Assembly (NCBI GenBank): GCA_903843305.1
Contig: CAIMPI010000021.1
Location: forward strand, 1-64,000
Reading direction: 5' to 3'
Source: an uncultured Chlorobiaceae bacterium
GTDB lineage: Bacteria > Bacteroidota > Chlorobiia > Chlorobiales > Chlorobiaceae
DNA length: 64,000 bases
Shown: positions 1 through 64,000 of the stretch, piece after piece
How positions within the stretch are numbered: the stretch's first letter is position 1
Layout: each line of letters starts with the position of its first letter
The notes under the pieces: model-generated
Databases searched by the model: none
The model's input: only the letters and a program-made list of their open reading frames with translations
Told to the model about the DNA's origin: nothing
Made by a program: the position numbers and the translations under genes

Positions 1-94
1 AAAATTACTTCGCAGAATCTTGCACTTGAAAAGTTTTTAAAACGATAGATTGTATTCACTGTTACCAGTAAACATTAACTAAAATATTTTAGCC

Positions 95-505
95 TTGGTA
101 AAGATCAGACTTAAAAGAGCAGGAAGAAAAAAATTGCCGGTATACCAGATTGTCGTGGCTGATGCGCGCTCACCAAGGGACGGCAAATTTCTTGAAGTTG
201 TCGGCCATTATCAGCCTACGGCCAAACCGCATGCTGTGACCATTAAAAAAGACCGTATTGTTTACTGGATGCAGACCGGAGCACAGCCAACAGCAACAGT
301 GAACAGTCTTATCCGTACAACTGGATTGTTGTACGAACTACGACTCAAGAGAATGGGGCGCAGTGAGGCAGAAATTTCAGCAGAGATGGAAAAGTGGCAG
401 GAGCACCAGAATGTAAGACGTCAGAAAAGACTTGCACTGAAGTCCCATCGCCGCAGTGCTAAAAAAGAGGCGGAAGCGAAAGCAGCTACAGGTGGAGAGG
501 CTTAA
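95..505 (+). CDS. rpsP: 30S ribosomal protein S16
   Basis: This protein is a component of the small ribosomal subunit that binds 16S rRNA during assembly. The N-terminus [13 protein letters not shown] and the following [18 protein letters not shown] match the S16 family closely. At 136 residues it is longer than the usual 80-90 because of a Lys/Arg/Ala-rich C-terminal tail (from about residue 85), a tail form seen in several phyla. The start is a TTG codon, chosen because family homology begins exactly there and no ATG lies nearby; no clear Shine-Dalgarno sequence is visible upstream. It is the first gene of an rpsP-rimM-trmD-rplS cluster, a classic translation operon, and is followed after 24 bases by rimM. 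Confidence 0.96.
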
Positions 506-529
506 TCATCTTTTAGGGTGAGGTCAAAG

Positions 530-1033
530 GTGGAGCTCTATTTGACAGGCATCATTCTCAAACCGAAAGGGTTGAAAGGTGAGGTGAAAGTAGAAGTTAT
601 TACAGATTTCCCTGAAAGTTTTCTTTCGCGCCGTGAATATTATGCAGGGAAGTCTGTCGATTCGGTTGAGCGCTTAAAGGTAAAAAAAGCTGCTCTTGCC
701 GGAGGGTTTGCATGGCTGTTCTTTGAGGGGATTGATAACATGGAAAAAGCTGAAGCACTTACAGGCTGGCAATTGTTTGTTGAAGAAGATCAGCTTTTGC
801 CGCAGCCGGATAACCGAGCCTATCTTCATGAGATTATTGGAATGAAGGTTTTGGATCGTCATCGAAAGGAGGTTGGCATAGTTACCAATGTGATCAGGAT
901 GCCTGCACATGAAGTATACGAGGTTCAGGTCGACGGTAAAAAGATTCTGCTTCCAGCCATAGATGAGTTTGTTGAAGAGTTTAGTCTTGGTGAAAAGTAT
1001 ATTATTATACCAAGATTTGATGAATTTTTGTAA
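530..1033 (+). CDS. rimM: Ribosome maturation factor RimM
   Basis: RimM is a 16S rRNA-processing and 30S assembly factor that binds S19. The N-terminal RimM barrel is seen in LTGIILKPKGLKGEVKV and the C-terminal PRC-barrel in the region from about residue 90 (LHEIIGMKVLD, ILLPAIDEFVEE). The length of 167 residues is normal. The frame is open from a GTG at 518, but the GTG at 530 is preferred because it begins MELYLTG as expected for the family and has a GAGGT ribosome-binding site about seven bases upstream. The stop codon abuts the trmD reading frame. It lies second in the rpsP operon, which is the usual position. Confidence 0.95.
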   Translation: MELYLTGIILKPKGLKGEVKVEVITDFPESFLSRREYYAGKSVDSVERLKVKKAALAGGFAWLFFEGIDNMEKAEALTGWQLFVEEDQLLPQPDNRAYLHEIIGMKVLDRHRKEVGIVTNVIRMPAHEVYEVQVDGKKILLPAIDEFVEEFSLGEKYIIIPRFDEFL

Positions 1034-1051
1034 ATGGTTGTGCCTCAGCCC

Positions 1052-1735
1052 ATGGATGCAATAAGGATTGATGTTATTTCCGTCATTCCCGGTTTTTTTG
1101 ATTCCCCGCTTAACAATGGACTGTTAAGCATTGCACGAAAAAAAAACCATGCGGAAATTCACATTCACAACCTGCATGATTACGGTTTTGGCCGGTATAA
1201 ACAGGTCGATGATTCGCCTTTTGGTGGTGGTGCAGGTATGGTGCTCCGTCCAGAGCCAGTCTTCACCTGTGTTGAAGCGTTACAGGCAGAAAGAGAGTAC
1301 GATGCTCTGATTTTTCTTTCTCCGGATGGATTGTTGTTTGAGCAGTCTATGGCAAACAAGCTTTCGATGATGCATAACCTGATTATTCTCTGTGGGCATT
1401 ACAAGGCCATTGATGAACGTATCAGGCAGAATCTGGTTACTATGGAGATCTCTATTGGCGATGTTGTTGTTTCAGGTGGAGAGATACCAGCACTCCTTCT
1501 TATGGATGCTCTTGTCAGGGTTATACCCGGTGTTCTTGGTGATAGTGAATCGGCTTTGACTGATTCTTTTCAGGCCGGGCTTCTTGACTCTGTCTATTAC
1601 ACGCGGCCGGCAGAATTTAGGGGGATGAAGGTTCCCGAAGTACTGTTGACCGGTAATCATGGAAAGATTGAGCAGTGGCGTCATCAAAATGCTCTTGAGC
1701 GAACAAGACAACGGAGGCCGGATCTGCTTGATTGA
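1052..1735 (+). CDS. trmD: tRNA (guanine-N1-)-methyltransferase TrmD
   Basis: TrmD methylates G37 of tRNAs using S-adenosylmethionine, which prevents +1 frameshifting. SPOUT-fold signatures are visible: [14 protein letters not shown] near the N-terminus, [12 protein letters not shown], and the knot region [18 protein letters not shown]. The C-terminal DNA/RNA-binding helix region ends with [10 protein letters not shown]. With the ATG at 1052 the protein has 227 residues and starts [16 protein letters not shown], the typical family N-terminus; an in-frame ATG at 1034, directly after the rimM stop, is the alternative. Neither has a strong ribosome-binding site, so translational coupling to rimM is likely. 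Confidence 0.95.
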
Positions 1736-1784
1736 GTTTGAATTAGATGGATATAAGAAAAAATAACGTAAATAAGTTGTTGTC

Positions 1785-2147
1785 ATGGATCAGTTAATTA
1801 AGTTAGTTGAAGCCACTCAGGCTGTTACCGATTTTCCGGAAATTCGGCCAGGGGATACTGTTAAAATTCAGTTGAAGGTTATTGAGGGTGAAAAGGAGAG
1901 GCTTCAGGCTTTTGAGGGTGTTGTTATCAGTGACAGGGGAGCCGGTGGGAACAAAACCATCACTGTTCGCAAAATTTCTCATGGAGTAGGTGTTGAAAGG
2001 ATCATTCCTGTCAACTCACCCAACATTGAAAGTGTTACAGTTGTGAAACACGGTAAGGCAAGAAGGGCAAAACTCTTCTACTTGCGCAAACGTACCGGCA
2101 AGGCAGCGTTGAAAGTCAAGGAGCGCAAGATTGTAGAAAAAGTCTGA
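1785..2147 (+). CDS. rplS: 50S ribosomal protein L19
   Basis: L19 is a large-subunit ribosomal protein located at the 30S-50S interface. The 120-residue product carries the family signatures [13 protein letters not shown]-like (here [13 protein letters not shown]), [29 protein letters not shown] and the basic C-terminus ending [20 protein letters not shown]. The ATG start gives the normal length. It is the last gene of the rpsP-rimM-trmD-rplS group and is followed by a GC-rich hairpin at 2156-2186 that probably ends the operon. Confidence 0.97.
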
Positions 2148-2155
2148 TTTTTTTT

Positions 2156-2186
2156 AACCCGGTGTGCATATAAATGCTGCCGGGTT
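2156..2186 (+). terminator. Hairpin downstream of rplS
   Basis: The inverted repeat AACCCGG (2156-2162) / CCGGGTT (2180-2186) lies nine bases after the rplS stop. The T-run precedes the stem rather than following it, so on the plus strand it is an imperfect intrinsic terminator. Its position at the end of the ribosomal operon supports a role in termination or 3' end protection. Confidence 0.45.
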
Positions 2187-2286
2187 TCCATCTTCGTGAT
2201 CTGTTGGGTGCATCGAACTCTTCGTTACACAAAGTAGTGTTCGATTAACTTTATTTTATCCTTACCACTTTTAGTCTTGACAGGTC

Positions 2287-3114
2287 GTGAACAGCCAGGA
2301 GATTGAACGTTTCCGTAAAAAGATTTTTGACTTTTACTATCAAAACAGAAGGGTATATCCTTGGCGCGAAACTACTGACCGTTATGCTGTAATGATCAGC
2401 GAGATCATGCTGCAGCAGACACAGGCTGAGAGAGTGGTCTTAAAATATGAAGCATGGCTTAGCAAATTTCCAGATCCGGCAAGTCTCGCTTTGGCATCAC
2501 TTCGGGATGTGCTTGCACTTTGGAGTGGGCTTGGCTACAATTCAAGGGCAGTAAGGCTTCAGCGATGTGCCATTACTATCATGGAACGTTTCGGCGGGAT
2601 GGTTCCGTCTGGACCTGAAGAACTTAAAACACTGCCAGGTATAGGAGCCTATACCTCTCGTTCCATTCCCGTGTTTGCCGATAATCTTGATGTTGCAGCA
2701 GTGGATACCAATATCCGCCGAATTCTGATCCATGAATTTGGGCTCCCTGAGAGTATTGGTGCCAAAACACTTCAGCAAGTTGCAGAAGAGGTGCTTCCTG
2801 ACGGGCAAAGTCGTAACTGGCATAACGCACTGATGGATTATGGCGCTCTTGTTCTAACCAGCAGAAAAACAGGAATCCATCCACTGACGAAGCAATCGAA
2901 GTTTCAGGGATCAAGACGATGGTATCGGGGCAGGCTTATCAAAGAGCTTGTTCATTCGGATGTTGTGTGCCTGGAAGAAATCAATGAGAAATATGCCGAC
3001 TGTCCATGGGATCTTGATGAAATCATCAATGAGCTTATCCATGAGGGGATTGTAGAAAACCAGGAGAGTACAACTCCTGGTGCCTTTCCCTTGCTGAAGA
3101 TAAAAGGAAGCTAA
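2287..3114 (+). CDS. mutY: A/G-specific adenine glycosylase (MutY-type, no Fe-S cluster motif)
   Basis: This HhH-GPD base-excision enzyme is expected to remove adenine mispaired with 8-oxoguanine. The catalytic Glu lies in SEIMLQQTQ (LQQTQ is MutY-typical), the helix-hairpin-helix is LPGIGAYTSRSI, and the catalytic Asp is in VAAVDTNIRRIL. The usual four cysteines of the 4Fe-4S loop after the glycosylase domain are absent: after GALVLTSRKTG the chain continues with KFQGSRRWYRGRLIKEL. It also lacks the MutT-like C-terminal 8-oxoG recognition domain and has only 275 residues (E. coli MutY has 350). The start is GTG at 2287. It stands alone, downstream of the rplS operon and convergent with an acyl-CoA synthetase gene. 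Confidence 0.85.
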   Translation: MNSQEIERFRKKIFDFYYQNRRVYPWRETTDRYAVMISEIMLQQTQAERVVLKYEAWLSKFPDPASLALASLRDVLALWSGLGYNSRAVRLQRCAITIMERFGGMVPSGPEELKTLPGIGAYTSRSIPVFADNLDVAAVDTNIRRILIHEFGLPESIGAKTLQQVAEEVLPDGQSRNWHNALMDYGALVLTSRKTGIHPLTKQSKFQGSRRWYRGRLIKELVHSDVVCLEEINEKYADCPWDLDEIINELIHEGIVENQESTTPGAFPLLKIKGS

Positions 3115-3167
3115 TCTCCAAAAAAAGTTTTAACTTTTTACTGATATATTACAGGAATTATATTAGT

Positions 3168-5000
3168 TTATTCAATGTTATAGACCATGTTAAGGGCTTT
3201 ATAAACATTCTCTATTTTTTCGGCATAACTTGATATAATTACTTCGCGTTTGAGTTTCATTGTTGGGGTCATTTGACCGTTTTCAATCGTGAATGGCGTA
3301 TCAACAAGCAGAAACTTGCGTACTTTCTCGTGCGTTGCCAGTTGTCGTGAAACGGTGCGCAGAAGTTTTTCAAAAATCTGCAGAACATTTTGATTTTCAA
3401 TCAACTCTTTGTTGGTTTCAGCTTTTATACCTTCTGATGCAGCAAATTCTCTCAATTTGCTAAATTCCGGTACAATAAGGGCAATCAGAAATGGCCGTTT
3501 TTCACCGATTACAATGACTTGTTCAATAAATGGACTATCAGCAATCAAGTTCTCAATAGGCATAGGTGCAATATTTTTCCCGCCCGAAGTGACGATAATA
3601 TGTTTTTTTCGACCGGTTATCTTCAGATAACCCTCCTTATCTATCTCTCCAATATCCCCGGAGAAGAACCATCCGTCCTTGATAACTTTACGGGTAGATT
3701 CTTCATCCATCCAGTATCCCTTCATGATATTAGGTCCCTTGAGCAGGATTTCTCCATCATCGGCAATTCTGACCTCGACGTTATTAACCGCCTGTCCAAC
3801 GGTACCGTACTTGATCTTTTCTGGCCTGTTGACATGGGTGACGGGTGATGTTTCAGTTAGGCCAAATCCCTCAAGAATGTTTATGTCAAGCGCATGAAAA
3901 AATTCGCCGATCTTTTGCGGTAAAGCAGCCCCGCCCGAAACAAAATAGCGCAGTCGTCCGCCAAGCTTGTTCTTTATTTTTTTATAGACAAGCTTTTCTG
4001 CTAAAGCGTACTGTATGGAGAGTATTTTTGGTACGCTTCCTTTATTATCGATTTTTCTGTGATACTGTTCTCCCGTTTTTAACGCCCAGTAAAATATTTT
4101 CTGCTTTATGACGCTTTGGGTTGAAATCTGCTTGAGTATACTCATTTTGATACGATCAAACAGCCTTGGAACAGTAAAGATGATGGTCGGTCTGGCTTCT
4201 GTCATATTCAGTGAAATCGTCTCAATGCTCTCTGCCAGATAGATGCTGGCTCCGCAGGCAAAAAGCAGGTAATAGCCGCCTGTGCGTTCATAAGCATGAG
4301 AGAGAGGCAGAAATGAGAGCCCACAGTCAGAATCATCAAGGTGTATAACTGAAGAGCAGGATTTGACATTTTCACAGAGGTTGCGGTGTGTAAGCATCAC
4401 TCCTTTTGGAAGCCCTGTCGTTCCAGAAGTGTAGATAATGGTGGCAACATCTTCAGATTCCACAGGGGCTCGGTCAAGAAACCATGGTTTTTCTTCAAGA
4501 CATTTTTTCCCGATTGCCTTTGCCTGGTCAAGGTCAAGAACATCTTCAATGGCTTCTTCAAGGCGGTTCATGACCACAACAAGAGTTAACTCTGGCAGAT
4601 TTTGCCAGATTGAGAGGATTTTACCTAGTTGAAGCATGTTTGAGACAATGACAGCCTTTGCGCTGCAGTTGTTGAGAACATATTCAATCTGGCTGGAAGG
4701 CAAAGAAGGATAGAGAGGCACATTGATTGCGCCAAGATTCATAATAGCCATATCGGCAAGGTACCATCCCGGTCTGTTTTCCGAAAGTATGGCAATCCGA
4801 TCTTTTGACTTTACACCATTGTGTTTTAGAAACGCTCCAAAATAACGCACATCCTCCTCAAACACACGATAAGAGATGGGTGCATATACTCCATTAATCT
4901 TTCTTGCAAATGGAAACTTAATCTCATTTTCCCTGTAATGGTTAAAAACAGATGCAAAAAGTTCCGGCAGTGTCTGAAAGTCAGGATTGATAAGCCCCAT
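3168..5000 (-). CDS. AMP-forming long-chain acyl-CoA synthetase
   Basis: This member of the ANL adenylation superfamily is expected to activate fatty acids to acyl-CoA via acyl-AMP. The P-loop motif [20 protein letters not shown], the [12 protein letters not shown] motif, the [11 protein letters not shown] region with [11 protein letters not shown], and the hinge [17 protein letters not shown] are all visible. At 610 residues it fits the FadD15-like bacterial long-chain class, which resembles the eukaryotic enzymes. Signature motifs such as [14 protein letters not shown] support the long-chain type. It stands alone on the minus strand between mutY and the divergent sugar cluster. The exact chain-length specificity cannot be read from the sequence. 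Confidence 0.92.
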
Positions 5001-5178
5001 CAGCGCAAGGTGTTTACTTAATTATAAGAGCCGTTAAAATGGAAATAACAACCTTGGCTCCTTAGAGGGTTTCACGTTACTTACAATGATTCAATAAATA
5101 TTTAACGATACATTCTTATCTTTGCAAATTGTGATATTGAGTTTCGAGAATTTTTTAAGGCTTCTTTCCTGTTTATTC

Positions 5179-6243
5179 ATGCAGATGACGAAAAAATCAG
5201 GTCTTTCATGGACAGGCTATCTTGGTCTTGGTCTTGGTATTGTCCTGATAGTCTATCTTTTCAGTCAACTAGACCTTAAGCGATCGGCTGATCTTATTTC
5301 ATCAATTGGTTTTTTATCGGCATTTATTGTTTTGCCTTTTCTTGCGCTGCATCTTTTAGAAACCTTAGCATGGTCAAGAGTCTTTCCGCGGAGCATAATC
5401 ACAATACCGTTTTTCAAACTTCTGAAAATACAGGTTATCGCCGAAACTGTGTCCATGACGCTTCCTGCCGGAGTGGCTATCGGTGAACCTCTTCGTCCTT
5501 TTCTTTGTAGCCGCTTTATAGGGGTTCCACTTCCCTCTGGGGTTGCAAGCGTTGCTGTGCGAAAGCTCATGCTCGGCGTAGCTCAGGGGCTTTATACTAT
5601 TATTGGTTCTATAGCAGGTTTTTCACTTCTTCAGGTTGTTTCTGTCCGAATTCTTGGTTTTGAGGGGCTTGGCTATCTTATGGTTGGTGCAGGCATAGTG
5701 GTTTTTCTGCTTTTTCTCTTTTTTCTCCTTTTGCTGCTCAACGGAAAAGCAGCTCAAAATGTTCACAAATTTTTGATGCTTGTTCCCATCAAGAGAGTAA
5801 AGAGATGGTTACTTGTAAAAGAGTCAGGTTTTCTTGATACGGATGAGGAGCTGAAGAGTTACCGCGGTTCTTATACCAATAGGTTGCTTCCGGTATTGGT
5901 TATTTATCTTCTTGCTTGGTCAACACTTGCTATTGAGAGTTATGTTATATTGAGGCTTTTGGGTATTGATATCTCTTTTTTACAGGTGTTTACCATTGAT
6001 ATCGCTCTTACAATGCTTCGTTCTCTCTTTTTTTTCATTCCTTCTGGACTTGGTGTACAGGATCTTGGTTACCTGGCGTTTTTTCAGGCTGTCGGGATGC
6101 ATGATGTTCTTGCTTATGGCGGTGCATTTGTGTTGTTGAGGCGTTTAAAGGAGGTCCTCTGGTATTCTTTCGGTTACTCCATAATGTTTTTTTCTGGAGT
6201 TCACCTGCGAGATGTAGAAGGAGTAAGCAAAGGAGGATCGTGA
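5179..6243 (+). CDS. LPG-synthase transmembrane-like / flippase-like domain membrane protein
   Basis: This is an integral membrane protein with about eight hydrophobic segments, matching the family formerly annotated as lysylphosphatidylglycerol synthase TM region (UPF0104/YbhN-like). It contains an ETVSMTLPAGVAIGEPLRPF segment and a C-terminal FFIPSGLGVQDLGYLAFFQ motif typical of that family. No aminoacyl-transferase domain is attached, so it is not an LPG synthase. The frame opens at a TTG at 5122; the ATG codons at 5179 and 5185 are more likely starts. It precedes and overlaps a GT-B-like gene at the head of the Kdn-type sugar cluster, which suggests a role in lipid-linked sugar or envelope lipid transport. 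That role is inferred from context. Confidence 0.75.
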   Translation: MQMTKKSGLSWTGYLGLGLGIVLIVYLFSQLDLKRSADLISSIGFLSAFIVLPFLALHLLETLAWSRVFPRSIITIPFFKLLKIQVIAETVSMTLPAGVAIGEPLRPFLCSRFIGVPLPSGVASVAVRKLMLGVAQGLYTIIGSIAGFSLLQVVSVRILGFEGLGYLMVGAGIVVFLLFLFFLLLLLNGKAAQNVHKFLMLVPIKRVKRWLLVKESGFLDTDEELKSYRGSYTNRLLPVLVIYLLAWSTLAIESYVILRLLGIDISFLQVFTIDIALTMLRSLFFFIPSGLGVQDLGYLAFFQAVGMHDVLAYGGAFVLLRRLKEVLWYSFGYSIMFFSGVHLRDVEGVSKGGS

Positions 6244-7196
6244 AGAAAAAAATTTTATTTATATGTGGTTCGATGAATCAGACTACCCAGATGCATCAGA
6301 TTGCAGGGTGGCTGACCGATTATGAGCAATATTTTTCTCCTTTTTTCAGCGATGGTCTGCTCGGAGTTGCCAGTGATGCAGGGTTGCTTGAATTTACCAT
6401 TATGGGTCGCAAGCGATCGGAACGTACCCTTGACTATCTCTCTTCTCATCATCTGAGGCTTGATATTGGTGGTTTTGCACACGCCTATGATCTTGTGGTG
6501 ACCTGTACGGATCTCATTGTGCCAAAACATATTCGAAGCAATAAAATTGTGCTGGTACAAGAGGGAATGACAGAGCCCGAAACCATTCTCTACCATCTTG
6601 CAAGGAACTTCCAGTGGATTCCTCGCTGGATTGCCGGTACTGCTGCTACTGGGTTATCCGATGCTTATGAGAAGTTTTGTGTTGCCAGCGAAGGATATCG
6701 CGAACTCTTTATCCGGAAAGGGGTGACTCCCGCCAAAATCGAAGTGACCAGTATTCCGAACTTTGACAATTGCGAGCAGTACCTTCAGAATAATTTTAAA
6801 CATCATAATTACGTTCTTGTCTGTACGTCAGATAATCGAGAAACCTTTATTTATGAAAATCGCCGGAAAAATATTGAAAAATATCTTGAAATGGCAGGTG
6901 ATCACCAGCTTCTTTTCAAGCTTCATCCCAATGAAAATGCTGAAAGGGCAATCAGAGAAATTGAACGCTATGCTCCAGACAGCCTTGTGTTCAGTGAAGG
7001 TAGAACTGAAGAAATGATTGCCAACTCACGGATGTTGATTGCGCAGTTTTCATCGACAATTTTTGTTGGTTCTGCCCTGAACAAGGAAGTACATTGTGGG
7101 TTGGATCCTGAGGTGTTAAAGTTACTGACACCGCTCCAGAATAAATCTGCAGCAAAAAATATTGCGAATGTCTGCCAGCAGTTGATTGATGGCTGA
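6240..7196 (+). CDS. GT-B-like protein of the surface-sugar cluster
   Basis: This 318-residue soluble protein begins with KKILFICGSMNQTTQMHQIA, a beta-strand and loop typical of the N-terminal half of GT-B enzymes. The C-terminal half contains LLFKLHPNEN and SRMLIAQFSSTIFVGSALNK, which resembles CDP-glycerol transferase, polysialyltransferase or UDP-GlcNAc-2-epimerase-like folds (His-Pro turn, then a Ser-Ser loop near the nucleotide site). The substrate cannot be named. The GTG start overlaps the upstream stop (GTGA) and has a strong AGGAGG site seven bases upstream. Its place between a flippase-like protein and a CMP-sugar synthetase suggests transfer or processing of an acidic sugar; a CMP-sugar donor is an inference. 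Confidence 0.6.
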   Translation: MKKKILFICGSMNQTTQMHQIAGWLTDYEQYFSPFFSDGLLGVASDAGLLEFTIMGRKRSERTLDYLSSHHLRLDIGGFAHAYDLVVTCTDLIVPKHIRSNKIVLVQEGMTEPETILYHLARNFQWIPRWIAGTAATGLSDAYEKFCVASEGYRELFIRKGVTPAKIEVTSIPNFDNCEQYLQNNFKHHNYVLVCTSDNRETFIYENRRKNIEKYLEMAGDHQLLFKLHPNENAERAIREIERYAPDSLVFSEGRTEEMIANSRMLIAQFSSTIFVGSALNKEVHCGLDPEVLKLLTPLQNKSAAKNIANVCQQLIDG

Positions 7197-7218
7197 ACTA
7201 AAACGTAACTGATTTTTA

Positions 7219-7932
7219 ATGTACACGGTAGCAATTATTCCTGCCAGAGGCGGGTCAAAGGGACTGAAAAAGAAAAATATCTATCCTGTAGCAGGAAAAC
7301 CCCTGATCGCCTGGACGATTCAACAGGCGTTAGCCTCAGCTTCCATCGATAAAGTGTTTGTTTCAACGGATAATACGATCATTTCCGGCGTTTCAAAGGA
7401 ATATGGTGCGGAGGTGATTGAGCGTCCATTGAAACTTTCCGGTGACAAGGTGAGCTCCGAATCGGCTATCCTTCACGCTATTGGAGTTATCGAATTGGAG
7501 TATGAAATGCCCGTAAGCACGATCGTATTCTTGCAGGCGACCTCACCTTTACGAAAATCTGGTGATATTGATGCAGCGATAGATGTTTTTCGTCGTGAAG
7601 GAGCTGATTCGCTAATTTCGGTGACTAAAGCCGACGACCTTACCTTGTGGGAATCCCGAGAAGGGAAGTGGATGAGTGTCAACTTTGATTACCGTAATCG
7701 GGGAATGCGTCAGGATCGGCCAACACAATTCATCGAAAATGGCTCAATCTATATTTTTTCACCAGAAACTCTTTTCTCCTTTGACAACAGGATTGGCGAA
7801 AAACTTTCGGTCTATGAGATGGAGTTTTGGCAAACGTGGGAGATTGATACTCTCGAAGAAATAGATTTAATTGAGTACTACCTTTATAAAAAAAACCTGG
7901 CCGTCCAGGATGCAAACCAACAGAACCTTTAG
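7219..7932 (+). CDS. NeuA/PseF-type CMP-sugar synthetase (cytidylyltransferase)
   Basis: The protein activates a 2-keto-3-deoxy acidic sugar with CTP to give a CMP-sugar. The nucleotide-binding signature [16 protein letters not shown] is at the very N-terminus and is the NeuA form (RGGSKG...KN), not the KdsB form. [15 protein letters not shown], with an LQ.TSPLR motif, and the [11 protein letters not shown] loop follow. At 237 residues it is a single-domain enzyme without the C-terminal phosphatase of some NeuA proteins. It lies 12 bases before the KdnB-like gene, so its substrate is probably Kdo8N or a related amino-keto acid; an ordinary nonulosonic acid is the alternative. Confidence 0.85.
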
Positions 7933-7944
7933 ATTACTGTTTTT

Positions 7945-9075
7945 ATGAATTTCTTTTTATCCACCGATCTTGTTATCGGGGTTAATGAAGCGCTGAACCT
8001 GAATGGGCATCTGGCACAGTTGTCAGTTAAGAAGCCCGGTATCATTTACGATGCCAATGTAGCAGGCAGTCTCTATTTTCAAGACGTTCTGAGGAACCTT
8101 ACCTCAGAATACAAAGATGCAGTATTGTATTGCAATGAATTCGGGGGCGAACCGACTTATTCTCATCTCGAAAGTGTGGCGGAATTTTTCCGGGGGAATT
8201 CGCCGGAAATTATTGTTGCCATAGGTGGAGGCAGTACACTTGACCTTGGAAAGGGAGTTGCTCTTTTAATGACCAACGCAGTTCCAGCACTTTCACTCAA
8301 GGGCTTTCCTTCAGGAGTGAACGATCCATTACCACTTATTACCGTACCGTCTCTGCTGGGCAGCGGTGCCGAGGTAAGTTTTAATGCGGTATTTATTGAT
8401 GAGGCCGAGGGCCGTAAACTTGGCATTAACAGCCGAAAAAATTTTCCCAAAAAAGCAGTAATCGACCCGCAGCTTTCCATGACAGCCCCTTTTGAAAGCG
8501 TTATTGCTTCAGCCATGGATAGCCTTGTCCATTGCGTTGATAGTTTCGGTTCAGTAAAGCATACGGCGTTGAGCCGGATTTTTGCCATTGAAGGATTCCA
8601 GCGCACTTTTTATGCTTTACAGCAGAATCAGCTCGATCGGGCTGAGTCGCGGCTTGATCTTGCGATAGGCAGTGTCTGTGGTACTGTGGCCCTTATGAAC
8701 TCCGGTGATGGTCCAACGAATGGTTTTGCCTACTATCTTGGCGTGAAACATCGTGTGCCTCACGGTCTTGCTGGAGCAATTTTTCTCAAGGAGGTTATGC
8801 GTTACAACCATCTTCATGGCTATGAAAAGTATGCCCTTCTCAATCCTATGCGCTCGACCCCCTCACCAAAAGAGGCAACGGCTGAACTGCTTGAGGAGAT
8901 GGATGAACTTTACAGGCAGCTTCAGATTCCAACACTTGTTCCTTATGGATATGGCAAGGGTAATGCTACAGAGTTTGCACATAATGCCTCAGAAGCCCTG
9001 AAAGGCTCATTTTCGGGCAATCCCGTTGAATTTACCGAAGAATCTGCACGGGAAGTTGTTTTTCAATTAACATAA
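7945..9075 (+). CDS. kdnB: KdnB-like iron-dependent alcohol dehydrogenase (Kdo C8 oxidase)
   Basis: This is a group III metal-dependent alcohol dehydrogenase. The NAD(P)-binding motif VAIGGGSTLDLGKG lies near residue 90, and metal ligands are expected in SAMDSLVHCVDSF and HRVPHGLAG. In Shewanella, KdnB oxidises C8 of Kdo to the aldehyde that KdnA then transaminates to 8-amino-3,8-dideoxy-octulosonate. The assignment here rests mainly on the immediately adjacent KdnA-like gene (18-base gap) and on the preceding CMP-sugar synthetase, together with the family fit. The length of 376 residues is usual. A different sugar alcohol substrate remains possible. Confidence 0.72.
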   Translation: MNFFLSTDLVIGVNEALNLNGHLAQLSVKKPGIIYDANVAGSLYFQDVLRNLTSEYKDAVLYCNEFGGEPTYSHLESVAEFFRGNSPEIIVAIGGGSTLDLGKGVALLMTNAVPALSLKGFPSGVNDPLPLITVPSLLGSGAEVSFNAVFIDEAEGRKLGINSRKNFPKKAVIDPQLSMTAPFESVIASAMDSLVHCVDSFGSVKHTALSRIFAIEGFQRTFYALQQNQLDRAESRLDLAIGSVCGTVALMNSGDGPTNGFAYYLGVKHRVPHGLAGAIFLKEVMRYNHLHGYEKYALLNPMRSTPSPKEATAELLEEMDELYRQLQIPTLVPYGYGKGNATEFAHNASEALKGSFSGNPVEFTEESAREVVFQLT

Positions 9076-9093
9076 AAGAACAGGATACTTATT

Positions 9094-10251
9094 ATGGCTG
9101 GAGCAGAACTCATCGGTCGTGAAGAACTAGCTGAAATACAGGAACTTTTCAGCAGGGAAAAAGTCAATTTATACCGTTACGGCGGTGGTAATTATAAAGC
9201 AAGAGAGTTTGAGGAGAAATTTGCGTCATGGATGGGCGTCAAGTATGCTCATGCTGTTTCTTCAGGTACAGCAGCAATTCATTGTGCACTTGCTGGTGCC
9301 GGGATTGGAGTTGGTGATGAGGTCATTACAACTGCATGGACGTTCATAGCTCCTGTGGAAGTGATTAGTGCCCTTGGTGCAATACCTGTGCCGGTTGAGC
9401 TTGATGAAACCTATCATCTTGATCCGGTAGAAGTTGAAAAGGCTATTACTCCAGCGACGAAAGCTGTTGTGGCTATTCCGATGTGGGCTTCACCGAAAAT
9501 GGATGAGCTGTCGGCACTCTGCATAAAGCATCGCCTGACGCTGATCGAGGATGCTGCACAGGCGCTTGGAGCTTCATATAAGGGACGGAAACTCGGCACC
9601 TTTGGCAGTGTTGCTTCCTTCTCGTTTGATGCTGGCAAAACGCTCCACACTGGTGAAGGCGGCATTATTGTGACCAACGACAAGGAAATCTACGATCGTG
9701 CGGCCGAGTTCTCCGACCATGGTCACATGCACCTGCCCGGTCTTCCGAGGGGTAAAGATCCCAGAAGATCAAAAGGGTTGAATTTACGTCTCAGCGAAGT
9801 GACTGCGGCAATCGGTCTGGCCCAGCTTGCCAAAATTGATACCATTCTTTCGGCATCAAGGGAGAACAAGAAAAAAATCAAGGATGCAATCCGTCATCTC
9901 GATAACATTATTCTCAGGCCTTTCAGTGACGAAGCTGGGTCTCAGGGAGACACCCTTATTTTCAGGGTCAGAAATCGTGAAGCGGCACTGCAGTTTGAAG
10001 CACATTTGACGGAGCATGGCTTTGGCACCAAGATTTTGCCAGAAGCACTTGACTGGCATTTTGCAGGAGTTTGGGGCCATCTTCTTGGTGAGTATGACCA
10101 GTACCGTGACGCTGATCTTGAAGCGCTCTGGCCAAAAACCGGTATCATGCTGCGTAGCAGTATCTGCCTTAATATTCCTGTGCTGATGGATGATGTTACA
10201 ATTGAAAAACTTGTTACAGCGATTGTTACTGGTGCGGAAAAGATAGGATAG
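9094..10251 (+). CDS. kdnA: KdnA-like PLP aminotransferase (Kdo8N synthesis)
   Basis: This is a DegT/DnrJ/EryC1/StrS-family sugar aminotransferase of 385 residues. The internal-aldimine lysine is in SFDAGKTLHTGEGG, and VSSGTAAIHCAL, EDAAQALGASYKGRKLG and FSDHGH match the Shewanella KdnA pattern, including GLNLRLSEVTAAIGLAQL followed by KIDTI and ENKKKIKDA. KdnA transfers an amino group from glutamate to C8 of oxidised Kdo. The ATG at 9094 has an AACAGGA site. It is the last gene of the cluster and is followed by a strong terminator at 10270-10300. The recognised family resemblance makes KdnA the best call. Confidence 0.8.
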   Translation: MAGAELIGREELAEIQELFSREKVNLYRYGGGNYKAREFEEKFASWMGVKYAHAVSSGTAAIHCALAGAGIGVGDEVITTAWTFIAPVEVISALGAIPVPVELDETYHLDPVEVEKAITPATKAVVAIPMWASPKMDELSALCIKHRLTLIEDAAQALGASYKGRKLGTFGSVASFSFDAGKTLHTGEGGIIVTNDKEIYDRAAEFSDHGHMHLPGLPRGKDPRRSKGLNLRLSEVTAAIGLAQLAKIDTILSASRENKKKIKDAIRHLDNIILRPFSDEAGSQGDTLIFRVRNREAALQFEAHLTEHGFGTKILPEALDWHFAGVWGHLLGEYDQYRDADLEALWPKTGIMLRSSICLNIPVLMDDVTIEKLVTAIVTGAEKIG

Positions 10252-10269
10252 TTTTGTGGTGTATGAATG

Positions 10270-10300
10270 AAAAAAGCCTGCATTTTGCAGGCTTTTTTCA
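10270..10300. terminator. Bidirectional terminator between kdnA-like gene and tRNA-Cys
   Basis: The hairpin AAAAAGCCTGCA-TTT-TGCAGGCTTTTTT has a 12-bp stem flanked by A-runs on one side and T-runs on the other. It can therefore terminate the sugar cluster on the plus strand and the tRNA-Cys transcript on the minus strand. Confidence 0.85.
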
Positions 10301-10304
10301 TTAG

Positions 10305-10375
10305 AGGCGAAGAGCGGACTCGAACCGCTGTAGAAGGTTTTGCAGACCTCTGCCTGACCACTCGGCCACTTCGCC
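10305..10375 (-). tRNA. tRNA-Cys (GCA)
   Basis: Read on the minus strand, the cloverleaf has acceptor stem GGCGAAG/CTTCGCC, a D-arm GCC...GGC, an anticodon stem GAGGT/ACCTT with loop CTGCAAA (anticodon GCA), and a T-arm GCGGTTCGAGTCCGC. The discriminator base is U, as expected for cysteine tRNA. The 3' CCA is not encoded. The terminator at 10270-10300 follows immediately. Confidence 0.95.
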
Positions 10376-10617
10376 AGAACAACGGACGATAAGATAAGAA
10401 AAAAAATGAATACCCGATTATTTTTTCTTCAACTACGTTGATGCTTAACCTGAAGTGCGTATCATGCAGATATTGATGGTGAATGATCTCCGTAATGCTG
10501 AGTGCTTATTGCTGAAAAAGCAGGTAATCTTGTCATCAGGCTTTGGGCAAGCAAGCAGACACGTCCGAGCTTTACTTTTGAAACAGTAAGCGATGCGTCC
10601 AACAGTGCTAATGATGG
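10376..10617. other. Intergenic stretch with only weak ORFs
   Basis: No gene with recognisable homology was found here. Two short plus-strand frames exist: 10464-10589 (ATG, 41 residues) and 10502-10639 (GTG, 45 residues ending NDGYDLDSS). They overlap each other and the second runs into the antitoxin gene on the other strand. Neither has a convincing ribosome-binding site. The stretch may be remnant DNA between the tRNA and the antitoxin. Confidence 0.4.
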
Positions 10618-10926
10618 TTATGATCTTGACTCATCATAGGCCTTTACATCTTTTTCGATGTTGGCTCCTTGATTATTCAATGCCATTTTAAGGTCGTAAT
10701 CCATTTGCAGCCCGAACCAGAACTGTGGGGGTGTACCGAAATAGCGGCCAAGACGCAGAGCGGTTTCTGCGGTAATACATCTTTTCCCTGCAATTATTTC
10801 GTTGATGCGCCAGACAGGAATATGGATATCCTCAGCAACTCTCTTCTCGCTCAGCTTCATTGGGCTAAGGTACTCTTCAAACAAAACAGTTCCTGGATGA
10901 AGGGGTGACATTTTCCTGGCAGACAT
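10618..10926 (-). CDS. higA: HigA-family antitoxin (VapI/XRE HTH), no toxin partner visible
   Basis: This small HTH protein matches HigA/VapI antitoxins: SPLHPGTVLFEEYLSPMKLS is the N-terminal family signature, followed by an HTH around SEKRVAEDIHIPVWRINEIIAGKR and the typical ITAETALRLGRYFGTPPQFWFGLQMDYDL. The frame is open upstream to 11061, but the ATG at 10926 is preceded by a GAGGA site and begins the conserved region, giving 102 residues. In higBA modules the toxin gene precedes the antitoxin. No RelE/HigB-like frame is visible in 10927-11157 or downstream, so this is a solitary antitoxin or a remnant that may now act as a regulator. Confidence 0.82.
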   Translation of the reverse strand: MSARKMSPLHPGTVLFEEYLSPMKLSEKRVAEDIHIPVWRINEIIAGKRCITAETALRLGRYFGTPPQFWFGLQMDYDLKMALNNQGANIEKDVKAYDESRS

Positions 10927-11122
10927 GAATAAATTTCCTCGTGTTAAACTGAGTTTACAAGCATCGAACGGCTTTTGTAAACAGATTACCACTTTTTTCT
11001 TTATTTTTAGCCCTTTATTTTTGCCAGAATTTATTGATAAAAATTGAGTTATTGTTAACAAATATTGACTTTTCTTCCTTCCCCAATCCTATGGGTTAAA
11101 AAAAGAATTTTGTTCTTGGTAT

Positions 11123-11147
11123 AACTGATACTATATTTATATCAATT
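11123..11147. promoter_or_regulatory. Candidate Rrf2 operator upstream of the Rrf2 gene
   Basis: AACTGATA (11123-11130) and TATCAATT (11140-11147) form a 7-of-8 inverted repeat with a nine-base AT-rich spacer, ending 11 bases before the regulator start codon. Its location over the likely promoter fits autoregulation by the Rrf2 protein. The assignment is by position and symmetry only. Confidence 0.4.
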
Positions 11148-11157
11148 AGGACAAGCT

Positions 11158-11625
11158 ATGAAAGTACTGACAAAAAAAACTGATTACGCTATACGGGCAC
11201 TCTTGATGCTGGGAGCAAAACGAGGCAGTTATGTTTCAGCCAAGGCGATTGCGGTTGAGCAGGATATGCCCTATCAATTTCTTCGTGGTGTGTTGCAGGA
11301 GATGATTCGTCACGATTTAATTGTGTCGAAGGAGGGGGTTCAGGGTGGGTTTATGCTGGAAAAAGATCCTGATGAAATTGGTGTCAAGCAGTTGATTGAG
11401 ATTTTTCAGGGGACGGTGCAAGTGTCGGAGTGCATGTTTCGCAAGCAGATTTGTACCAATCGTTCGCGATGTGTACTTCGTCACGAAATCATGCGGATTG
11501 AGCATGTGGTTAATAACGAATTTGAACAGGTAACTATAGGGAAGCTTCTTCGGAAGCTCCAAGCAACAAATACCCTGATGCCAGCGTTAAATACTGTAGA
11601 AGGGCTGGCATCCATAACGCAATAA
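11158..11625 (+). CDS. Rrf2-family transcriptional regulator with Fe-S type cysteines
   Basis: This 155-residue winged-helix regulator starts MKVLTKKTDYAIRALLML, the classic Rrf2 N-terminus, and has the recognition region ISKEGVQGGFML-like (here VSKEGVQGGFMLEKD). Three cysteines in SECMFRKQICTNRSRCVLR have the spacing expected for an Fe-S cluster in IscR/NsrR-type members. It is ten bases upstream of the ferredoxin gene and near hcp, so it probably senses NO or redox stress and controls that pair. It could be an NsrR-like repressor, but general Rrf2 is the safe call. Confidence 0.88.
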   Translation: MKVLTKKTDYAIRALLMLGAKRGSYVSAKAIAVEQDMPYQFLRGVLQEMIRHDLIVSKEGVQGGFMLEKDPDEIGVKQLIEIFQGTVQVSECMFRKQICTNRSRCVLRHEIMRIEHVVNNEFEQVTIGKLLRKLQATNTLMPALNTVEGLASITQ

Positions 11626-11634
11626 ACTGGTGCC

Positions 11635-12519
11635 ATGTATATGATAAAACGAGAGATTATTACAATTGATGAGAATCGATGCTCTGGTTGTGGGGATTGT
11701 ATTCCGGGATGTCTGGAGGGTGCTTTGCAGGTTATTGATGGAAAGGCCCGGTTGATCAGTGATCTGTTTTGCGATGGACTTGGGGCATGTCTTGGTCATT
11801 GTCCGACCGGGGCGATGAAAATAGAGACTCGTGAGGCTGAACCCTATAATGAAAAACGGGTGATGCATGAGAGTATTGTTCATGGAGGCTCGAATGTTAT
11901 TGCCGCACATCTGCGTCATCTCGCCGATCATGGCCAGAGCGTTTTTTTGCAGCAGGCATTTGAATATCTCGAAGAATACTCTATTGCCAATCCTCTGAAA
12001 AATGAGACAAGTGCAACAACTGTCGATCAGAATGCTCATACCGCGCACCATCATCATGAGGGAGGATGTCCGGGAAGTCGGATGATGGATTTCGGTGAAA
12101 AGGGAAGCAGTAGTGTTGCGCCTTCTGTGGGTGCTGGGAGTGCCCTGCGTCAATGGCCGATTCAGCTTCATCTGGTTTCACCACAAGCCCCCTATTTCCA
12201 TGGTTCAGATTTGTTGCTTGCTGCTGATTGTACCGCCTTTGCAGTCGGGGAATTCCATGGGTTGTTCATGCGTGGAAAAAGTCTCGCTATTGCCTGCCCT
12301 AAACTTGATTCCGATATGGGGATTTATGTTGAAAAGCTTACTGCAATGATTGATATGGGTTGTCTTAATACCATTACAGTTGCAATTATGGAGGTTCCCT
12401 GTTGTGGTGGGTTGATGTCGATTGTGGCAGAGGCGCTTCGCAATGCGCAGCGCAAGGTGCCGGTGAAAAAGATGGTTGTCAGCCTGCAGGGTCAGATACT
12501 GTCGGAGGAGTGGGTGTAG
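11635..12519 (+). CDS. 4Fe-4S ferredoxin-domain protein associated with Hcp
   Basis: The N-terminus carries two 4Fe-4S motifs: CSGCGDCIPGC and, after a gap, CDGLGACLGHCPTGA. A long C-terminal domain follows (about residues 60-294) with a His-rich stretch HTAHHHHEGGCPGSR and then LLLAADCTAFAVGEFH and EVPCCGGL. This architecture is recurrent beside hcp in anaerobes, where the protein is thought to pass electrons to hybrid cluster protein. The start MYMIKRE offers ATG codons at 11635 and 11641. The broken TPR gene follows before hcp. The role of the C-terminal domain is unknown. Confidence 0.8.
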   Translation: MYMIKREIITIDENRCSGCGDCIPGCLEGALQVIDGKARLISDLFCDGLGACLGHCPTGAMKIETREAEPYNEKRVMHESIVHGGSNVIAAHLRHLADHGQSVFLQQAFEYLEEYSIANPLKNETSATTVDQNAHTAHHHHEGGCPGSRMMDFGEKGSSSVAPSVGAGSALRQWPIQLHLVSPQAPYFHGSDLLLAADCTAFAVGEFHGLFMRGKSLAIACPKLDSDMGIYVEKLTAMIDMGCLNTITVAIMEVPCCGGLMSIVAEALRNAQRKVPVKKMVVSLQGQILSEEWV

Positions 12520-12540
12520 GACAATAGACAATGGACAATT
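12520..12540. repeat. Three tandem GACAAT-type heptamers
   Basis: GACAATA, GACAATG and GACAATT follow one another directly after the ferredoxin stop codon and just before the start of the TPR pseudogene. They are short direct repeats of unknown function. Confidence 0.6.
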
Positions 12541-12549
12541 GGAAGAGAT

Positions 12550-12969
12550 ATGCTGAATGATGCGATGGGTGGTTATCGGGGTACGGCATGTGAGATAAGG
12601 AGGATTATTCTGGAGCATCTGGAGAATTCGGAGGCTTGGTATAACAGGGGCAATGATCGTGCAAGTTGCTGAGAGTTTGATACGGCGGTCAGTGATTATA
12701 CGATGGCGATTCAACTTGGTCTTCGGTTCCGTGAAGCTGTTAATGCCTATGGCAATCGTGGTATGGCAAGAGTTGAAACGGGTGACCTTGATGGCTCAAT
12801 TGAGGATTTCAGCGAGATCATTGAACGAAAACCAAAAAACATCTGGATGTTACGTACAGCATATCATAACAGTGCATTACTGAGGCAGAAACAAAGCGAC
12901 AATCATGGCGCAATGGACGATCGGAATGCTGCACTGCGATTGTCTGGTAGTTCAACCATTGCTTGTTGA
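12550..12969 (+). pseudogene. TPR-repeat protein gene with in-frame TGA
   Basis: An ATG at 12550 with a GGAAGAG site opens a frame of 40 codons that ends at TGA 12670-12672, and the same frame continues open to 12969. The joined translation contains three TPR units: AWYNRGNDRASC-stop-EFDTAVSDYTMAIQL, then NAYGNRGMARVETGDLDGSIEDF, then HNSALLRQKQSDNHGAMDD. The TGA falls where the TPR consensus expects a Leu-Gly turn, so it is a disabling substitution or small change within a once-intact gene. The downstream part alone (ATG 12703, 88 residues) might still be expressed. It interrupts the ferredoxin-hcp pair. Confidence 0.75.
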
Positions 12970-13003
12970 GTGGGTGCTGGTCGCATCGATATATACGTCG
13001 GAC

Positions 13004-13042
13004 GCCGAGTAGCGCGAAGCGCATATCGAGGCGCTACTCGGC
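13004..13042. repeat. REP-like inverted repeat before hcp
   Basis: GCCGAGTAGCGC (13004-13015) and GCGCTACTCGGC (13031-13042) form a perfect 12-bp inverted repeat with a 15-base loop. It is much more GC-rich than its surroundings. It lacks a following T-run, so it looks like a REP-type element rather than a terminator. Confidence 0.6.
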
Positions 13043-13070
13043 ATCCAAAACAAGATATTAAAAAACTGTG

Positions 13071-13087
13071 TCTCTTTCATTGAGAGA
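13071..13087. promoter_or_regulatory. Dyad in the hcp 5' region
   Basis: TCTCT (13071-13075) and AGAGA (13083-13087) form a short symmetric element about 50 bases before the hcp start. It could be a regulator binding site, but the arms are only five bases long. Confidence 0.25.
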
Positions 13088-13135
13088 ACAGGAATGAGAT
13101 ACATTTGTTCAATTAACAAACAAGAGGAGAAAACG

Positions 13136-14764
13136 ATGGGAATGTCTTGTAACCAATGTCAGGAAAGCATTCATGGTACCGGATGCAGAGCGAGAGGGGT
13201 GTGCGGAAAGGATGAATTGACAGCAAAACTTCAGGATGTACTTGTTTATGCAACTGAAGGGCTTGCACTTTCGGCTGAACAACTGCCTGAGGGCATATCA
13301 AGAAAAGTTGGCCAGCTTATCAGTGAGTCGCTTTTTGTCACTGTTACCAATACCAACTTTGATGAAGAAGCGATTGTCGTGCAGATACTGAAAACCTTGG
13401 GATTGCGTGATGAACTGAATGCAAGGCTGGCTTGCAAGCCCAGCCATGATGCCGCCCTGTGGAGTTGCACTTCAAAGGAGGAATTTCTTTCGAAAGCCCT
13501 CTCTGTCGGTCTCGACAGCCTCAGTGAAAACGAAGACCTTCGATCCCTGAAAAGCCTTGTGCTCTTTGGAATCAAGGGGCTCGCAGCCTATACCGATCAT
13601 GCAGCCGTGCTCGGCTATCACGATGATGATATCTATGCTTTTTACGTCAAAGGCCTTGCTGCATTGACTAAAGATCTTTCGGCTGACGAGCTGACCGCCC
13701 TCGTACTTGAAACCGGAGGCGTTGCCGTCAAGGCAATGGCGCTGCTCGACAAAGCAAACACTGAAACGTATGGTCATCCCGAGATTACCATGGTGAAAAC
13801 CGGTGTTGGCAAGAATCCGGGTATTCTGATTTCAGGTCATGACCTGCGTGATCTGGAGGATCTGCTCAAACAGACAGAGGGTACAGGTGTTGATGTCTAT
13901 ACCCACTGCGAAATGCTTCCGGCTCACTACTATCCCGCTTTCAAGAAATATTCTCATTTTGTCGGCAATTATGGTGGTTCCTGGTGGTCTCAGGACAAGG
14001 AATTTGAATCCTTCAATGGTCCGATTCTCATGACAACAAACTGTATTGTTCCGGTGCGTGAAGCGTATCGCAACAGGATGTTTACTTCTGGCATAGCGGG
14101 TTATCCAGGGCTGAAACATATTCCCGCGAGACCACAGGGTGGTCAGAAAGATTTTTCCGTGCTTGTTGCCCTTGCCAAAACCTGTAAATCGCCAGTAGAG
14201 CTTGAAAATGGCCAGATTTTAGGGGGCTTTGCGCATAATCAGGTACTTGCGCTTGCCGACAAGGTCGTTGATGCTGTCAAGTCCGGAGCGGTAAAGCGTT
14301 TTGTCGTGATGGCTGGTTGTGATGGTCGACATGCTTCACGCCGTTATTATACCGATGTTGCAGCGGCATTGCCGAACGATACCATCATCCTGACTGCAGG
14401 GTGTGCAAAGTACCGTTACAACAAGCTTGAGCTTGGCGATATCGGTGGAATTCCCCGTGTACTTGATGCCGGTCAGTGCAACGACTCCTACTCGCTTGCC
14501 GTGATTGCCCTGAAACTCAAGGAGGTCTTTGCACTTGAGGATATTAACGACCTACCGATCTCTTTTGACATTGCCTGGTATGAGCAGAAGGCAGTGACGG
14601 TATTGCTTGCTTTGCTCTATCTTGGAGTTAAAGGTATTCGCCTCGGACCAACACTTCCTGAATTTCTGACACCAAACGTAACTGCCATACTTGTTGAAAA
14701 GTTTGATATCAAGCCGATAGGAACTGTAGAGACCGACATTGAAGCAATAATGGCTGGTGCATAA
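13136..14764 (+). CDS. hcp: Hybrid cluster protein (hydroxylamine reductase / NO reductase)
   Basis: Hcp reduces NO or hydroxylamine and protects anaerobes from nitrosative stress. The N-terminal cluster ligands are in [21 protein letters not shown]. Hybrid-cluster ligands are in [27 protein letters not shown] and [11 protein letters not shown], and SWWSQ and the final domain match the family. The ATG at 13136 is preferred over the frame opening at 13094 because an AGAGGAGA ribosome-binding site lies just upstream and the Cys motif follows at once, giving 542 residues, the usual class length. Upstream Rrf2 and ferredoxin genes form the expected functional group. A TCTCTttcattgAGAGA dyad at 13071-13087 could be its operator. 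Confidence 0.96.
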
Positions 14765-14828
14765 TTCTTTACTATGATATAAGGAAATGTGGTGGTTGGT
14801 ACTAATTTTTTTGTAAATCTCTTCTTTA

Positions 14829-15419
14829 TCAGTAGTGCACTGCGGCATAAAAGAGGTTTTTTTTGATCTCGCTGATGACGAACTGATAACTTTTCTTATT
14901 ACTCCACCACAAAATCCTGTTCCACCAAGCAGGGTTTGTTGACACCAAGATGAATTTTTTTGAAGATCCCTCAAATGCCTTGCTCCATGTCTGATGAAGA
15001 CGGAGCAGGTGCGGAGGGTCGCTGACAATAATTGCACTTCTCCATCCTTTTTCCTCCATAGTGTTTGATGTGTTTAAGGCCTCCTCCCAAGATGTTTTTG
15101 ATGTAGCATCTACCTTAATCGCCTTTTTCGGAACTCCGAAATCCATCAAGCGGCGTTCACGCCAGTTGGGGTGATTTGGATGGTAAAACCGTTCATCTAT
15201 GCCCGTAAGAATAATATGGGCAGCATATCCTGCATTGTAAAGTTCAGCACCTTTTCGTACCCGCAGTCCATTATCACCTCCCAACACAATAATGACATCA
15301 GCTTTTTCCGGAGTACCGGCAAATTGTGAAAGTAAAACGCCAAGGCTTGAAAAAATGAGTACGGCTACGGCACATACCGAAAAAAGTAAAATCAAAGTTC
15401 TTTTTAAAAAAAGTATCAT
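14829..15419 (-). CDS. DUF218 / ElyC-SanA-YdcF family envelope protein
   Basis: The 196-residue protein has one N-terminal membrane segment (about residues 6-32) and a DUF218 domain: ADVIIVLGGDNGLRVRKGAEL, AHIILTGID, ATSKTSWEEALNT and AIIVSDPPHLLR. Family members (ElyC, SanA, YdcF) act in envelope or peptidoglycan-precursor homeostasis; the precise reaction is unsettled. The domain faces the periplasm if the N-terminus is a signal anchor. It is convergent with hcp and no operon partner is visible. Confidence 0.85.
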   Translation of the reverse strand: MILFLKRTLILLFSVCAVAVLIFSSLGVLLSQFAGTPEKADVIIVLGGDNGLRVRKGAELYNAGYAAHIILTGIDERFYHPNHPNWRERRLMDFGVPKKAIKVDATSKTSWEEALNTSNTMEEKGWRSAIIVSDPPHLLRLHQTWSKAFEGSSKKFILVSTNPAWWNRILWWSNKKSYQFVISEIKKNLFYAAVHY

Positions 15420-15780
15420 AGAGTGTTGAATCCTTTAATACAAAACGCAATGATCTGCAAGGAATAATAATCAATTCGCATAAAAATTGAAGATCAAGAA
15501 AAATGCAGATGACAAAGAAAATGTTTTCGCCTCGTGATCAGGACTCGATTTTCAATTTCTCTTTTTAACGGGAATCTCATCGAAATAATAATACTGATCA
15601 AATACCAGAATGCGATAGTTTTTTGGTAAAGTTTATACTGAACAAGGATTTAATGCTGAATATGTGTAATTTCAGCAAATTTTCAGCATTTCCTTTTTGC
15701 TATGGATAATAATTTGAAGCGATAGTCTCTGGAAATGTCCCGCATGTTTTTTGAAGCTTAATAAATTTTCTGCTAGTAAA
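15420..15780. other. Intergenic region with TTCAGCA repeats
   Basis: This 361-base AT-rich stretch between divergent genes holds no recognisable gene. It contains AATGCTGAA (15652-15660) and TTCAGCATT (15682-15690), a perfect 9-bp inverted repeat, plus a further TTCAGCA at 15671-15677. The elements lie about 90-130 bases upstream of the histidine kinase start and may be an operator or leader structure. Confidence 0.4.
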
Positions 15781-17859
15781 ATGGACGATAATATAACGGC
15801 TGCATTTATCAAAAAGGCAACGAGGATTGAGGAGTATAAACAGGTTTTTAGCAAAGTGATAGTGGAAAGCATCCCCGGCTCTTTTTCTATTAATGATGCT
15901 AACGGGCGACTTGTTTGGTGGAACGCTTATCACCGCGATGAAATTTTAGGGAAACCGGAAGATGAGATGCTTTTTATCAATGCTATAGAGGTCTTTCATC
16001 CAGATGATAAAGTTTACGCATTAGAAGCAATGCTGAACATTTTGAATTTAGGTATTGAAGTAACTTCCGAAGGAAGAGTATTGCTTCGTGGTGGACCGAA
16101 ATTCCAGTGGAAGATGATAACGGGCCGCAGGATAATTATTGATGGCAACCCCTTTGTTATAGCCATCGGCATGGACATCACTGAGCGTAAACGATTTGAA
16201 GCCATTTCGGCATTTCGTTTACGCATGCTTAATATGGTGGAGTCACATTCTGTTGAAGAGTTGCTGAGAGCTACACTCGACGAGGCAGAACTGCAGACAG
16301 AAAGCACAATTGGCTTATGCCACTTTGTTGCCGACGATCAGACAGCACCATCATTGAGTGTCTTGTCCACAAGCATGCAAGTCAAGATGCAAAAGAGCGA
16401 AAGCAACTTATCATGTCTCAGATTATATGAAGATGAGATGTGTGGAGTGCTAAGGGATCATGGTAGTATAGTTTACAATAATTGTTCTTCATCAACAAAT
16501 CGAAAGGATATGTCTGAATCCAATTCCGACATGAAGCGAAGTATTTGTATTCCATTACTGGGAGGGGCAAGGATTACCGCAATTCTTTGTGTTGGAGATA
16601 AACAGTACGATTATGATGAGGGTGATTTGAAGATAGTTAGCGACCTTGCGAATCTTGCTTGGGATATGATTGCGCGTAAGCATGTAAAGCAGTCAGAGCA
16701 AAAAATGCAGGAAGTCTTTTTGCAGGCACAGAAGATGGAACTGGTAGGTCAGCTTGCTGGAGGTATAGCCCACGATTTCAATAATCTGTTAGGGATAATC
16801 CTTGGCAATGTTAAAATGGCTATTTCCGTGCAGGGGATTAACGAATCAGTGCAAAAAAATCTTAAGGTCATTCTCAAAGCAGCAGAACATTCTGCCGGTC
16901 TGACCCGTCAACTCCTTGCATTTTCTCAAACACAGTCTGTAATGCCCATCATTCTTGAGTTGAACACTATGGTTGAAAAAATGCTTCCTGTTTTGAGGCG
17001 AATGATGGGCAAGAATATTTCTTTAGAATGGATACCAGAACCTTATCGAACATCGATAAAGATTGATCCAGCTCAAATAGACCTGATTCTTGGCAACCTT
17101 TGTGTCAACTCATGCGATGCAATAACAGGATTTGGCAATATTATCATTAAAACCGATCGAGTTCATGTTGATAAAGCAGAATGCATTGATGGTCATCCTT
17201 GCAAAAAACCAGGCGATTATGTTACGCTTGCCGTAACCGATAACGGTTGTGGTATTGAAAAAAAGGATTTTCCGCATATTTTCGAACCATTTTTTACCAC
17301 CAAGGGAGTAGGGAATGGCACAGGCATGGGACTTTCCACAATCTATGGTATTGTCAAACAGAACAATGCCAGCATTGAATGCCGAAGTGAACGTGGTAAG
17401 GGTACCGCAATGAAAATATATTTTCCTCGGCACACAGCTTATGAAGGAACTGAAAAGTCCAATAAAACTTATCCCTCAACCATTCATCGTAATAAAACGA
17501 TATTACTTGTTGGGGATGAACCTGATATCCTGAATATCAGCAAGTTTATGCTTGAAAATAATGGCTATACAGTACTAAATGCTACTAAGCCCAGTGATGC
17601 TCTTCATATTGCTGGTGAACACAAGGGTCTAATTAATTTACTCCTGACTGATGTTGTTTTGCCAGAGATGAATGGTTGTGATTTGTCAAAAAAAATTCAG
17701 TCAATGAATCCGAATCTTTATACCTTGTTTATGTCAAGTTACACCGCAGACTTTATTCCTGGCCATGGATTACTTAATCAGAGCATAAATTTTATTCAGA
17801 AACCATTCACCATCAGTACCCTCCTTTTGTCTCTGCAGAAGATCTTTGAGTCTCAATAA
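15781..17859 (+). CDS. PAS-GAF hybrid sensor histidine kinase with receiver domain
   Basis: No transmembrane segments are visible, so the kinase is probably cytoplasmic. The order is PAS (about 20-140, SIPGSFSINDANGRLVWWN), GAF (about 160-300), HisKA with the phospho-acceptor in GGIAHDFNNLLG (His near residue 331), HATPase (VTDNGCGIEKKDF, FEPFFTTKG, GTGMGLSTIYGIV), and a C-terminal receiver with Asp near 624 in LLLTDVVLPEMNG and Lys in FIQKPF. The receiver acidic pocket reads LLVGDEPD, with Gly where an acidic residue is usual. The ATG at 15781 is preferred over a TTG at 15751. No response-regulator gene is adjacent, so the output is unknown. Confidence 0.9.
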   Translation: MDDNITAAFIKKATRIEEYKQVFSKVIVESIPGSFSINDANGRLVWWNAYHRDEILGKPEDEMLFINAIEVFHPDDKVYALEAMLNILNLGIEVTSEGRVLLRGGPKFQWKMITGRRIIIDGNPFVIAIGMDITERKRFEAISAFRLRMLNMVESHSVEELLRATLDEAELQTESTIGLCHFVADDQTAPSLSVLSTSMQVKMQKSESNLSCLRLYEDEMCGVLRDHGSIVYNNCSSSTNRKDMSESNSDMKRSICIPLLGGARITAILCVGDKQYDYDEGDLKIVSDLANLAWDMIARKHVKQSEQKMQEVFLQAQKMELVGQLAGGIAHDFNNLLGIILGNVKMAISVQGINESVQKNLKVILKAAEHSAGLTRQLLAFSQTQSVMPIILELNTMVEKMLPVLRRMMGKNISLEWIPEPYRTSIKIDPAQIDLILGNLCVNSCDAITGFGNIIIKTDRVHVDKAECIDGHPCKKPGDYVTLAVTDNGCGIEKKDFPHIFEPFFTTKGVGNGTGMGLSTIYGIVKQNNASIECRSERGKGTAMKIYFPRHTAYEGTEKSNKTYPSTIHRNKTILLVGDEPDILNISKFMLENNGYTVLNATKPSDALHIAGEHKGLINLLLTDVVLPEMNGCDLSKKIQSMNPNLYTLFMSSYTADFIPGHGLLNQSINFIQKPFTISTLLLSLQKIFESQ

Positions 17860-17894
17860 TTTTACAGTAGAGGAACCAATTCTTTGCGTACAAA

Positions 17895-18545
17895 TCAGGA
17901 CGGCTTGGTTATGTCGTTGGTCGTTTGCTGTTCTGGTAAGAGATCAGGCAATTTGTCTGTCGAAAAGTCAAGTAAGCGCACTGCTCCGGCAAATCGTTTT
18001 TCGTAATAATTGAGTTTAAGTTTGTCTTCGGTAATTCCTTTTGAGAGGGAGGAATGAACAAATGTATCGTTACCAATAAAGATACCGACATGGTTAATAC
18101 GCCGTCCCCTTGTCTGAAAAAATACAAGATCACCAGGTTGGAGGTCATTCTTGCTAACTTTATTGCCTATGGCCGACATCTCTCTTGAAGATCGGGGAAG
18201 GTGCATATTGAATACCTTATCATACATGAAACGCACAAAACCGGAGCAGTCAAAACCCGCAGGACTCTCACCGCCAAACCGATATCGTGTTCCAAAATAT
18301 TGACTAACATTAACAAAAAAGCTTTGCATGGAGAAGGTCGAGTAGGGAGACACAGCAACCGGATTTTCCTGTTTCTTTACAGTGTTTTCGGATGATAAAT
18401 CACAAAGCGCGACGGTTGGTTGAACCAGTTGAAAAAAAACTACCGACAAACATAGGATACTAGTACTATGAAAACGGAAGATTTTTTTTTGCATAAGGCT
18501 CATGCAGGCAGATGAAACAAATGTTTTCTGACAGGGCATAGGCAT
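17895..18545 (-). CDS. NlpC/P60 cell-wall hydrolase
   Basis: This exported peptidase is expected to cleave peptidoglycan stem peptides. The hydrophobic N-terminal segment (STSILCLSVVFFQLVQPTVA) is a signal peptide, possibly from an internal start at 18503 or 18494 because the first 15 residues are unlike a signal. The catalytic domain shows the Cys in PAGFDCSGFVRFMYD, DLQPGDLVFFQTRG, the His in INHVGIFIGND, and FVHSS. There is no SH3b targeting domain. It is convergent with the histidine kinase and divergent from the SDR gene. The size of 216 residues is normal for a minimal member. Confidence 0.9.
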   Translation of the reverse strand: MPMPCQKTFVSSACMSLMQKKIFRFHSTSILCLSVVFFQLVQPTVALCDLSSENTVKKQENPVAVSPYSTFSMQSFFVNVSQYFGTRYRFGGESPAGFDCSGFVRFMYDKVFNMHLPRSSREMSAIGNKVSKNDLQPGDLVFFQTRGRRINHVGIFIGNDTFVHSSLSKGITEDKLKLNYYEKRFAGAVRLLDFSTDKLPDLLPEQQTTNDITKPS

Positions 18546-18721
18546 GTTTTTTTAAGGGGGTTCAAGACTTCACCACTTTTTAATTTAATAAGATAACAGG
18601 AAATATCCCAATATTGTCTTTTAAAAAAAACAGATATATCGTGTCGTACTCATTCTTTTACTGATCAGATTCAGCCATTACATCATCATTATTTCATTAC
18701 AACTTATTATAAAAAAAGAAC

Positions 18722-19552
18722 ATGTTGAAAAAGAAGAAGATTGCGCTTTCTCTTGGAGTTGTTATTACAGGGGGAAGCAAAGGATTGGGCTATGCTCTTG
18801 CTTCAGCGTTTCTTTCAAACGGTGACCGTGTGGTCATTTGTAGCAGAAATTTGCAACGTCTGGAAGATGCATTATATACTCTTCGCTTGGCTGTGCCAGA
18901 GGGAAAGATTTATGGTATCGTGTGCGATGTGGGCGATCTTTCAAGTGCAAGGATACTTGCCGATTTTGCTGTATCCCGGCTTGGGAGAGTGGATCGTTGG
19001 ATTAACAATGCTGGTACTGCTGGACAATTGAAAAGACCATTATGGGAACTTTATCCTGAAGATATTCTTGAAACTTGCACGACAAATCTTTCTGGTACCA
19101 TAATGATGTGTGCCGAAGCCATCAGAGTGATGGAACGCCAGCCATCCTCTATAAAGCCGCGTTATCATATTTTCAACATGGGGTTTTCATTCATAGGCGC
19201 TGCATTATCTCGTTCAGCGGTGCCGCACAAGGCATCAAAAAGAGGGGTGGCGGAATTGACAAATTTTTTATATCGAGAATTGAAAGTATCTGGAATAACC
19301 AGCATCGGTGTTCATGAACTGAGTCCCGGTCTTGTGCATACAGGACTGCTGCTTCAGGATGCTTCGGAAGAAGCAAAAAGACTTTTCGAATTAATAGCAG
19401 AAAACCCTGAAACGGTCTCATCTGTTTTGGTGCCAAAAATTCGATCGATTACCGGTAGCAACACTCGCATAAGGTATCAACCGCTGGTCGTGATGTTTTT
19501 CAGAATAGCGAAAAGGTATTTCCCATTTTTTTGTGAAAAAAAAGCACTATAA
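18722..19552 (+). CDS. Short-chain dehydrogenase resembling chlorophyll b reductase (NOL/NYC1-like)
   Basis: This is a classical SDR with ITGGSKGLGYALA (cofactor loop), WINNAGT and a catalytic Ser at about residue 156. The stretch HIFNMG, KASKRGVAELT, VHELSPGLVHTGLLL and LVPKIRSI parallels the plant NOL/NYC1 chlorophyll b reductases, which reduce the C7-formyl group. The usual YxxxK is HKASK here (His near 169, Lys near 173), so the catalytic tyrosine is replaced. In a green sulfur bacterium a role in C7-formyl bacteriochlorophyll chemistry is an attractive inference, but no pigment gene lies beside it. An unrelated SDR substrate is possible. Confidence 0.7.
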   Translation: MLKKKKIALSLGVVITGGSKGLGYALASAFLSNGDRVVICSRNLQRLEDALYTLRLAVPEGKIYGIVCDVGDLSSARILADFAVSRLGRVDRWINNAGTAGQLKRPLWELYPEDILETCTTNLSGTIMMCAEAIRVMERQPSSIKPRYHIFNMGFSFIGAALSRSAVPHKASKRGVAELTNFLYRELKVSGITSIGVHELSPGLVHTGLLLQDASEEAKRLFELIAENPETVSSVLVPKIRSITGSNTRIRYQPLVVMFFRIAKRYFPFFCEKKAL

Positions 19553-19754
19553 GAAGCAGAGTGGCTTTTTTCTTACTATTACTGATGAGTAATGGTTCAA
19601 GAGCTTGATTTATAAAATACCGTTATATTTCGCTTTTATTGTTAATGATGTTTTTAATTAGAAATATTTTTTCCTAAATTGCGACCTAAAAATAAAGTTG
19701 TGTTGATCAATAAAGTTCGTAAAGGTTTCAAATAACCTGTTGTGTAATAAATCT

Positions 19755-20798
19755 ATGAAGCACGGCCTCCCGGTGTTTTTGTTTTTTTTGTTTATTCTTG
19801 TCGGCTGTTCCAGTCAAAACGAAAATAAATCAGGGAGAGGACCATTGCGGGATGGTAAATTACAAATTGGTCTGGTTTTTGACGTTGGTGGTAGAGGTGA
19901 TAAATCATTCAATGATTCTGCCTATAACGGCCTTGAAATTGCAAAAAAGAAGTATGGCACCAATTTTCTCTTTGTTGAGCCACAAGGGGAAGGAGCTGAT
20001 CGTGAGGCGGCTTTGCGCCAGATGGCAACAGATCCTGATATAGGTCTTGTTATTGGCGTTGGCCTGCTTTTCAGTGAAGATATTACAAAGATTGCTGCTG
20101 AATTTCCTGATAAAAAATTTGTTTGCATCGATTATATCAGCCAGCCAAACGTTCTTATACCTCAAAATCTTCAGGGAATTGTTTTTGAAGAGCAGAAAGG
20201 CTCTTACCTTGCGGGAGCTTTGGCAGGAATGATGACTAAAACAAAAACGGTTGGTTTTATCGGAGGGATGGAATCAAGCGTAATTAAAAAATTTGAGACC
20301 GGTTTTAACAAAGGAGTTCGCTCAGTAAATCCCGATATCAGAGTGATTTCAGGTTATATTGGAATGACCGGTTCTGCATTTGCCAATCCAGCTAAAGGCA
20401 AGGAGCTGGCGCTTGGTCAGTATGCCAAGGGAGCTGATATTATCTACCAAGCTGCTGGAGCAAGTGGTCTTGGTGTTATTGAAGCTGCAAGGGAGAGTAA
20501 AGCGTTTGTTATCTGTACTGATCGGGATCAGGAATCTGAAGCGCCGGGATTCGTTCTCTCCAGTATGACCAAGGCTGTCGATCGGGCAGTTCTGAAAACC
20601 GTTGAAAATTTGCTTAATGGAAGTTTCAAGGGAGGCGGAGTTTCGGTCTTTGGTCTTGCTGATCGCTATACGGACTATGTTTACAATGCAAAAAACGCAT
20701 CATTGATCAGCAAGAAAAACCATGATCAGCTTGAAGATATCCGTAATAAAATAGTATCAGGGGAAATTGTTGTCGATGAGACCGCCGTCGTACAATGA
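19755..20798 (+). CDS. BMP/PnrA-family substrate-binding lipoprotein
   Basis: The signal peptide ends in the lipobox ILVGCSSQ, so the protein is a lipoprotein. The BMP domain is clear: LQIGLVFDVGGRGDKSFND at the N-terminus, QGIVFEEQKGSYLAGALAGMMT, VGFIGGMESSVIKKFETGF and GADIIYQAAGASGLG. Characterised BMP proteins bind purine nucleosides and feed ABC importers of the PnrA/RfuA/BmpA class. The ATG at 19755 is preferred over a TTG at 19740. No permease or ATPase gene is adjacent, so its transporter must be elsewhere or it acts alone. Confidence 0.9.
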   Translation: MKHGLPVFLFFLFILVGCSSQNENKSGRGPLRDGKLQIGLVFDVGGRGDKSFNDSAYNGLEIAKKKYGTNFLFVEPQGEGADREAALRQMATDPDIGLVIGVGLLFSEDITKIAAEFPDKKFVCIDYISQPNVLIPQNLQGIVFEEQKGSYLAGALAGMMTKTKTVGFIGGMESSVIKKFETGFNKGVRSVNPDIRVISGYIGMTGSAFANPAKGKELALGQYAKGADIIYQAAGASGLGVIEAARESKAFVICTDRDQESEAPGFVLSSMTKAVDRAVLKTVENLLNGSFKGGGVSVFGLADRYTDYVYNAKNASLISKKNHDQLEDIRNKIVSGEIVVDETAVVQ

Positions 20799-20888
20799 TG
20801 GTTACAGTACCTGGAAGTAACCACTGGTGGTCTTTTTGGTGAGCGGAAATAGAAGAATTGTTAAAATTGATTGAAAGAAACAATACTG

Positions 20889-21884
20889 GTGAATAAAAAA
20901 ATACTTGTAACAGGAGCGACTGGTTTTATTGGTTCAAGTCTTGTAAAAAAACTTGCTTCAACTGATGATGAAATATTTATTCTTGTCCGTAAAAGTTCTG
21001 ATTTAACCTCTCTTACAAATGTTCTTCCCAAGGTTCATCTTGTTTATGGGGATATTACTGACCGGGCTTCGCTTGATGCAGCACTCCAAGGGATTGATCT
21101 GGTTTATCACTCTGCAGGACTTACCTATATGGGAGATAAAAAAAATGCACTTCTCTATAAAATCAATGTTGATGGCACTCGTAATATTTTACAGGCGTCT
21201 GCCGCTGCAGGAGTTAAAAGGGTTGTGCACGTCAGTTCCATAACGGCGGTCGGCATTGCCTTCGATAAAAAACCTGTGGATGAATCCGTTATCTGGAATT
21301 TCAATGCGATCAGCCTTGAATATGCGAGAACGAAACATTTATCTGAAATTGAGGTTGCCGCAGCTATAAAAAAAGGGCTGGACTGTGTTATCGTAAATCC
21401 CGCTTTTGTTTTTGGGGCAGGAGACATTAATTTCAATGCCGGCAGGATTATCAAGGATATCTACAATAAAAGGCTTCCATTTTATCCACTTGGAGGTATT
21501 TGTGTGGTCGATGTCGAAATTGTTGCTGATACCATCATGACTGCAATGGAAAAAGGAAAAACAGGGGAGCGCTACATTATCGGTGGTGAAAATGTCTCTT
21601 ACAAGCAACTTGCCGATACTATCTCACGGATTACAGGAGCTCCGAAAGTGTACCTACCCCTTCCTTTCTGGATGGCAAAAATTCTGAAATTAGTTCTTGA
21701 TCTTTACAAGAACAAGAACCGTATATCGAAACTTTTCAACATGTCAATGTTCAGGGTTGCGTCACATTTTCTCTATTTTGATTCTTCGAAGGCAATCCGT
21801 GAACTGAACATGCGGTATGAACCACATGAACACAGTATCAGGAATGCCTATGAGTGGTATCGCGACCGTAAAATGCTTAACTAA
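20889..21884 (+). CDS. NAD-dependent epimerase/dehydratase (extended SDR)
   Basis: This extended SDR starts with a Rossmann motif KKILVTGATGFIGSSLVKKL and carries GDITDRASLDAAL, KINVDGTRNILQA, VHVSSITAVG and the catalytic YARTK, followed by IVNPAFVFGAGD. The pattern is closest to the dihydroflavonol-4-reductase/HpnA-like group, whose members act on nucleotide sugars or other ketones and alcohols. The GTG at 20889 is preferred over a TTG at 20871 because a GAAAG stretch precedes it and the Rossmann strand follows. It stands alone, convergent with a methyltransferase. Substrate unknown. Confidence 0.85.
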   Translation: MNKKILVTGATGFIGSSLVKKLASTDDEIFILVRKSSDLTSLTNVLPKVHLVYGDITDRASLDAALQGIDLVYHSAGLTYMGDKKNALLYKINVDGTRNILQASAAAGVKRVVHVSSITAVGIAFDKKPVDESVIWNFNAISLEYARTKHLSEIEVAAAIKKGLDCVIVNPAFVFGAGDINFNAGRIIKDIYNKRLPFYPLGGICVVDVEIVADTIMTAMEKGKTGERYIIGGENVSYKQLADTISRITGAPKVYLPLPFWMAKILKLVLDLYKNKNRISKLFNMSMFRVASHFLYFDSSKAIRELNMRYEPHEHSIRNAYEWYRDRKMLN

Positions 21885-21895
21885 TGCGCCGTATT

Positions 21896-22753
21896 TCATC
21901 CTTTTCGGCTAAAAATTATCATTCGTGGCGAATCGTTTTCCCTGAAAGATTCACCTTGATAACTTCCGACAATATCTACTACGATAAATCCCTCTTTCTT
22001 AAGCATGGCTCGAATCTCCTCCTCCTTGTAAAGCCGAACTGATTCGCTGAAGATGACAGTTTCGCCAAAAGGTGGGGTGATGCTTATTTTTTTGGTAATC
22101 CTGTCACCATTAAATGCACGTTCCTCCACAACACAAAGCTCTCCTACGCTTCGTCGGGATTGAGGAACCAGATGTTGGGCAAGATATAGAGGATTAAGCA
22201 GATCAAGCACATACCAGCCATTATCTTGTAGCAACCCGTAAGCATTTTTGATTACTAGTTGGTCGTCTTTTTTCAAGTCAAAATAGCCAAAACTGGTAAA
22301 AAGCTGAATCACAAGATCATAAAGAGCATTTGCAGGTATAAGCCTCATGTCACAGCAGGAAAGTTTGAGCGGCAAATGACTATTAAGCGCAGCTTTCATA
22401 GCCTCTTCAAGCAGATATGGTGAAAGGTCGTTGCCTGTGACAACATAACCGAGTCGGGCGAGTTCGAGGGCATGTCGGCCAGCTCCACAGGCCATATCAA
22501 GTACCGACAGGGACGCTGGCTCTTTCAGGTCAAAGCCTGTTTTTGACAGGATGGTATGAATACAGCTTGCAGCTTCATTATTGTCCCTGTGGCTGTATAC
22601 TTCAAGGTAAAGCGGATGGTTAAACCACTCTTCAAACCAATGAAGTGATGGTTTCTGTTTTGAAGAATGGGGAGTTTCTGGCATTTCTGCTTGAAGAAAA
22701 AGGCGGTGAGAAAACGGGGAAGCTTCAGGGCAGACTGTGATGCCCTGAGGCAA
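21896..22753 (-). CDS. Class I SAM-dependent methyltransferase
   Basis: The SAM-binding motif I is SVLDMACGAGRHALELARLG, with NDLSPYLLEEA as motif II and DLVIQLFTSFGYF as motif IV. A C-terminal extension contains RLYKEEEIRAMLKKEGF, typical of a family of small-molecule methyltransferases with a beta-rich insert. The N-terminus is poorly defined: an in-frame ATG at 22684 (MPETPHSSK) would remove 23 atypical residues. The substrate cannot be read from the sequence. It is followed upstream by a small conserved-looking gene on the same strand, 12 bases away. Confidence 0.82.
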   Translation of the reverse strand: MPQGITVCPEASPFSHRLFLQAEMPETPHSSKQKPSLHWFEEWFNHPLYLEVYSHRDNNEAASCIHTILSKTGFDLKEPASLSVLDMACGAGRHALELARLGYVVTGNDLSPYLLEEAMKAALNSHLPLKLSCCDMRLIPANALYDLVIQLFTSFGYFDLKKDDQLVIKNAYGLLQDNGWYVLDLLNPLYLAQHLVPQSRRSVGELCVVEERAFNGDRITKKISITPPFGETVIFSESVRLYKEEEIRAMLKKEGFIVVDIVGSYQGESFRENDSPRMIIFSRKG

Positions 22754-22765
22754 TATCCTGTATAA

Positions 22766-22960
22766 TTATTTTGCGTAATCAGTGATTGCTTTTGCAAGAA
22801 TTACTTGATCATTTTCCCCGTTCGGAATCCGGACATTTTTTTCTACGAACTTCCAAGCATTAGTTTTTTCCGATTTCACGGAAAAAATGAGTTTGGCACA
22901 CTTGAAATCACTGGTACCAGTTTTTTTGCCTTTATCTGCAAATGATTGTTTCTTTGCCAT
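22766..22960 (-). CDS. Small basic protein of unknown function
   Basis: This 64-residue Lys-rich protein begins MAKKQSFADKGKKTG and contains KLIFSVKSEKTNAWKFVEK and a C-terminal DQVILAKAITDYAK. It has no membrane segment and no cysteine pair. The style recalls small ribosome-associated basic proteins, but no family was recognised. It probably shares a transcript with the downstream methyltransferase gene (12-base gap). No function is proposed. Confidence 0.65.
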   Translation of the reverse strand: MAKKQSFADKGKKTGTSDFKCAKLIFSVKSEKTNAWKFVEKNVRIPNGENDQVILAKAITDYAK

Positions 22961-23079
22961 GACTCGTAAAGTAGTTCTTTAAGTTAAGACGCTATGCTAT
23001 TGTTTTTTTACTCAAAATGAATGCAAAGCTAATAAAAATATTACCGATAACCAAGTATTCTCCAGAATGAATTTCTTCT

Positions 23080-24408
23080 TTACAGGTTTCCTGATTCAAC
23101 AAATTTTCCTTTATGGAAAATTCCTCGTGCTTTGCCTTTTAGTGAGCGGTTAAGAAACGGAGTGTTTGATGATTTAGATTTCAGAGATTCTGATGTTATA
23201 TCCCATACCTTATCAGGGTCAATGATAGAAAAATTTGCATGTTCTCCGGGGATAAAGAGAATTGGTTTGAGCTTCATGATTTTTCTGGGATTAATCGAAA
23301 GTAGTTCGATGGCTCGATACATGGTAATCACTTTTTTCTCAACCAATTCGGTAATAGTTAAACCCAAGGCTGTTTCAAGGCCAATAATACCAAAAGCAGT
23401 CTGGTCGGGCGGGCACTCTTTTTCATGCGAGGCATGGGGTGCATGGTCTGTAGCTATGACATCAATTGTTCCGTCTGCAAGGCCTTCAAGTAAAGCTTCA
23501 CGGTTTTCCCTTGATGAAAGTGGCGGCTTCATGATATAGTTTCCCTTTTTTTTGGCAAGGAAAAGGTCCTCATCACATAGTGTGAAATGGTGCGGGGTGA
23601 CTTCGCAGGTAACCTGAAGTCCCTCGTTTTTTGCCTTGCGTACAAGATCAAGTGCTGCTTTTGTACTTATATGGGCGACGTGGTAACGCGGTCGAATGAG
23701 CGGATCATGCAGCTTGTGCTTTTCAAGATAATGCATCAAAAGCAGATCCCTGCTTAGCGTAATTGCTTCGGATACATCAGGGATTCCTTTCAGGCCAAGT
23801 TTGGTCGAAAAAAGTCCTTCATTCATGACTCCACCCATAGTAAGCGATTGCTCTTCACAATGTTGAATAATGAGGAGATCAAAGTTTGACGCGTATTCAA
23901 AGGCAAGCCGCATAATCTGGCTGTTTTGAATGGCTGAACCATCATCCGACACGGCGGTGACTCCATAAGAACTGAACTTTCCATAAGGCGCAAGATGTTC
24001 GCCCTTGCTGTCAACAGTCATTGCCCCAATTACTTCAAGGTCGACAGGAAGCGTTGTTGAATGATGGCGGATATAGGCAACACCAAGTGGACTATCTATA
24101 ACCGGTTTGGTGTTAGGCATGAGAGCAACACCCGTAAAACCACCGGCTGCGGCTGCTTTTGCACCGCTTTCAAGTGTCTCCTTGTACTCTTGGCCTGGTT
24201 CTCTGAAGTGGCAATGCATATCGAAAAGCCCCGGTGCGAGTATCTGTCCCTGAAGGTCAATTACCAAGTCTTCCGGTGATACTACAAGCGTCTGACTGTT
24301 GTAACTCACAGCTTCGATGATTCCGGTAAAGCTCACTTTTATTGTCCCATTGAGATCAAGATCTTCAAGCGGATTGAGAAGGCGAGCGTGCTGAAAAATA
24401 TAGCTCAT
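23080..24408 (-). CDS. pyrC: Dihydroorotase (class I)
   Basis: Dihydroorotase interconverts carbamoyl-aspartate and dihydroorotate in pyrimidine synthesis. The metal site begins with LFDMHCHFREPGQEYKE, and ALMPNTKPVIDS, CEVTPHHFTLCD and VIATDHAPHASHEK supply further ligands and catalytic residues. At 442 residues it has the length of the class I (multifunctional-like) enzymes rather than the shorter E. coli type. It is a single gene on the minus strand, with the next gene divergent. Confidence 0.95.
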   Translation of the reverse strand: MSYIFQHARLLNPLEDLDLNGTIKVSFTGIIEAVSYNSQTLVVSPEDLVIDLQGQILAPGLFDMHCHFREPGQEYKETLESGAKAAAAGGFTGVALMPNTKPVIDSPLGVAYIRHHSTTLPVDLEVIGAMTVDSKGEHLAPYGKFSSYGVTAVSDDGSAIQNSQIMRLAFEYASNFDLLIIQHCEEQSLTMGGVMNEGLFSTKLGLKGIPDVSEAITLSRDLLLMHYLEKHKLHDPLIRPRYHVAHISTKAALDLVRKAKNEGLQVTCEVTPHHFTLCDEDLFLAKKKGNYIMKPPLSSRENREALLEGLADGTIDVIATDHAPHASHEKECPPDQTAFGIIGLETALGLTITELVEKKVITMYRAIELLSINPRKIMKLKPILFIPGEHANFSIIDPDKVWDITSESLKSKSSNTPFLNRSLKGKARGIFHKGKFVESGNL

Positions 24409-24720
24409 TAATGATGTATAATTGTAGATTGTTAAACAATTCGAGCATGTTGACTATGGGTTGCTCGGCAACATAATTTCTGAAGATACGACAAAAAATA
24501 CATAAGCTGGACTGGAGGATGATCTCTGAAGCAGCAGTTCTTCTATCGGCATTTTTTTTAACCTATTATGTTACACAAATCATTCTACGGTGATGTGATT
24601 TGCTCCCCCAAGAAGAAGCTTTTATAGGGGAAAAAAGCTCTAGTTTATTATTTTAATTAATGTGCCAAAGCAATTTCATTAATATCAGACAGGGCAATCA
24701 AGACTATTGCAATATTTTCG
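24409..24720. other. Intergenic region between pyrC and MTHFS gene
   Basis: This 312-base divergent gap contains no recognised gene. A small possible hairpin AGCTTTT (24617-24623) / AAAAGCT (24633-24639), overlapping a CCCCC/GGGG pair, is the only structure noted. It should hold promoters for both flanking genes. 6S RNA often lies beside this type of gene in proteobacteria, but no convincing 6S-like structure was seen. Confidence 0.35.
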
Positions 24721-25317
24721 ATGCTTCGAAACGCAAATACTGGTATTGAAAAAAGCTCTCTGAGAGAAATAATGCTTGCTCGAAGGCGATCGCTTACTGA
24801 AAATTCTCGGAGCGCTATGAGTTTAGCTATTGCAGGGTATGTTATCGGAATGCCTGAAGTTGTACATGCCTGCCATATTCATATTTACCTTTCAATTTCC
24901 ACATTGGCAGAGGTATCTACAGCTCCAATTATTGACGAGCTTGCTTCAATGGGTAAACTGCTCTCAGTTCCGGTTATTAGAAAAGGTGATCTCGTTTCTG
25001 CGGCTTTCAAAATAAATGATTCTGTCAAATCAGTTCAATTCGGTCAGTTTGAACCTGAGGAAGTTTCAATTGTAGATGAATCGTATCTTGATGTTATTCT
25101 GCTTCCCCTTTTGGCCTTTGACGAAAGAGGCTACCGTCTTGGTTACGGAAAAGGGTTTTATGACCGTTTGCTTAAGCGATTCTCAGAACAGGGAATTAAC
25201 CCTGCTCGTATAGGCCTTGCATTCCTCCAGCAAAGAGTTGACGAGCTTCCGGTTGATCCTTGGGATGAACCTCTTGATGCCGTTGTTCATGAAGAAGGAA
25301 TCATTCGTTACTCCTAA
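24721..25317 (+). CDS. 5-formyltetrahydrofolate cyclo-ligase
   Basis: The enzyme converts 5-formyl-THF to 5,10-methenyl-THF with ATP. It has the N-terminal basic region LREIMLARRRSLTENSRSA, and the key C-terminal signature LPLLAFDERGYRLGYGKGFYDRLL. The length of 198 residues is normal. It lies 16 bases upstream of ppk and may be co-transcribed with it. Confidence 0.94.
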   Translation: MLRNANTGIEKSSLREIMLARRRSLTENSRSAMSLAIAGYVIGMPEVVHACHIHIYLSISTLAEVSTAPIIDELASMGKLLSVPVIRKGDLVSAAFKINDSVKSVQFGQFEPEEVSIVDESYLDVILLPLLAFDERGYRLGYGKGFYDRLLKRFSEQGINPARIGLAFLQQRVDELPVDPWDEPLDAVVHEEGIIRYS

Positions 25318-25333
25318 TTTTTGATTTTGTTTT

Positions 25334-27448
25334 ATGCAGACAGGTTCACTTCCGGATTTTTTTGATACTTCTCTTTATGTCAATAGGGAGCTGAGCTGGA
25401 TTTACTTTAATCAGCGTGTGCTTGAAGAGGCTCTTAATCCTGAATTGCACCCGCTTCTTGAACGGGTAAAATTCATATCGATTTTCAGTTCAAACTTAGA
25501 TGAATATTTCATGATCCGTGTTGCTGGCATTGAGGAACAGGATCATGCCGGAATTCAGGATCGAACAATCGATGGCTATACTCCCGCCGAGCAGCTCGAT
25601 AAGATCCGTTCGATGGTTCTGCAGCAGCTCAGCGAAAGAAATGAATGCTTTTACCACGATCTTGTGCCTGCGTTGCAAAGGGAAGGCATAGAATTTCTTC
25701 GGGTTTCAGAACTATCAATAACACAGCAGCGTGCATTGAGTCACTATTTTCGCAAGGAGATTTTTCCAATATTGACTCCGCTTGCTTTTGACACAGGCCA
25801 TCCGTTTCCATTTATGTCAAATCTTTCACTGAACCTTGCCATTGAGCTGGAAGATGAGGAGAACGGGGTATTGAAATTTGCCCGTGTGAAAGTTCCTGAT
25901 ATTCTTCCTCGGCTTCTCCGGCTTAATAATATCAAAGGCTTTCATGATGATGACGGTATTATAAGGTTTATATGGATAGAAGATCTTGTTGAAAGCAACC
26001 TGTCGCACCTGTTTCCTAAAATGAAGATTATACAATCACATCTTTTTAGATTGATTCGGGATGCTGATATTGAAATCGAGGAAGATGAAGCGGGCGATTT
26101 GTTGAAGACTATTGAACAGGGACTCCGATCCAGTCGTTATGGGAAAGTTGTTCGTCTCGATATCATGCCAGCAATGCCTCTTTCTGTGAGAAAACTGCTT
26201 ATAAAAAATCTTGAGGTTGCTGAAAGAAACGTATATGAAATAGATGGCGCGCTTGGACTCGGCTGTCTTATTGATCTCTTGAAGATAGAGCGTTCTGATT
26301 TGAAAGATGAGCCCTTTATCCCATATAACCGGATTGAGGAGGAGTTCAGTATAAATATCTTCAGTCTGATAAGGGATAAAGATATTCTGCTTTACCATCC
26401 TTATGACTCGTTTCAGCCTGTAGTCGATTTTCTCAACCAGGCAGCTCTTGATCCTGATGTGCTCTCGATAAAGCAGACTTTGTACAGGGTAGGGAGTAAT
26501 TCGCCAATTGTTGAAGCATTGATGAAAGCGGCTGAAGAGGGTAAACAAGTTGCAGTTCTCGTGGAACTCAAGGCAAGATTTGATGAAGAGAACAACATTG
26601 TCTGGGCACGGGCTCTTGAGGACGTTGGGGTGCATGTCGTTTATGGTTTGCCCCGGCTGAAAACGCATGCGAAACTTACCCTGATTGTACGCCGTGAGCA
26701 ACAAAAACTGAAAAGGTATCTCCATCTTGGTACCGGAAACTACAATCCGGCAACTGGCAAGATTTATACCGATTACAGCCTTTTTACAACCAATGAACAG
26801 CTTGCCAACGATGTGGCAGAACTTTTCAACGCATTGACCGGGTATTCCAAACATACTGGGTATAGAAAACTGCTTGTTTCACCTATCAACACCCGGAAAA
26901 AAATCATAGAGATGATTGAACGGGAAATGGAGTGGAACAGCAAAGAGAGCAAAGCAAGAATAATCATGAAAATGAATGCTCTTGTGGATGCTCAAACCAT
27001 CCGGGCACTTTACAGGGCATCCTGTGAAGGGGTAAAAATCGATCTTATTGTTCGAGGAATTTGCTGTCTGAAGCCTGGTATTCCAGATATCAGTGAAAAT
27101 ATCAGAGTTATCAGCGTCATCGGACGTTTTCTTGAGCATAGCAGGGCATACTACTTTCATAACGGAGGAAAAGAGGAGCTGTATCTTGGAAGCGCTGATA
27201 TCATGCCAAGAAACCTCGATGATAGGGTTGAAGCGATTTTTCCTGTGTTTGATAAAGCATTAATTCAGGCTGTCAAATCTGATCTTGACATGATTTTAAG
27301 TGACAATGTCAAAGCATGGCAGATGAACACCGATGGCACCTACTCGCTGATTATCAATGATGCCCAAAAAGTAAACAGCCAGGCACTCTTTATAAGTAGG
27401 TCAGCCCAGAAAAAAACTTCATCAAAATTTAACGTCAACGAATTATGA
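25334..27448 (+). CDS. ppk1: Polyphosphate kinase 1
   Basis: PPK1 polymerises the gamma-phosphate of ATP into inorganic polyphosphate. The N-domain begins [19 protein letters not shown], followed by the [16 protein letters not shown] head region, and PLD-like domains carry [24 protein letters not shown] (with an autophosphorylated His expected at TH) and [22 protein letters not shown]. The second PLD-like half contains RIIMKMNAL and [17 protein letters not shown]. At 704 residues it is full length. rpiB begins four bases before its stop (ATGA), so the two are translationally coupled. Confidence 0.97.
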
Positions 27449-27879
27449 AAATTGCAGTTGGAAGCGATCATGCCGGGTTTGAATTTAAAAAAACCGTGCT
27501 AAGCTGGCTTGAACGTAACGGCTATGAGATTAATGACCTGGGGCCATATAATGAAGAATCGGTGGACTACCCTGATTACGCTCGCAAAGTTGCTGTCGCT
27601 GTTGCACAAGGGCAGTGTGATTCAGGTGTGCTGCTCTGTGGGACAGGAATTGGTGTTTCAATTGCAGCTAACAAGGTCAAGGGTATTCGAGCGGCTCTTG
27701 CCTGTAACCCTGAATTTGCATCACTTGCCCGACAGCACAATAATGCCAATATTATATGTCTTCCGGCGCGATTTACTGATGTGGCTATCATCGAAAAAAC
27801 CCTTCACAACTGGTTCGCTACCGATTTTGAAGGAGGCAGGCATGAAAAAAGGGTGAATAAAATCGAACCATGCTGTTAA
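27445..27879 (+). CDS. rpiB: Ribose-5-phosphate isomerase B
   Basis: RpiB interconverts ribose-5-phosphate and ribulose-5-phosphate in the pentose phosphate pathway. The 144-residue protein starts [18 protein letters not shown] and has the catalytic cysteine loop [17 protein letters not shown] and the [15 protein letters not shown] signature of the LacAB/RpiB family. It overlaps ppk by four bases and the CBS gene by ten bases, indicating an operon. Confidence 0.96.
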
Positions 27880-28547
27880 CTGAATGCGTCGGGCATAATC
27901 TTGATACAACCTGTCCGGTTTTTACGGATGATGATCTCGTTGTTGAGGTTCTTGCTCTCATGCAAGAGGAGGGGCTTGATTGTGCTCCTGTTTTGCATGA
28001 GGGGAGTATCTGGGCTATGGTCACTATCCTTGATCTTTTGCCCGTACAGCACTCCAAAAAACGGTTGAAAGAGTTGAAGCTTGGACATGCGGAAAGCATT
28101 GGATTGCATGAGCATCTCTTTGAGATAATTGCTCGAATGGATTCATTTTCCTGTGCTCTTATTCCCGTATCGGAAGGGGATGGGCACTACGTGGGAGTGG
28201 TAGAAAAGGCTATGCTTTTTGAACACTTTACCGATATTTTCCATTTGGGTGAAGAGGGCGTGACCCTTGAACTGGATGTCCCTTCTTCTGATCTTAAGCT
28301 TTCCCAGGTTATTGCAACCCTCGAAAAAAATGATGCTACCGTATTGAGCTGTGGAATGTACCCTGCAGTTCCTGAGGGTATGGGAATGGTTGTCACCTTT
28401 AGGCTTCAGACACATGATCTTTTTCGTCTGGTAGCAAATCTTGAAAAATACGGCTATCTGATCCGTTACACGTCGCCCTTTTTCAGAATAAAAGATGATG
28501 AGATGAGAGAAAAAGCACTTGAGGTTATGCGATTTATGGATATGTAA
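27870..28547 (+). CDS. CBS-domain protein
   Basis: This 225-residue protein has two CBS motifs in its first half (CPVFTDDDLVVEVLALMQEEGLDCAPVL-type unit, and SIGLHEHLFEIIARMDSFSCALIPV-type unit), which usually bind adenosyl ligands. The second half (from about residue 125) contains VTLELDVPSSDLKLSQVIATLE and resembles an ACT-like regulatory domain. No catalytic domain is attached. The start overlaps rpiB by ten bases, so it belongs to the ppk-rpiB operon and may be a ligand-sensing regulator. The ligand is unknown. Confidence 0.85.
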   Translation: MLLTECVGHNLDTTCPVFTDDDLVVEVLALMQEEGLDCAPVLHEGSIWAMVTILDLLPVQHSKKRLKELKLGHAESIGLHEHLFEIIARMDSFSCALIPVSEGDGHYVGVVEKAMLFEHFTDIFHLGEEGVTLELDVPSSDLKLSQVIATLEKNDATVLSCGMYPAVPEGMGMVVTFRLQTHDLFRLVANLEKYGYLIRYTSPFFRIKDDEMREKALEVMRFMDM

Positions 28548-28574
28548 TGGCTGAATGAAAACTATGATGTCAGT

Positions 28575-29795
28575 ATGAACAAAGAACGCACCACTGGTCT
28601 TGCCGGACAGATTCAGGAACGTGCTAAGGAAATTTTTTCTGAAGTTGTCGCATTGCGGAGGGAGATTCATGTTCACCCCGAGCTCTCCTATGAAGAGGTA
28701 AGGACCACTTCACTGATCATCGACAATCTTCTTGCTCTTGGTATCACGCCAGAAAAACCACTGCTGGATACTGGTGTTGTTGCACTTGTTAAGGGAACCC
28801 ACAAGTCATCTACAGGCAAAGTTGTGGCGTTACGGGCGGATATTGATGCTTTGCCCCTTAACGAAGAGAACCAGCACGGATTCTGTTCTCTTGAGTCTGG
28901 AAAAATGCATGCCTGTGGTCATGATATGCATACTGCCATGCTTCTAGGAGCTGCAAAAATTCTTTCAGGAATGAATGATAAACTTGCGGGCGATGTGCTT
29001 CTTGTCTTTCAGCCAGCCGAGGAGAAAGCTCCGGGAGGAGCCAAACCTTTTCTTGATGCTGGTCTGTTTAAAACGTATAACCCGTCGATAATTATTGGTC
29101 AGCATTGCTTTCCTAATGTTGAGAGTGGTAAAGTGGCTCTCTGTAGAGGGAGTTTCATGGCTGCGGCAGATGAACTGTACTTTACGGTAACAGGTCAGGG
29201 CGGTCATGCTTCAGCACCGCATAAAGCGGCAGATCCGGTGCTTGCCTCAGCACATATCATTACCGCAGTTCAGCATCTTGTAAGTCGTGTTGTCTCACCG
29301 TTTGAGCCGGCTGTAGTTTCGATAGCCTCCATTCATGGCGGTAATGCTACAAATGTTATTCCCAGGCAGGTGACCATGTCTGGAACAATGAGAACCATGA
29401 ATGAGGAGTTACGATCACAGCTTCAGGAGCGGTTGAACCAGACGGTCACCCACGTAGCCATAGCGCTGGGTGTTGATGCAGAGCTTGAGATCAGACAAGG
29501 TTATCCCGTGCTTTACAACAATCCTGTGGTGACCGAAACGGCTGAAACAGTCTGTAAAGAATATCTTGGTACTGAAAATGTGCTCAATTGTGAGCCAATC
29601 ATGACAGCGGAGGATTTCGCCTACTATCTTCAGGAGTGTCCGGGAACATTCTGGCAGATCGGGACGGGAATGGGGGATAACGATAAGAGCAATACACTCC
29701 ATTCACCGACCTTCAATCCGGAAGAACGCGCCCTCGAAACCGGAAGCGGATTACTTGCCTATGCAGCACTCCGGTTTCTTGAGCTGTTGCAGTAA
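28575..29795 (+). CDS. M20 amidohydrolase (N-acyl-amino acid/hippurate hydrolase type)
   Basis: This zinc-dependent M20D peptidase carries VALRADIDALPL, the metal motif MHACGHDMHTAML, QPAEEKAPGGAK with the catalytic Glu, and a dimerisation insert from about residue 190. The last ligands are in EPIMTAEDFAYYLQ and LHSPTFNPEE. Members hydrolyse N-acyl amino acids or indole-acetyl amino acids; the substrate is not predictable. It is the last gene before a convergent aldolase and lies 27 bases after the CBS gene. Confidence 0.9.
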   Translation: MNKERTTGLAGQIQERAKEIFSEVVALRREIHVHPELSYEEVRTTSLIIDNLLALGITPEKPLLDTGVVALVKGTHKSSTGKVVALRADIDALPLNEENQHGFCSLESGKMHACGHDMHTAMLLGAAKILSGMNDKLAGDVLLVFQPAEEKAPGGAKPFLDAGLFKTYNPSIIIGQHCFPNVESGKVALCRGSFMAAADELYFTVTGQGGHASAPHKAADPVLASAHIITAVQHLVSRVVSPFEPAVVSIASIHGGNATNVIPRQVTMSGTMRTMNEELRSQLQERLNQTVTHVAIALGVDAELEIRQGYPVLYNNPVVTETAETVCKEYLGTENVLNCEPIMTAEDFAYYLQECPGTFWQIGTGMGDNDKSNTLHSPTFNPEERALETGSGLLAYAALRFLELLQ

Positions 29796-29797
29796 AA

Positions 29798-30772
29798 TTA
29801 TGCCTTCCCGTTAGAGCCGAGAACGTTTATGTTTTTGTGAACATAAAGTTTCTTGAGAGCATCCCGTGCTGGTCCAAGATATTTTCTGGGATCAAACTCT
29901 TCTGGTTTTTCATCAAACACCTTTCGTATAGCGGCTGTCATGGCAAGACGTCCATCAGAATCGATATTTATTTTACAGACAGCAGACTTGGCAGCCAGAC
30001 GAAGCTGGTCTTCACTGATACCAATCGCATCCTTCAGTTTTCCACCGTGCTCATTAATGATCTTTACAAGATCCTGCGGAACAGAAGAGGAACCGTGCAG
30101 GACGATAGGAAATCCAGGAATACGACGTTCAATTTCAGTAAGAATATCAAGACGAATTTTCGGATCTTCGCCAGGTTTGAACTTAAAGGCGCCATGTGAG
30201 GTGCCTATAGAAATAGCAAGACTGTCAACACCGGTTTTTGCAACGAAATCCTCAACCTCTTCAGGTTGTGTATAGGTATGATGTGCAGCAGAGACCTCAT
30301 CTTCAATTCCGGCAAGTACACCGAGTTCACCTTCAACAGTCACATCAAATTGATGGGCATGTTCAACAACTTTTTTAGTGAGTGCAATGTTATCGTCGTA
30401 AGAGAGGTGAGAACCATCAATCATGACGGAGGAAAACCCTGATTCAATGCAGTCTACGCAAAGTTCAAAGCTGTCGCCGTGATCAAGATGCAGCACAATC
30501 GGAATTGGAGAGCCAAGTTCAGCGGCATAAGCAACTGCTCCTTGAGCAAGATAGCGAAGCAGGGTTTCGTTAGCATAGCTTCTTGCACCTTTGGAAACCT
30601 GTAAAATAACCGGAGATTGGGTTTCAGCACAAGCGAGGATGATGGCCTGCATCTGTTCAAGATTATTGAAATTGTATGCAGGAATGGCATAACCTCCTGA
30701 TACAGCTTTACTGAAAAGTTCACGGCTGTTAACAAGGCCGAGTTCTTTATAACTTATTTTTTTCTTTTGCAT
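29798..30772 (-). CDS. fbaA: Class II fructose-bisphosphate aldolase
   Basis: The zinc-dependent aldolase makes or cleaves fructose-1,6-bisphosphate and is needed for gluconeogenesis from the reductive TCA cycle. Zinc ligands are in VLHLDHGDSFELC and in AISIGTSHGAFKF, and YTQPEEVEDFV and IVLHGSSSVPQDLV are family motifs. At 324 residues it belongs to the class II aldolases of the shorter KbaY/GatY-like type. It is a single gene, convergent with the M20 gene (two-base gap), with a 172-base divergent region upstream. Confidence 0.94.
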   Translation of the reverse strand: MQKKKISYKELGLVNSRELFSKAVSGGYAIPAYNFNNLEQMQAIILACAETQSPVILQVSKGARSYANETLLRYLAQGAVAYAAELGSPIPIVLHLDHGDSFELCVDCIESGFSSVMIDGSHLSYDDNIALTKKVVEHAHQFDVTVEGELGVLAGIEDEVSAAHHTYTQPEEVEDFVAKTGVDSLAISIGTSHGAFKFKPGEDPKIRLDILTEIERRIPGFPIVLHGSSSVPQDLVKIINEHGGKLKDAIGISEDQLRLAAKSAVCKINIDSDGRLAMTAAIRKVFDEKPEEFDPRKYLGPARDALKKLYVHKNINVLGSNGKA

Positions 30773-30944
30773 TGAAAGCTCTCCTTTTATTTATTATTAT
30801 ATGCCGTAATTTTTTTGAGCGATATCCAGTGATATGCATTTACCCAATGGATTATCAAGCGTCACGTAATATATGTATATTTGCCTTCTCATTCAAAAAA
30901 TAGCTTTAGCACAGTCTAAGAACCTTTGATCATTTCACCTTAAC

Positions 30945-33011
30945 ATGCGTAGAAAAAGTCTGCTTCTCATTATTGTTGTCTTGGGAAGCACTATGCCGGT
31001 TTTTGCCGTAAATAATGATAAATCTGCTCCTGCATTAACGGTTGTTACTCTCCAGCCAACTGCTGCGCAGGAGGAGGTCGGAAAATATATCAGTCAAGCT
31101 CTTTTACAGAAACACTATAGAAAGATATCGGTTAATGACTCTCTTTCTCAGCAGATATTTAATCGCTATATCGACAATCTTGATGGTAACAAAAGTTATT
31201 TTGTAGCAAGTGAGGTTGAAAGTCTCCGTAAAATTTATGGGAGGCGTATTGATGACGAATTTCTTGCTGGCAAATCAAATGCTGGATTTGCTATTTATAA
31301 TTTTTTTCTTAAACGGGCTAAAGAAAAAATGCGGTACATGAAGGCAACTGCCGATACCGTGCATTTCAATTTTTCAATACCAGAAACCATTGACCTTGAT
31401 CACAAAGCTGATCCTTGGCCAGCCGACAGGCGTCAGCTTACCGATCTATGGAAAAAAGAGCTTAAATACCAGTGGATCAACCTGAAATATTCTGGCGAAA
31501 GTAGTAAGACTATTCGGGGAGCCCTTGAAAAAACCTTTACCAGTCGCCTGAATATTCTGAACCGTCAGAAGCCGGAAGATGCTTTTCAAGCGTATACTTA
31601 TGCTCTGACGACCTCATTCGATCCGCATACAAGTTATCTCTCGCCTGACGAGTATGAAAACTTTCAAATTGATATGAGTCGTTCACTTGAAGGAATTGGT
31701 GCCAAACTTCAGACAGAAAGCGAATATACTGTTGTTAATGAAGTTATTCCTGGGGGACCTGCATTCAAAAGTAGTTTACTGAAAAAAGGAGATAAAATTA
31801 TCGGTGTTGGTCAGGGAAAAGTTTCTGAGATTGTTGATGTAACCGGTTGGAGAATAAATGATGTTGTAAAACTGATCCGTGGAAGAAAAAACACCTTTGT
31901 TCGCCTTAAAATCCTGCCCGCAAGCCAGGGAGGCAGGGGGCCAGAAAAAATCGTTCAACTCTTGAGGGAAAAGATCAATCTGGAGGAGCAGGCGGCGAAA
32001 AAAAGCATTATTCTGCAAAATGGTCAAAAAATAGGTGTTATAACCATACCATCATTTTACCTTGATTTTGAAGGTCAACAGCAGAATACCGGCAATTATA
32101 ATAGTACAAGTCGAGATGTAACACGGATTCTTAACGAACTGAATGCGGAGCATGTAAGCGGTATCGTTATTGATCTTCGCGATAATGGAGGAGGTTCGCT
32201 TGAAGAGTCTGTCAATGTCACCGGATTATTTATTCCAACTGGTCCAGTGGTGCAGATAAGCAATTCAACAGGCGAAAAAATGGTACTCAGGGACGAAGAT
32301 CGACGGATACTCTATAATGGCCCCCTTGCTGTGCTTGTCAACCGATACAGCGCTTCGGCATCAGAAATTTTTGCCGCTGCAATTCAAGATTATAGCCGAG
32401 GTGTTATCATCGGCGAGAGAACGTTCGGGAAAGGAAGTGTACAAAGTATCATCAAACTTTCAAGGCCATTTACCTTTTTTGGCAAGAAACCTGAACTTGG
32501 TCAACTCAAGCTGACTATGGCAAAGTTTTTCCGAATTTCTGGAGGCAGTACGCAACATAGAGGGGTTGTACCAGATATCTCCATGCCATCCATGATTGAT
32601 ACATCAATTGTTGGCGAGGATACCTATACCAGCAGTCTTCCCTGGAGTACCATTTCCCCATCATTTTATCGGCCAACCGCAGAGATAAGTAAGGAAGAGA
32701 TTGGAGTACTTCGGCAGAAACAGCAGGAACGGTCATTGAAAAGCCACCAGTACCAAGCTTATCTGCATGATCTTAATATCCTTAACAGGATCAGAAAAAA
32801 AAGGACGATATCGCTCCAGGATTCATCCTTTAAATCAGAAACTGAAACCATAAAACATATTGAAGGTCTATGGGTTCAAGAGCAGGATTCAACGAAAAAC
32901 CTGAGTAAAGATGTACTGCTCAACCAGTCGGCCGCAGTTGTTTCGGATATAGCGGAGCTTAAAACTGTGCAACGGCAAACGGTTATCCGAACGTTGCCCT
33001 CGTTGAACTAA
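30945..33011 (+). CDS. prc: Tail-specific protease Prc/CtpA (copy 1)
   Basis: This exported S41 serine protease degrades periplasmic proteins with non-polar C-termini. A signal peptide (RKSLLLIIVVLGSTMPVFA) is followed by an N-terminal helical domain with [17 protein letters not shown], a PDZ domain ([33 protein letters not shown]), and the S41 core with the nucleophile in [17 protein letters not shown] and the lysine in [14 protein letters not shown] Prc C-terminal domain follows. The size of 688 residues fits the E. coli Prc group. A near-identical paralogue lies 556 bases downstream, which marks a tandem duplication. Confidence 0.95.
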   Translation: MRRKSLLLIIVVLGSTMPVFAVNNDKSAPALTVVTLQPTAAQEEVGKYISQALLQKHYRKISVNDSLSQQIFNRYIDNLDGNKSYFVASEVESLRKIYGRRIDDEFLAGKSNAGFAIYNFFLKRAKEKMRYMKATADTVHFNFSIPETIDLDHKADPWPADRRQLTDLWKKELKYQWINLKYSGESSKTIRGALEKTFTSRLNILNRQKPEDAFQAYTYALTTSFDPHTSYLSPDEYENFQIDMSRSLEGIGAKLQTESEYTVVNEVIPGGPAFKSSLLKKGDKIIGVGQGKVSEIVDVTGWRINDVVKLIRGRKNTFVRLKILPASQGGRGPEKIVQLLREKINLEEQAAKKSIILQNGQKIGVITIPSFYLDFEGQQQNTGNYNSTSRDVTRILNELNAEHVSGIVIDLRDNGGGSLEESVNVTGLFIPTGPVVQISNSTGEKMVLRDEDRRILYNGPLAVLVNRYSASASEIFAAAIQDYSRGVIIGERTFGKGSVQSIIKLSRPFTFFGKKPELGQLKLTMAKFFRISGGSTQHRGVVPDISMPSMIDTSIVGEDTYTSSLPWSTISPSFYRPTAEISKEEIGVLRQKQQERSLKSHQYQAYLHDLNILNRIRKKRTISLQDSSFKSETETIKHIEGLWVQEQDSTKNLSKDVLLNQSAAVVSDIAELKTVQRQTVIRTLPSLN

Positions 33012-33030
33012 CATAAAAACAATACAAGTT

Positions 33031-33549
33031 ATGTACAAAAAGATACTGTTTCTTAAAAAATATTTAAAAAATCCCCAAAGTATTGGTTCTGTCATACCAT
33101 CTTCAAAGTATTTGGGAAATGCTATATTTAAATCTATAAAAGAGTTAGACAAGACTGATATTATTGAGATTGGCGCAGGAACGGGAGCAATCACAAAACA
33201 TATATCGAGCTTGAACCCGTTATTAGTTGAAATAGACCAGGAATTTTGTGATTTGCTTCGTCAAAACTATCCTTATCTGAAGACGGTCAATTCATGCGCA
33301 CTGGAAGAGTTAAAAAAAGTGGATGAGCGATTTGGACTTGTGCTTTCTATTCCTCTCATTAATAATCCGTTTAAAACATCATTTATTCCCATTATAAACA
33401 CTCTTTACAGTCAAGGTCTGCTTATGTGGTGTGTCATGTATACCTATGGACTCAATGATCCTCTTGGGGAAGTTAACTTCCAGAGCAAAGTAAGAAGACG
33501 GTTTATCATGAAAAATATTCCACCAGCATCGGTCTGGGTTTATTCATAA
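33031..33549 (+). CDS. Small PmtA-like class I methyltransferase
   Basis: This 172-residue protein starts with FLKKYLKNPQSIGSVIPSSK, a motif typical of phospholipid N-methyltransferase (PmtA)-like and rRNA adenine methyltransferase-like proteins, and has the SAM motif IIEIGAGTGAITKHI. Small PmtA-type enzymes methylate phosphatidylethanolamine headgroups in some bacteria, but this protein is shorter than most and its substrate is uncertain. It has a higher AT content than the flanking protease genes. It lies in the gap between the two prc copies, 19 bases after the first and 17 before the second, and is probably co-transcribed. Confidence 0.7.
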   Translation: MYKKILFLKKYLKNPQSIGSVIPSSKYLGNAIFKSIKELDKTDIIEIGAGTGAITKHISSLNPLLVEIDQEFCDLLRQNYPYLKTVNSCALEELKKVDERFGLVLSIPLINNPFKTSFIPIINTLYSQGLLMWCVMYTYGLNDPLGEVNFQSKVRRRFIMKNIPPASVWVYS

Positions 33550-33566
33550 AATCATCATGCACTGCA

Positions 33567-35624
33567 ATGGTTGCAAAAAAAGTAGTTCTCTTTATGGTTG
33601 CATTGGTAAGTGCATCCCCGGTTCTTGCCATAAAATCTACTCTGACTCAGTCGGCGGTTACCCTCAGACCGACAGCGTCAGAGACCGAGGCTGGTAAATA
33701 TATCAGTCAATACCTGTTGCAGAACCATTATCGAAAGGTGGCGGTTAACGATTCTCTTTCGCAGCAGATCTTCAATCGCTATATAGACAATCTTGATGGT
33801 AGTAAAAGCTATTTTTTTGCAAGTGATATTGAATACCTCCGGCGGATGTACGGAAACAAGATTGATGACGAATTTCTGGCAGGTAAGGCAACTGCCGGGT
33901 TTGAAATCTATAACCTTTTTTTAAAACGGGCCAAAGAAAAAATGCGGTATATGAAAGCGGCTGCTGATACCGTTCATTTTAACTTTTCAACACCAGAAAC
34001 TCTTGATCTTGACCGCAAGTCCAACCCCTGGTCTGTCGACAAGCAACTGCTCACTGATCTTTGGAGAAAAGAGCTAAAATACCAGTGGCTCAACCTTAAG
34101 TATTCAGGGAAATCTAACCTGGCCATTCGAAAAGAGCTTGCAAAAAGCTTTACAAGCAGACTGAACCTTCTGAACCGTCAGAAGCCTGATGATGCTTTTC
34201 AGGCTTATACTTATGCGCTGACAACATCGTTTGATCCTCATACAAGCTATTTTTCCCCAGATGAATATAAAAACTTCCAGATCGACATGAGTCGTTCTCT
34301 TGAAGGAATTGGCGCCAAACTGCAGACCGAAGGAGAGTTTACAGTTATAAATGAGCTTATTCCTGGAGGGCCAGCATTCAATAGTAATCTTCTGAAAAAA
34401 GGGGATAAAATTATTGGTGTCGGTCAGGGGAGAAAAACAGAGATTGTTGATGTATCCGGTTGGAGAATCAATGATGTGGTTAAGCTTATCCGTGGCAAAA
34501 AAGGCACCATTGTTCGCCTGAAAATTCTTCCAGCAAGTCAGGGGGGACGTGGATCAGCAAAAGTAGTTCAACTCTTTCGGGACAAGGTCAATCTTCAGGA
34601 ACAGGCTGCAAAGAAAAGCATTGTCATGTTGAATGAACATAAAATCGGCGTTATCATTATTCCATCATTTTACCTTGATTTTGAAGGTGAGCAGCAGAAT
34701 ATCGGCAGTTACAACAGCACAAGTCGTGATGTGGCCCGTATTCTGGAAGAACTGAACGCTGAGCACGTTGAAGGTATTGTTATTGATCTTCGCGATAATG
34801 GTGGTGGGTCACTTGAAGAAGCGGTGAATGTTACTGGACTGTTTATTCCAAGCGGACCCGTCGTCCAGATCAGCAATTCAATCGGAGGAAAAACGGTACT
34901 CAATGATGAGGATAGTCGCGAACAATATGATGGACCACTTGCCGTTCTGGTTAACCGTTACAGCGCATCGGCATCTGAAATTTTCGCTGCAGCTATCCAG
35001 GATTATAGCCGTGGGGTTATCATCGGTGAGAGAACGTTCGGGAAAGGAACAGTTCAAAGTCTTATTCCACTAACACGGCCTGCTTCTGTTGAAAGAAAAC
35101 AGCCAGAACTTGGAGAGATAAAACTAACCATTGCAAAGTTTTACCGGGTTTCCGGAGGCAGCACGCAGCACAAAGGGGTTGAACCTGATATTAAGATGCC
35201 GTCCATGATCGATACCGCAAGGATTGGTGAAGATACCTATACCAGTAGTCTGCCCTGGAGCACTATTTCTCCATCACTTTATAAACCCACAGCCGAAATA
35301 AGTCCTGAAAGGATTGAACTGCTCCGTCAAAAATTTCAGGAACAATCATCAAAGAACCTGCTCTACCAGAGCTATCTTGATGATCTGAATACACTCGACA
35401 AGATCCGTAAAAAGAAGGCGGTATCCCTTCAGGATTCAGAGGTGAAATCGGAAACAGAGACGATAAAACAGATTGAAAAACGATGGGCTCTTGAGCAGGA
35501 TTCGACCAAAGATCTGAGTAAAGATGTGCTACTGAACCTTTCGGTAGCAGTTGTTGCAGATCTTGCAGACATTAAAGCTGGAGAAGCGCAACCGGATTCC
35601 CAGAAGCATCCATTGTCGCATTAA
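33567..35624 (+). CDS. prc: Tail-specific protease Prc/CtpA (copy 2)
   Basis: This paralogue follows copy 1 through every domain: signal peptide ([18 protein letters not shown]), [20 protein letters not shown] helical domain, PDZ ([33 protein letters not shown]), catalytic Ser in [17 protein letters not shown], and Lys in [13 protein letters not shown]. Differences cluster in the C-terminal domain and at the extreme ends, so both copies look active. Its 685 residues are full length. The last four bases overlap the convergent argH stop. Confidence 0.94.
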
Positions 35625-37006
35625 AGCTCTTTTCGGGCATTTTCAATCTGAAGAGCGACAGAGTCGAATGAACAACTGCCATGTGTTTTCTTTGAGTTTA
35701 CACTTGCGTCAGCCTTGAGGCAGTTGTAAATATCAGCATCAATGACCTCGGAGAACTCCCTGAACTTTTCTACAGGAATGTTTGGCAGAGTAGTGTCCGA
35801 AGCGATACTCCATGTTACGATTTTTCCGGTAATGCGGTGGGCATCGCGGAAGGGGATCTGCTTGCGGACAAGATATTCGGCTATTTCTGTAGCAAGGCTT
35901 AGATCTTCTGCCGTCAGTTTTGCCAGCCGTTCCTCTTTGAGTTTTGTATGTTCAAGCAGTTTGGCAAAGATGGTGACGCAGCCGATTGTTGTCTCTGCGC
36001 TGTCAAACAGCGGCTGTTTGTCCTCCTGCATGTCACGGTTGTAGGAGAGCGGGAGTCCTTTCATGATAGTCAGCATCGCCATCAGGTTGCCGTACACCCT
36101 TCCCGTTTTTCCCCTTACCAGTTCAGCAATATCAGCATTTTTCTTTTGCGGCATGAGTGATGAGCCCGTTGCAAAAGCGTCGCTTATCTCAAGATAGCCG
36201 AACTCGTAGGAGCTCCAGAGAATCAGATCTTCGGCAAAGCGCGAGAGGTGCATCATGATCACCGAACAGTCCGAGATGAACTCAATGACGATGTCGCGAT
36301 CGCTGACAGCATCAATGCTGTTGGCAAACATGTCATCAAAACCAAGAAGCACCGCCGATCGTTCGGGGTTGAGTGGGAGTGTACTACCCGCAAAGGCGGC
36401 GGCACCAAGAGGGGAAATATTTACCCGTTTCATGAGGTCGTTAAGACGCTGACGGTCGCGGTTGAACATATTGAAATAGGCCATGTAGTAGTGGCCAGCA
36501 GAAATAGGTTGGGCTCGTTGCAGGTGAGTGTAACCGAAAATTATTGTTTTCTGATAGCACTCCGCTTTTTCAACGAGAACCTTTAACATTCCCCCAAGCG
36601 TCTCCTGAAGTTCCGTAATCTGACGGCGCAAATAGAGTCGGGTATCGGTTGCAACCTGATCGTTGCGGCTTCTGCCGGAATGCAGTTTGCCAGCCGTCGC
36701 GCCAATTTTTTCCTTGAGCCGGTTCTCAATGACGGTGTGAATATCCTCATCCTCCCAGTGGGGAAGCAGGGCGCCGCTCGACAGCTCCTGCTCTATCTCT
36801 TTGAGCCCGGTAATAATATCTCCGGCCTCCTCAACACTGACAATACCCTCTTCGGCAAGCATGGTCACATGGGCAATCGAGCCCTGAATATCTTCACGAT
36901 AGAGCTTCTTGTCGACATGCACCGACGATGAGAAGAGAAGCGCATCCCGGTCAAAGGGCAGTGAAAATCGGCTCTGCCAGAGTAACTCCTTTTTATTGCT
37001 GCTCAT
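35621..37006 (-). CDS. argH: Argininosuccinate lyase
   Basis: ArgH cleaves argininosuccinate to arginine and fumarate, the last step of arginine synthesis. The fumarase-superfamily signature [20 protein letters not shown] is clear, and the N-terminus carries [19 protein letters not shown] and [13 protein letters not shown]. At 461 residues it is full length. It reads in the same direction as argG but is separated from it by a restriction-enzyme gene in the opposite orientation. Its stop overlaps the convergent prc copy 2 by four bases. Confidence 0.96.
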
Positions 37007-37128
37007 AAGAATATCAGTTGTTGTAAAAGAGAATCTGCCTCCAAAATAGTAAATTTTGGTTTATTGCCTTGGGGTGATGTGGACGGCGTAACTATGAATG
37101 CTAACAATATTGTATAGTGCTGAGAAAA

Positions 37129-37866
37129 ATGAGCCCCCTTTCCATAATTGACATATCGGACTTTATTGAAGCGAGCATCGGCACCTTGAACCAGAAAAGA
37201 ATAACTGCTCTTGAAGCATTGAGCCTTTCAGAGCTGCTCAAACAGCAAAATCCTTATCTTTTGAGTTTAAAACCTGCTCAGACTATCACAGATATAGTCA
37301 GAGGGCTGGTTGATGCCCATATTTCATCAAACGAGGAGACCGTTTTTGGTGACTCGCTTGAAGGGCTTGCCATATTTATCAACGGCAAGGTATATGGCGG
37401 ATGGAAATCCGGTATTCCTGGAGTTGATCTTGAGTTTGACAAGGATGGAAAACGCTTCATCGTTACTATCAAGTCAGGCCCGAATTGGGATAACAGCAGC
37501 CAGATTGCCAAAATGAAGTCTGACTTCAAAACAGCGGCAAAAACTCTGCGCACCAGTAATTCAGGGATTCATGTTGTTGCTGTAAATGGATGCTGTTATG
37601 GAAAGAGCAATACTCCCGATCAAGGGGACTATTTCAAATACTGTGGTCAGACCTTTTGGGAGTTTATCTCATCAGATCCAAATCTTTACACCGATCTTAT
37701 CGATCCATTGGGGCACACAGCAAAGGAGAAAAACGACGAATTTTGTCACTCCTATGCCCAGATGATCAACAAATTTACTCAGCAATTTGGTGCGGAGTAT
37801 TGTGAGGCCAACGGAGCAATCAATTGGAAAAAGCTGGTGGAGTTCAACTCTTCAGCGGGGAGGTAG
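37129..37866 (+). CDS. PmeII-family type II restriction endonuclease, no methyltransferase beside it
   Basis: The protein has the PD-(D/E)xK-type region GVDLEFDKDGKRFIVTIKSG and the family signatures NGKVYGGWKSG, PNWDNSSQI, VAVNGCCYGKS and YCGQTFWEFISS, which I recall as the PmeII restriction endonuclease family. Its N-terminal part contains QNPYLLSLKPAQT and SSNEETVFGDSLEGLAIFI. The ATG at 37129 is preferred over a GTG at 37117. It has 245 residues. It is transcribed against argG and argH and lies between them. No DNA methyltransferase is visible in the window, so a cognate enzyme would have to be elsewhere or the gene is a remnant. The family call is from memory, moderately confident. Confidence 0.72.
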   Translation: MSPLSIIDISDFIEASIGTLNQKRITALEALSLSELLKQQNPYLLSLKPAQTITDIVRGLVDAHISSNEETVFGDSLEGLAIFINGKVYGGWKSGIPGVDLEFDKDGKRFIVTIKSGPNWDNSSQIAKMKSDFKTAAKTLRTSNSGIHVVAVNGCCYGKSNTPDQGDYFKYCGQTFWEFISSDPNLYTDLIDPLGHTAKEKNDEFCHSYAQMINKFTQQFGAEYCEANGAINWKKLVEFNSSAGR

Positions 37867-37917
37867 TTTCTTCTGCCAGACGAGGTGCGTAGTGAGACGT
37901 TGACGTTGTCCGGTGCA

Positions 37918-37941
37918 CGCAGGCGAGTGAAGTAGCCTGCG
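37918..37941. repeat. REP-like hairpin between restriction gene and argG
   Basis: CGCAGGC (37918-37924) and GCCTGCG (37935-37941) form an inverted repeat with a ten-base loop in a GC-rich patch of the 91-base convergent gap. No T-run follows on either strand close to the stem, so termination is possible but not typical. It may belong to the same type of REP-like elements as the hairpin before hcp. Confidence 0.45.
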
Positions 37942-37957
37942 CGACGATGGACGGATG

Positions 37958-39160
37958 TTACTTCGCAGAGTGTACCTGGCTGAATGTCTTCAATCCAAGT
38001 CCATAAAGGTGGATAAAGCCCGCCGCAGCCTTGTGGTTGAAGGTGTCAGCTTCGGTGTAGGTGGCAAGCTCCTCGTTGTAGAGTGAGTATGGTGAATTTC
38101 TTCCAAGCAGGGAGACTCCACCCTTGTAGAGTTTCAGGCGGACAAGGCCGGTTACCGGATTCTGCGTCTCATTCACGAAGGCATCAAGCGCTGTTCTCAT
38201 CGGCGAGAACCAGGTGCCGTTGTAGATGATGTTGGCATAATCCTGACTGATGTTCTTCTTGTACTGGAAAACCGATTTCTCCAGGGTGAGGCGTTCCAGT
38301 TCGCGATGGGCAAAATGGAGGATGGTTGCTGCTGGCGCTTCATAGATTTCACGTGACTTGATGCCGACGACACGGTTCTCGATCATGTCGAGCCTTCCGA
38401 CGCCATTGGCAGCACCGATCTCGTTCAGGCGGATGATCATGTCGAGTCCGCTCATCTTTTTGCCGTCAAGAGCAACAGGTACACCTTTTTCAAACTCGAT
38501 ATCCACTACTGAAGGAGTGTCAGGCGCCTTTTCCGGTGAGGTGGTTATCTGGTAGGCATCTTCGGGTGGCGCAACCATCGGATCTTCAAGGACACCACAT
38601 TCAATACTGATTCCCCAGATATTTTCATCAATGGAGTAGGGGCTTTTCTTGGTGGCTGAGACCGGAATGTTGTGTTCAAGAGCGTAGGCAATTTCAGCCT
38701 CTCTTGAGGTGAACTCCCACTCACGCAACGGTGCGAGCACTTTCAGGTGTGGTGCCAGTGAGGCAAAGGTGACTTCAAAGCGAACCTGGTCATTGCCTTT
38801 GCCTGTGCAGCCGTGCGCAAGCATGGTGCAATTTTCAGCGAGAGCTACATCAACAAGAGCCTTGGCAAGCAGAGGACGTCCAAGTGCTGTTGCAAGAGGA
38901 TAAACATCTTCATAAAGCGCTCCAGCTTTGAGTGCGCGCCAGATATACTGTTCGACAAACTCCTTGCGAAGGTCAACAAACTGGAACTTTGATGCACCGG
39001 TAAAGAGTGCTTTTGATTCGAGGTTTTCAATTTCCTTCTGCTGGCCAAGATTGCCAGTAACTGCAACGATTTCAGCGTCATACTTGTCTTTCAGCCACTT
39101 GATCATGATGGATGTATCGAGTCCACCAGAATAGGCTATTGCAATTTTTTCCTTGCTCAT
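37958..39160 (-). CDS. argG: Argininosuccinate synthase
   Basis: ArgG condenses citrulline and aspartate with ATP. The P-loop-like PP-motif [18 protein letters not shown] opens the protein, and [32 protein letters not shown] and [15 protein letters not shown] match the family. The 400-residue length is standard. It is the last gene of the minus-strand argC-J-B-F-R-G series, 17 bases after argR. Confidence 0.97.
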
Positions 39161-39177
39161 GCGTCTTAAATGAATTA

Positions 39178-39624
39178 TCAGTTTGTGGAAAGATTCTTGT
39201 GAATATATGATATCAAAGTGGAAATGTTCAGCACTGAAGAGGGAATTACCAATACAGTATCATCCCCGGCGATTGTGCCAAGAACAAGAGGACTTTTCAA
39301 GTGATCGATATAGGAGCCGACACCGTGAGCCCTTCCAGGAAGTGTTTTGATAATAATGGTGGTTTCATTGGCGTTGACGGCAAGAACCTCAACACCGACA
39401 AGACCTTTGATAATTCTGTCGGTGTTCTCATCAGGAACCACCATCCGGTAGCTTCCGTTTATTCGCGAACGGATAATGCTGAGTTCAGCGCAGTCACGCG
39501 ACAGGGTCGCCTGGGCAACAGCCATACCAGAATCCCTGAGTAGTTGCAGAAGGTCATGCTGATTTTCCACACTATGAAGTTGAAGAATTTCCCGGATTTT
39601 CAGTTGTCGTGCATGCTTGTTCAT
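39178..39624 (-). CDS. argR: Arginine repressor
   Basis: This hexameric arginine-responsive repressor has the N-terminal winged helix with [19 protein letters not shown] and [13 protein letters not shown], and the C-terminal oligomerisation and arginine-binding domain with [13 protein letters not shown] (GTIAGDDT is the arginine-binding signature). At 148 residues it is complete. It sits within the arg operon (argF 14 bases upstream, argG 17 bases downstream), so it probably regulates its own operon. Confidence 0.95.
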
Positions 39625-39638
39625 TGCAAATTCATCCT

Positions 39639-40655
39639 TCAGGCCTTGATTTTTCTGGCAGCATTCAGCAAGCGGTGAGTCAGGTGAAATTTCCTGTACT
39701 CTTCATGGTTGAGAAGTTTTACCAGAAGCGCTTTCTGTACATGGAGGCGGTTTTCGGCCTCGTCAATAATAATCGATTGGGGCCCATCCATAACCTCCGC
39801 ACTTATCTCCTGACCTCGGTGTGCTGGCATGCAGTGCATAACAACGGCTGCAGGTTTAGCCTCAGCAAGCAGAGCATTGTTAATCTGAAAGGGTTTAAAA
39901 ATCTGGAGGCGTTCAGCACCCTCCTCTTCCTGCCCCATACTAGTCCAGACATCTGTATAGAGAACATCCGCATTGGCAGCCGCTTCCTTTGGATCATGCA
40001 TAATCTCAATCTTGCTGATCCCTTTTTCCCTTGCAGCATTGAGGAGCTCCTGATTTGGTGTATACCCTTCCGGGCAGGCGAGCACGAAATGAAAGGGGAG
40101 AAGGCTTGCCAGTTCGATCCATGAATTGGCGACATTATTGCCATCACCGACAAAAACAACCTTGATCCCTTCGTTCCATAGTGACTTTTCGTAGAGAGTA
40201 AAGGCATCGGCCAGAACCTGGCAAGGGTGCGACAGGTCGGTCAGTGCATTGATGACAGGAATTGATGCGTGTTCCGCAAGCCCTTCGATTACAGCATGGT
40301 CATGGAGACGGGCAACTATGGCATCATTGTACCGGGAAAGGAGCCTGGCGATATCTTCCACAGATTCGCGTGAACCGAGTCCGATTGATTGACCATCAAG
40401 ATTAATAGCATATCCTCCAAGTTCATGAATACCGATTTCAAAAGAAACTCTTGTTCTGAGTGAAGGTTTGCTGAAAATCATAGCAACAGTTTTGTCGCGC
40501 AGGGGCAGAAAGGCTGTTGCCGAAAGGTGCTCTTTTCTCTTTTTCTTTATAAAAAGAGAGTAATCAAATAACTCAATAATCTTGTTGGCATCAAGCGAAG
40601 AAAAACCGAGAAAATCACGTTTTGCTATTGCTTGTTTTGTTTGGACGTCTTCCAT
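39639..40655 (-). CDS. argF: Ornithine carbamoyltransferase
   Basis: ArgF makes citrulline from ornithine and carbamoyl phosphate. The carbamoyl-phosphate site reads SKPSLRTRVSFEIG; the ornithine-side motif LTDLSHPCQVLADAF and MHCMPAHRGQEIS (the HCLPA loop with Met) are present. The 338 residues are normal for the family. Because argJ is in the same operon, true ornithine, rather than N-acyl-ornithine as in Bacteroidetes, is the likely substrate. It lies between argB (4-base gap) and argR. Confidence 0.95.
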   Translation of the reverse strand: MEDVQTKQAIAKRDFLGFSSLDANKIIELFDYSLFIKKKRKEHLSATAFLPLRDKTVAMIFSKPSLRTRVSFEIGIHELGGYAINLDGQSIGLGSRESVEDIARLLSRYNDAIVARLHDHAVIEGLAEHASIPVINALTDLSHPCQVLADAFTLYEKSLWNEGIKVVFVGDGNNVANSWIELASLLPFHFVLACPEGYTPNQELLNAAREKGISKIEIMHDPKEAAANADVLYTDVWTSMGQEEEGAERLQIFKPFQINNALLAEAKPAAVVMHCMPAHRGQEISAEVMDGPQSIIIDEAENRLHVQKALLVKLLNHEEYRKFHLTHRLLNAARKIKA

Positions 40656-40659
40656 TCCG

Positions 40660-41643
40660 TTACCTGTTTAGGGATTGATCACTCTCCTGTTCAGCAATAA
40701 ACTGGGTGCCGACCCCTTCATGCGTAAATACTTCAAGCAAGAGAGAGTGTGTTGATTTTCCGTCTATAAGATGAATCTTCCTGACTCCGCCGTCAAGTGT
40801 ATTGAATGCGGAAAGAACTTTTGGAATCATTCCTCCAGAAATAATTCCCTGTTCGATAAAGTCAGCGGCCTCTGCCTTGCATATCGTTTTCAGGATTCTT
40901 TTACCGACGTGAATACCTTCGACATCACTGACGTAGATAAGCTTTTCGGCTTTTAAAGCAATAGCGATACTACTTGCAGCATCATCAGCATTAATATTGT
41001 AGATGTTGCCTTTATCATCAAAGCCTATCGGAGCAATGACTGGAATAAGTCCTGCACGACACAGGAGATCTATATAATCTGTGTTGATCTGCTCAACTTC
41101 TCCTACAAGACCAAGTATCTCCGCATTAGGGTGGGGAAGAGCTTTGACAGTATCGGCATCAAGCCCACTTACACCTACAGCTTTGCCACCATGCTGGCTG
41201 ATGAGTTGAACAATATCCTGGTTTACCTTTCCGGCAAGGGTCATCTGAATAACGGAGACCATCTCTTTGTCGGTTACCCTACGTCCTTGAAGAAACCGTG
41301 AGGTCAATCCTAGCTTTTCTGCCGTTTTCGTTATAGCATCTCCTCCTCCATGCACAAGAACGATCCTGATGCCGACCTTCCGCAGAAGGGTGACGTTCTG
41401 GGCAAACATGTTTTTGAGACAGGCATCCTTCATGGCGGATCCGCCATATTTAATGACAAAGGTTTTGCCTTCAAACTGGCGGATATAGGGCAATGCCTCA
41501 ATAAGCACCTGTCCGATAGCTGCCTGAGGGGCTTTTCTTGCTGACTTTAGTTCACTGCACTCTGCATGATCCATTGCGGGGAAATTGCTCTTTAAAATGT
41601 TAATGGAAGTATCAGCTTCTATAGCTTCCGTTGATATCGACAT
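40660..41643 (-). CDS. argB: Acetylglutamate kinase
   Basis: ArgB phosphorylates N-acetylglutamate. The amino-acid-kinase signature [12 protein letters not shown], followed by [10 protein letters not shown] and [21 protein letters not shown] with GGMIPKV, identifies it. The start at 41643 gives a 327-residue product that overlaps argJ by 32 bases; an in-frame ATG at 41574 (MDHAECS) would avoid the overlap but has no better ribosome-binding site. It is the third gene of the arg operon. Confidence 0.95.
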
Positions 41644-42898
41644 ACTCTTTGCTCAAATCGCAACTCCAAATCGTAGCTGTTCCTGGACCATTACCAAGTC
41701 GAAGGGTGATGGTGTAGGAATCTTTTGCCAGGATTTCACTTGCCATCTCTTCGGAGAAGTCGGCAAGCAAGCCTGGTTTAAGAATAGGAAGATCATTGAA
41801 ATGAAGTTCAAGATCCTCCTGATTGAAGATTGCGCCTGAGCGGCCCGTTGCCGCGATGATTCTGCCCCAGTTTGCATCCTCTCCATGAATGGCAGTTTTA
41901 ACAAGGCTTGACTGGGCGATGGTTCTGGCCGCAAGCTCTGCATCACGGTCATCGGCGGCTCCCATGACGGTTATTTCGACAAGTTTTGTAGCCCCCTCAC
42001 CATCAATGACAATAAGTTTGGCCAGAAAGGTCATCAGTGCTTCGAGTGCGTTACAAAATAGAGCATAATCGCTGCTTTCAGCTTTAATTTCCGGGCCGGA
42101 GCCGCTGGCAAGAATAGATACCATGTCGTTAGTACTCGTATCGCCATCAACGGTAATTGCGTTGAAACTGTGGCGGTTTGCCTTTTCAAGCGCTTCATGA
42201 AGAAGGGGTGGCTCTATTGAGGCGTCAGTGGCAAGAAAGGCAAGCATGGTGGCCATATTCGGGCAAATCATGCCGGATCCCTTGGCTATGCCGCTCAGAC
42301 GGATGGATCCGCCCGAAAGCTGGAGCTCAAGGGTAAAAAATTTTGGAAAGGTGTCGGTGGTCATGATGGCGCTGGCAACGTCAAGTACTGAGTCGTGCTG
42401 CATGGTGGCGGCAAGTGAAGAAATTCCTTCGAGAACTTTCTCCATCGGAAGAAGCTGACCGATAACTCCTGTAGAGGCGACAAGTACCTCTTCGGTGTTG
42501 ATTGAAAGCTCTTTCGCCACAGCTTCGGCCATAGCGCGAGCGTCTTCCATTCCTTTGTTACCAGTAGCAGCATTTGCATTTCCGCTGTTGCAGACGATAG
42601 CGCGCACTGACGATGGTGACTGTTGCAAATGTTTACGAGAAAGCATTACAGGAGCAGCACAGCAGCGGTTCAGGGTGAAAAGAGCAGCAGCACTTGATGG
42701 TTTGTCTGAAACAAGAATCATCAAATCTTTTCTTTTACTATACTTAATATTAGCCGAGACAGCACCCGCTAAAAAACCGATTGGCCAGAATCCTTGCGTA
42801 CCGTCTGATTCTGGTGCCATAGGTGTCACCGATGATGGCCAGGGAGTTATGGCAGAAAGTTGATGGATGACTTTCAGCCCTTTGCAGAGTTTTTCCAA
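41612..42898 (-). CDS. argJ: Bifunctional ornithine acetyltransferase / N-acetylglutamate synthase
   Basis: ArgJ transfers the acetyl group from N-acetylornithine to glutamate and so recycles it. The autocleavage and nucleophile motif [14 protein letters not shown] is present, with Thr as the N-terminal nucleophile of the beta chain; also seen are [17 protein letters not shown] and [18 protein letters not shown]. The ATG at 42898 gives 428 residues. The presence of argJ makes the cyclic acetyl route likely. It overlaps argB by 32 bases and follows argC by 29. Confidence 0.96.
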
Positions 42899-42927
42899 TG
42901 CAGTGTAAAACGTTAATGGTTATAAGT

Positions 42928-43959
42928 TTATATGAGTCCTGTTTTCTCGTCAAGCCCGAGTATAATATTCATGTTCTGGACTGCCTGTCCGGCAGCACCC
43001 TTCAGAAGATTATCGAGGGCCGACACAATAAGCAGTGAACCGCTTTCGGTTACTCTGGCGATATGAATATCGCAGAAATTGGTATAAACCACATGTTTAA
43101 TCTCTGTCATTGTGTCGCGCACCCTTATAAAAGGAGCGTGCTTATAAAAGTTGTGGTAAAGTTTCATGATCTGTTCTTCCTCAGCAGGACTGTCGAGTTG
43201 GATATTAAGAATGCTGTAAATGCCTCTGACCAGTGAGCCAATCATTGGTGTAAAGGTGAAATCAAAAGAGGGTGTCTTGGTAGAAGTTCCGAGAGCCTGC
43301 ATGATTTCAGGGGTATGCTGATGGACACCAACTTTGTATGCTCTTATATTTTCACTCATTTCTGAAAATGAAAGCTCGGTTTTGTTGCTTCGTCCTGCAC
43401 CGGATATACCGGATGTGGAGGTACAATTGATGGCCCGAACTTTGATTGAACTCTCTGTGCCGAGAAAAAGTGGAGCAACCCCAAGAATGATACTGCTCGC
43501 ATAACAACCGGGATTACTGATCGCTTTTTCTCTCATGATTTCCTCGCGGAACAACTCAGGCATGCCGTAGGTCATAAAGGCTTCAGGAGATTTTGCTTGT
43601 TTATAAAACTCTTTATGCTCTTCTGGATTTTTCAGTCTGAAATCACCGGAAAGGTCAATTACGATTTTTCCTGCCTGTACAAGGGAGGGGACAAGTTGAA
43701 GGGCCTCGCCATGGGGCAGGGCGAGAAAATAGATATCGCTCTCTGTTTCCCCGCTGTATAGCTGGTAGGCCTTGTCGCAGCCAAGAGCAGGATACAGGTC
43801 GGATACACAGTTTCCGACCTGCGAAAAAGCGTAAAGCTTTTTGAGTTCAACATTAGAATGACGAAGCAACAGACGCGTTAGCTCAGCTCCGGAATAACCT
43901 GAAGCGCCGATAATCGATACTGAATATTTTTTCAAACAATCTGATACAAATGACGTCAT
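42928..43959 (-). CDS. argC: N-acetyl-gamma-glutamyl-phosphate reductase
   Basis: ArgC reduces N-acetylglutamyl phosphate to the semialdehyde. The N-terminal Rossmann motif [19 protein letters not shown], the catalytic cysteine in [15 protein letters not shown], and [14 protein letters not shown] are typical. At 343 residues it is complete. It is the promoter-proximal gene of the minus-strand arg operon; the 288-base divergent region upstream is expected to hold the operon promoter and ArgR sites. Confidence 0.96.
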
Positions 43960-44057
43960 CTTGGGAATATGTTACATGCAGAAATTTTAAGAAAAAAGGA
44001 TATAATTGAATCGGATTAAATGAGATGCAAAAAATTGCAATATCTTTCCTCGTTATT

Positions 44058-44083
44058 TATTTATCCTGATCGATGGATAAATA
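44058..44083. promoter_or_regulatory. Dyad symmetry upstream of argC
   Basis: TATTTATCC (44058-44066) and GGATAAATA (44075-44083) form a perfect 9-bp inverted repeat around the spacer TGATCGAT. It lies in the divergent gap between argC and the PstS-like gene. It may be an operator for either, but it does not match the standard ARG box. Confidence 0.35.
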
Positions 44084-44247
44084 TTCAGAATGCGGAAATA
44101 TTAAGCTTTTTTGATTGATTTTCAAGGATTGAAAAGGTTTTTTTTCGAGTTTGTAACATTACAATGCGTTTTATGCCAACATATTTTTTCTCCGTATGTT
44201 AGCCCTTAACCTGCCAGATAGCTTCTTTATCCTAAATCATAAAATTT

Positions 44248-45168
44248 ATGTCCTTCAGATATAGATTCTGTCACAGAACAAGATTCAAGGTTATCAACCC
44301 CTTGTTACTTTTTTTTTCGATCTTTTTTTTGCTGAACTGCACCAAGCAGCCAGATGAGGAAACCGCCCGTAGCGGCCAGATGACGCTTTCAGTCGATAGG
44401 CAGCTTGTGGATATTGCCAGAATTCAGACCGATATGTTCAGCTGTTATTATCCTGAAGCACATATAAAATGTATGCCAGTCAGTTCTACAAATTCTCTCA
44501 AGCTTCTTCTTGAACATAGTGTAAGGGCCGCATTGATAGAGGGGCAACCTGATTCCGCTGAGGATTCGCTTTTTGCAAAACAGAAACTTTCACTACGCCG
44601 CGAGCCCATTGCTCGCGATGCCATTGTGTGCATTGTTAACTCCCGAAACTCTGCCAAAACGATCTCACTCGAAGAGCTTGATTCACTGTTTTTTGCAAGA
44701 AAGAAAAAGGGGATGACCCCAATTATTGAGGATGATTACCGACTTCACTCACTTTTTGCTGCTTCAATTGGAAAAAAAAGAACAAATTTGAGCGCTTGGA
44801 GATGCAGCAGCAACACGGAATTGATTATGCGGGTTTCTGTCGACAGCAATGCTGTCGGTCTGCTTTTCAGCTCATCGCTCGATAGGGGGCTTAATGATAT
44901 CGAACCTAATTCAGCAAAAAAGCCGCATAACACACGGGTTCTTCCACTTTCAAGAAAATCCGGCAGAGCTCCGGCATATTTGCCGACTCAGCAACATATA
45001 TTTGAAGGCAACTATCCTCTTGTTACGACTCTTTACTATGTATATTATCCCGGAGATGCGCTTGCCGCAGGTTTTGGCGCATGGCTTGGCCGCGAGGGAC
45101 AGAAGGCATTCGAAAGAAGTTTTTTCGCTCCATGCAAGCTTGTTGAAAGGACTATAATTCTAAAATAA
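44248..45168 (+). CDS. PstS-like phosphate-binding-type lipoprotein
   Basis: The N-terminus has a hydrophobic segment ending in FFLLNCTKQ, a lipobox-like cysteine, so the protein is probably membrane-anchored. The rest resembles PBP-like substrate-binding proteins of the PstS superfamily (LVDIARIQTDMFSCYYPEAHI, VCIVNSRNSAKTISLEELDSLF, YPLVTTLYYVYYPGDALAAGF). No PstCAB genes are nearby; instead a GGDEF gene follows after four bases, so the pair may form a sensory unit. Ligand unknown; phosphate is the family precedent. Confidence 0.8.
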   Translation: MSFRYRFCHRTRFKVINPLLLFFSIFFLLNCTKQPDEETARSGQMTLSVDRQLVDIARIQTDMFSCYYPEAHIKCMPVSSTNSLKLLLEHSVRAALIEGQPDSAEDSLFAKQKLSLRREPIARDAIVCIVNSRNSAKTISLEELDSLFFARKKKGMTPIIEDDYRLHSLFAASIGKKRTNLSAWRCSSNTELIMRVSVDSNAVGLLFSSSLDRGLNDIEPNSAKKPHNTRVLPLSRKSGRAPAYLPTQQHIFEGNYPLVTTLYYVYYPGDALAAGFGAWLGREGQKAFERSFFAPCKLVERTIILK

Positions 45169-45172
45169 ATAT

Positions 45173-46438
45173 ATGGGTAGTACTCGTTATACTATAAAGA
45201 AAATCTCTCCATTACAGGCCATTGTCTTTACCGGAACAATCAGTCTTCTCATTATTATCGCCGGGACTGTAGGTTTTTTTTTGACGCAGCACACTGTGCT
45301 TGAAAAGGTAAAAAAAAAACAGGCATGTTACCTTGACCTTGTTGATTTCAGGGGTAAACTCATTGAGTTCGGTCTTTCAAGGAACCTTGAACAATCCCCG
45401 CATGTTGCCCATAACTCCGAAGTCCTGTTTTTGGTATACGAAAAACTTCTTCTTCAGATGCAAAACGCAGGGCTTCAGCCTTTTGCTTCAATCCAAACAG
45501 CAAGAGAGAGTTGGCCAGCACAGCTTACAGGAGAAAACCTCGAGCGCTTCAAACTTAAACTGGATCAAAGTATTGAAAAAGCTAAAATTGAATCAAATGA
45601 AGCCGCAGTGAAACTGGTTGTTATCAACGAGTTTTTTCTTTTTTTCATTTTGGCAGTATTGCTTACTCTTAGTATTACTGCTGGATGGCTTCTCCACAAC
45701 AATTACCGGCAGACACTTATTCCTCTTGCCCAGCTTGTCGGACAACTGAAACTTCTCAACAGAAACATACCTGAGAGTATTCACGATACCGCTGAGGAGA
45801 TGAAAAAGGAGCTGACTGAAACAGAACACTCCAGTGATATTACCCAAATTACCAAGTCAATCATGAGTTTTTGCGGAGATATTGAGGCAAAAAACAAAAA
45901 GCTTGATGAAATATATATTCGGGATGAAAAGACAAACCTTTACAACTACCGCCATTTCAAGGAACATCTTATTATTGATGTCGAACGGGCAAAGCGCCTT
46001 AGTGACACTGTCTCTCTCGCCATGATTGATATTGATCACTTCAAGCGTTACAATGATACAAATGGACATGTTGCCGGAGATAAAGCACTTAAAATTCTGG
46101 CGAATATCATCAGCAGTCAATGCAGGGCTTATGATGTACCAGCAAGGTTTGGCGGAGATGAGTTTGCCCTTCTTTTTCCAAAAACAGGAACTGGAACTGC
46201 TCGGGACATCGCTGAGCGTCTGCGCAAGATTATCAGCGACGAACCTTTCCTGCATGAGGCGGGGAAATCTGTCGGAGAGTTTACTGTCAGTATCGGTATA
46301 GCAACATTCCCTGGCGATGCTCTTGACTGGACCACCCTTATCAGCAATGCCGACAGGGCCCTCTACAAGGCAAAAGCTGAAGGCAGAAATAACGTTGTGG
46401 TTTTTCAGTCAATGGAAATCCCGAGTACGCCTGGATGA
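45173..46438 (+). CDS. Membrane-bound GGDEF protein (predicted diguanylate cyclase)
   Basis: Two membrane segments (about residues 15-37 and 150-170) flank a periplasmic helical domain of some 110 residues, followed by a cytoplasmic linker and a GGDEF domain. The active-site loop is RFGGDEFALLFPKTG, with the preceding YRHFKEHLIIDVERAKR and AMIDIDHFKRYNDTNGHVAGDKAL. The signature motif is intact, so cyclase activity is expected. The four-base spacing to the PstS-like gene suggests the lipoprotein presents a ligand to the periplasmic domain. The downstream permease gene overlaps its stop by four bases (ATGA). Confidence 0.9.
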   Translation: MGSTRYTIKKISPLQAIVFTGTISLLIIIAGTVGFFLTQHTVLEKVKKKQACYLDLVDFRGKLIEFGLSRNLEQSPHVAHNSEVLFLVYEKLLLQMQNAGLQPFASIQTARESWPAQLTGENLERFKLKLDQSIEKAKIESNEAAVKLVVINEFFLFFILAVLLTLSITAGWLLHNNYRQTLIPLAQLVGQLKLLNRNIPESIHDTAEEMKKELTETEHSSDITQITKSIMSFCGDIEAKNKKLDEIYIRDEKTNLYNYRHFKEHLIIDVERAKRLSDTVSLAMIDIDHFKRYNDTNGHVAGDKALKILANIISSQCRAYDVPARFGGDEFALLFPKTGTGTARDIAERLRKIISDEPFLHEAGKSVGEFTVSIGIATFPGDALDWTTLISNADRALYKAKAEGRNNVVVFQSMEIPSTPG

Positions 46439-47706
46439 AGCCCGAGTTTTACATTGCAAGGCGCTTTGCATTCAAACAGCGTTCTACATCAAAACCTACC
46501 TTTATTGTTATGGTTGCGATAGCTGGTATTGCCGTAGGAACTGCTGCCCTGATTCTGACACTCTCTATTGTTAACGGATTTGCTCACAGTGTTGAAAACA
46601 AGCTTATCAGTTTCAGCGCTCACCTGCAGATTCGTCATCCTGACGAACAACTTTTTCAGGAACGCCGCACTGATCGTGCAATAATAGCAGGTCAGATAAA
46701 TATTGCAGAGGTCTCACCCTTTCTTGAAAAAAGTTTTATACTCCGGAGCCGCAACACAGATGGAATTGGAACCTGGCTTAGTAAACCGGTTCGTCTCAAG
46801 GGAATCAAAAATGAGCAGCGAGAATTTTTCCTGAAAAAATTCTTGAGACAGGGGAGCCCTGTCTTACCTGATCATGGTGAAGGAATCTCACTCTATGCTG
46901 GACAGACGCTGGCCGAAAATCTCAATCTCAAGGTCGGCAAAAAGGTTATGCTTGTAGGGCTTGGAGGTGACTCTTCTGGTAAAAAACTTATTGCCGGTAA
47001 TAAAAACATTGTTGACTTGTTCTCCACTCTTGACCTTGAGATCGGTGTTATCCGGGGGATCTACGATACGGGGCTTCAGGAGGGGTTTGATGATTTTATT
47101 GTGGTCGCAGATTTAAAAGAGCTTCAACAACGATTTAATCCCATGATGATCAGTGGTTATGATGTAAACGTGTATAACCTTGATCAACTGCCAAAAACTT
47201 TGAAGGTGGTCAACGATGCTCTTGGATTTCCATTTTATGGATTTACCATCTTTGACCGGTATGCAAATCTTTTTGAATGGCTTAAGCTCCAGAAAAATAT
47301 TACACCGTTGCTGATTGTAACCATTACCATCGTAGCAGTCTTCAACATCATCTCAACTCTGCTGGTGCTGATTATCGAAAAGACCCGAGAAATAGGGATG
47401 CTTAGTGCTCTCGGACTTGAACCAGGCAAAATCAGCAAAGTTTTTATGGCACAGGCTTTTCTTATCTCTCTCTCAGGAATTGCTGCTGGCAATATCATGG
47501 CTATCTCCCTCTCGCTTTTTGAAATGCGTCATCATTTCATCACCCTGCCTGAAAAAAGCTATTTCATCAAATATGTTCCACTATTGATCGATCCGGTTGA
47601 TTATGTCCTGGTTTCTTTGGCCGTGATGGCTCTAACTTTGCTGTTTGCCTTTATTCCGGCTCGCATTGCCGTTTCTCTGAAACCAGGAACTGCATTGGGG
47701 ACTTAA
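46435..47706 (+). CDS. LolC/LolE-type ABC transporter permease (first of two)
   Basis: This is a lipoprotein-release family permease with an N-terminal [12 protein letters not shown] and an [24 protein letters not shown] segment, a periplasmic MacB-like domain, and three C-terminal membrane spans ([39 protein letters not shown]). Such permeases with LolD extract lipoproteins from the inner membrane. The start overlaps the GGDEF stop. The paralogue follows after 22 bases. The ATPase gene lolD is not in the window. LolC versus LolE cannot be told apart from sequence alone. Confidence 0.85.
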
Positions 47707-47728
47707 AATCAATGTTATTACTACTTGT

Positions 47729-48979
47729 ATGAAACCCGGTTTTTGGATTGCTCAACGATTCAGTTTTGCCCGCAAACGTTTCAGAATTATCAATATTATT
47801 TCGGCCATAAGTCTTGCAGGAATTATTATTGGGGTAAGCACCCTCCTTGTCGTCATGAGTGTTTTGAACGGCTTTCAAAAACTCGCACGTGATCTTTTTA
47901 TTACTATCGACAGTCCGGTACAGCTTGTTCCTCTTGACGGTCGGACAATCAAAGTATCCGATAATCTTCTGCTGGAAATAAGAGCATTGGAAGGAGTTGA
48001 ATCTGCTGAACCGTTTGCTGAAGGAGAGGCTGTTATGGCAAGCCAGGATAAAAGTGAACTGGTTATTGTTAAAGGCCTCAGTGAACCAGCACATTTCAGG
48101 TTAATGCGCCAGATCCATGTAACCCGTCCATTTTTTACTACAGAAACCATTTCCGTTGGAGAACTTTTAGCTTACCGAACAAACCTTTACACCTTCAAGG
48201 GAGTAAAGATTTTCAGTCCGGAACTGATCTCTTTAGGGCTGGAGTCGTTATCACAACCTTATTTTATTCCTGCACTTAGTATTCCTGAAACAACAATTTC
48301 ATCACTCTTTTCCTTGCAGAAGGTATTTGATGACCGATATGTGCTGACCTCAGACCAGTTTGCCCAGCACATTCTGCTGTTTGGCAAGAAAGAGTATTCG
48401 GGTATTGATATCAGGGGAAAGGACGGCGAATCCCGCTACATCGTCACAAACCACCTCAAAGAGTGGCTTGCACGAAGTCCCTTTAAAACAGCCTTAAAGG
48501 TAAGGACTCTCGAAGAAAAATACAGCAATATTTTTGCCGTGATGCAGCTTGAAAAATGGATGAGTTTCAGTATTCTGATGCTTATAATTCTTGTTGCTGC
48601 CCTAAGCCTGACCGGTGCTCTTGCCATGACAGCTATCGACAAACAGCGAGAACTTTTCTACCTTCGCTGTCTGGGTTTGGAAAAACCACAGTTCATGTCA
48701 ATCTTCATTATTCAGGGAGGAATTACGGGATTTGCAGGCACTACCGCAGGCATAGTTATTGCATGGAGTGTATGCAAGTTTCAGGAACTTTATAGCTTTG
48801 CACACCTCCCATCAAAAAGCGCCTTTATCATTGATTCCTACCCCATCAACATGCAGGTCGGTGATTTCATCACTGTAGGAATCACATCAATCCTGCTTTG
48901 TTTTGCTGTCAGTCTCTATCCTGCACGAAAGGCGGCATTGATTGCTACAAGCCGCTCTCTTGATCTGAAGACGAACTGA
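47729..48979 (+). CDS. LolC/LolE-type ABC transporter permease (second of two)
   Basis: This is the paralogue of the preceding permease and has the same layout: [20 protein letters not shown], a first membrane segment with [21 protein letters not shown], the periplasmic domain, and C-terminal spans with [22 protein letters not shown] and [16 protein letters not shown]. Its end overlaps the convergent GNAT gene by 35 bases. The two permeases probably form a heterodimer with a LolD encoded elsewhere. Confidence 0.85.
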
Positions 48980-49424
48980 AGAAAAGCTTTCTGAACACAA
49001 CCATCTCGGATTTAGTAAAACCTTTGGACAAGTAGAATTGCTGTGCCGAGTCATTATCCTTATCGGTCAGGAGTGTTATGCGCCCGAATCCTTCTCGGCG
49101 AGCAAAATTAACAGCATAATCAATCAATAGGGAACCAAGACCTTTACGTTGCAAAGCAGGTGCCACAACCATGTCCTCCAAGAGAGCGGCTTTTCTTCCA
49201 AGAAAAGTACTAACTGTAAATAACAGCAGAACCATTCCCTGAATGATCCCATCAACTTCACCGACAAATATCTGACCAAGCTCAGGATTATTGATTATCA
49301 TCAAGAGTCCCCTCGACTGTACTTCAGCATCAGGGGTAAACTCATGCTCCTGGCTGAACAGGATTCCAAGAAGCTCGACGCACCTCGGCACATCTCTGTC
49401 AACCGCTATTCTTATAGCAACCAT
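48945..49424 (-). CDS. GNAT-family N-acetyltransferase
   Basis: The acetyl-CoA site is [20 protein letters not shown], the GNAT motif A, preceded by LLEDM and followed by [22 protein letters not shown] (motif B). About 159 residues result from the ATG at 49424; the frame also opens 12 bases earlier. The acceptor is unknown. The 3' end overlaps the convergent permease by 35 bases. Confidence 0.88.
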
Positions 49425-49677
49425 TTTTTTAATCAATTATCGAAATATAATCTCTCTATTTTCGGCTACACAGGGAAGTAAGTTCATGATAATTAACCGT
49501 ACTTTCAAATCCGGTCGGCATAAAATCATCTTATGGAAAGCAACCGCTTAATTTCAAATTTCTGGTAAGCACAATTTTTCTGCTTGTACATCCCCCTGTA
49601 TTGCTCTATACTTGTGCTCTGTTTTTTTCGGAATAACCTACACTATCAATGTTTACCATAACCAATCCATCCCAAAC

Positions 49678-50328
49678 ATGGACGCATTCTGGCTTTCACT
49701 TGTCATGATTTTTCTGGCTGAACTTGGCGACAAAACCCAGCTTGTAGCGCTTACTCTTGCAACCTGTTACAACACCGGTGTTGTCTTATGGGGAATTTTT
49801 TGGGCCACCCTTGCCGTGCATGTGTTTTCAGCCGGGATTGGCTGGTTTATTGGCGATAAGCTGCCGACCGAATGGATCAAATTTGTCGCGGGCATTGCCT
49901 TTATTGTTTTCGGTTTCTGGACTCTGCGCGGTGACACGCTTGATGATGACGAGGAGAGCTGCAAAACCGGTATTCACCCCTTCTGGCTAGTTTTTTCAAC
50001 ATTCTTCATGGCCGAGCTTGGAGACAAAACCATGCTCTCAACCATAACTCTTGCATCAACTCATCCCTTTCTTCCTGTCTGGCTTGGTTCAACCATCGGG
50101 ATGGTTATTTCTGATGGTCTTGCCATTGTTGCCGGAAAAATGCTGGGAGCTAGGCTGCCCGAAAACATCATAAAAATCGGGGCCGCCGCGATCTTTTTCC
50201 TTTTTGGAATCTTCAGCATGTATGAAGGTGGCTTTCATTTTGCCCTTTACCAATGGGGAATTGCAATTGCATTTATTTTCCTTATGGGTTATATTTTCCT
50301 TCGGAAACCAAAATCATGTCCGAGTTGA
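49678..50328 (+). CDS. GDT1/TMEM165-family cation (Mn/Ca) transporter
   Basis: This membrane protein of the UPF0016 family has two copies of the hallmark ExGDKT motif (AELGDKTQ and AELGDKTM) in two similar three-helix halves, which build the cation site. The family exports or imports Mn2+ or Ca2+. The ATG at 49678 is preferred because the hydrophobic first helix starts directly after it ([16 protein letters not shown]). The frame also opens at 49612. The gene is convergent with lgt and overlaps it by 15 bases. The exact ion is unknown. Confidence 0.88.
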
Positions 50329-51156
50329 GGATCTGGTGGCAAAAAAGATGCAGATTCCTGCGATCATCATGAGAAAACAAAGCACCTGACCCATCGAAAA
50401 GTTCAACAGCACAAAACCGAGCTGGGCATCAGGTTCACGAAAATATTCGATAAAAAAGCGAACAAATCCGTAACCGAAAAGGTAGATCGCTGAAAGAAAT
50501 CCAGTAAACACGGATTTTTTGCGAAGAAGCCATAGGACAACAAAAAGTACAATTCCTTCGAAAAATGCTTCATAGAGCTGCGAAGGGTGTCGGAGTTCGT
50601 TTGTTGGGGCGAGCGGAAAGTACATGCCGATGGAAGCATCTGTTACCCTTCCATACAGTTCACCATTGATGAAATTACCAAGACGACCAAAAGTATAGCC
50701 AAGAGGAATCGATGGAATAAACAGGTCAAATGTTTCAAAAAAGCCTCTTTTCTGAGAACGGGTAAAAACCAGCAGAGCAATAACAACACCGATCACCCCG
50801 CCATGATAGGACATGCCGGAAATACCGGAAAAATGGCATCCCCCTGGAGATGATGACCAGGGAGTGATACTGCCGAGAGGATCAGTCAGAAATGAGTTCA
50901 TTCCGTAAAACATTATATAGCCAAGACGTCCACCAACTACAACGCCAACCATAGACCATGTCAGAGCATCACCGACAAAAGAGTGTTCAAAAGAAAGCTT
51001 TTCGGTGTTGACGCGATAACTGGTCAACATATAGACGATACTAAAAGCGATAATGTACATCATGCCGTACCAGCGAAGGGCAAATGAACCGACCGAAAAG
51101 ATTACAGGATTCATTTGTGACGGCAAATAGTGCCACCAAAGCAAAAAATCATTCAT
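50314..51156 (-). CDS. lgt: Prolipoprotein diacylglyceryl transferase
   Basis: Lgt attaches diacylglycerol to the lipobox cysteine of prelipoproteins in the inner membrane. The signature [14 protein letters not shown] and the [14 protein letters not shown] segment are present, along with several membrane spans. The 280 residues are normal. It is divergent from aclB and convergent with the GDT1 gene. Several lipoproteins encoded in this window (BMP, PstS-like) would be its substrates. Confidence 0.95.
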
Positions 51157-51267
51157 GAACGTATTTTTTTTGATGGTTAGATTGGATTATATATAAATAT
51201 AGTTAACTTAAAATCTTGCACTTTTCTGTGTAGTTATTATACCCATTAACATACAAACACCGATAGT

Positions 51268-52464
51268 ATGGCTAAGATACTTGAAGGGCCAGCCATGAAA
51301 CTATTCAACAAATGGGGCATTCCCGTGCCAAATTATGTTGTTATCATGGACCCAGACCGCCTTGCGCAGCTTGGGGAAGCTAATAAATGGTTGAGAGAAT
51401 CAAAACTCGTTGTGAAAGCTCATGAAGCGATCGGGGGGCGGTTTAAGCTCGGACTGGTCAAACTTGGACTTAATCTCGATGGGGCGCTTGAGGCAGCAAA
51501 AGAGATGATCGGGCGTGAGATTGGCACATCGGTCGTCCGTCAGGTTATTGTTGCTGAAATGCTTGACCATGATGAGGAATATTATTTATCCATTGCCGGG
51601 AACCGTGATGGTAGCGAGCTTCTCCTTTCCAATAAAGGTGGGGTAGACATTGAAGAAAACTGGGATACCGTAAAACGGCTTTTTATCCCTCTTGATGAAA
51701 CGCCTAGTATTGAGCGTATTACAGAATCGGCTATTGAGGCTGGATTTATCGGTGAAATTGCTGAACGCGTAGCTAAAATTGCTTCACGCCTCATTCTTTG
51801 TTTTGACAACGAAGATGCTCAGTCTATTGAGATTAATCCGCTTGTCATACGCAAGAGTGATATGCGATTTGCTGCCCTTGATGCAGTCATGAACGTCGAT
51901 TGGGATGCGCGTTTTCGACATGCCGACTGGGATTTCAAACCGGTATCAGAAATCGGACGTCCTTTCACTGAAGCAGAACAGCAGATTATGGATATCGATG
52001 CCCGCATCAAGGGATCGGTAAAGTTGGTTGAGGTTCCTGGCGGAGACATTGCCCTGCTTACTGCAGGCGGCGGTGCCTCAGTCTTTTATTCAGATGCTGT
52101 AGTAGCAAGAGGCGGTTCTATTGCTAATTATGCTGAGTATTCGGGGGATCCCCCTGACTGGGCAGTCGAGGCCCTGACAGAGACCATCTGCAAACTGCCA
52201 CACATCAGACATATTATTGTTGGCGGTGCCATTGCCAATTTTACGGACGTCAAGGCAACTTTCAGTGGGATTATCAATGGATTCCGGGCGAGTAAATCCA
52301 AGGGATACCTTGAAAATGTAAAAATCTGGGTAAGACGCGGCGGACCAAATGAAAATCAGGGACTTGCCGCAATGAAAAAGCTGCAGGAAGAGGGATTCGA
52401 TATCCATGTTTACGATCGCAGCATGCCTATGACCGATATTGTCGACCTTGCCTTGAATTCATAA
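51268..52464 (+). CDS. aclB: ATP-citrate lyase small subunit AclB
   Basis: AclB is one subunit of the bacterial two-subunit ATP-citrate lyase, which cleaves citrate to acetyl-CoA and oxaloacetate in the reductive TCA cycle. The 398 residues and the ATP-grasp-like N-domain (AKILEGPAMKLFNKWGIPVP, KAHEAIGGRFKLGLVKL) with a C-terminal succinyl-CoA-synthetase-beta-like part (VGGAIANFTDVKATFSGI) fit the Chlorobium subunit. The ATG at 51268 opens it. aclA starts 64 bases downstream in the same direction, the known order aclBA in green sulfur bacteria. Confidence 0.96.
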   Translation: MAKILEGPAMKLFNKWGIPVPNYVVIMDPDRLAQLGEANKWLRESKLVVKAHEAIGGRFKLGLVKLGLNLDGALEAAKEMIGREIGTSVVRQVIVAEMLDHDEEYYLSIAGNRDGSELLLSNKGGVDIEENWDTVKRLFIPLDETPSIERITESAIEAGFIGEIAERVAKIASRLILCFDNEDAQSIEINPLVIRKSDMRFAALDAVMNVDWDARFRHADWDFKPVSEIGRPFTEAEQQIMDIDARIKGSVKLVEVPGGDIALLTAGGGASVFYSDAVVARGGSIANYAEYSGDPPDWAVEALTETICKLPHIRHIIVGGAIANFTDVKATFSGIINGFRASKSKGYLENVKIWVRRGGPNENQGLAAMKKLQEEGFDIHVYDRSMPMTDIVDLALNS

Positions 52465-52528
52465 GGTTGAGCGTTATCGCAGTTGAACCCCAAAGAGAAA
52501 CTTTTAACATATTAAACCGTAAAGAATC

Positions 52529-54361
52529 GTGAGTATATTAGCAAATAAGGATACACGAGCGGTCATCATTGGCGGTATTGCTGGGTTGAATGCTGCAAAG
52601 CGGATGGCCCAGTTTGACTTTCTTGTCAACCGGCCGCTGACAGTACAGGCATTTGTTTACCCTCCTGAAGAAGGCCAGCATAAGGAGATTTACCGTGGTG
52701 GTGAGCTAAACAACGTTACCGTCTACGGTTCTCTCGAAAATGCCCTTGCAGAAAACCCTCAAATCAATACCGCACTTATCTATATCGGTGCCTCAAGGGC
52801 ATACCAGTCAGCCAAGGAGGCTCTTGATGTAAAAGGAATCAAGCTGGTGACCATGATTACCGAAGGGGTTCCGGAAAAAGATGCTAAAGCACTCCGCAAA
52901 TATGCACTTGAACAGGGTAAAATATTTAACGGACCCTCTTCAATCGGTATCATGACAGCAGGCGAGTGTCGACTCGGCGTTATTGGCGGAGAATTCAAAA
53001 ACCTTAAACTTTGTAATCTTTATCGTCCAGGTTCTTTTGGTGTCATTACCAAATCAGGAGGCCTCTCCAACGAAGCAATGTGGCTTTGCGCCCAGAACGG
53101 AGATGGCATTACTTCTGCAGTTGCTATCGGTGGAGATGCTTATCCCGGTACAGACTTTGTTACCTACCTCCAGATGTTCGAAAACGACCCCGAAACCAAG
53201 GCAGTTGTTATTATCGGTGAAGTCGGTGGAACACTTGAAGAAGAAGCTGCGGAATGGTATGGCCGCGAAAAACGCCGGATCAAACTGATTGCTTCAATTG
53301 GCGGTACCTGTCAGGATGTGCTGCCCCAAGGAATGAAATTTGGCCATGCCGGGGCAAAAGAAGGCAAGAAAGGCCTTGGATCTGCACGCTCGAAAATAAA
53401 TGCACTTCGTGAAGCAGGAGCCCTCGTTCCTGACACATTCGGTGGTTTGAGCAAAGCAATCAAACAGGTCTACCTGGAACTGCAGGCAACTGGTATCATA
53501 AAACAGGAACCGGAACTTGACGAAAAATTGCTGCCAGTACTTCCACCTAGTGTTCAGGAAGTTATGAAACAGGGAGAAGTTATCGTTGAGCCACTGATTC
53601 GTACCACCATTTCTGATGACCGCGGCGAAGAACCTCGTTACGTTGGCTATGCTGCCTCTGAACTTTGTGAGAAGGGATACGGTATTGAGGACGTCATCGG
53701 GCTTTTGTGGAACAAGAAACTTCCATCAAAAGAAGAGTCTGAGATTATCAAGCGCATTATCATGATTTCAGCAGATCACGGTCCTGCAGTTTCTGGAGCA
53801 TTTGGTTCCATTATAGCTGCATGTGCAGGAATCGATTTGCCACAGGCCGTCTCAGCAGGTATGACCATGATTGGCCCGAGATTTGGTGGCGCCGTGACTA
53901 ATGCAGGAAAGTATTTTAAATACGGTGTCAAAGAATATCCCAACGACATTCCTGGATTTCTGAACTGGATGAAGCAGAATGTTGGTCCGGTACCTGGTAT
54001 TGGGCACAGAGTGAAGAGCGTTAAAAATCCTGATAAACGGGTAAAATATCTGGTTGAGTATGTTACAAACCAGACCACGCTGCATACCCCTTGTCTCAAC
54101 TATGCTCTTGAGGTTGAAAAGGTCACAACCGCCAAAAAAGACAACCTTATTCTGAACGTTGATGGCACAATCGGCTGTATTCTTGTGGATCTTGATTTCC
54201 CGGAATACTCACTGAACGGTTTCTTCGTTCTGGCAAGAACAATTGGTATGATTGGTCACTGGATCGATCAGAACAACCAGAATGCTCGTCTCATCAGGCT
54301 TTACGACTACCTGATCAACTATGCGGTGAAGGAAGAACGAGAAGTGCCGGAAAAAAAGTAA
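52529..54361 (+). CDS. aclA: ATP-citrate lyase large subunit AclA
   Basis: AclA carries the CoA-binding and citrate-synthase-like parts of the enzyme. The N-terminal half resembles succinyl-CoA synthetase alpha (GSFGVITKSGGLSNEAMWL, EVGGTLEEEAAEWYG) and holds the phospho-histidine in MKFGHAGAKEGKKG near residue 273. The C-terminal half is citrate-synthase-like (GIGHRVKSVKNPDKRVKYLV). The start is GTG at 52529. A strong terminator follows at 54376. The subunits are expected to form the large hetero-oligomer of the family. Together with aclB this is the clearest marker for a reductive-TCA autotroph in the window. Confidence 0.97.
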   Translation: MSILANKDTRAVIIGGIAGLNAAKRMAQFDFLVNRPLTVQAFVYPPEEGQHKEIYRGGELNNVTVYGSLENALAENPQINTALIYIGASRAYQSAKEALDVKGIKLVTMITEGVPEKDAKALRKYALEQGKIFNGPSSIGIMTAGECRLGVIGGEFKNLKLCNLYRPGSFGVITKSGGLSNEAMWLCAQNGDGITSAVAIGGDAYPGTDFVTYLQMFENDPETKAVVIIGEVGGTLEEEAAEWYGREKRRIKLIASIGGTCQDVLPQGMKFGHAGAKEGKKGLGSARSKINALREAGALVPDTFGGLSKAIKQVYLELQATGIIKQEPELDEKLLPVLPPSVQEVMKQGEVIVEPLIRTTISDDRGEEPRYVGYAASELCEKGYGIEDVIGLLWNKKLPSKEESEIIKRIIMISADHGPAVSGAFGSIIAACAGIDLPQAVSAGMTMIGPRFGGAVTNAGKYFKYGVKEYPNDIPGFLNWMKQNVGPVPGIGHRVKSVKNPDKRVKYLVEYVTNQTTLHTPCLNYALEVEKVTTAKKDNLILNVDGTIGCILVDLDFPEYSLNGFFVLARTIGMIGHWIDQNNQNARLIRLYDYLINYAVKEEREVPEKK

Positions 54362-54375
54362 TCTACATCCAAAAC

Positions 54376-54405
54376 AAAAGGCGGAAACTTAAATTTCCGC
54401 CTTTT
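54376..54405 (+). terminator. Intrinsic terminator after aclA
   Basis: AAAAGGCGGAAA (54376-54387) and TTTCCGCCTTTT (54394-54405) form a 12-bp stem with a six-base loop, ending in a T-run. It lies 14 bases after the aclA stop. Confidence 0.85.
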
Positions 54406-54695
54406 GTCATTTGTGTAGTTATAAAGCTGGATCTTGAAAAAATAGTGAGGAATCTATAACACCATTTTTTTTAAATAGTTACAGTAATTTTTTGCGTAAA
54501 AGCCACTATAGCGTAAAGGATTCATTTTCAGAATTACCGGCTTTATGCATTTTTTGTTTGACAAGTATAATTAATTACGTTAAACTTGGAACAGAAGTTG
54601 GTCAATGGTTGACTGATCGCTATTCAAGTAATTTGTGCCTTGGTTACTTGCCGGTATCTCTACCTATCAATGCACATGTACACTGAGACTAAACA
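54406..54695. other. AT-rich 5' region of the RRM gene
   Basis: No gene is supported in these 290 bases. The region probably holds the promoter and a long 5' leader of the RNA-binding protein gene, as is common for RRM and cold-shock-type genes. No clear hairpin or riboswitch was identified. Confidence 0.35.
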
Positions 54696-54968
54696 ATGAA
54701 TATTTACATCGGTAATCTGGCTTATACTGTTTCTGAAGATGATCTTCGTGATGCGTTCTCCGAGTTCGGAGAGGTTGCAAGCGCAAGTATCATTAACGAC
54801 AAATTTTCAGGCCGTTCCAAAGGTTTTGGATTTGTTGAAATGCCCAAAGACAGTGAAGCTCGTGAAGCTATTGAATCAATGAATGGCAAAGATTTGAATG
54901 GCAGAACTGTAACAGTCAACGAAGCAAAGCCTCGCGAAGAAAGAGCACCAAGAAGAGATCGCTATTAA
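54696..54968 (+). CDS. RNA-recognition-motif (RRM) protein
   Basis: This 90-residue protein is essentially one RRM: RNP2 is IYIGNLAYTV at the start, RNP1 is RSKGFGFVEM, and the rest follows the beta-alpha-beta pattern. The tail is short and charged (PREERAPRRDRY). Such proteins occur in cyanobacteria and Chlorobi and bind RNA, often under cold stress. A strong terminator follows at 54990. Confidence 0.95.
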   Translation: MNIYIGNLAYTVSEDDLRDAFSEFGEVASASIINDKFSGRSKGFGFVEMPKDSEAREAIESMNGKDLNGRTVTVNEAKPREERAPRRDRY

Positions 54969-54989
54969 GCTTTCTGGTTATTATTACCA

Positions 54990-55023
54990 AACCCCGGACA
55001 GAACGAAAGTTTTGTCCGGGGTT
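54990..55023 (+). terminator. Intrinsic terminator after the RRM gene
   Basis: AACCCCGGACA (54990-55000) and TGTCCGGGGTT (55013-55023) form an 11-bp stem followed by a T-run. It ends the RRM transcript. Confidence 0.88.
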
Positions 55024-55159
55024 TTTGTTTTAGTGTCAATTGCTTTACATAATATATATTATAAAACAAATAAGGGGGACTAAAAACAACCAGCTCCACC
55101 TAACCGGAGAGCCTTTCAGCAGGTGGCACACCGTAAACCTTTTTTGATCTGACGAAAAG

Positions 55160-55468
55160 CTATTCGCCATCAGCTTTAAGGCTTTCACTCACCGCCTGCT
55201 TGAACTCGCGCGAAATTTTGAAGGCTGGAACGTTTTTGGGGTCAACGGTGACCTTTTCTCCAGTTCTCGGGTTTCTTGCCTGACGCAGATTTTTGTGTCG
55301 AATATTAAATGAGCCAAACCCTCTGATCTCAATTCGTTTACCAGCTTTCAGAGAATCTATAATGCTTTCAAACAAACAGTTAACAACCGATTCTGTTTCA
55401 TTTTTTGTTAAGCCGGTTTTGTGAGCAATTGCATTGACCAGATCAACTTTTGTGGTTGTAGTTCCCAT
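55160..55468 (-). CDS. HU/IHF-family DNA-binding protein
   Basis: The 102-residue protein starts TTTTKVDLVNAIAHKTGLTK and has the beta-arm signature IEIRGFGSFNIRHKNLRQARNPRTGE-type region ending GEKVTVDPKNVPAFKISREF. These features define the bacterial HU/IHF histone-like family that bends DNA. Whether it is HU or an IHF subunit cannot be decided. The gene is on the minus strand, convergent with the RRM gene. Confidence 0.95.
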   Translation of the reverse strand: MGTTTTKVDLVNAIAHKTGLTKNETESVVNCLFESIIDSLKAGKRIEIRGFGSFNIRHKNLRQARNPRTGEKVTVDPKNVPAFKISREFKQAVSESLKADGE

Positions 55469-55565
55469 GGCGATGTAAATCGTTAAAAGTTATGGTGAGT
55501 GGTGAGAACTATTCAAGTTACAATTCTTTAGCAGGATTCTTACGCATAAAAAGAATGATAGTTCA

Positions 55566-57017
55566 CTATTTCAACAATGCTTTCCCTTTTGCTGTCAGAC
55601 GGTATTTTTGTGAACGGCTGTTAGGCTTTTCCGGAATGGTGTAGGCAAGTAACCCGGAATCCCTCAAGCGCGGGAGTGCTTTGCGTAGATTACCACTTAA
55701 TTGCTTGTGCCCGAGCGCAGCAGCAATTCCTGCTGATGAGAGGGGTTTATTTGCGCACAAAGAAAGAATATCCAGATCAACCTGCACTCTTACTTGTGCC
55801 TCAATTCTCGCTTTACTACATTCTCTAACTTGTGCTTTATTTTGCGACTCTACTTGTGCTTCACCGCATAATGCTTGTGCCTTATCTTGTGCTTTAGTCG
55901 CAAAGACGGGAACTGGAGCTGCCAGATATACTGTCAACCGTATACGCATACCGACCTCCATAATCTGCGGTTCGGGCAATCCAAGCGTTAACGCTTCTCG
56001 GAAGATGGAGTGTATACCACTACCCCACCGCTCAACAAAATTCAGCTCACGGAAGACTCGGGCAATGACATGGTTACGGATTCTCGATGTACCTTCTCTT
56101 ATGGTCTCAATGGTCATGCATGGAAGGAGTATGCCAGGATTTTCTATTTCAACCCGGTCATCAAAAAAAGCAATACGGATCGGAGCACCTCGTCTGGAGT
56201 AGTCGGCATGAAGCAGTGCATTGATAACGCCCTCCCTCAATAGAGAGAGCGTTATTGATGCCTCTTGCAAAGCGTATTTTTTAAGAAATATCATACTGCT
56301 CTCAACAGCCAGAGGCAGGTGGTCATGAATATCGATCGAATCAAATAAGACCGCCCTGTCGGTCCCTGTATATCGACTGCATTGTATCCATGCATCGGAA
56401 AAGTGGAGTGAACGCTCTTTTCCAAAGAGTAAAATCGCGCCTCTGGTTGGAACCAGTCTTCTCTGGTATGAGGTGAGGAGCTTTATAGTAACCAGTGCTT
56501 GTTCGTCCAGTTTCCAGTCTCCAGCAAAACATTTCTGGACTGCGATCAGGTCAAGATCATCTTTGCTAAGGTCGGGCATGGGCATTTCATCATAGGATAT
56601 ACCCTCTGCCGACCGACCCAGTTCAGCGATCAATGAGGTGTCGGCAGGGATATTTGATGTGCCAATGCGGATATAGACACCCTGTTCGTGCCCTTCAGCT
56701 TTCAGCCAGTGGGGACGCAAAGCGCTCACAAAAACCTCTAACACCAGCAGAGTTGTATCGTGGATGGTAACAAGTTCTATATTGCAAACCAAGTGAGGGG
56801 TAATGAAGTCTGCAATGAGGCTCCGAAGCCTCTCCTCTTCATCGAGAGGAGCTTTCACACCAACAATCTGTCTGTCATCGCCAATGCCGATAACCAAGCG
56901 CCCACCCGCAGTATTGGCAAACGCCACCAGGGTTTTCATCAACAGTGTCGGTGAAACACTATCCCTTTTGAATTCAAGTGTTTTACCTTCAGGCTTGGTG
57001 AGGAGACGTTCCAACAT
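55566..57017 (-). CDS. AlbA-type (Schlafen AlbA_2) putative transcriptional regulator with Gln-rich repeat linker
   Basis: The N-terminal AlbA_2 domain shows LEFKRDSVSPTLLMKTLVAFANTAGG and IGIGDDRQIVGV (about residues 15-55), and an HATPase_c_4-like module has EGVINALLHADYSRRGAPI and VEIENPGILLP (about 265-310). A linker around residues 370-415 contains repeated KAQ/EAQ units, followed by a C-terminal winged helix (SSAGIAAALGHKQLSGNLRKALPRLRDSGLL). Proteins of this architecture are annotated as RecG-related or DNA-binding regulators and occur in defence and mobile contexts. No partner gene is adjacent. Function unproven. Confidence 0.82.
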   Translation of the reverse strand: MLERLLTKPEGKTLEFKRDSVSPTLLMKTLVAFANTAGGRLVIGIGDDRQIVGVKAPLDEEERLRSLIADFITPHLVCNIELVTIHDTTLLVLEVFVSALRPHWLKAEGHEQGVYIRIGTSNIPADTSLIAELGRSAEGISYDEMPMPDLSKDDLDLIAVQKCFAGDWKLDEQALVTIKLLTSYQRRLVPTRGAILLFGKERSLHFSDAWIQCSRYTGTDRAVLFDSIDIHDHLPLAVESSMIFLKKYALQEASITLSLLREGVINALLHADYSRRGAPIRIAFFDDRVEIENPGILLPCMTIETIREGTSRIRNHVIARVFRELNFVERWGSGIHSIFREALTLGLPEPQIMEVGMRIRLTVYLAAPVPVFATKAQDKAQALCGEAQVESQNKAQVRECSKARIEAQVRVQVDLDILSLCANKPLSSAGIAAALGHKQLSGNLRKALPRLRDSGLLAYTIPEKPNSRSQKYRLTAKGKALLK

Positions 57018-57138
57018 AAGAAACAGTTAACCGCATAATAAGACCTTGCACTCTTGCATCCTTATGTTGCAAGAGAAAGGCAGACAATCATAACAACACA
57101 AAGTAAACAATGAAGATAAGCACACAATAAGATCTTCC

Positions 57139-57834
57139 CTACATTCCCAGAAAAGCCTTCTTGACCTCCTGGTTATTGAGAAGCTCTTCTCCGGTTCCTG
57201 TCAGAACAATCCTGCCAATTTCGATAACATAACCCCTCTGACTGATACTCAATGACTGATAGACATTCTGCTCGACAAGAAGCACCGTTACTCCACTGCT
57301 ATTAATCGTGCGAATGGCGCCGAAAACGATCTCGGTGAAGAGGGGTGACAGTCCCAGACTTGGTTCATCAAGAAGAAGAAGCTTGGGATTGCCCATGAGA
57401 CCACGTCCTATTGCCAGCATTTGCTGTTCGCCGCCCGACATGGTGCCACCCAACTGGTTGCGACGCTGGGCAAGTTTCGGGAAAAGCGTAAAGACTCTGT
57501 CGAGGTTTTGCTGGCAATCTTTCTGACAGAGGTAGCCCCCCATCATCAAATTTTCAACAACGGTCATATCAGGAAAAATCTTGCGCCCCTCTGGAACATG
57601 CACAATCCCCCGCTGGACAATCGTGTGGGCCTTGAGCGTATGAAGTAATTCATTGTTCCAGGTGATAATGCCTGTTGACTTGATTATCCCTGAAATTGCC
57701 TTGAGCAGGGTCGATTTTCCTGCTCCATTACTGCCGACAACAGAAACAATCTCGCCATCAGCAATAGTGATGTTTAATTTTCGTAAAACTGGCATTTCGC
57801 CATATCCCGCATTGAGATTCTGAATATCAAGCAT
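57139..57834 (-). CDS. livF: Branched-chain amino acid ABC transporter ATPase LivF
   Basis: This is an ABC ATPase with Walker A SVVGSNGAGKSTLLKAISG, signature LGGTMSGGEQQMLAIGRGL, and Walker B LLLLDEPSLGLSP. It matches LivF (VEQNVYQSLSISQRGYVIE). The ATG at 57834 is preferred over the frame opening at 57933: a GGAGGGG site lies just upstream and the protein then begins MLDIQNLNAGYG. It overlaps livG by eight bases and ends the livKHMGF operon. It powers import of a branched-chain amino acid or similar ligand. Confidence 0.94.
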   Translation of the reverse strand: MLDIQNLNAGYGEMPVLRKLNITIADGEIVSVVGSNGAGKSTLLKAISGIIKSTGIITWNNELLHTLKAHTIVQRGIVHVPEGRKIFPDMTVVENLMMGGYLCQKDCQQNLDRVFTLFPKLAQRRNQLGGTMSGGEQQMLAIGRGLMGNPKLLLLDEPSLGLSPLFTEIVFGAIRTINSSGVTVLLVEQNVYQSLSISQRGYVIEIGRIVLTGTGEELLNNQEVKKAFLGM

Positions 57835-58555
57835 GGTGGCCCCCTCCAAGGTATGCGGATATGACGTCAGAATTATTAGTAATCTCTTCGGGCGTCCCCT
57901 CTGCAAGTTTTTCTCCGGAGTTGAGGACAACAATCCGATCGCAGATTGATGTAACAGCTTTCATGTCATGCTCGATAAAAACAATGGTTGCCCCTTTAAT
58001 TCGGATGTTCCGAATGATATCAAGAATAATGTCCGTTTCAGTGTGATTCAAGCCTCCGCAAATTTCGTCGAGAAGCAGCATTTTAGGGCGGGTGGCAAGC
58101 ACTCTTGCAAGCTCAAGCTTCTTTTTCAGGCCTATAGAGAGTGAACCGGCAGATTTGGTGGTATAATCAGTCAGCTCGACCATCTGTAACTGTTCCCTTG
58201 CAATAATTTCGGCCTCTCTGGTAGTATTGGTTATGGAAAAGGCGCCAACCATAACATTTTCAAGTACGGTCAGACTTCCCAGTGGCTTGACTCTTTGCCA
58301 CGTACGTGCCATTCCCAGCTTACAAACCTCGTCGGGACGCAGAGTATTGATCTTTTTATTGTCAAAAATCACATCACCGGAAGTTGTCGGGAAAAAGCCG
58401 GTAATACAGTTGAACAAGGTCGTCTTTCCTGCACCATTTGGCCCGATAAGCCCGAATATTTGCTTTTCTTCGACGGCAAATGAGACATCAGAAACAGCAA
58501 CATTACCACCAAAATGCTTGCTGACATGGCTGATAAGAAGCAGATGCTGTATCAT
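57827..58555 (-). CDS. livG: Branched-chain amino acid ABC transporter ATPase LivG
   Basis: LivG has Walker A FGLIGPNGAGKTTLFNCITG, the signature in SAGSLSIGLKKKLELARVLA, and Walker B MLLLDEICGGLNHTE, where Ile-Cys replaces the more common Pro-x. The MARTWQRVKPLGSLTVLENV and FIEHDMKAV segments are LivG-like. It has 242 residues and overlaps livM by four bases. It pairs with LivF. Confidence 0.94.
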   Translation of the reverse strand: MIQHLLLISHVSKHFGGNVAVSDVSFAVEEKQIFGLIGPNGAGKTTLFNCITGFFPTTSGDVIFDNKKINTLRPDEVCKLGMARTWQRVKPLGSLTVLENVMVGAFSITNTTREAEIIAREQLQMVELTDYTTKSAGSLSIGLKKKLELARVLATRPKMLLLDEICGGLNHTETDIILDIIRNIRIKGATIVFIEHDMKAVTSICDRIVVLNSGEKLAEGTPEEITNNSDVISAYLGGGHHA

Positions 58556-59547
58556 TTTACTCTCCGAAAGAGCCCAAGTATTCCTTTGGGCAGATAAAGA
58601 ATGCAGAGGACTGTAATGATTCCATAAACCAGCACATGGGCATGTGCAAGGTTTTCTTTCAGAAAAACTCCAATACCTGACGTTTCAGAGACCAGACCTG
58701 CCTTGACCAGCACATCTCCAAGAAGGTTTGAACGCAGCATTTCGGCCAGCGGTACCAGGAGAAGTGCGCCGACAACCGGGCCCCACATTGTTCCGACCCC
58801 GCCGATAATTGCGGTCAGAATGATTTCAATGGAGAGGCGAAGATCGAGGACTGCGGAGGTATCTATAAAACGAATATAAAGACCGTAGAGGGAGCCGAGA
58901 ATGGAGGTAAGGGCTGCTGATATGAGCAACGCTTTGTTCTTGTAGAAGGCCAGGTTTATGCCTAACGATGCGGCGGCATCCTGATCTTCGCGGATTGCCT
59001 GCAAGTAGTACCCCGTTTTTGATGTTCTGAGATATTGCGATATGGAGAGAGTCACAACAAGCACCAGCAGCATTCCATAATAAAATGGATTCTTGCTGTT
59101 CAAGTCAATTCCCCAGAGGGAAACATCAGAGAGCAGAATACCCTGTGCACCACCCGTAAACTCAAGATTGAGTACGGAAAGACGCACAATTTCCGCTACA
59201 GCAATTGAGGCGAGTCCAAAGTAGTGACCACGTAAGCGGAAAACAATGCTGCCAGTGATCAGAGCAATAATAGAGGCTACTATAATCCCCATAGCCATAC
59301 AAAACAAAGGATTAAGGCTGTTGTTAAGTGTGAGTAAAATCAATGTTGAGTAGGCCCCCGTGCCGAAGTAAGCTGCATGACCAAAGCTGTACTGTCCGGC
59401 ATAACCACCAAGAATATTCCAGGCTGAAGAGAGTGCAGCCATCATCAGCACGGAAATCATGATGCCAATAAGGTAAGGGTTCTCACCAATGAAAATCGGC
59501 AACGCAACAGCCGTTGCTGCAATAACGCTCAGTGCGATCTTTTTCAT
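58552..59547 (-). CDS. livM: Branched-chain amino acid ABC transporter permease LivM
   Basis: This permease has about eight to ten membrane spans and the LivM signatures AAYFGTGAYSTLILL and AIREDQDAAASLGINLAFYKNKALLIS, with a GGVGTMWGPVVGALLL segment. It has 331 residues. It overlaps livG by four bases, and its start shares one base with the livH stop, so the genes are tightly coupled. Confidence 0.94.
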   Translation of the reverse strand: MKKIALSVIAATAVALPIFIGENPYLIGIMISVLMMAALSSAWNILGGYAGQYSFGHAAYFGTGAYSTLILLTLNNSLNPLFCMAMGIIVASIIALITGSIVFRLRGHYFGLASIAVAEIVRLSVLNLEFTGGAQGILLSDVSLWGIDLNSKNPFYYGMLLVLVVTLSISQYLRTSKTGYYLQAIREDQDAAASLGINLAFYKNKALLISAALTSILGSLYGLYIRFIDTSAVLDLRLSIEIILTAIIGGVGTMWGPVVGALLLVPLAEMLRSNLLGDVLVKAGLVSETSGIGVFLKENLAHAHVLVYGIITVLCILYLPKGILGLFRRVK

Positions 59548-60416
59548 TACTCTCCCCCTTTTTTACCAAACAGCCCTTGTGGGCGAAAGAGCAGAACCGC
59601 AAGAAAAAGCACAAAGACGATAACATCTTTCCAGTCGGTTGACCAGTAGGTAGATGACATTGCCTCAACAACACCGATAATGATTCCTCCAACCCCAGCT
59701 CCGACAACCGATCCGAGGCCGCCAAGAACACAGATCGTAAAGGCTTTCAGAAGAAAACTGTGACCAGCCAGAGGGTGAATATAATAGGTTGGAGCAATGA
59801 GCGCTCCGGCAGTTGCCGCCAGTGCAGTGCCAATACCAAAAGCGATTGCGCTCATTTTAGCGACGTTAATACCCATTAACTGTGCCGCCTCGCGGTTCTG
59901 GCTTGTTGCCCGAAGCGCCATACCAGTTCTCGATTTTGCAAGAAAAAGGTAGAGAATCGCAATAGTTACACCGGTAATCAGAAACGATATCAACAGAGGA
60001 ACAGAAAGTGAAATTCCTCCAGGTAAATTGAAGGCGCTGCTTGAATAGGTTGTGGTCAGTATTTTGGGATCACTCGTAAAAGCGAGAAGAGCTGTATTGC
60101 TCATAATCAGGCCAAGGCCGATGGTGAGCAAAATCTGGTTTTGGTGGGGGTGATGGATGACCCTGTTGATAAAGAGCTTTTCGACCATGAAGCCGAATAA
60201 AAAAGCTGTGGGAATAATCAGTACCAACGACACATAAGGATCGATATGAAGCAGGGTAAAGGCAAAGAAGGCCATATACATCCCGAGCATCATCAAATCA
60301 CCATGTGCAAAGTTACTAATGTTCATGACGCCAAAAACAAGCGACATACCCATTCCTGCGAGAGCGTACACTCCGCCGGTCAGTATTCCTGATAGCAGTG
60401 GTTGAAGAAATGACAT
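59547..60416 (-). CDS. livH: Branched-chain amino acid ABC transporter permease LivH
   Basis: LivH is a polytopic permease with the N-terminal signature LLSGILTGGVYALAGMGMSL, MNISNFAHGDLMMLGMY, and RATSQNREAAQLMGINV, and the C-terminal GLGSVVGAGVGGIIIGVVEA. The 289 residues are usual. It follows livK by 105 bases and forms the channel with LivM. Confidence 0.94.
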   Translation of the reverse strand: MSFLQPLLSGILTGGVYALAGMGMSLVFGVMNISNFAHGDLMMLGMYMAFFAFTLLHIDPYVSLVLIIPTAFLFGFMVEKLFINRVIHHPHQNQILLTIGLGLIMSNTALLAFTSDPKILTTTYSSSAFNLPGGISLSVPLLISFLITGVTIAILYLFLAKSRTGMALRATSQNREAAQLMGINVAKMSAIAFGIGTALAATAGALIAPTYYIHPLAGHSFLLKAFTICVLGGLGSVVGAGVGGIIIGVVEAMSSTYWSTDWKDVIVFVLFLAVLLFRPQGLFGKKGGE

Positions 60417-60521
60417 GATGATTCTCCGTCTGAAAATAGGCTTGCAAGTACATAAAGCGCCTCAGGAACATTGCTGGAGGCGCTTAAATGAGATGTTCTG
60501 AACACAGAAAACCCTCAGCTC

Positions 60522-61667
60522 TTATCGAGTAAAAGGAAAAATAAGTCTCTTTTTGCTGAACGTTGAAGGATAGACCGTTTCATACTTGCCGTTCTGGATT
60601 TGCTGCACCAGCATCGGGTGGTTGTTCTGGTTGGTAAAACCGCCATAGTCAGCAAACTTTACAGGGCCCAGTATGCCATTCCAGCTTCCTGATTTGAGAG
60701 CAGCACGAAGTTTTGCCGCACTTCTGGTTTTTGAAGCAGTTTCAACCATAATTCTCATCGCTTCATAAGCGCAGGCTGCATGGTAGGATGGCTCTTTGGA
60801 ATACTTTGCCTTGTAGCGACGTCCAAAGTCTGAAGCTCCTGCCCAGTTAACGTCATCCGTCCACTGTGTAGCAGAAACAACCAGATTTGAAATTTCAGTT
60901 TGCTGGGCAAACTGGGCTGTTGTATAGCCTGCACCAGCTCCGAGGAAAGCCTTCGGCGTAAGTCCAATCTCCTTTGCTTGACGCATCAGCAAGATAGCAT
61001 CTGCATCATAAGAGACAAGAAAAACAAGATCAGGATTTGCAGCTTTGACTTTGTAGAGGGAGGGGCGATAATCCGGCTGTCCCTGCTGGTACTTTTCATT
61101 AGCAACCTCCTTCAACCCCATTTTGAGAGCATTATCCTGGGCTGTCTTCACTGTTGATACTCCGAAATCAGTTGCAGCGTAAACATAAGCGATGGTTTTA
61201 GGATGGAATGCTTTTACAGCATCCATAAGCACCATCGAATAGACATTGGCAGGAGCATTAAGGCGGAAAACGTTTTTATACCCCTTCATGGTAATCTCTT
61301 CCTTGGCTGCTGCAGGAACAAGCAGCGGCACCTGATATTGGTCAGCCCTTGAAGCAACAACATTGGCGCACCCGGAGGTATAAGGACCGACAACACCGAT
61401 GACACCATCACGTGTCGCAAGCTTTTCGTAGGCCGCAAGTGCATTTTTTGGATCTCCTCCGTCATCTTCCTTGACAAGCTCAACCTGAATACCTTTTGCT
61501 TTCAAGTCCTCAATGGCCATCGTTACGCCATTAGTAAGATTCTCCCCGATTTGGGCCTCTTTGCCGGTAATTGAGTTTATAAAACCAATCTTGACTGGAG
61601 CCGCCTTTGCCAGCAACGGAAAAGCCAACAGAACGGCCGTAACTATTGATACAAACTTTTTCTTCAT
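60522..61667 (-). CDS. livK: Branched-chain amino acid ABC transporter substrate-binding protein LivK
   Basis: This periplasmic binding protein has a signal peptide (KKKFVSIVTAVLLAFPLLAKA) and a type I binding fold: VKIGFINSITGKEAQIGENL, VVGPYTSGCANVVASRADQY and AYVYAATDFGVSTVKTAQ. The ATG at 61667 is preferred because a GGAGGAACC site precedes it and the signal peptide starts there; the frame also opens at 61700. It is the first gene of livKHMGF. The true ligand (branched-chain amino acid, amide or urea) is not determined by sequence. Confidence 0.93.
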   Translation of the reverse strand: MKKKFVSIVTAVLLAFPLLAKAAPVKIGFINSITGKEAQIGENLTNGVTMAIEDLKAKGIQVELVKEDDGGDPKNALAAYEKLATRDGVIGVVGPYTSGCANVVASRADQYQVPLLVPAAAKEEITMKGYKNVFRLNAPANVYSMVLMDAVKAFHPKTIAYVYAATDFGVSTVKTAQDNALKMGLKEVANEKYQQGQPDYRPSLYKVKAANPDLVFLVSYDADAILLMRQAKEIGLTPKAFLGAGAGYTTAQFAQQTEISNLVVSATQWTDDVNWAGASDFGRRYKAKYSKEPSYHAACAYEAMRIMVETASKTRSAAKLRAALKSGSWNGILGPVKFADYGGFTNQNNHPMLVQQIQNGKYETVYPSTFSKKRLIFPFTR

Positions 61668-61883
61668 GTAACGGTTCCTCCTTTCGTTTGAGTTGACCAT
61701 GCAATGAATAGTTCAAGGAAAATTCTGTCTCAAAATCTCCCATAGATTTAACAAATGGAAGTTACAATACTTGCGACATAAAAAATAAAATATGTGATTC
61801 AGTAAAAGTCCGTTCCGCCAATTTAAGGAAAAACGGTACATTCTTTTGTTACAGTCATTACTGAAAAAACGATGGAGATACCA

Positions 61884-62063
61884 ATGGACGCAAAAAATAT
61901 TGTACTTGAGGTACTGAAAAAAGAGAGCGAACCACTGAACGCTGGCAAAATTACCGAACTCAGCGGGTTGGATCGTAAAGAGGTTGACAAGGCTATGAAA
62001 GCTCTAAAAGATGAGGAGCTGATTGTCTCTCCCAGACGTTGTTACTGGGAACCCAAAAAATAG
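61884..62063 (+). CDS. Small winged-helix-like protein
   Basis: The product has 59 residues starting [20 protein letters not shown], followed by [30 protein letters not shown], which folds as a small HTH of the MarR/winged type. A GGAG site lies seven bases before the ATG at 61884; an in-frame ATG at 61872 is the alternative. Such proteins are conserved in anaerobes and phototrophs, but the function is not known. It lies divergent from livK and is followed by a 40-base palindrome. Confidence 0.75.
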
Positions 62064-62075
62064 ACTTTTAGTAAA

Positions 62076-62115
62076 AACCTCAAGGGGGAGATATTAATAT
62101 CTCCCCCTTGAGGTT
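62076..62115. terminator. 40-base perfect palindrome, probable bidirectional terminator
   Basis: A perfect 20-bp inverted repeat without a loop spans 62076-62115, with core CAAGGGGGAGATATT and its complement. It lies 13 bases after the winged-helix gene stop and 18 before the convergent exported-protein stop. A run of T follows on the minus-strand reading, so termination from that side is most plausible. Confidence 0.75.
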
Positions 62116-62132
62116 AACGATGAAAGAATCAA

Positions 62133-62726
62133 TCAGTTTTTCTTGCCGTCTTCATTTTGACGATTATCAGGGGAAGGATTGTTTGGATTGCGATTGTCGG
62201 TGTTACGCTGATCCCGATTATTGTCGTTAATACGTTGATCGTTGCTATTGCGCTGATCCCGATATTTATCGTCAAAACGTTGGTTCCTGTCATTGCGATA
62301 GTCTCGGTTTCTGTCGTCAAAGCGTTGATCATGGTTATCCCTGTTGTGGTCAAACCTTTCGTTATTCCTGCGATATTCGATATCTCTTGATCTTCTTATA
62401 TCCTCCCAACGTCTGCTTTTGATTCTGTAGGGAAGTCTGTTCTCCCGCACAATAGTCCATGGCCCACGATAATTGGGAGAACAGTACCATCTACCGTTTT
62501 GATTAATGTAGTAGAGGTCTCTGTATAAGATTATATCATAAGGGCTCCCTACGGATATAGAGAAACCATAATCCGAAAGGTTGATAAAGTCCGGACGGGT
62601 ACTGATATAAAATGAAGGCCTTTCCCTTCCGCCGATATGAATACTCACTTCTGCCCGAACATCGGCTGCGGGATTACCGAGTAACATTCCAGCAATTCCA
62701 GCAGCCAGCCAAATGCTTCTTTTCAT
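62133..62726 (-). CDS. Exported Arg/Asn/Asp-repeat protein
   Basis: The 197-residue protein has a signal peptide (KRSIWLAAGIAGMLLGNPAADVRA), a compact central domain of about 80 residues (FYISTRPDFINLSDYGFSIS, GSPYDIILYRDLYYINQNGRW), and then a low-complexity tail with repeats such as RFDDRNRDYRNDRNQRFDD and RDQRNSNDQRINDNNRDQRN. The tail is highly polar and probably disordered. No family could be named with confidence. The DNA of the tail is itself repetitive. Location is likely periplasm or surface. Confidence 0.75.
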   Translation of the reverse strand: MKRSIWLAAGIAGMLLGNPAADVRAEVSIHIGGRERPSFYISTRPDFINLSDYGFSISVGSPYDIILYRDLYYINQNGRWYCSPNYRGPWTIVRENRLPYRIKSRRWEDIRRSRDIEYRRNNERFDHNRDNHDQRFDDRNRDYRNDRNQRFDDKYRDQRNSNDQRINDNNRDQRNTDNRNPNNPSPDNRQNEDGKKN

Positions 62727-62792
62727 GTTTATTCTCCTGTAGTTAAAAGTTGTTCAGTAGAAAAGCTTCTGAATGTATGACGATCTTTTCTT

Positions 62793-64000
62793 TTATTTCC
62801 AGCGGAGCAAATCTTTCAAGCCGGAATTTCGTTCCGTTTTTTTCCTTACAGCAGAACAAAATACCTCTTCATTTGCCCAGATTTCAATTGTTTTTTTTGC
62901 TCTTGTCATACCGGTATAGATAAGCTCACGCGTCAGAAGTTCGCCGTCAACCGGTGGAAGAAGCATCAGCACACGGTCAAACTCTGAACCCTGGCTTTTA
63001 TGGATGGTCATGGCATAAGCGGTTTCATGGGCAGGGAGCCGCTCCGGCGGAATGCTGAGAACTCCGCCGTCGGGAGCAGGAAAAAATGCTCTCAGTTCAC
63101 CACTATTATCGGCATCGGGAAAAAGAATTCCTGTATCACCGTTAAAGAGGCGCATGGAGTAGTCGTTTACGGTGACGAGGAGGGGACGACCCCGATAGAA
63201 GAGTGTGTCCGGTGTAATCAGCCTCTTACGGGAGAGAAGGTTTTCAACCACTGAGTTGAGACCGCTTACGCCGTAAGGCCCCTCTCGCAGGGGAGAGAGT
63301 ATCCTGAAACAGTCAAACCGTTCCAGTGCTTCTTCAGGAGAGGACGCCTCCAGATAGCCCTGATAGCCTTCAACCACGATTGTTGACAGAGCGTTCCGCA
63401 ACTCTTCACGGGCGGGCAAGGGCTGCCAGAGAATAGTGCCCGCCGGGTTGTTTTTCAGGAGCACCAGTGCCTCACCCTCAAGACCGTCATTCACCGCTCG
63501 GCTGATTTCAGCAATACCGCTTCCCGGCTGAAAGCGATAGTTTTTTTCAAGCACAACAAGCGACGCAAAGAGCGGCGAAACGTGGTTCTCCTCCCCTGCA
63601 CTGCAAATATCGCCAAGTACCGCACCAGCCTCAACAGAGGCGAGCTGATCCTTGTCTCCCAGAAGAATAAGACGGGCGTCTGGCTTGAGCGCAGACGCAA
63701 GGGCGCTCATCAGTGGCAGGGCAACCATCGATGCTTCATCGATAATAACAGTATCGAAAGGGAGGGGATTACTGACTGAATGGCGGAAACGGGTCGAAGC
63801 TGAGATGCTGCCAAGCAGCCGCTGGATGGTGACGACATCGTTCGGAATTGACGATTTAACCTCATCGGAACAGTCGAGGCTCTGGCAGACAGAGTTGACC
63901 GAAGTTTTCAGGCGTGCCGCAGCCTTTCCGGTCGGGGCGGCCATAGCAATCCGCAGCTTTCTGCCCCCATCCTGCTCAAGCAGCAGCGCCAGGATACGGA
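62793..64000 (-). CDS. recD: RecD-like exodeoxyribonuclease V alpha subunit, partial (5' end beyond the window)
   Basis: The frame stays open to the window edge, so only the C-terminal 400 or so residues are present. Helicase motifs are visible: APTGKAAARL, VIIDEASMVALPLMSALASA, LILLGDKDQLASVEAGAVLG, and near the end YAMTIHKSQGSEFDRVLMLLP and RELIYTGMTRAKKTIEIWA. This matches RecD, the 5'-3' helicase of RecBCD; the Walker A region lies outside. No recB or recC is visible, and the family also includes RecD2, so the RecBCD link is inferred. Confidence 0.92.
   Translation of the reverse strand, partial: RILALLLEQDGGRKLRIAMAAPTGKAAARLKTSVNSVCQSLDCSDEVKSSIPNDVVTIQRLLGSISASTRFRHSVSNPLPFDTVIIDEASMVALPLMSALASALKPDARLILLGDKDQLASVEAGAVLGDICSAGEENHVSPLFASLVVLEKNYRFQPGSGIAEISRAVNDGLEGEALVLLKNNPAGTILWQPLPAREELRNALSTIVVEGYQGYLEASSPEEALERFDCFRILSPLREGPYGVSGLNSVVENLLSRKRLITPDTLFYRGRPLLVTVNDYSMRLFNGDTGILFPDADNSGELRAFFPAPDGGVLSIPPERLPAHETAYAMTIHKSQGSEFDRVLMLLPPVDGELLTRELIYTGMTRAKKTIEIWANEEVFCSAVRKKTERNSGLKDLLRWK

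Follow-up and report, generated by a model that had tools for sequence, protein, structure and literature searches.

A conserved operon of the Chlorobiaceae that probably makes an aminated, sialic acid-related sugar for the cell envelope

The pathway to 8-amino-Kdo (Kdo8N) in Shewanella oneidensis comprises KdnA, KdnB and KdsB (Gattis 2013, as cited in PMC5125639). Precedents for a phosphorylated NeuB route are the KDN-9-P synthase and phosphatase of Bacteroides (PMC6200933) and the NeuB-phosphatase fusion of Leptospira (PMC3438082). In green sulfur bacteria, the structure of the outer-membrane lipids is reported as not established; the LOS of Chlorobaculum tepidum contains Kdo (PMC12285230). 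The window analyzed here, a 64,000-nucleotide stretch of contig CAIMPI010000021.1 from an uncultured Chlorobiaceae bacterium, carries a gene block that an earlier note had read as a Kdo8N-type cluster. The nearest named contigs belong to Chlorobiaceae, which places the host among the green sulfur bacteria. An ORF check of the window placed all five genes on the + strand between 5179 and 10251:

3168-5000, - strand: long-chain acyl-CoA synthetase (AMP-binding domain), divergent from the operon
5179-6243, + strand: flippase-like membrane protein (flip), overlapping the GT gene start (6240) by 4 nt
6240-7196, + strand: putative GT-B glycosyltransferase (GT), 22 nt before the CMP synthetase gene
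7219-7932, + strand: predicted CMP-sugar synthetase, 12 nt before the KdnB gene
7945-9075, + strand: KdnB-like protein, 18 nt before the KdnA gene
9094-10251, + strand: KdnA-like protein, last gene of the operon
10266-10302, either strand: rho-independent terminator, usable for both strands (RNA fold -24.2 kcal/mol)
10304-10375: tRNA-Cys, convergent, facing the operon's hairpin

The ORFs, the gaps and the hairpin (z -7.8 against shuffled sequences) confirm the tightly spaced five-gene block with a strong terminator that the earlier note described. The operon is complete and its order kept in 19/19 genus loci mapped, at 58-98% identity, so the grouping is not due to chance, and no green sulfur bacterium among those examined lacked it; KdnA was found in all 37 of the 37 genus genomes, genome-wide counts here and below being taken from family searches. 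The acyl-CoA synthetase adjoins the operon in nearly all genus loci mapped and recurs at the matching locus in other families (54-59%; L192, L193, L197), which makes it a conserved neighbor with a putative role in the pathway.

The KdnA-like protein belongs to the DegT family, with its PLP lysine at K182 by motif, and its best PDB match is Shewanella KdnA (5k8b, E 8e-81; next best 1.2e-44), to which it is 44% identical. In a tree with 13 other DegT enzymes, it groups in one clade (100/100) with the KdnA proteins of Shewanella, Syntrophales and Bacteroidota, so that by clade and identity it is an orthologue of the KdnA of Kdo8N biosynthesis. The Shewanella affinity claimed for it earlier holds to that extent; within the clade the Chlorobiaceae proteins form a deep branch of their own, and at 13 sites they are fixed for other residues than the KdnA lineages linked to kdsB. 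We propose that this KdnA-like DegT aminotransferase acts as a terminal-carbon transaminase. Its sole close characterized relative acts on the Kdo aldehyde, an observation that counts against the reading preferred below.

The KdnB-like protein combines Fe-ADH and ADH_Fe_C domains, and its best PDB matches are ordinary FeADHs (98 bits), Shewanella KdnB (5k8c) reaching just 64 bits. A position outside the Shewanella clade, which the earlier note had named as counting against its reading, is what the tree gives: the clade that unites the KdnB proteins of Shewanella and Bacteroidota (100/99) leaves this protein out, and its own branch is deep and very long (length 2.6). All KdnA-linked FeADHs nevertheless separate jointly from 16 other FeADHs (94/92), and every one of them shares with KdnB a Y at FucO position 267. 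An origin of KdnB from three separate FeADH lineages was considered and dropped, since this split and the shared Y267 argue against it. The sequences thus argue for a deep Chlorobiaceae branch of one broad KdnB-type group, and we propose a KdnB-like FeADH acting as a terminal-carbon oxidase. The metal ligands (D, H, N, H) and Y267 are invariant in 15 Chlorobiaceae rows; a metal-ligand His is replaced by Asn (H263N) in 15/15 of these, and activity is therefore not certain. In a related genome (L264), a KdnB 41% identical to that of Shewanella lies within a NeuB/CMP-synthetase cluster.

The operon synthetase carries the CTP_transf_3 domain (PF02348, E 9.8e-24), and its best PDB match is a CMP-Neu5Ac synthetase (6ifd, 4.4e-36), against 1e-6 for KdsB. 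It is one of two CTP_transf_3 genes in the genome, the other being KdsB itself, and is predicted to be a NeuA/PseF-like CMP-nonulosonate-type cytidylyltransferase, not a KdsB-like one. The genome encodes a complete Kdo route separate from the operon (KdsA-KdsC1, KdsB, WaaA), together with a second ulosonate route made up of a NeuB of 290 residues without SAF domain (NeuB290) and a KDN-9-P-phosphatase-like KdsC2. In the assembly, these genes lie as follows:

C20:28588: KdsA, adjoining KdsC1
C20:29463: KdsC1, adjoining KdsA
C16, a contig other than the operon's: KdsB
C9: WaaA
C33:79862: KdsC2, a KdsC-type phosphatase; the KdsC2-NeuB290 pair spans C33:79862-81286
C33:80417: NeuB290, adjoining KdsC2

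In Chlorobiaceae, NeuB290 and KdsC2 are located outside the operon. Their adjacency is seen on C33 and at 5 more genus loci, as in the Bacteroides thetaiotaomicron KDN pathway (BT1714/1713/1715 type), which likewise pairs a NeuB-family synthase with a KdsC-type phosphatase and uses a NeuA-type synthetase; in the Chlorobiaceae, a flippase, a new GT and the oxidase/transaminase pair come on top of these. The best NCBIfam model for KdsC2 is the KDN-9-P phosphatase NF058599, whose cutoff of 180 it misses with 148.5 bits; the KdsC model scores 136.9. NeuB290 is 79-98% identical within the genus and 73-77% across families that use different gene sets, and it was absent from one genus genome (G023, 91% complete).

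The glycosyltransferase had no family match in Pfam or NCBIfam, and a sequence search of the PDB with its profile gave none. An AF2 model (pLDDT 89.4, pTM 0.87) was obtained with sequences of other families included, those of the genus alone giving an unusable one (pLDDT 54.9). Foldseek matched it to 2-epimerases, TagF and polysialyltransferase, the best fold match being a UDP-sugar 2-epimerase and the polysialyltransferase structures 5wc6 and 5wcn scoring E 1.3e-8 and 1.5e-8. The predicted GT-B fold carries catalytic-base and HP motifs of the GT38 type: QEG and HPN, with Q14/Q17, are invariant in 20/20 alignment rows, as is S271 in the alignment, and they correspond to the polysialyltransferase catalytic residues Q41/Q44, EEG, HP and S-T, paired by motif order and not by superposition. 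Compared with GT38 polysialyltransferases and related sialyl and Kdo transferases, the protein thus shares the fold, the HP motif and, in matching order, the paired Gln and Ser/Thr sites of GT38, but has QEG where they have D/E-D/E-G, and it lies outside the GT38 sequence family PF07388 (1/16 members matched, E 0.13, not significant). It is probably a CMP-ulosonate-dependent GT-B enzyme of an unnamed family. The flip protein matches PF03706 (LPG_synthase_TM, E 1e-26) and scores 89.9 bits against TIGR03476 (HpnL), under that model's cutoff; we take it to be an HpnL-like, flippase-like integral membrane protein, its putative flipping role following from family membership.

Comparison across Chlorobiota ties this glycosyltransferase to NeuB290. 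Outside the genus, GT occurs in 13 of 14 genomes with NeuB290 and in 0/10 without it (both in 13, NeuB290 alone in 1, neither in 10; Fisher p 5.6e-6, for genomes that are not phylogenetically independent). In other families the flippase-GT locus, where the flip orthologue adjoins GT at 31-40%, bears SpsF-like, split-transketolase (TK-N, TK-C), class III aminotransferase (AT) and SDR genes with KdsC-NeuB; at L188-L190, GT, SpsF-like, TK-N, TK-C, AT, SDR, KdsC and NeuB form a single run. In that run GT, KdsC2 and NeuB290 are orthologous to those of Chlorobiaceae, as is the flippase in most cases, while the synthetase and amination genes differ; in G041 its neighborhood (rplS-trmD-rimM-rpsP, acyl-CoA synthetase) is that of the Chlorobiaceae operon. 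AT was found in 11 non-Chlorobiaceae genomes and, at orthologue level, in 0/8 Chlorobiaceae. In Chlorobiaceae, then, CMP synthetase, KdnB and KdnA displaced the SpsF-like synthetase, split transketolase, AT and SDR. NeuB290 and GT are both present in two further genomes that are 95-96% complete (G044 and G045), and neither amination set was found there.

For substrates, exact sugar, step order, acceptor and flipping, we infer a scheme that we rate, on balance, as likely: the terminal carbon of a KDN-type nonulosonate is oxidized and then aminated, after which the sugar is activated with CMP, transferred by a new GT-B enzyme of sialyltransferase-like kind, and flipped. The KdnB within the L264 cluster speaks for this scheme; against it count the location of NeuB290 and KdsC2 outside the operon, the absence of NeuB290 from G023, the H263N replacement in KdnB, and G044 and G045. 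NeuB290 and KdsC2 would supply the synthesis half from elsewhere in the genome, and the operon the half that modifies, activates, transfers and flips the sugar. NeuB290 would condense PEP with a phosphorylated hexose, mannose-6-P being the simplest guess, to give KDN-9-P, from which KdsC2 would remove the phosphate. KdnB would oxidize the freed terminal CH2OH to an aldehyde, and KdnA would transaminate this to a 9-amino-9-deoxy-KDN-like zwitterion. The NeuA-like enzyme would then form the CMP sugar. Transfer of this sugar to a lipid-linked acceptor at the cytoplasmic face would fall to the GT-B enzyme, with its bacterial sialyltransferase catalytic signature, and the PF03706 protein would assist movement of the product over the inner membrane. 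A positively charged core sugar, as suggested earlier, is too strong a claim because this predicted product is zwitterionic. An aminoglycosphingolipid of Chlorobium was considered as a possible product, and a literature search for it found nothing.

Conversion of Kdo to 8-amino-Kdo by KdnB and KdnA as in Shewanella, with the operon synthetase forming CMP-Kdo8N and GT adding it to the LOS core, is an unlikely alternative. The KdnA orthology and the Kdo of C. tepidum LOS (PMC12285230) favor it, and a second, dedicated synthetase could serve Kdo8N. The operon resembles the Shewanella pathway in its adjacent FeADH and DegT pair, the shared Y267 and the link to a CMP-sugar synthetase. However, kdnA and kdnB adjoin kdsB in Shewanella, Syntrophales and some Bacteroidota, and no kdsB lies beside the pair here; the synthetase is NeuA-like, KdnB falls outside the Shewanella clade, the canonical Kdo pathway is separate, GT and the locus (with its flippase) are tied to NeuB290, and the NeuB290 product would be left without a synthetase. 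Of the earlier note's reading, Kdo as the substrate is thus not supported; an aminated ulosonic acid on an envelope glycan is supported, because the Kdn-type pair is coupled to a CMP-sugar synthetase, GT-B protein and flippase.

The displaced AT/SDR/transketolase set may aminate a precursor before NeuB condensation, and KdnB and KdnA could do likewise, leaving one identical sugar in these Chlorobiota families. The clean swap at a single matching locus and the similarity of NeuB290 between families with different sets are consistent with this; we hold it quite improbable, since relatives of the Kdn pair use free ulosonate, phosphorylation of the terminal carbon until condensation is over is implied by a phosphatase of KdsC type, and the new set has no transketolase counterpart. 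The H263N replacement would also fit a relic pair, with KdnB a poor or inactive enzyme and an unaminated nonulosonate as the sugar that the operon handles. This is very improbable: KdnB and KdnA are 71-98% and 80-97% identical in the genus and intact at every locus mapped, and GldA-type FeADHs function with three protein ligands.

Terminal amination of a KDN-type sugar thus remains our preferred reading, and the probable product of the operon is an acidic sugar of nine carbons that is aminated, resembles sialic acid and becomes attached to the cell envelope, and not the aminated Kdo of Shewanella. Oxidase/transaminase pairs of the Kdn type may, on this reading, work on a sugar derived from NeuB, and annotation of such pairs as Kdo8N genes by similarity alone is therefore unsafe. 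An unnamed GT-B family also comes to light, and the transketolase/aminotransferase nonulosonate cluster of other Chlorobiota is apparently undescribed. We found no description in the literature of this conserved surface-sugar pathway. The fullest form of the proposal, to which we give somewhat less than an even chance, is that all Chlorobiaceae carry a terminally aminated nonulosonic acid (9-amino-9-deoxy-KDN-type) on a membrane glycolipid or LOS, placed there by a new CMP-sugar transferase family through a pathway that arose when the Kdn pair displaced a transketolase/aminotransferase set. The operon predicts a conserved envelope sugar for an entire family of obligate green sulfur photolithotrophs.

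The host genome of contig C21 (2.59 Mb, 99.9% complete), which has Chlorobiaceae as its closest named relatives, carries five closely packed genes on the plus strand at 5179-10251 of the window:

Gene 1, + strand, flippase-like protein (PF03706)
Gene 2, + strand, GT-B-like protein (here GT), without a match to any family
Gene 3, + strand, cytidylyltransferase (CTP_transf_3), the CMP-sugar synthetase
Gene 4, + strand, FeADH, KdnB-like
Gene 5, + strand, DegT aminotransferase, KdnA-like

The operon ends in a perfect hairpin with T-runs on either strand (-24.2 kcal/mol, z -7.8), which is faced by a convergent tRNA-Cys. Promoter consensus scans returned matches no more numerous than in shuffles. 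KdnA orthologues (80-97%) occur in all 37 genomes of the genus. The 24 other Chlorobiota have none, their DegT homologues being just 33-48% identical. Gene order and the full five-gene set are common to 19/19 mapped genus loci, and the genes also stand together in the same order in those named Chlorobiaceae contigs that are more complete. One genome, G008, holds two full copies (L045, L046); since its assembly is 7% contaminated, a mixed bin is likely. Elsewhere in the window, a Rrf2-type regulator, a ferredoxin-type protein and a hybrid-cluster-protein-like gene follow one another (11158-14764), by appearance an ordinary nitrosative-stress set, and two alike large exported proteins of 688 and 685 aa (30945-33011 and 33567-35624), separated by a small methyltransferase-like gene, look like a local duplication.

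Shewanella KdnA, which with KdnB makes 8-amino-Kdo (Kdo8N), is the top PDB match of the operon KdnA by a wide margin (E 8e-81; next 1.2e-44), at 44% identity. All KdnA proteins form one clade (100/100) against 13 other DegT proteins, within which Chlorobiaceae are a distinct long branch. At thirteen positions the Chlorobiaceae proteins have a fixed residue other than that of the kdsB-linked lineages; from motif position, several of these (W82, P129, W131, A132, H185 and L319) would lie near the PLP lysine K182 and its flanking substrate loops. The operon KdnB is no closer to Shewanella KdnB than to other FeADHs, and Chlorobiaceae fall outside the Shewanella and Bacteroidota KdnB clade (100/99). 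KdnA-linked FeADHs as one set split from 16 other FeADHs (94/92), with long branches that leave the exact Chlorobiaceae placement unsure. All of them, including those of Chlorobiaceae, share a Tyr at the FucO H267 position, and among them only Chlorobiaceae replace the metal ligand H263 with Asn. Taken together, these comparisons make the pair Kdn-type, with signs of altered specificity.

The pair's context was surveyed by scanning GTDB genomes and drawing gene maps. The known Kdo8N association includes kdsB, since this gene accompanies the pair in Shewanella (kdnA-kdnB-kdsB), in some Syntrophales and other lineages formerly classed as Deltaproteobacteria (kdnB-kdnA, then kdsB) and in some Bacteroidota (kdnA-kdnB, kdsB nearby). 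In contrast, the Chlorobiaceae operon is without kdsB, and its own synthetase is closest to NeuA/PseF. The deltaproteobacterial genome G066 apparently has two distinct FeADH-KdnA pairs (L209:500-3031 and L063:8597 onward); KdnA is widespread in marine Flavobacteriaceae (L073-L118) with no adjoining KdnB, and Flagellimonas carries a KdnB-type FeADH (L214) elsewhere in the genome than KdnA. The genus member G015 has a NeuB/CMP-synthetase island (L264:6275-14294) in which a KdnB-type FeADH (9729-10841), 41% identical to Shewanella KdnB, lies between NeuB (6275-7345) and a NeuA-like synthetase (13488-14294), an independent hint that KdnB-type enzymes accompany NeuB elsewhere too.

Two ulosonate sets are present in the window genome:

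C20:28588-29346, KdsA, over cutoff, Kdo set
C20:29463, KdsC1, KdsC-type phosphatase immediately after KdsA, Kdo set
C16, KdsB, over cutoff, Kdo set
C9, WaaA, Kdo set
C33:80417-81286, NeuB290, NeuB-family protein of 290 aa, second set
C33:79862, KdsC2, KdsC-type phosphatase preceding NeuB290, second set

The genome has exactly two KdsC-type phosphatases, and the top NCBIfam model of KdsC2 is KDN-9-P phosphatase, with a score below cutoff. Because there are just two CTP_transf_3 proteins for the two sets, KdsB being the other one, we infer, tightly and by elimination, that the operon synthetase serves the NeuB290 product.

An AF2 model of the GT from 20 sequences (pLDDT 89.4, pTM 0.87) matched GT-B proteins in Foldseek, in the order UDP-sugar 2-epimerases, TagF, CMP-bound capsule synthase and polysialyltransferase. 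The matched polysialyltransferase uses Q41/Q44, E153 (EEG motif), H291 (HP motif) and S339-T340, and the HP motif is found in beta-Kdo transferases too (PMC5517516); bacterial sialyltransferases are marked by D/E-D/E-G and HP motifs (PMC2169525). The GT follows the order of the polysialyltransferase residues with Q14/Q17, Q107-E108-G109, H229-P230 and, at 271-273, S/T; its QEG and HP motifs are invariant in 20/20 sequences. Epimerases likewise contain an HP-like stretch, so that a CMP-ulosonate donor is favoured by these motifs, not proven.

Among 24 Chlorobiota genomes outside the genus, 13 have both GT and NeuB290, one (81% complete) has NeuB290 alone and 10 have neither (Fisher p 5.6e-6, a statistic that ignores shared ancestry). 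In three of these non-Chlorobiaceae genomes (G049, G057, G053), the two genes bound a single run in the order GT, SpsF-like cytidylyltransferase, N and then C half of a split transketolase, class III aminotransferase, SDR, KdsC2, NeuB290. Contiguous GT-to-NeuB runs are:

L188:4221-11583
L189:4270-12299
L190:4450-13401

G041 and G038 keep flippase, GT, SpsF, transketolase and aminotransferase together, with SDR-KdsC-NeuB separate. The G041 run has as neighbours the ribosomal-protein block and the acyl-CoA synthetase that also accompany the operon in the window, and G038 and G043 keep the acyl-CoA synthetase too. Of the 14 non-Chlorobiaceae genomes having NeuB290, 11 contain the class III aminotransferase at 78-100%; none of eight Chlorobiaceae has it at this level. 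By locus comparison and this distribution, KdnB, KdnA and the NeuA-like synthetase occupy in Chlorobiaceae the exact place of the relatives' SpsF, transketolase, aminotransferase and SDR. By co-occurrence and by these shared runs, the GT belongs with NeuB290.

The product would be a nonulosonate aminated at its terminal carbon; with mannose-6-P as the hexose, it would resemble 9-amino-KDN. We are not aware of any 9-amino nonulosonate in nature, and none appears in the top titles and abstracts of a limited literature search, which is weak evidence of absence. Bacteroides has a known phosphorylated NeuB route (PMC6200933), and one is proposed for Leptospira (PMC3438082). According to PMC12285230, C. 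tepidum LOS contains Kdo and lacks O antigen, and the structure of its outer-membrane lipid was called not established in 2025; the passages on this mention no amino-sugar test. A lipid acceptor is weakly indicated by the flippase-like partner, by the conservation of the acyl-CoA synthetase and, in relatives, by an OlsE-like hydroxylase next to NeuB290. This OlsE-like membrane protein (ornithine lipid hydroxylase / sterol desaturase type) adjoins NeuB290 in many non-Chlorobiaceae Chlorobiota:

L188:3437-4213, identified by model
L191:2200-3042, by likeness
L194:5800-6654, by likeness
L196:6631-7509, by likeness

We read the Chlorobiaceae arrangement as an in-place swap of amination and activation genes within an older NeuB pathway, and the GT/SpsF-like/split-transketolase/aminotransferase/SDR/KdsC/NeuB run of the relatives is a nonulosonate pathway in its own right, apparently undescribed.
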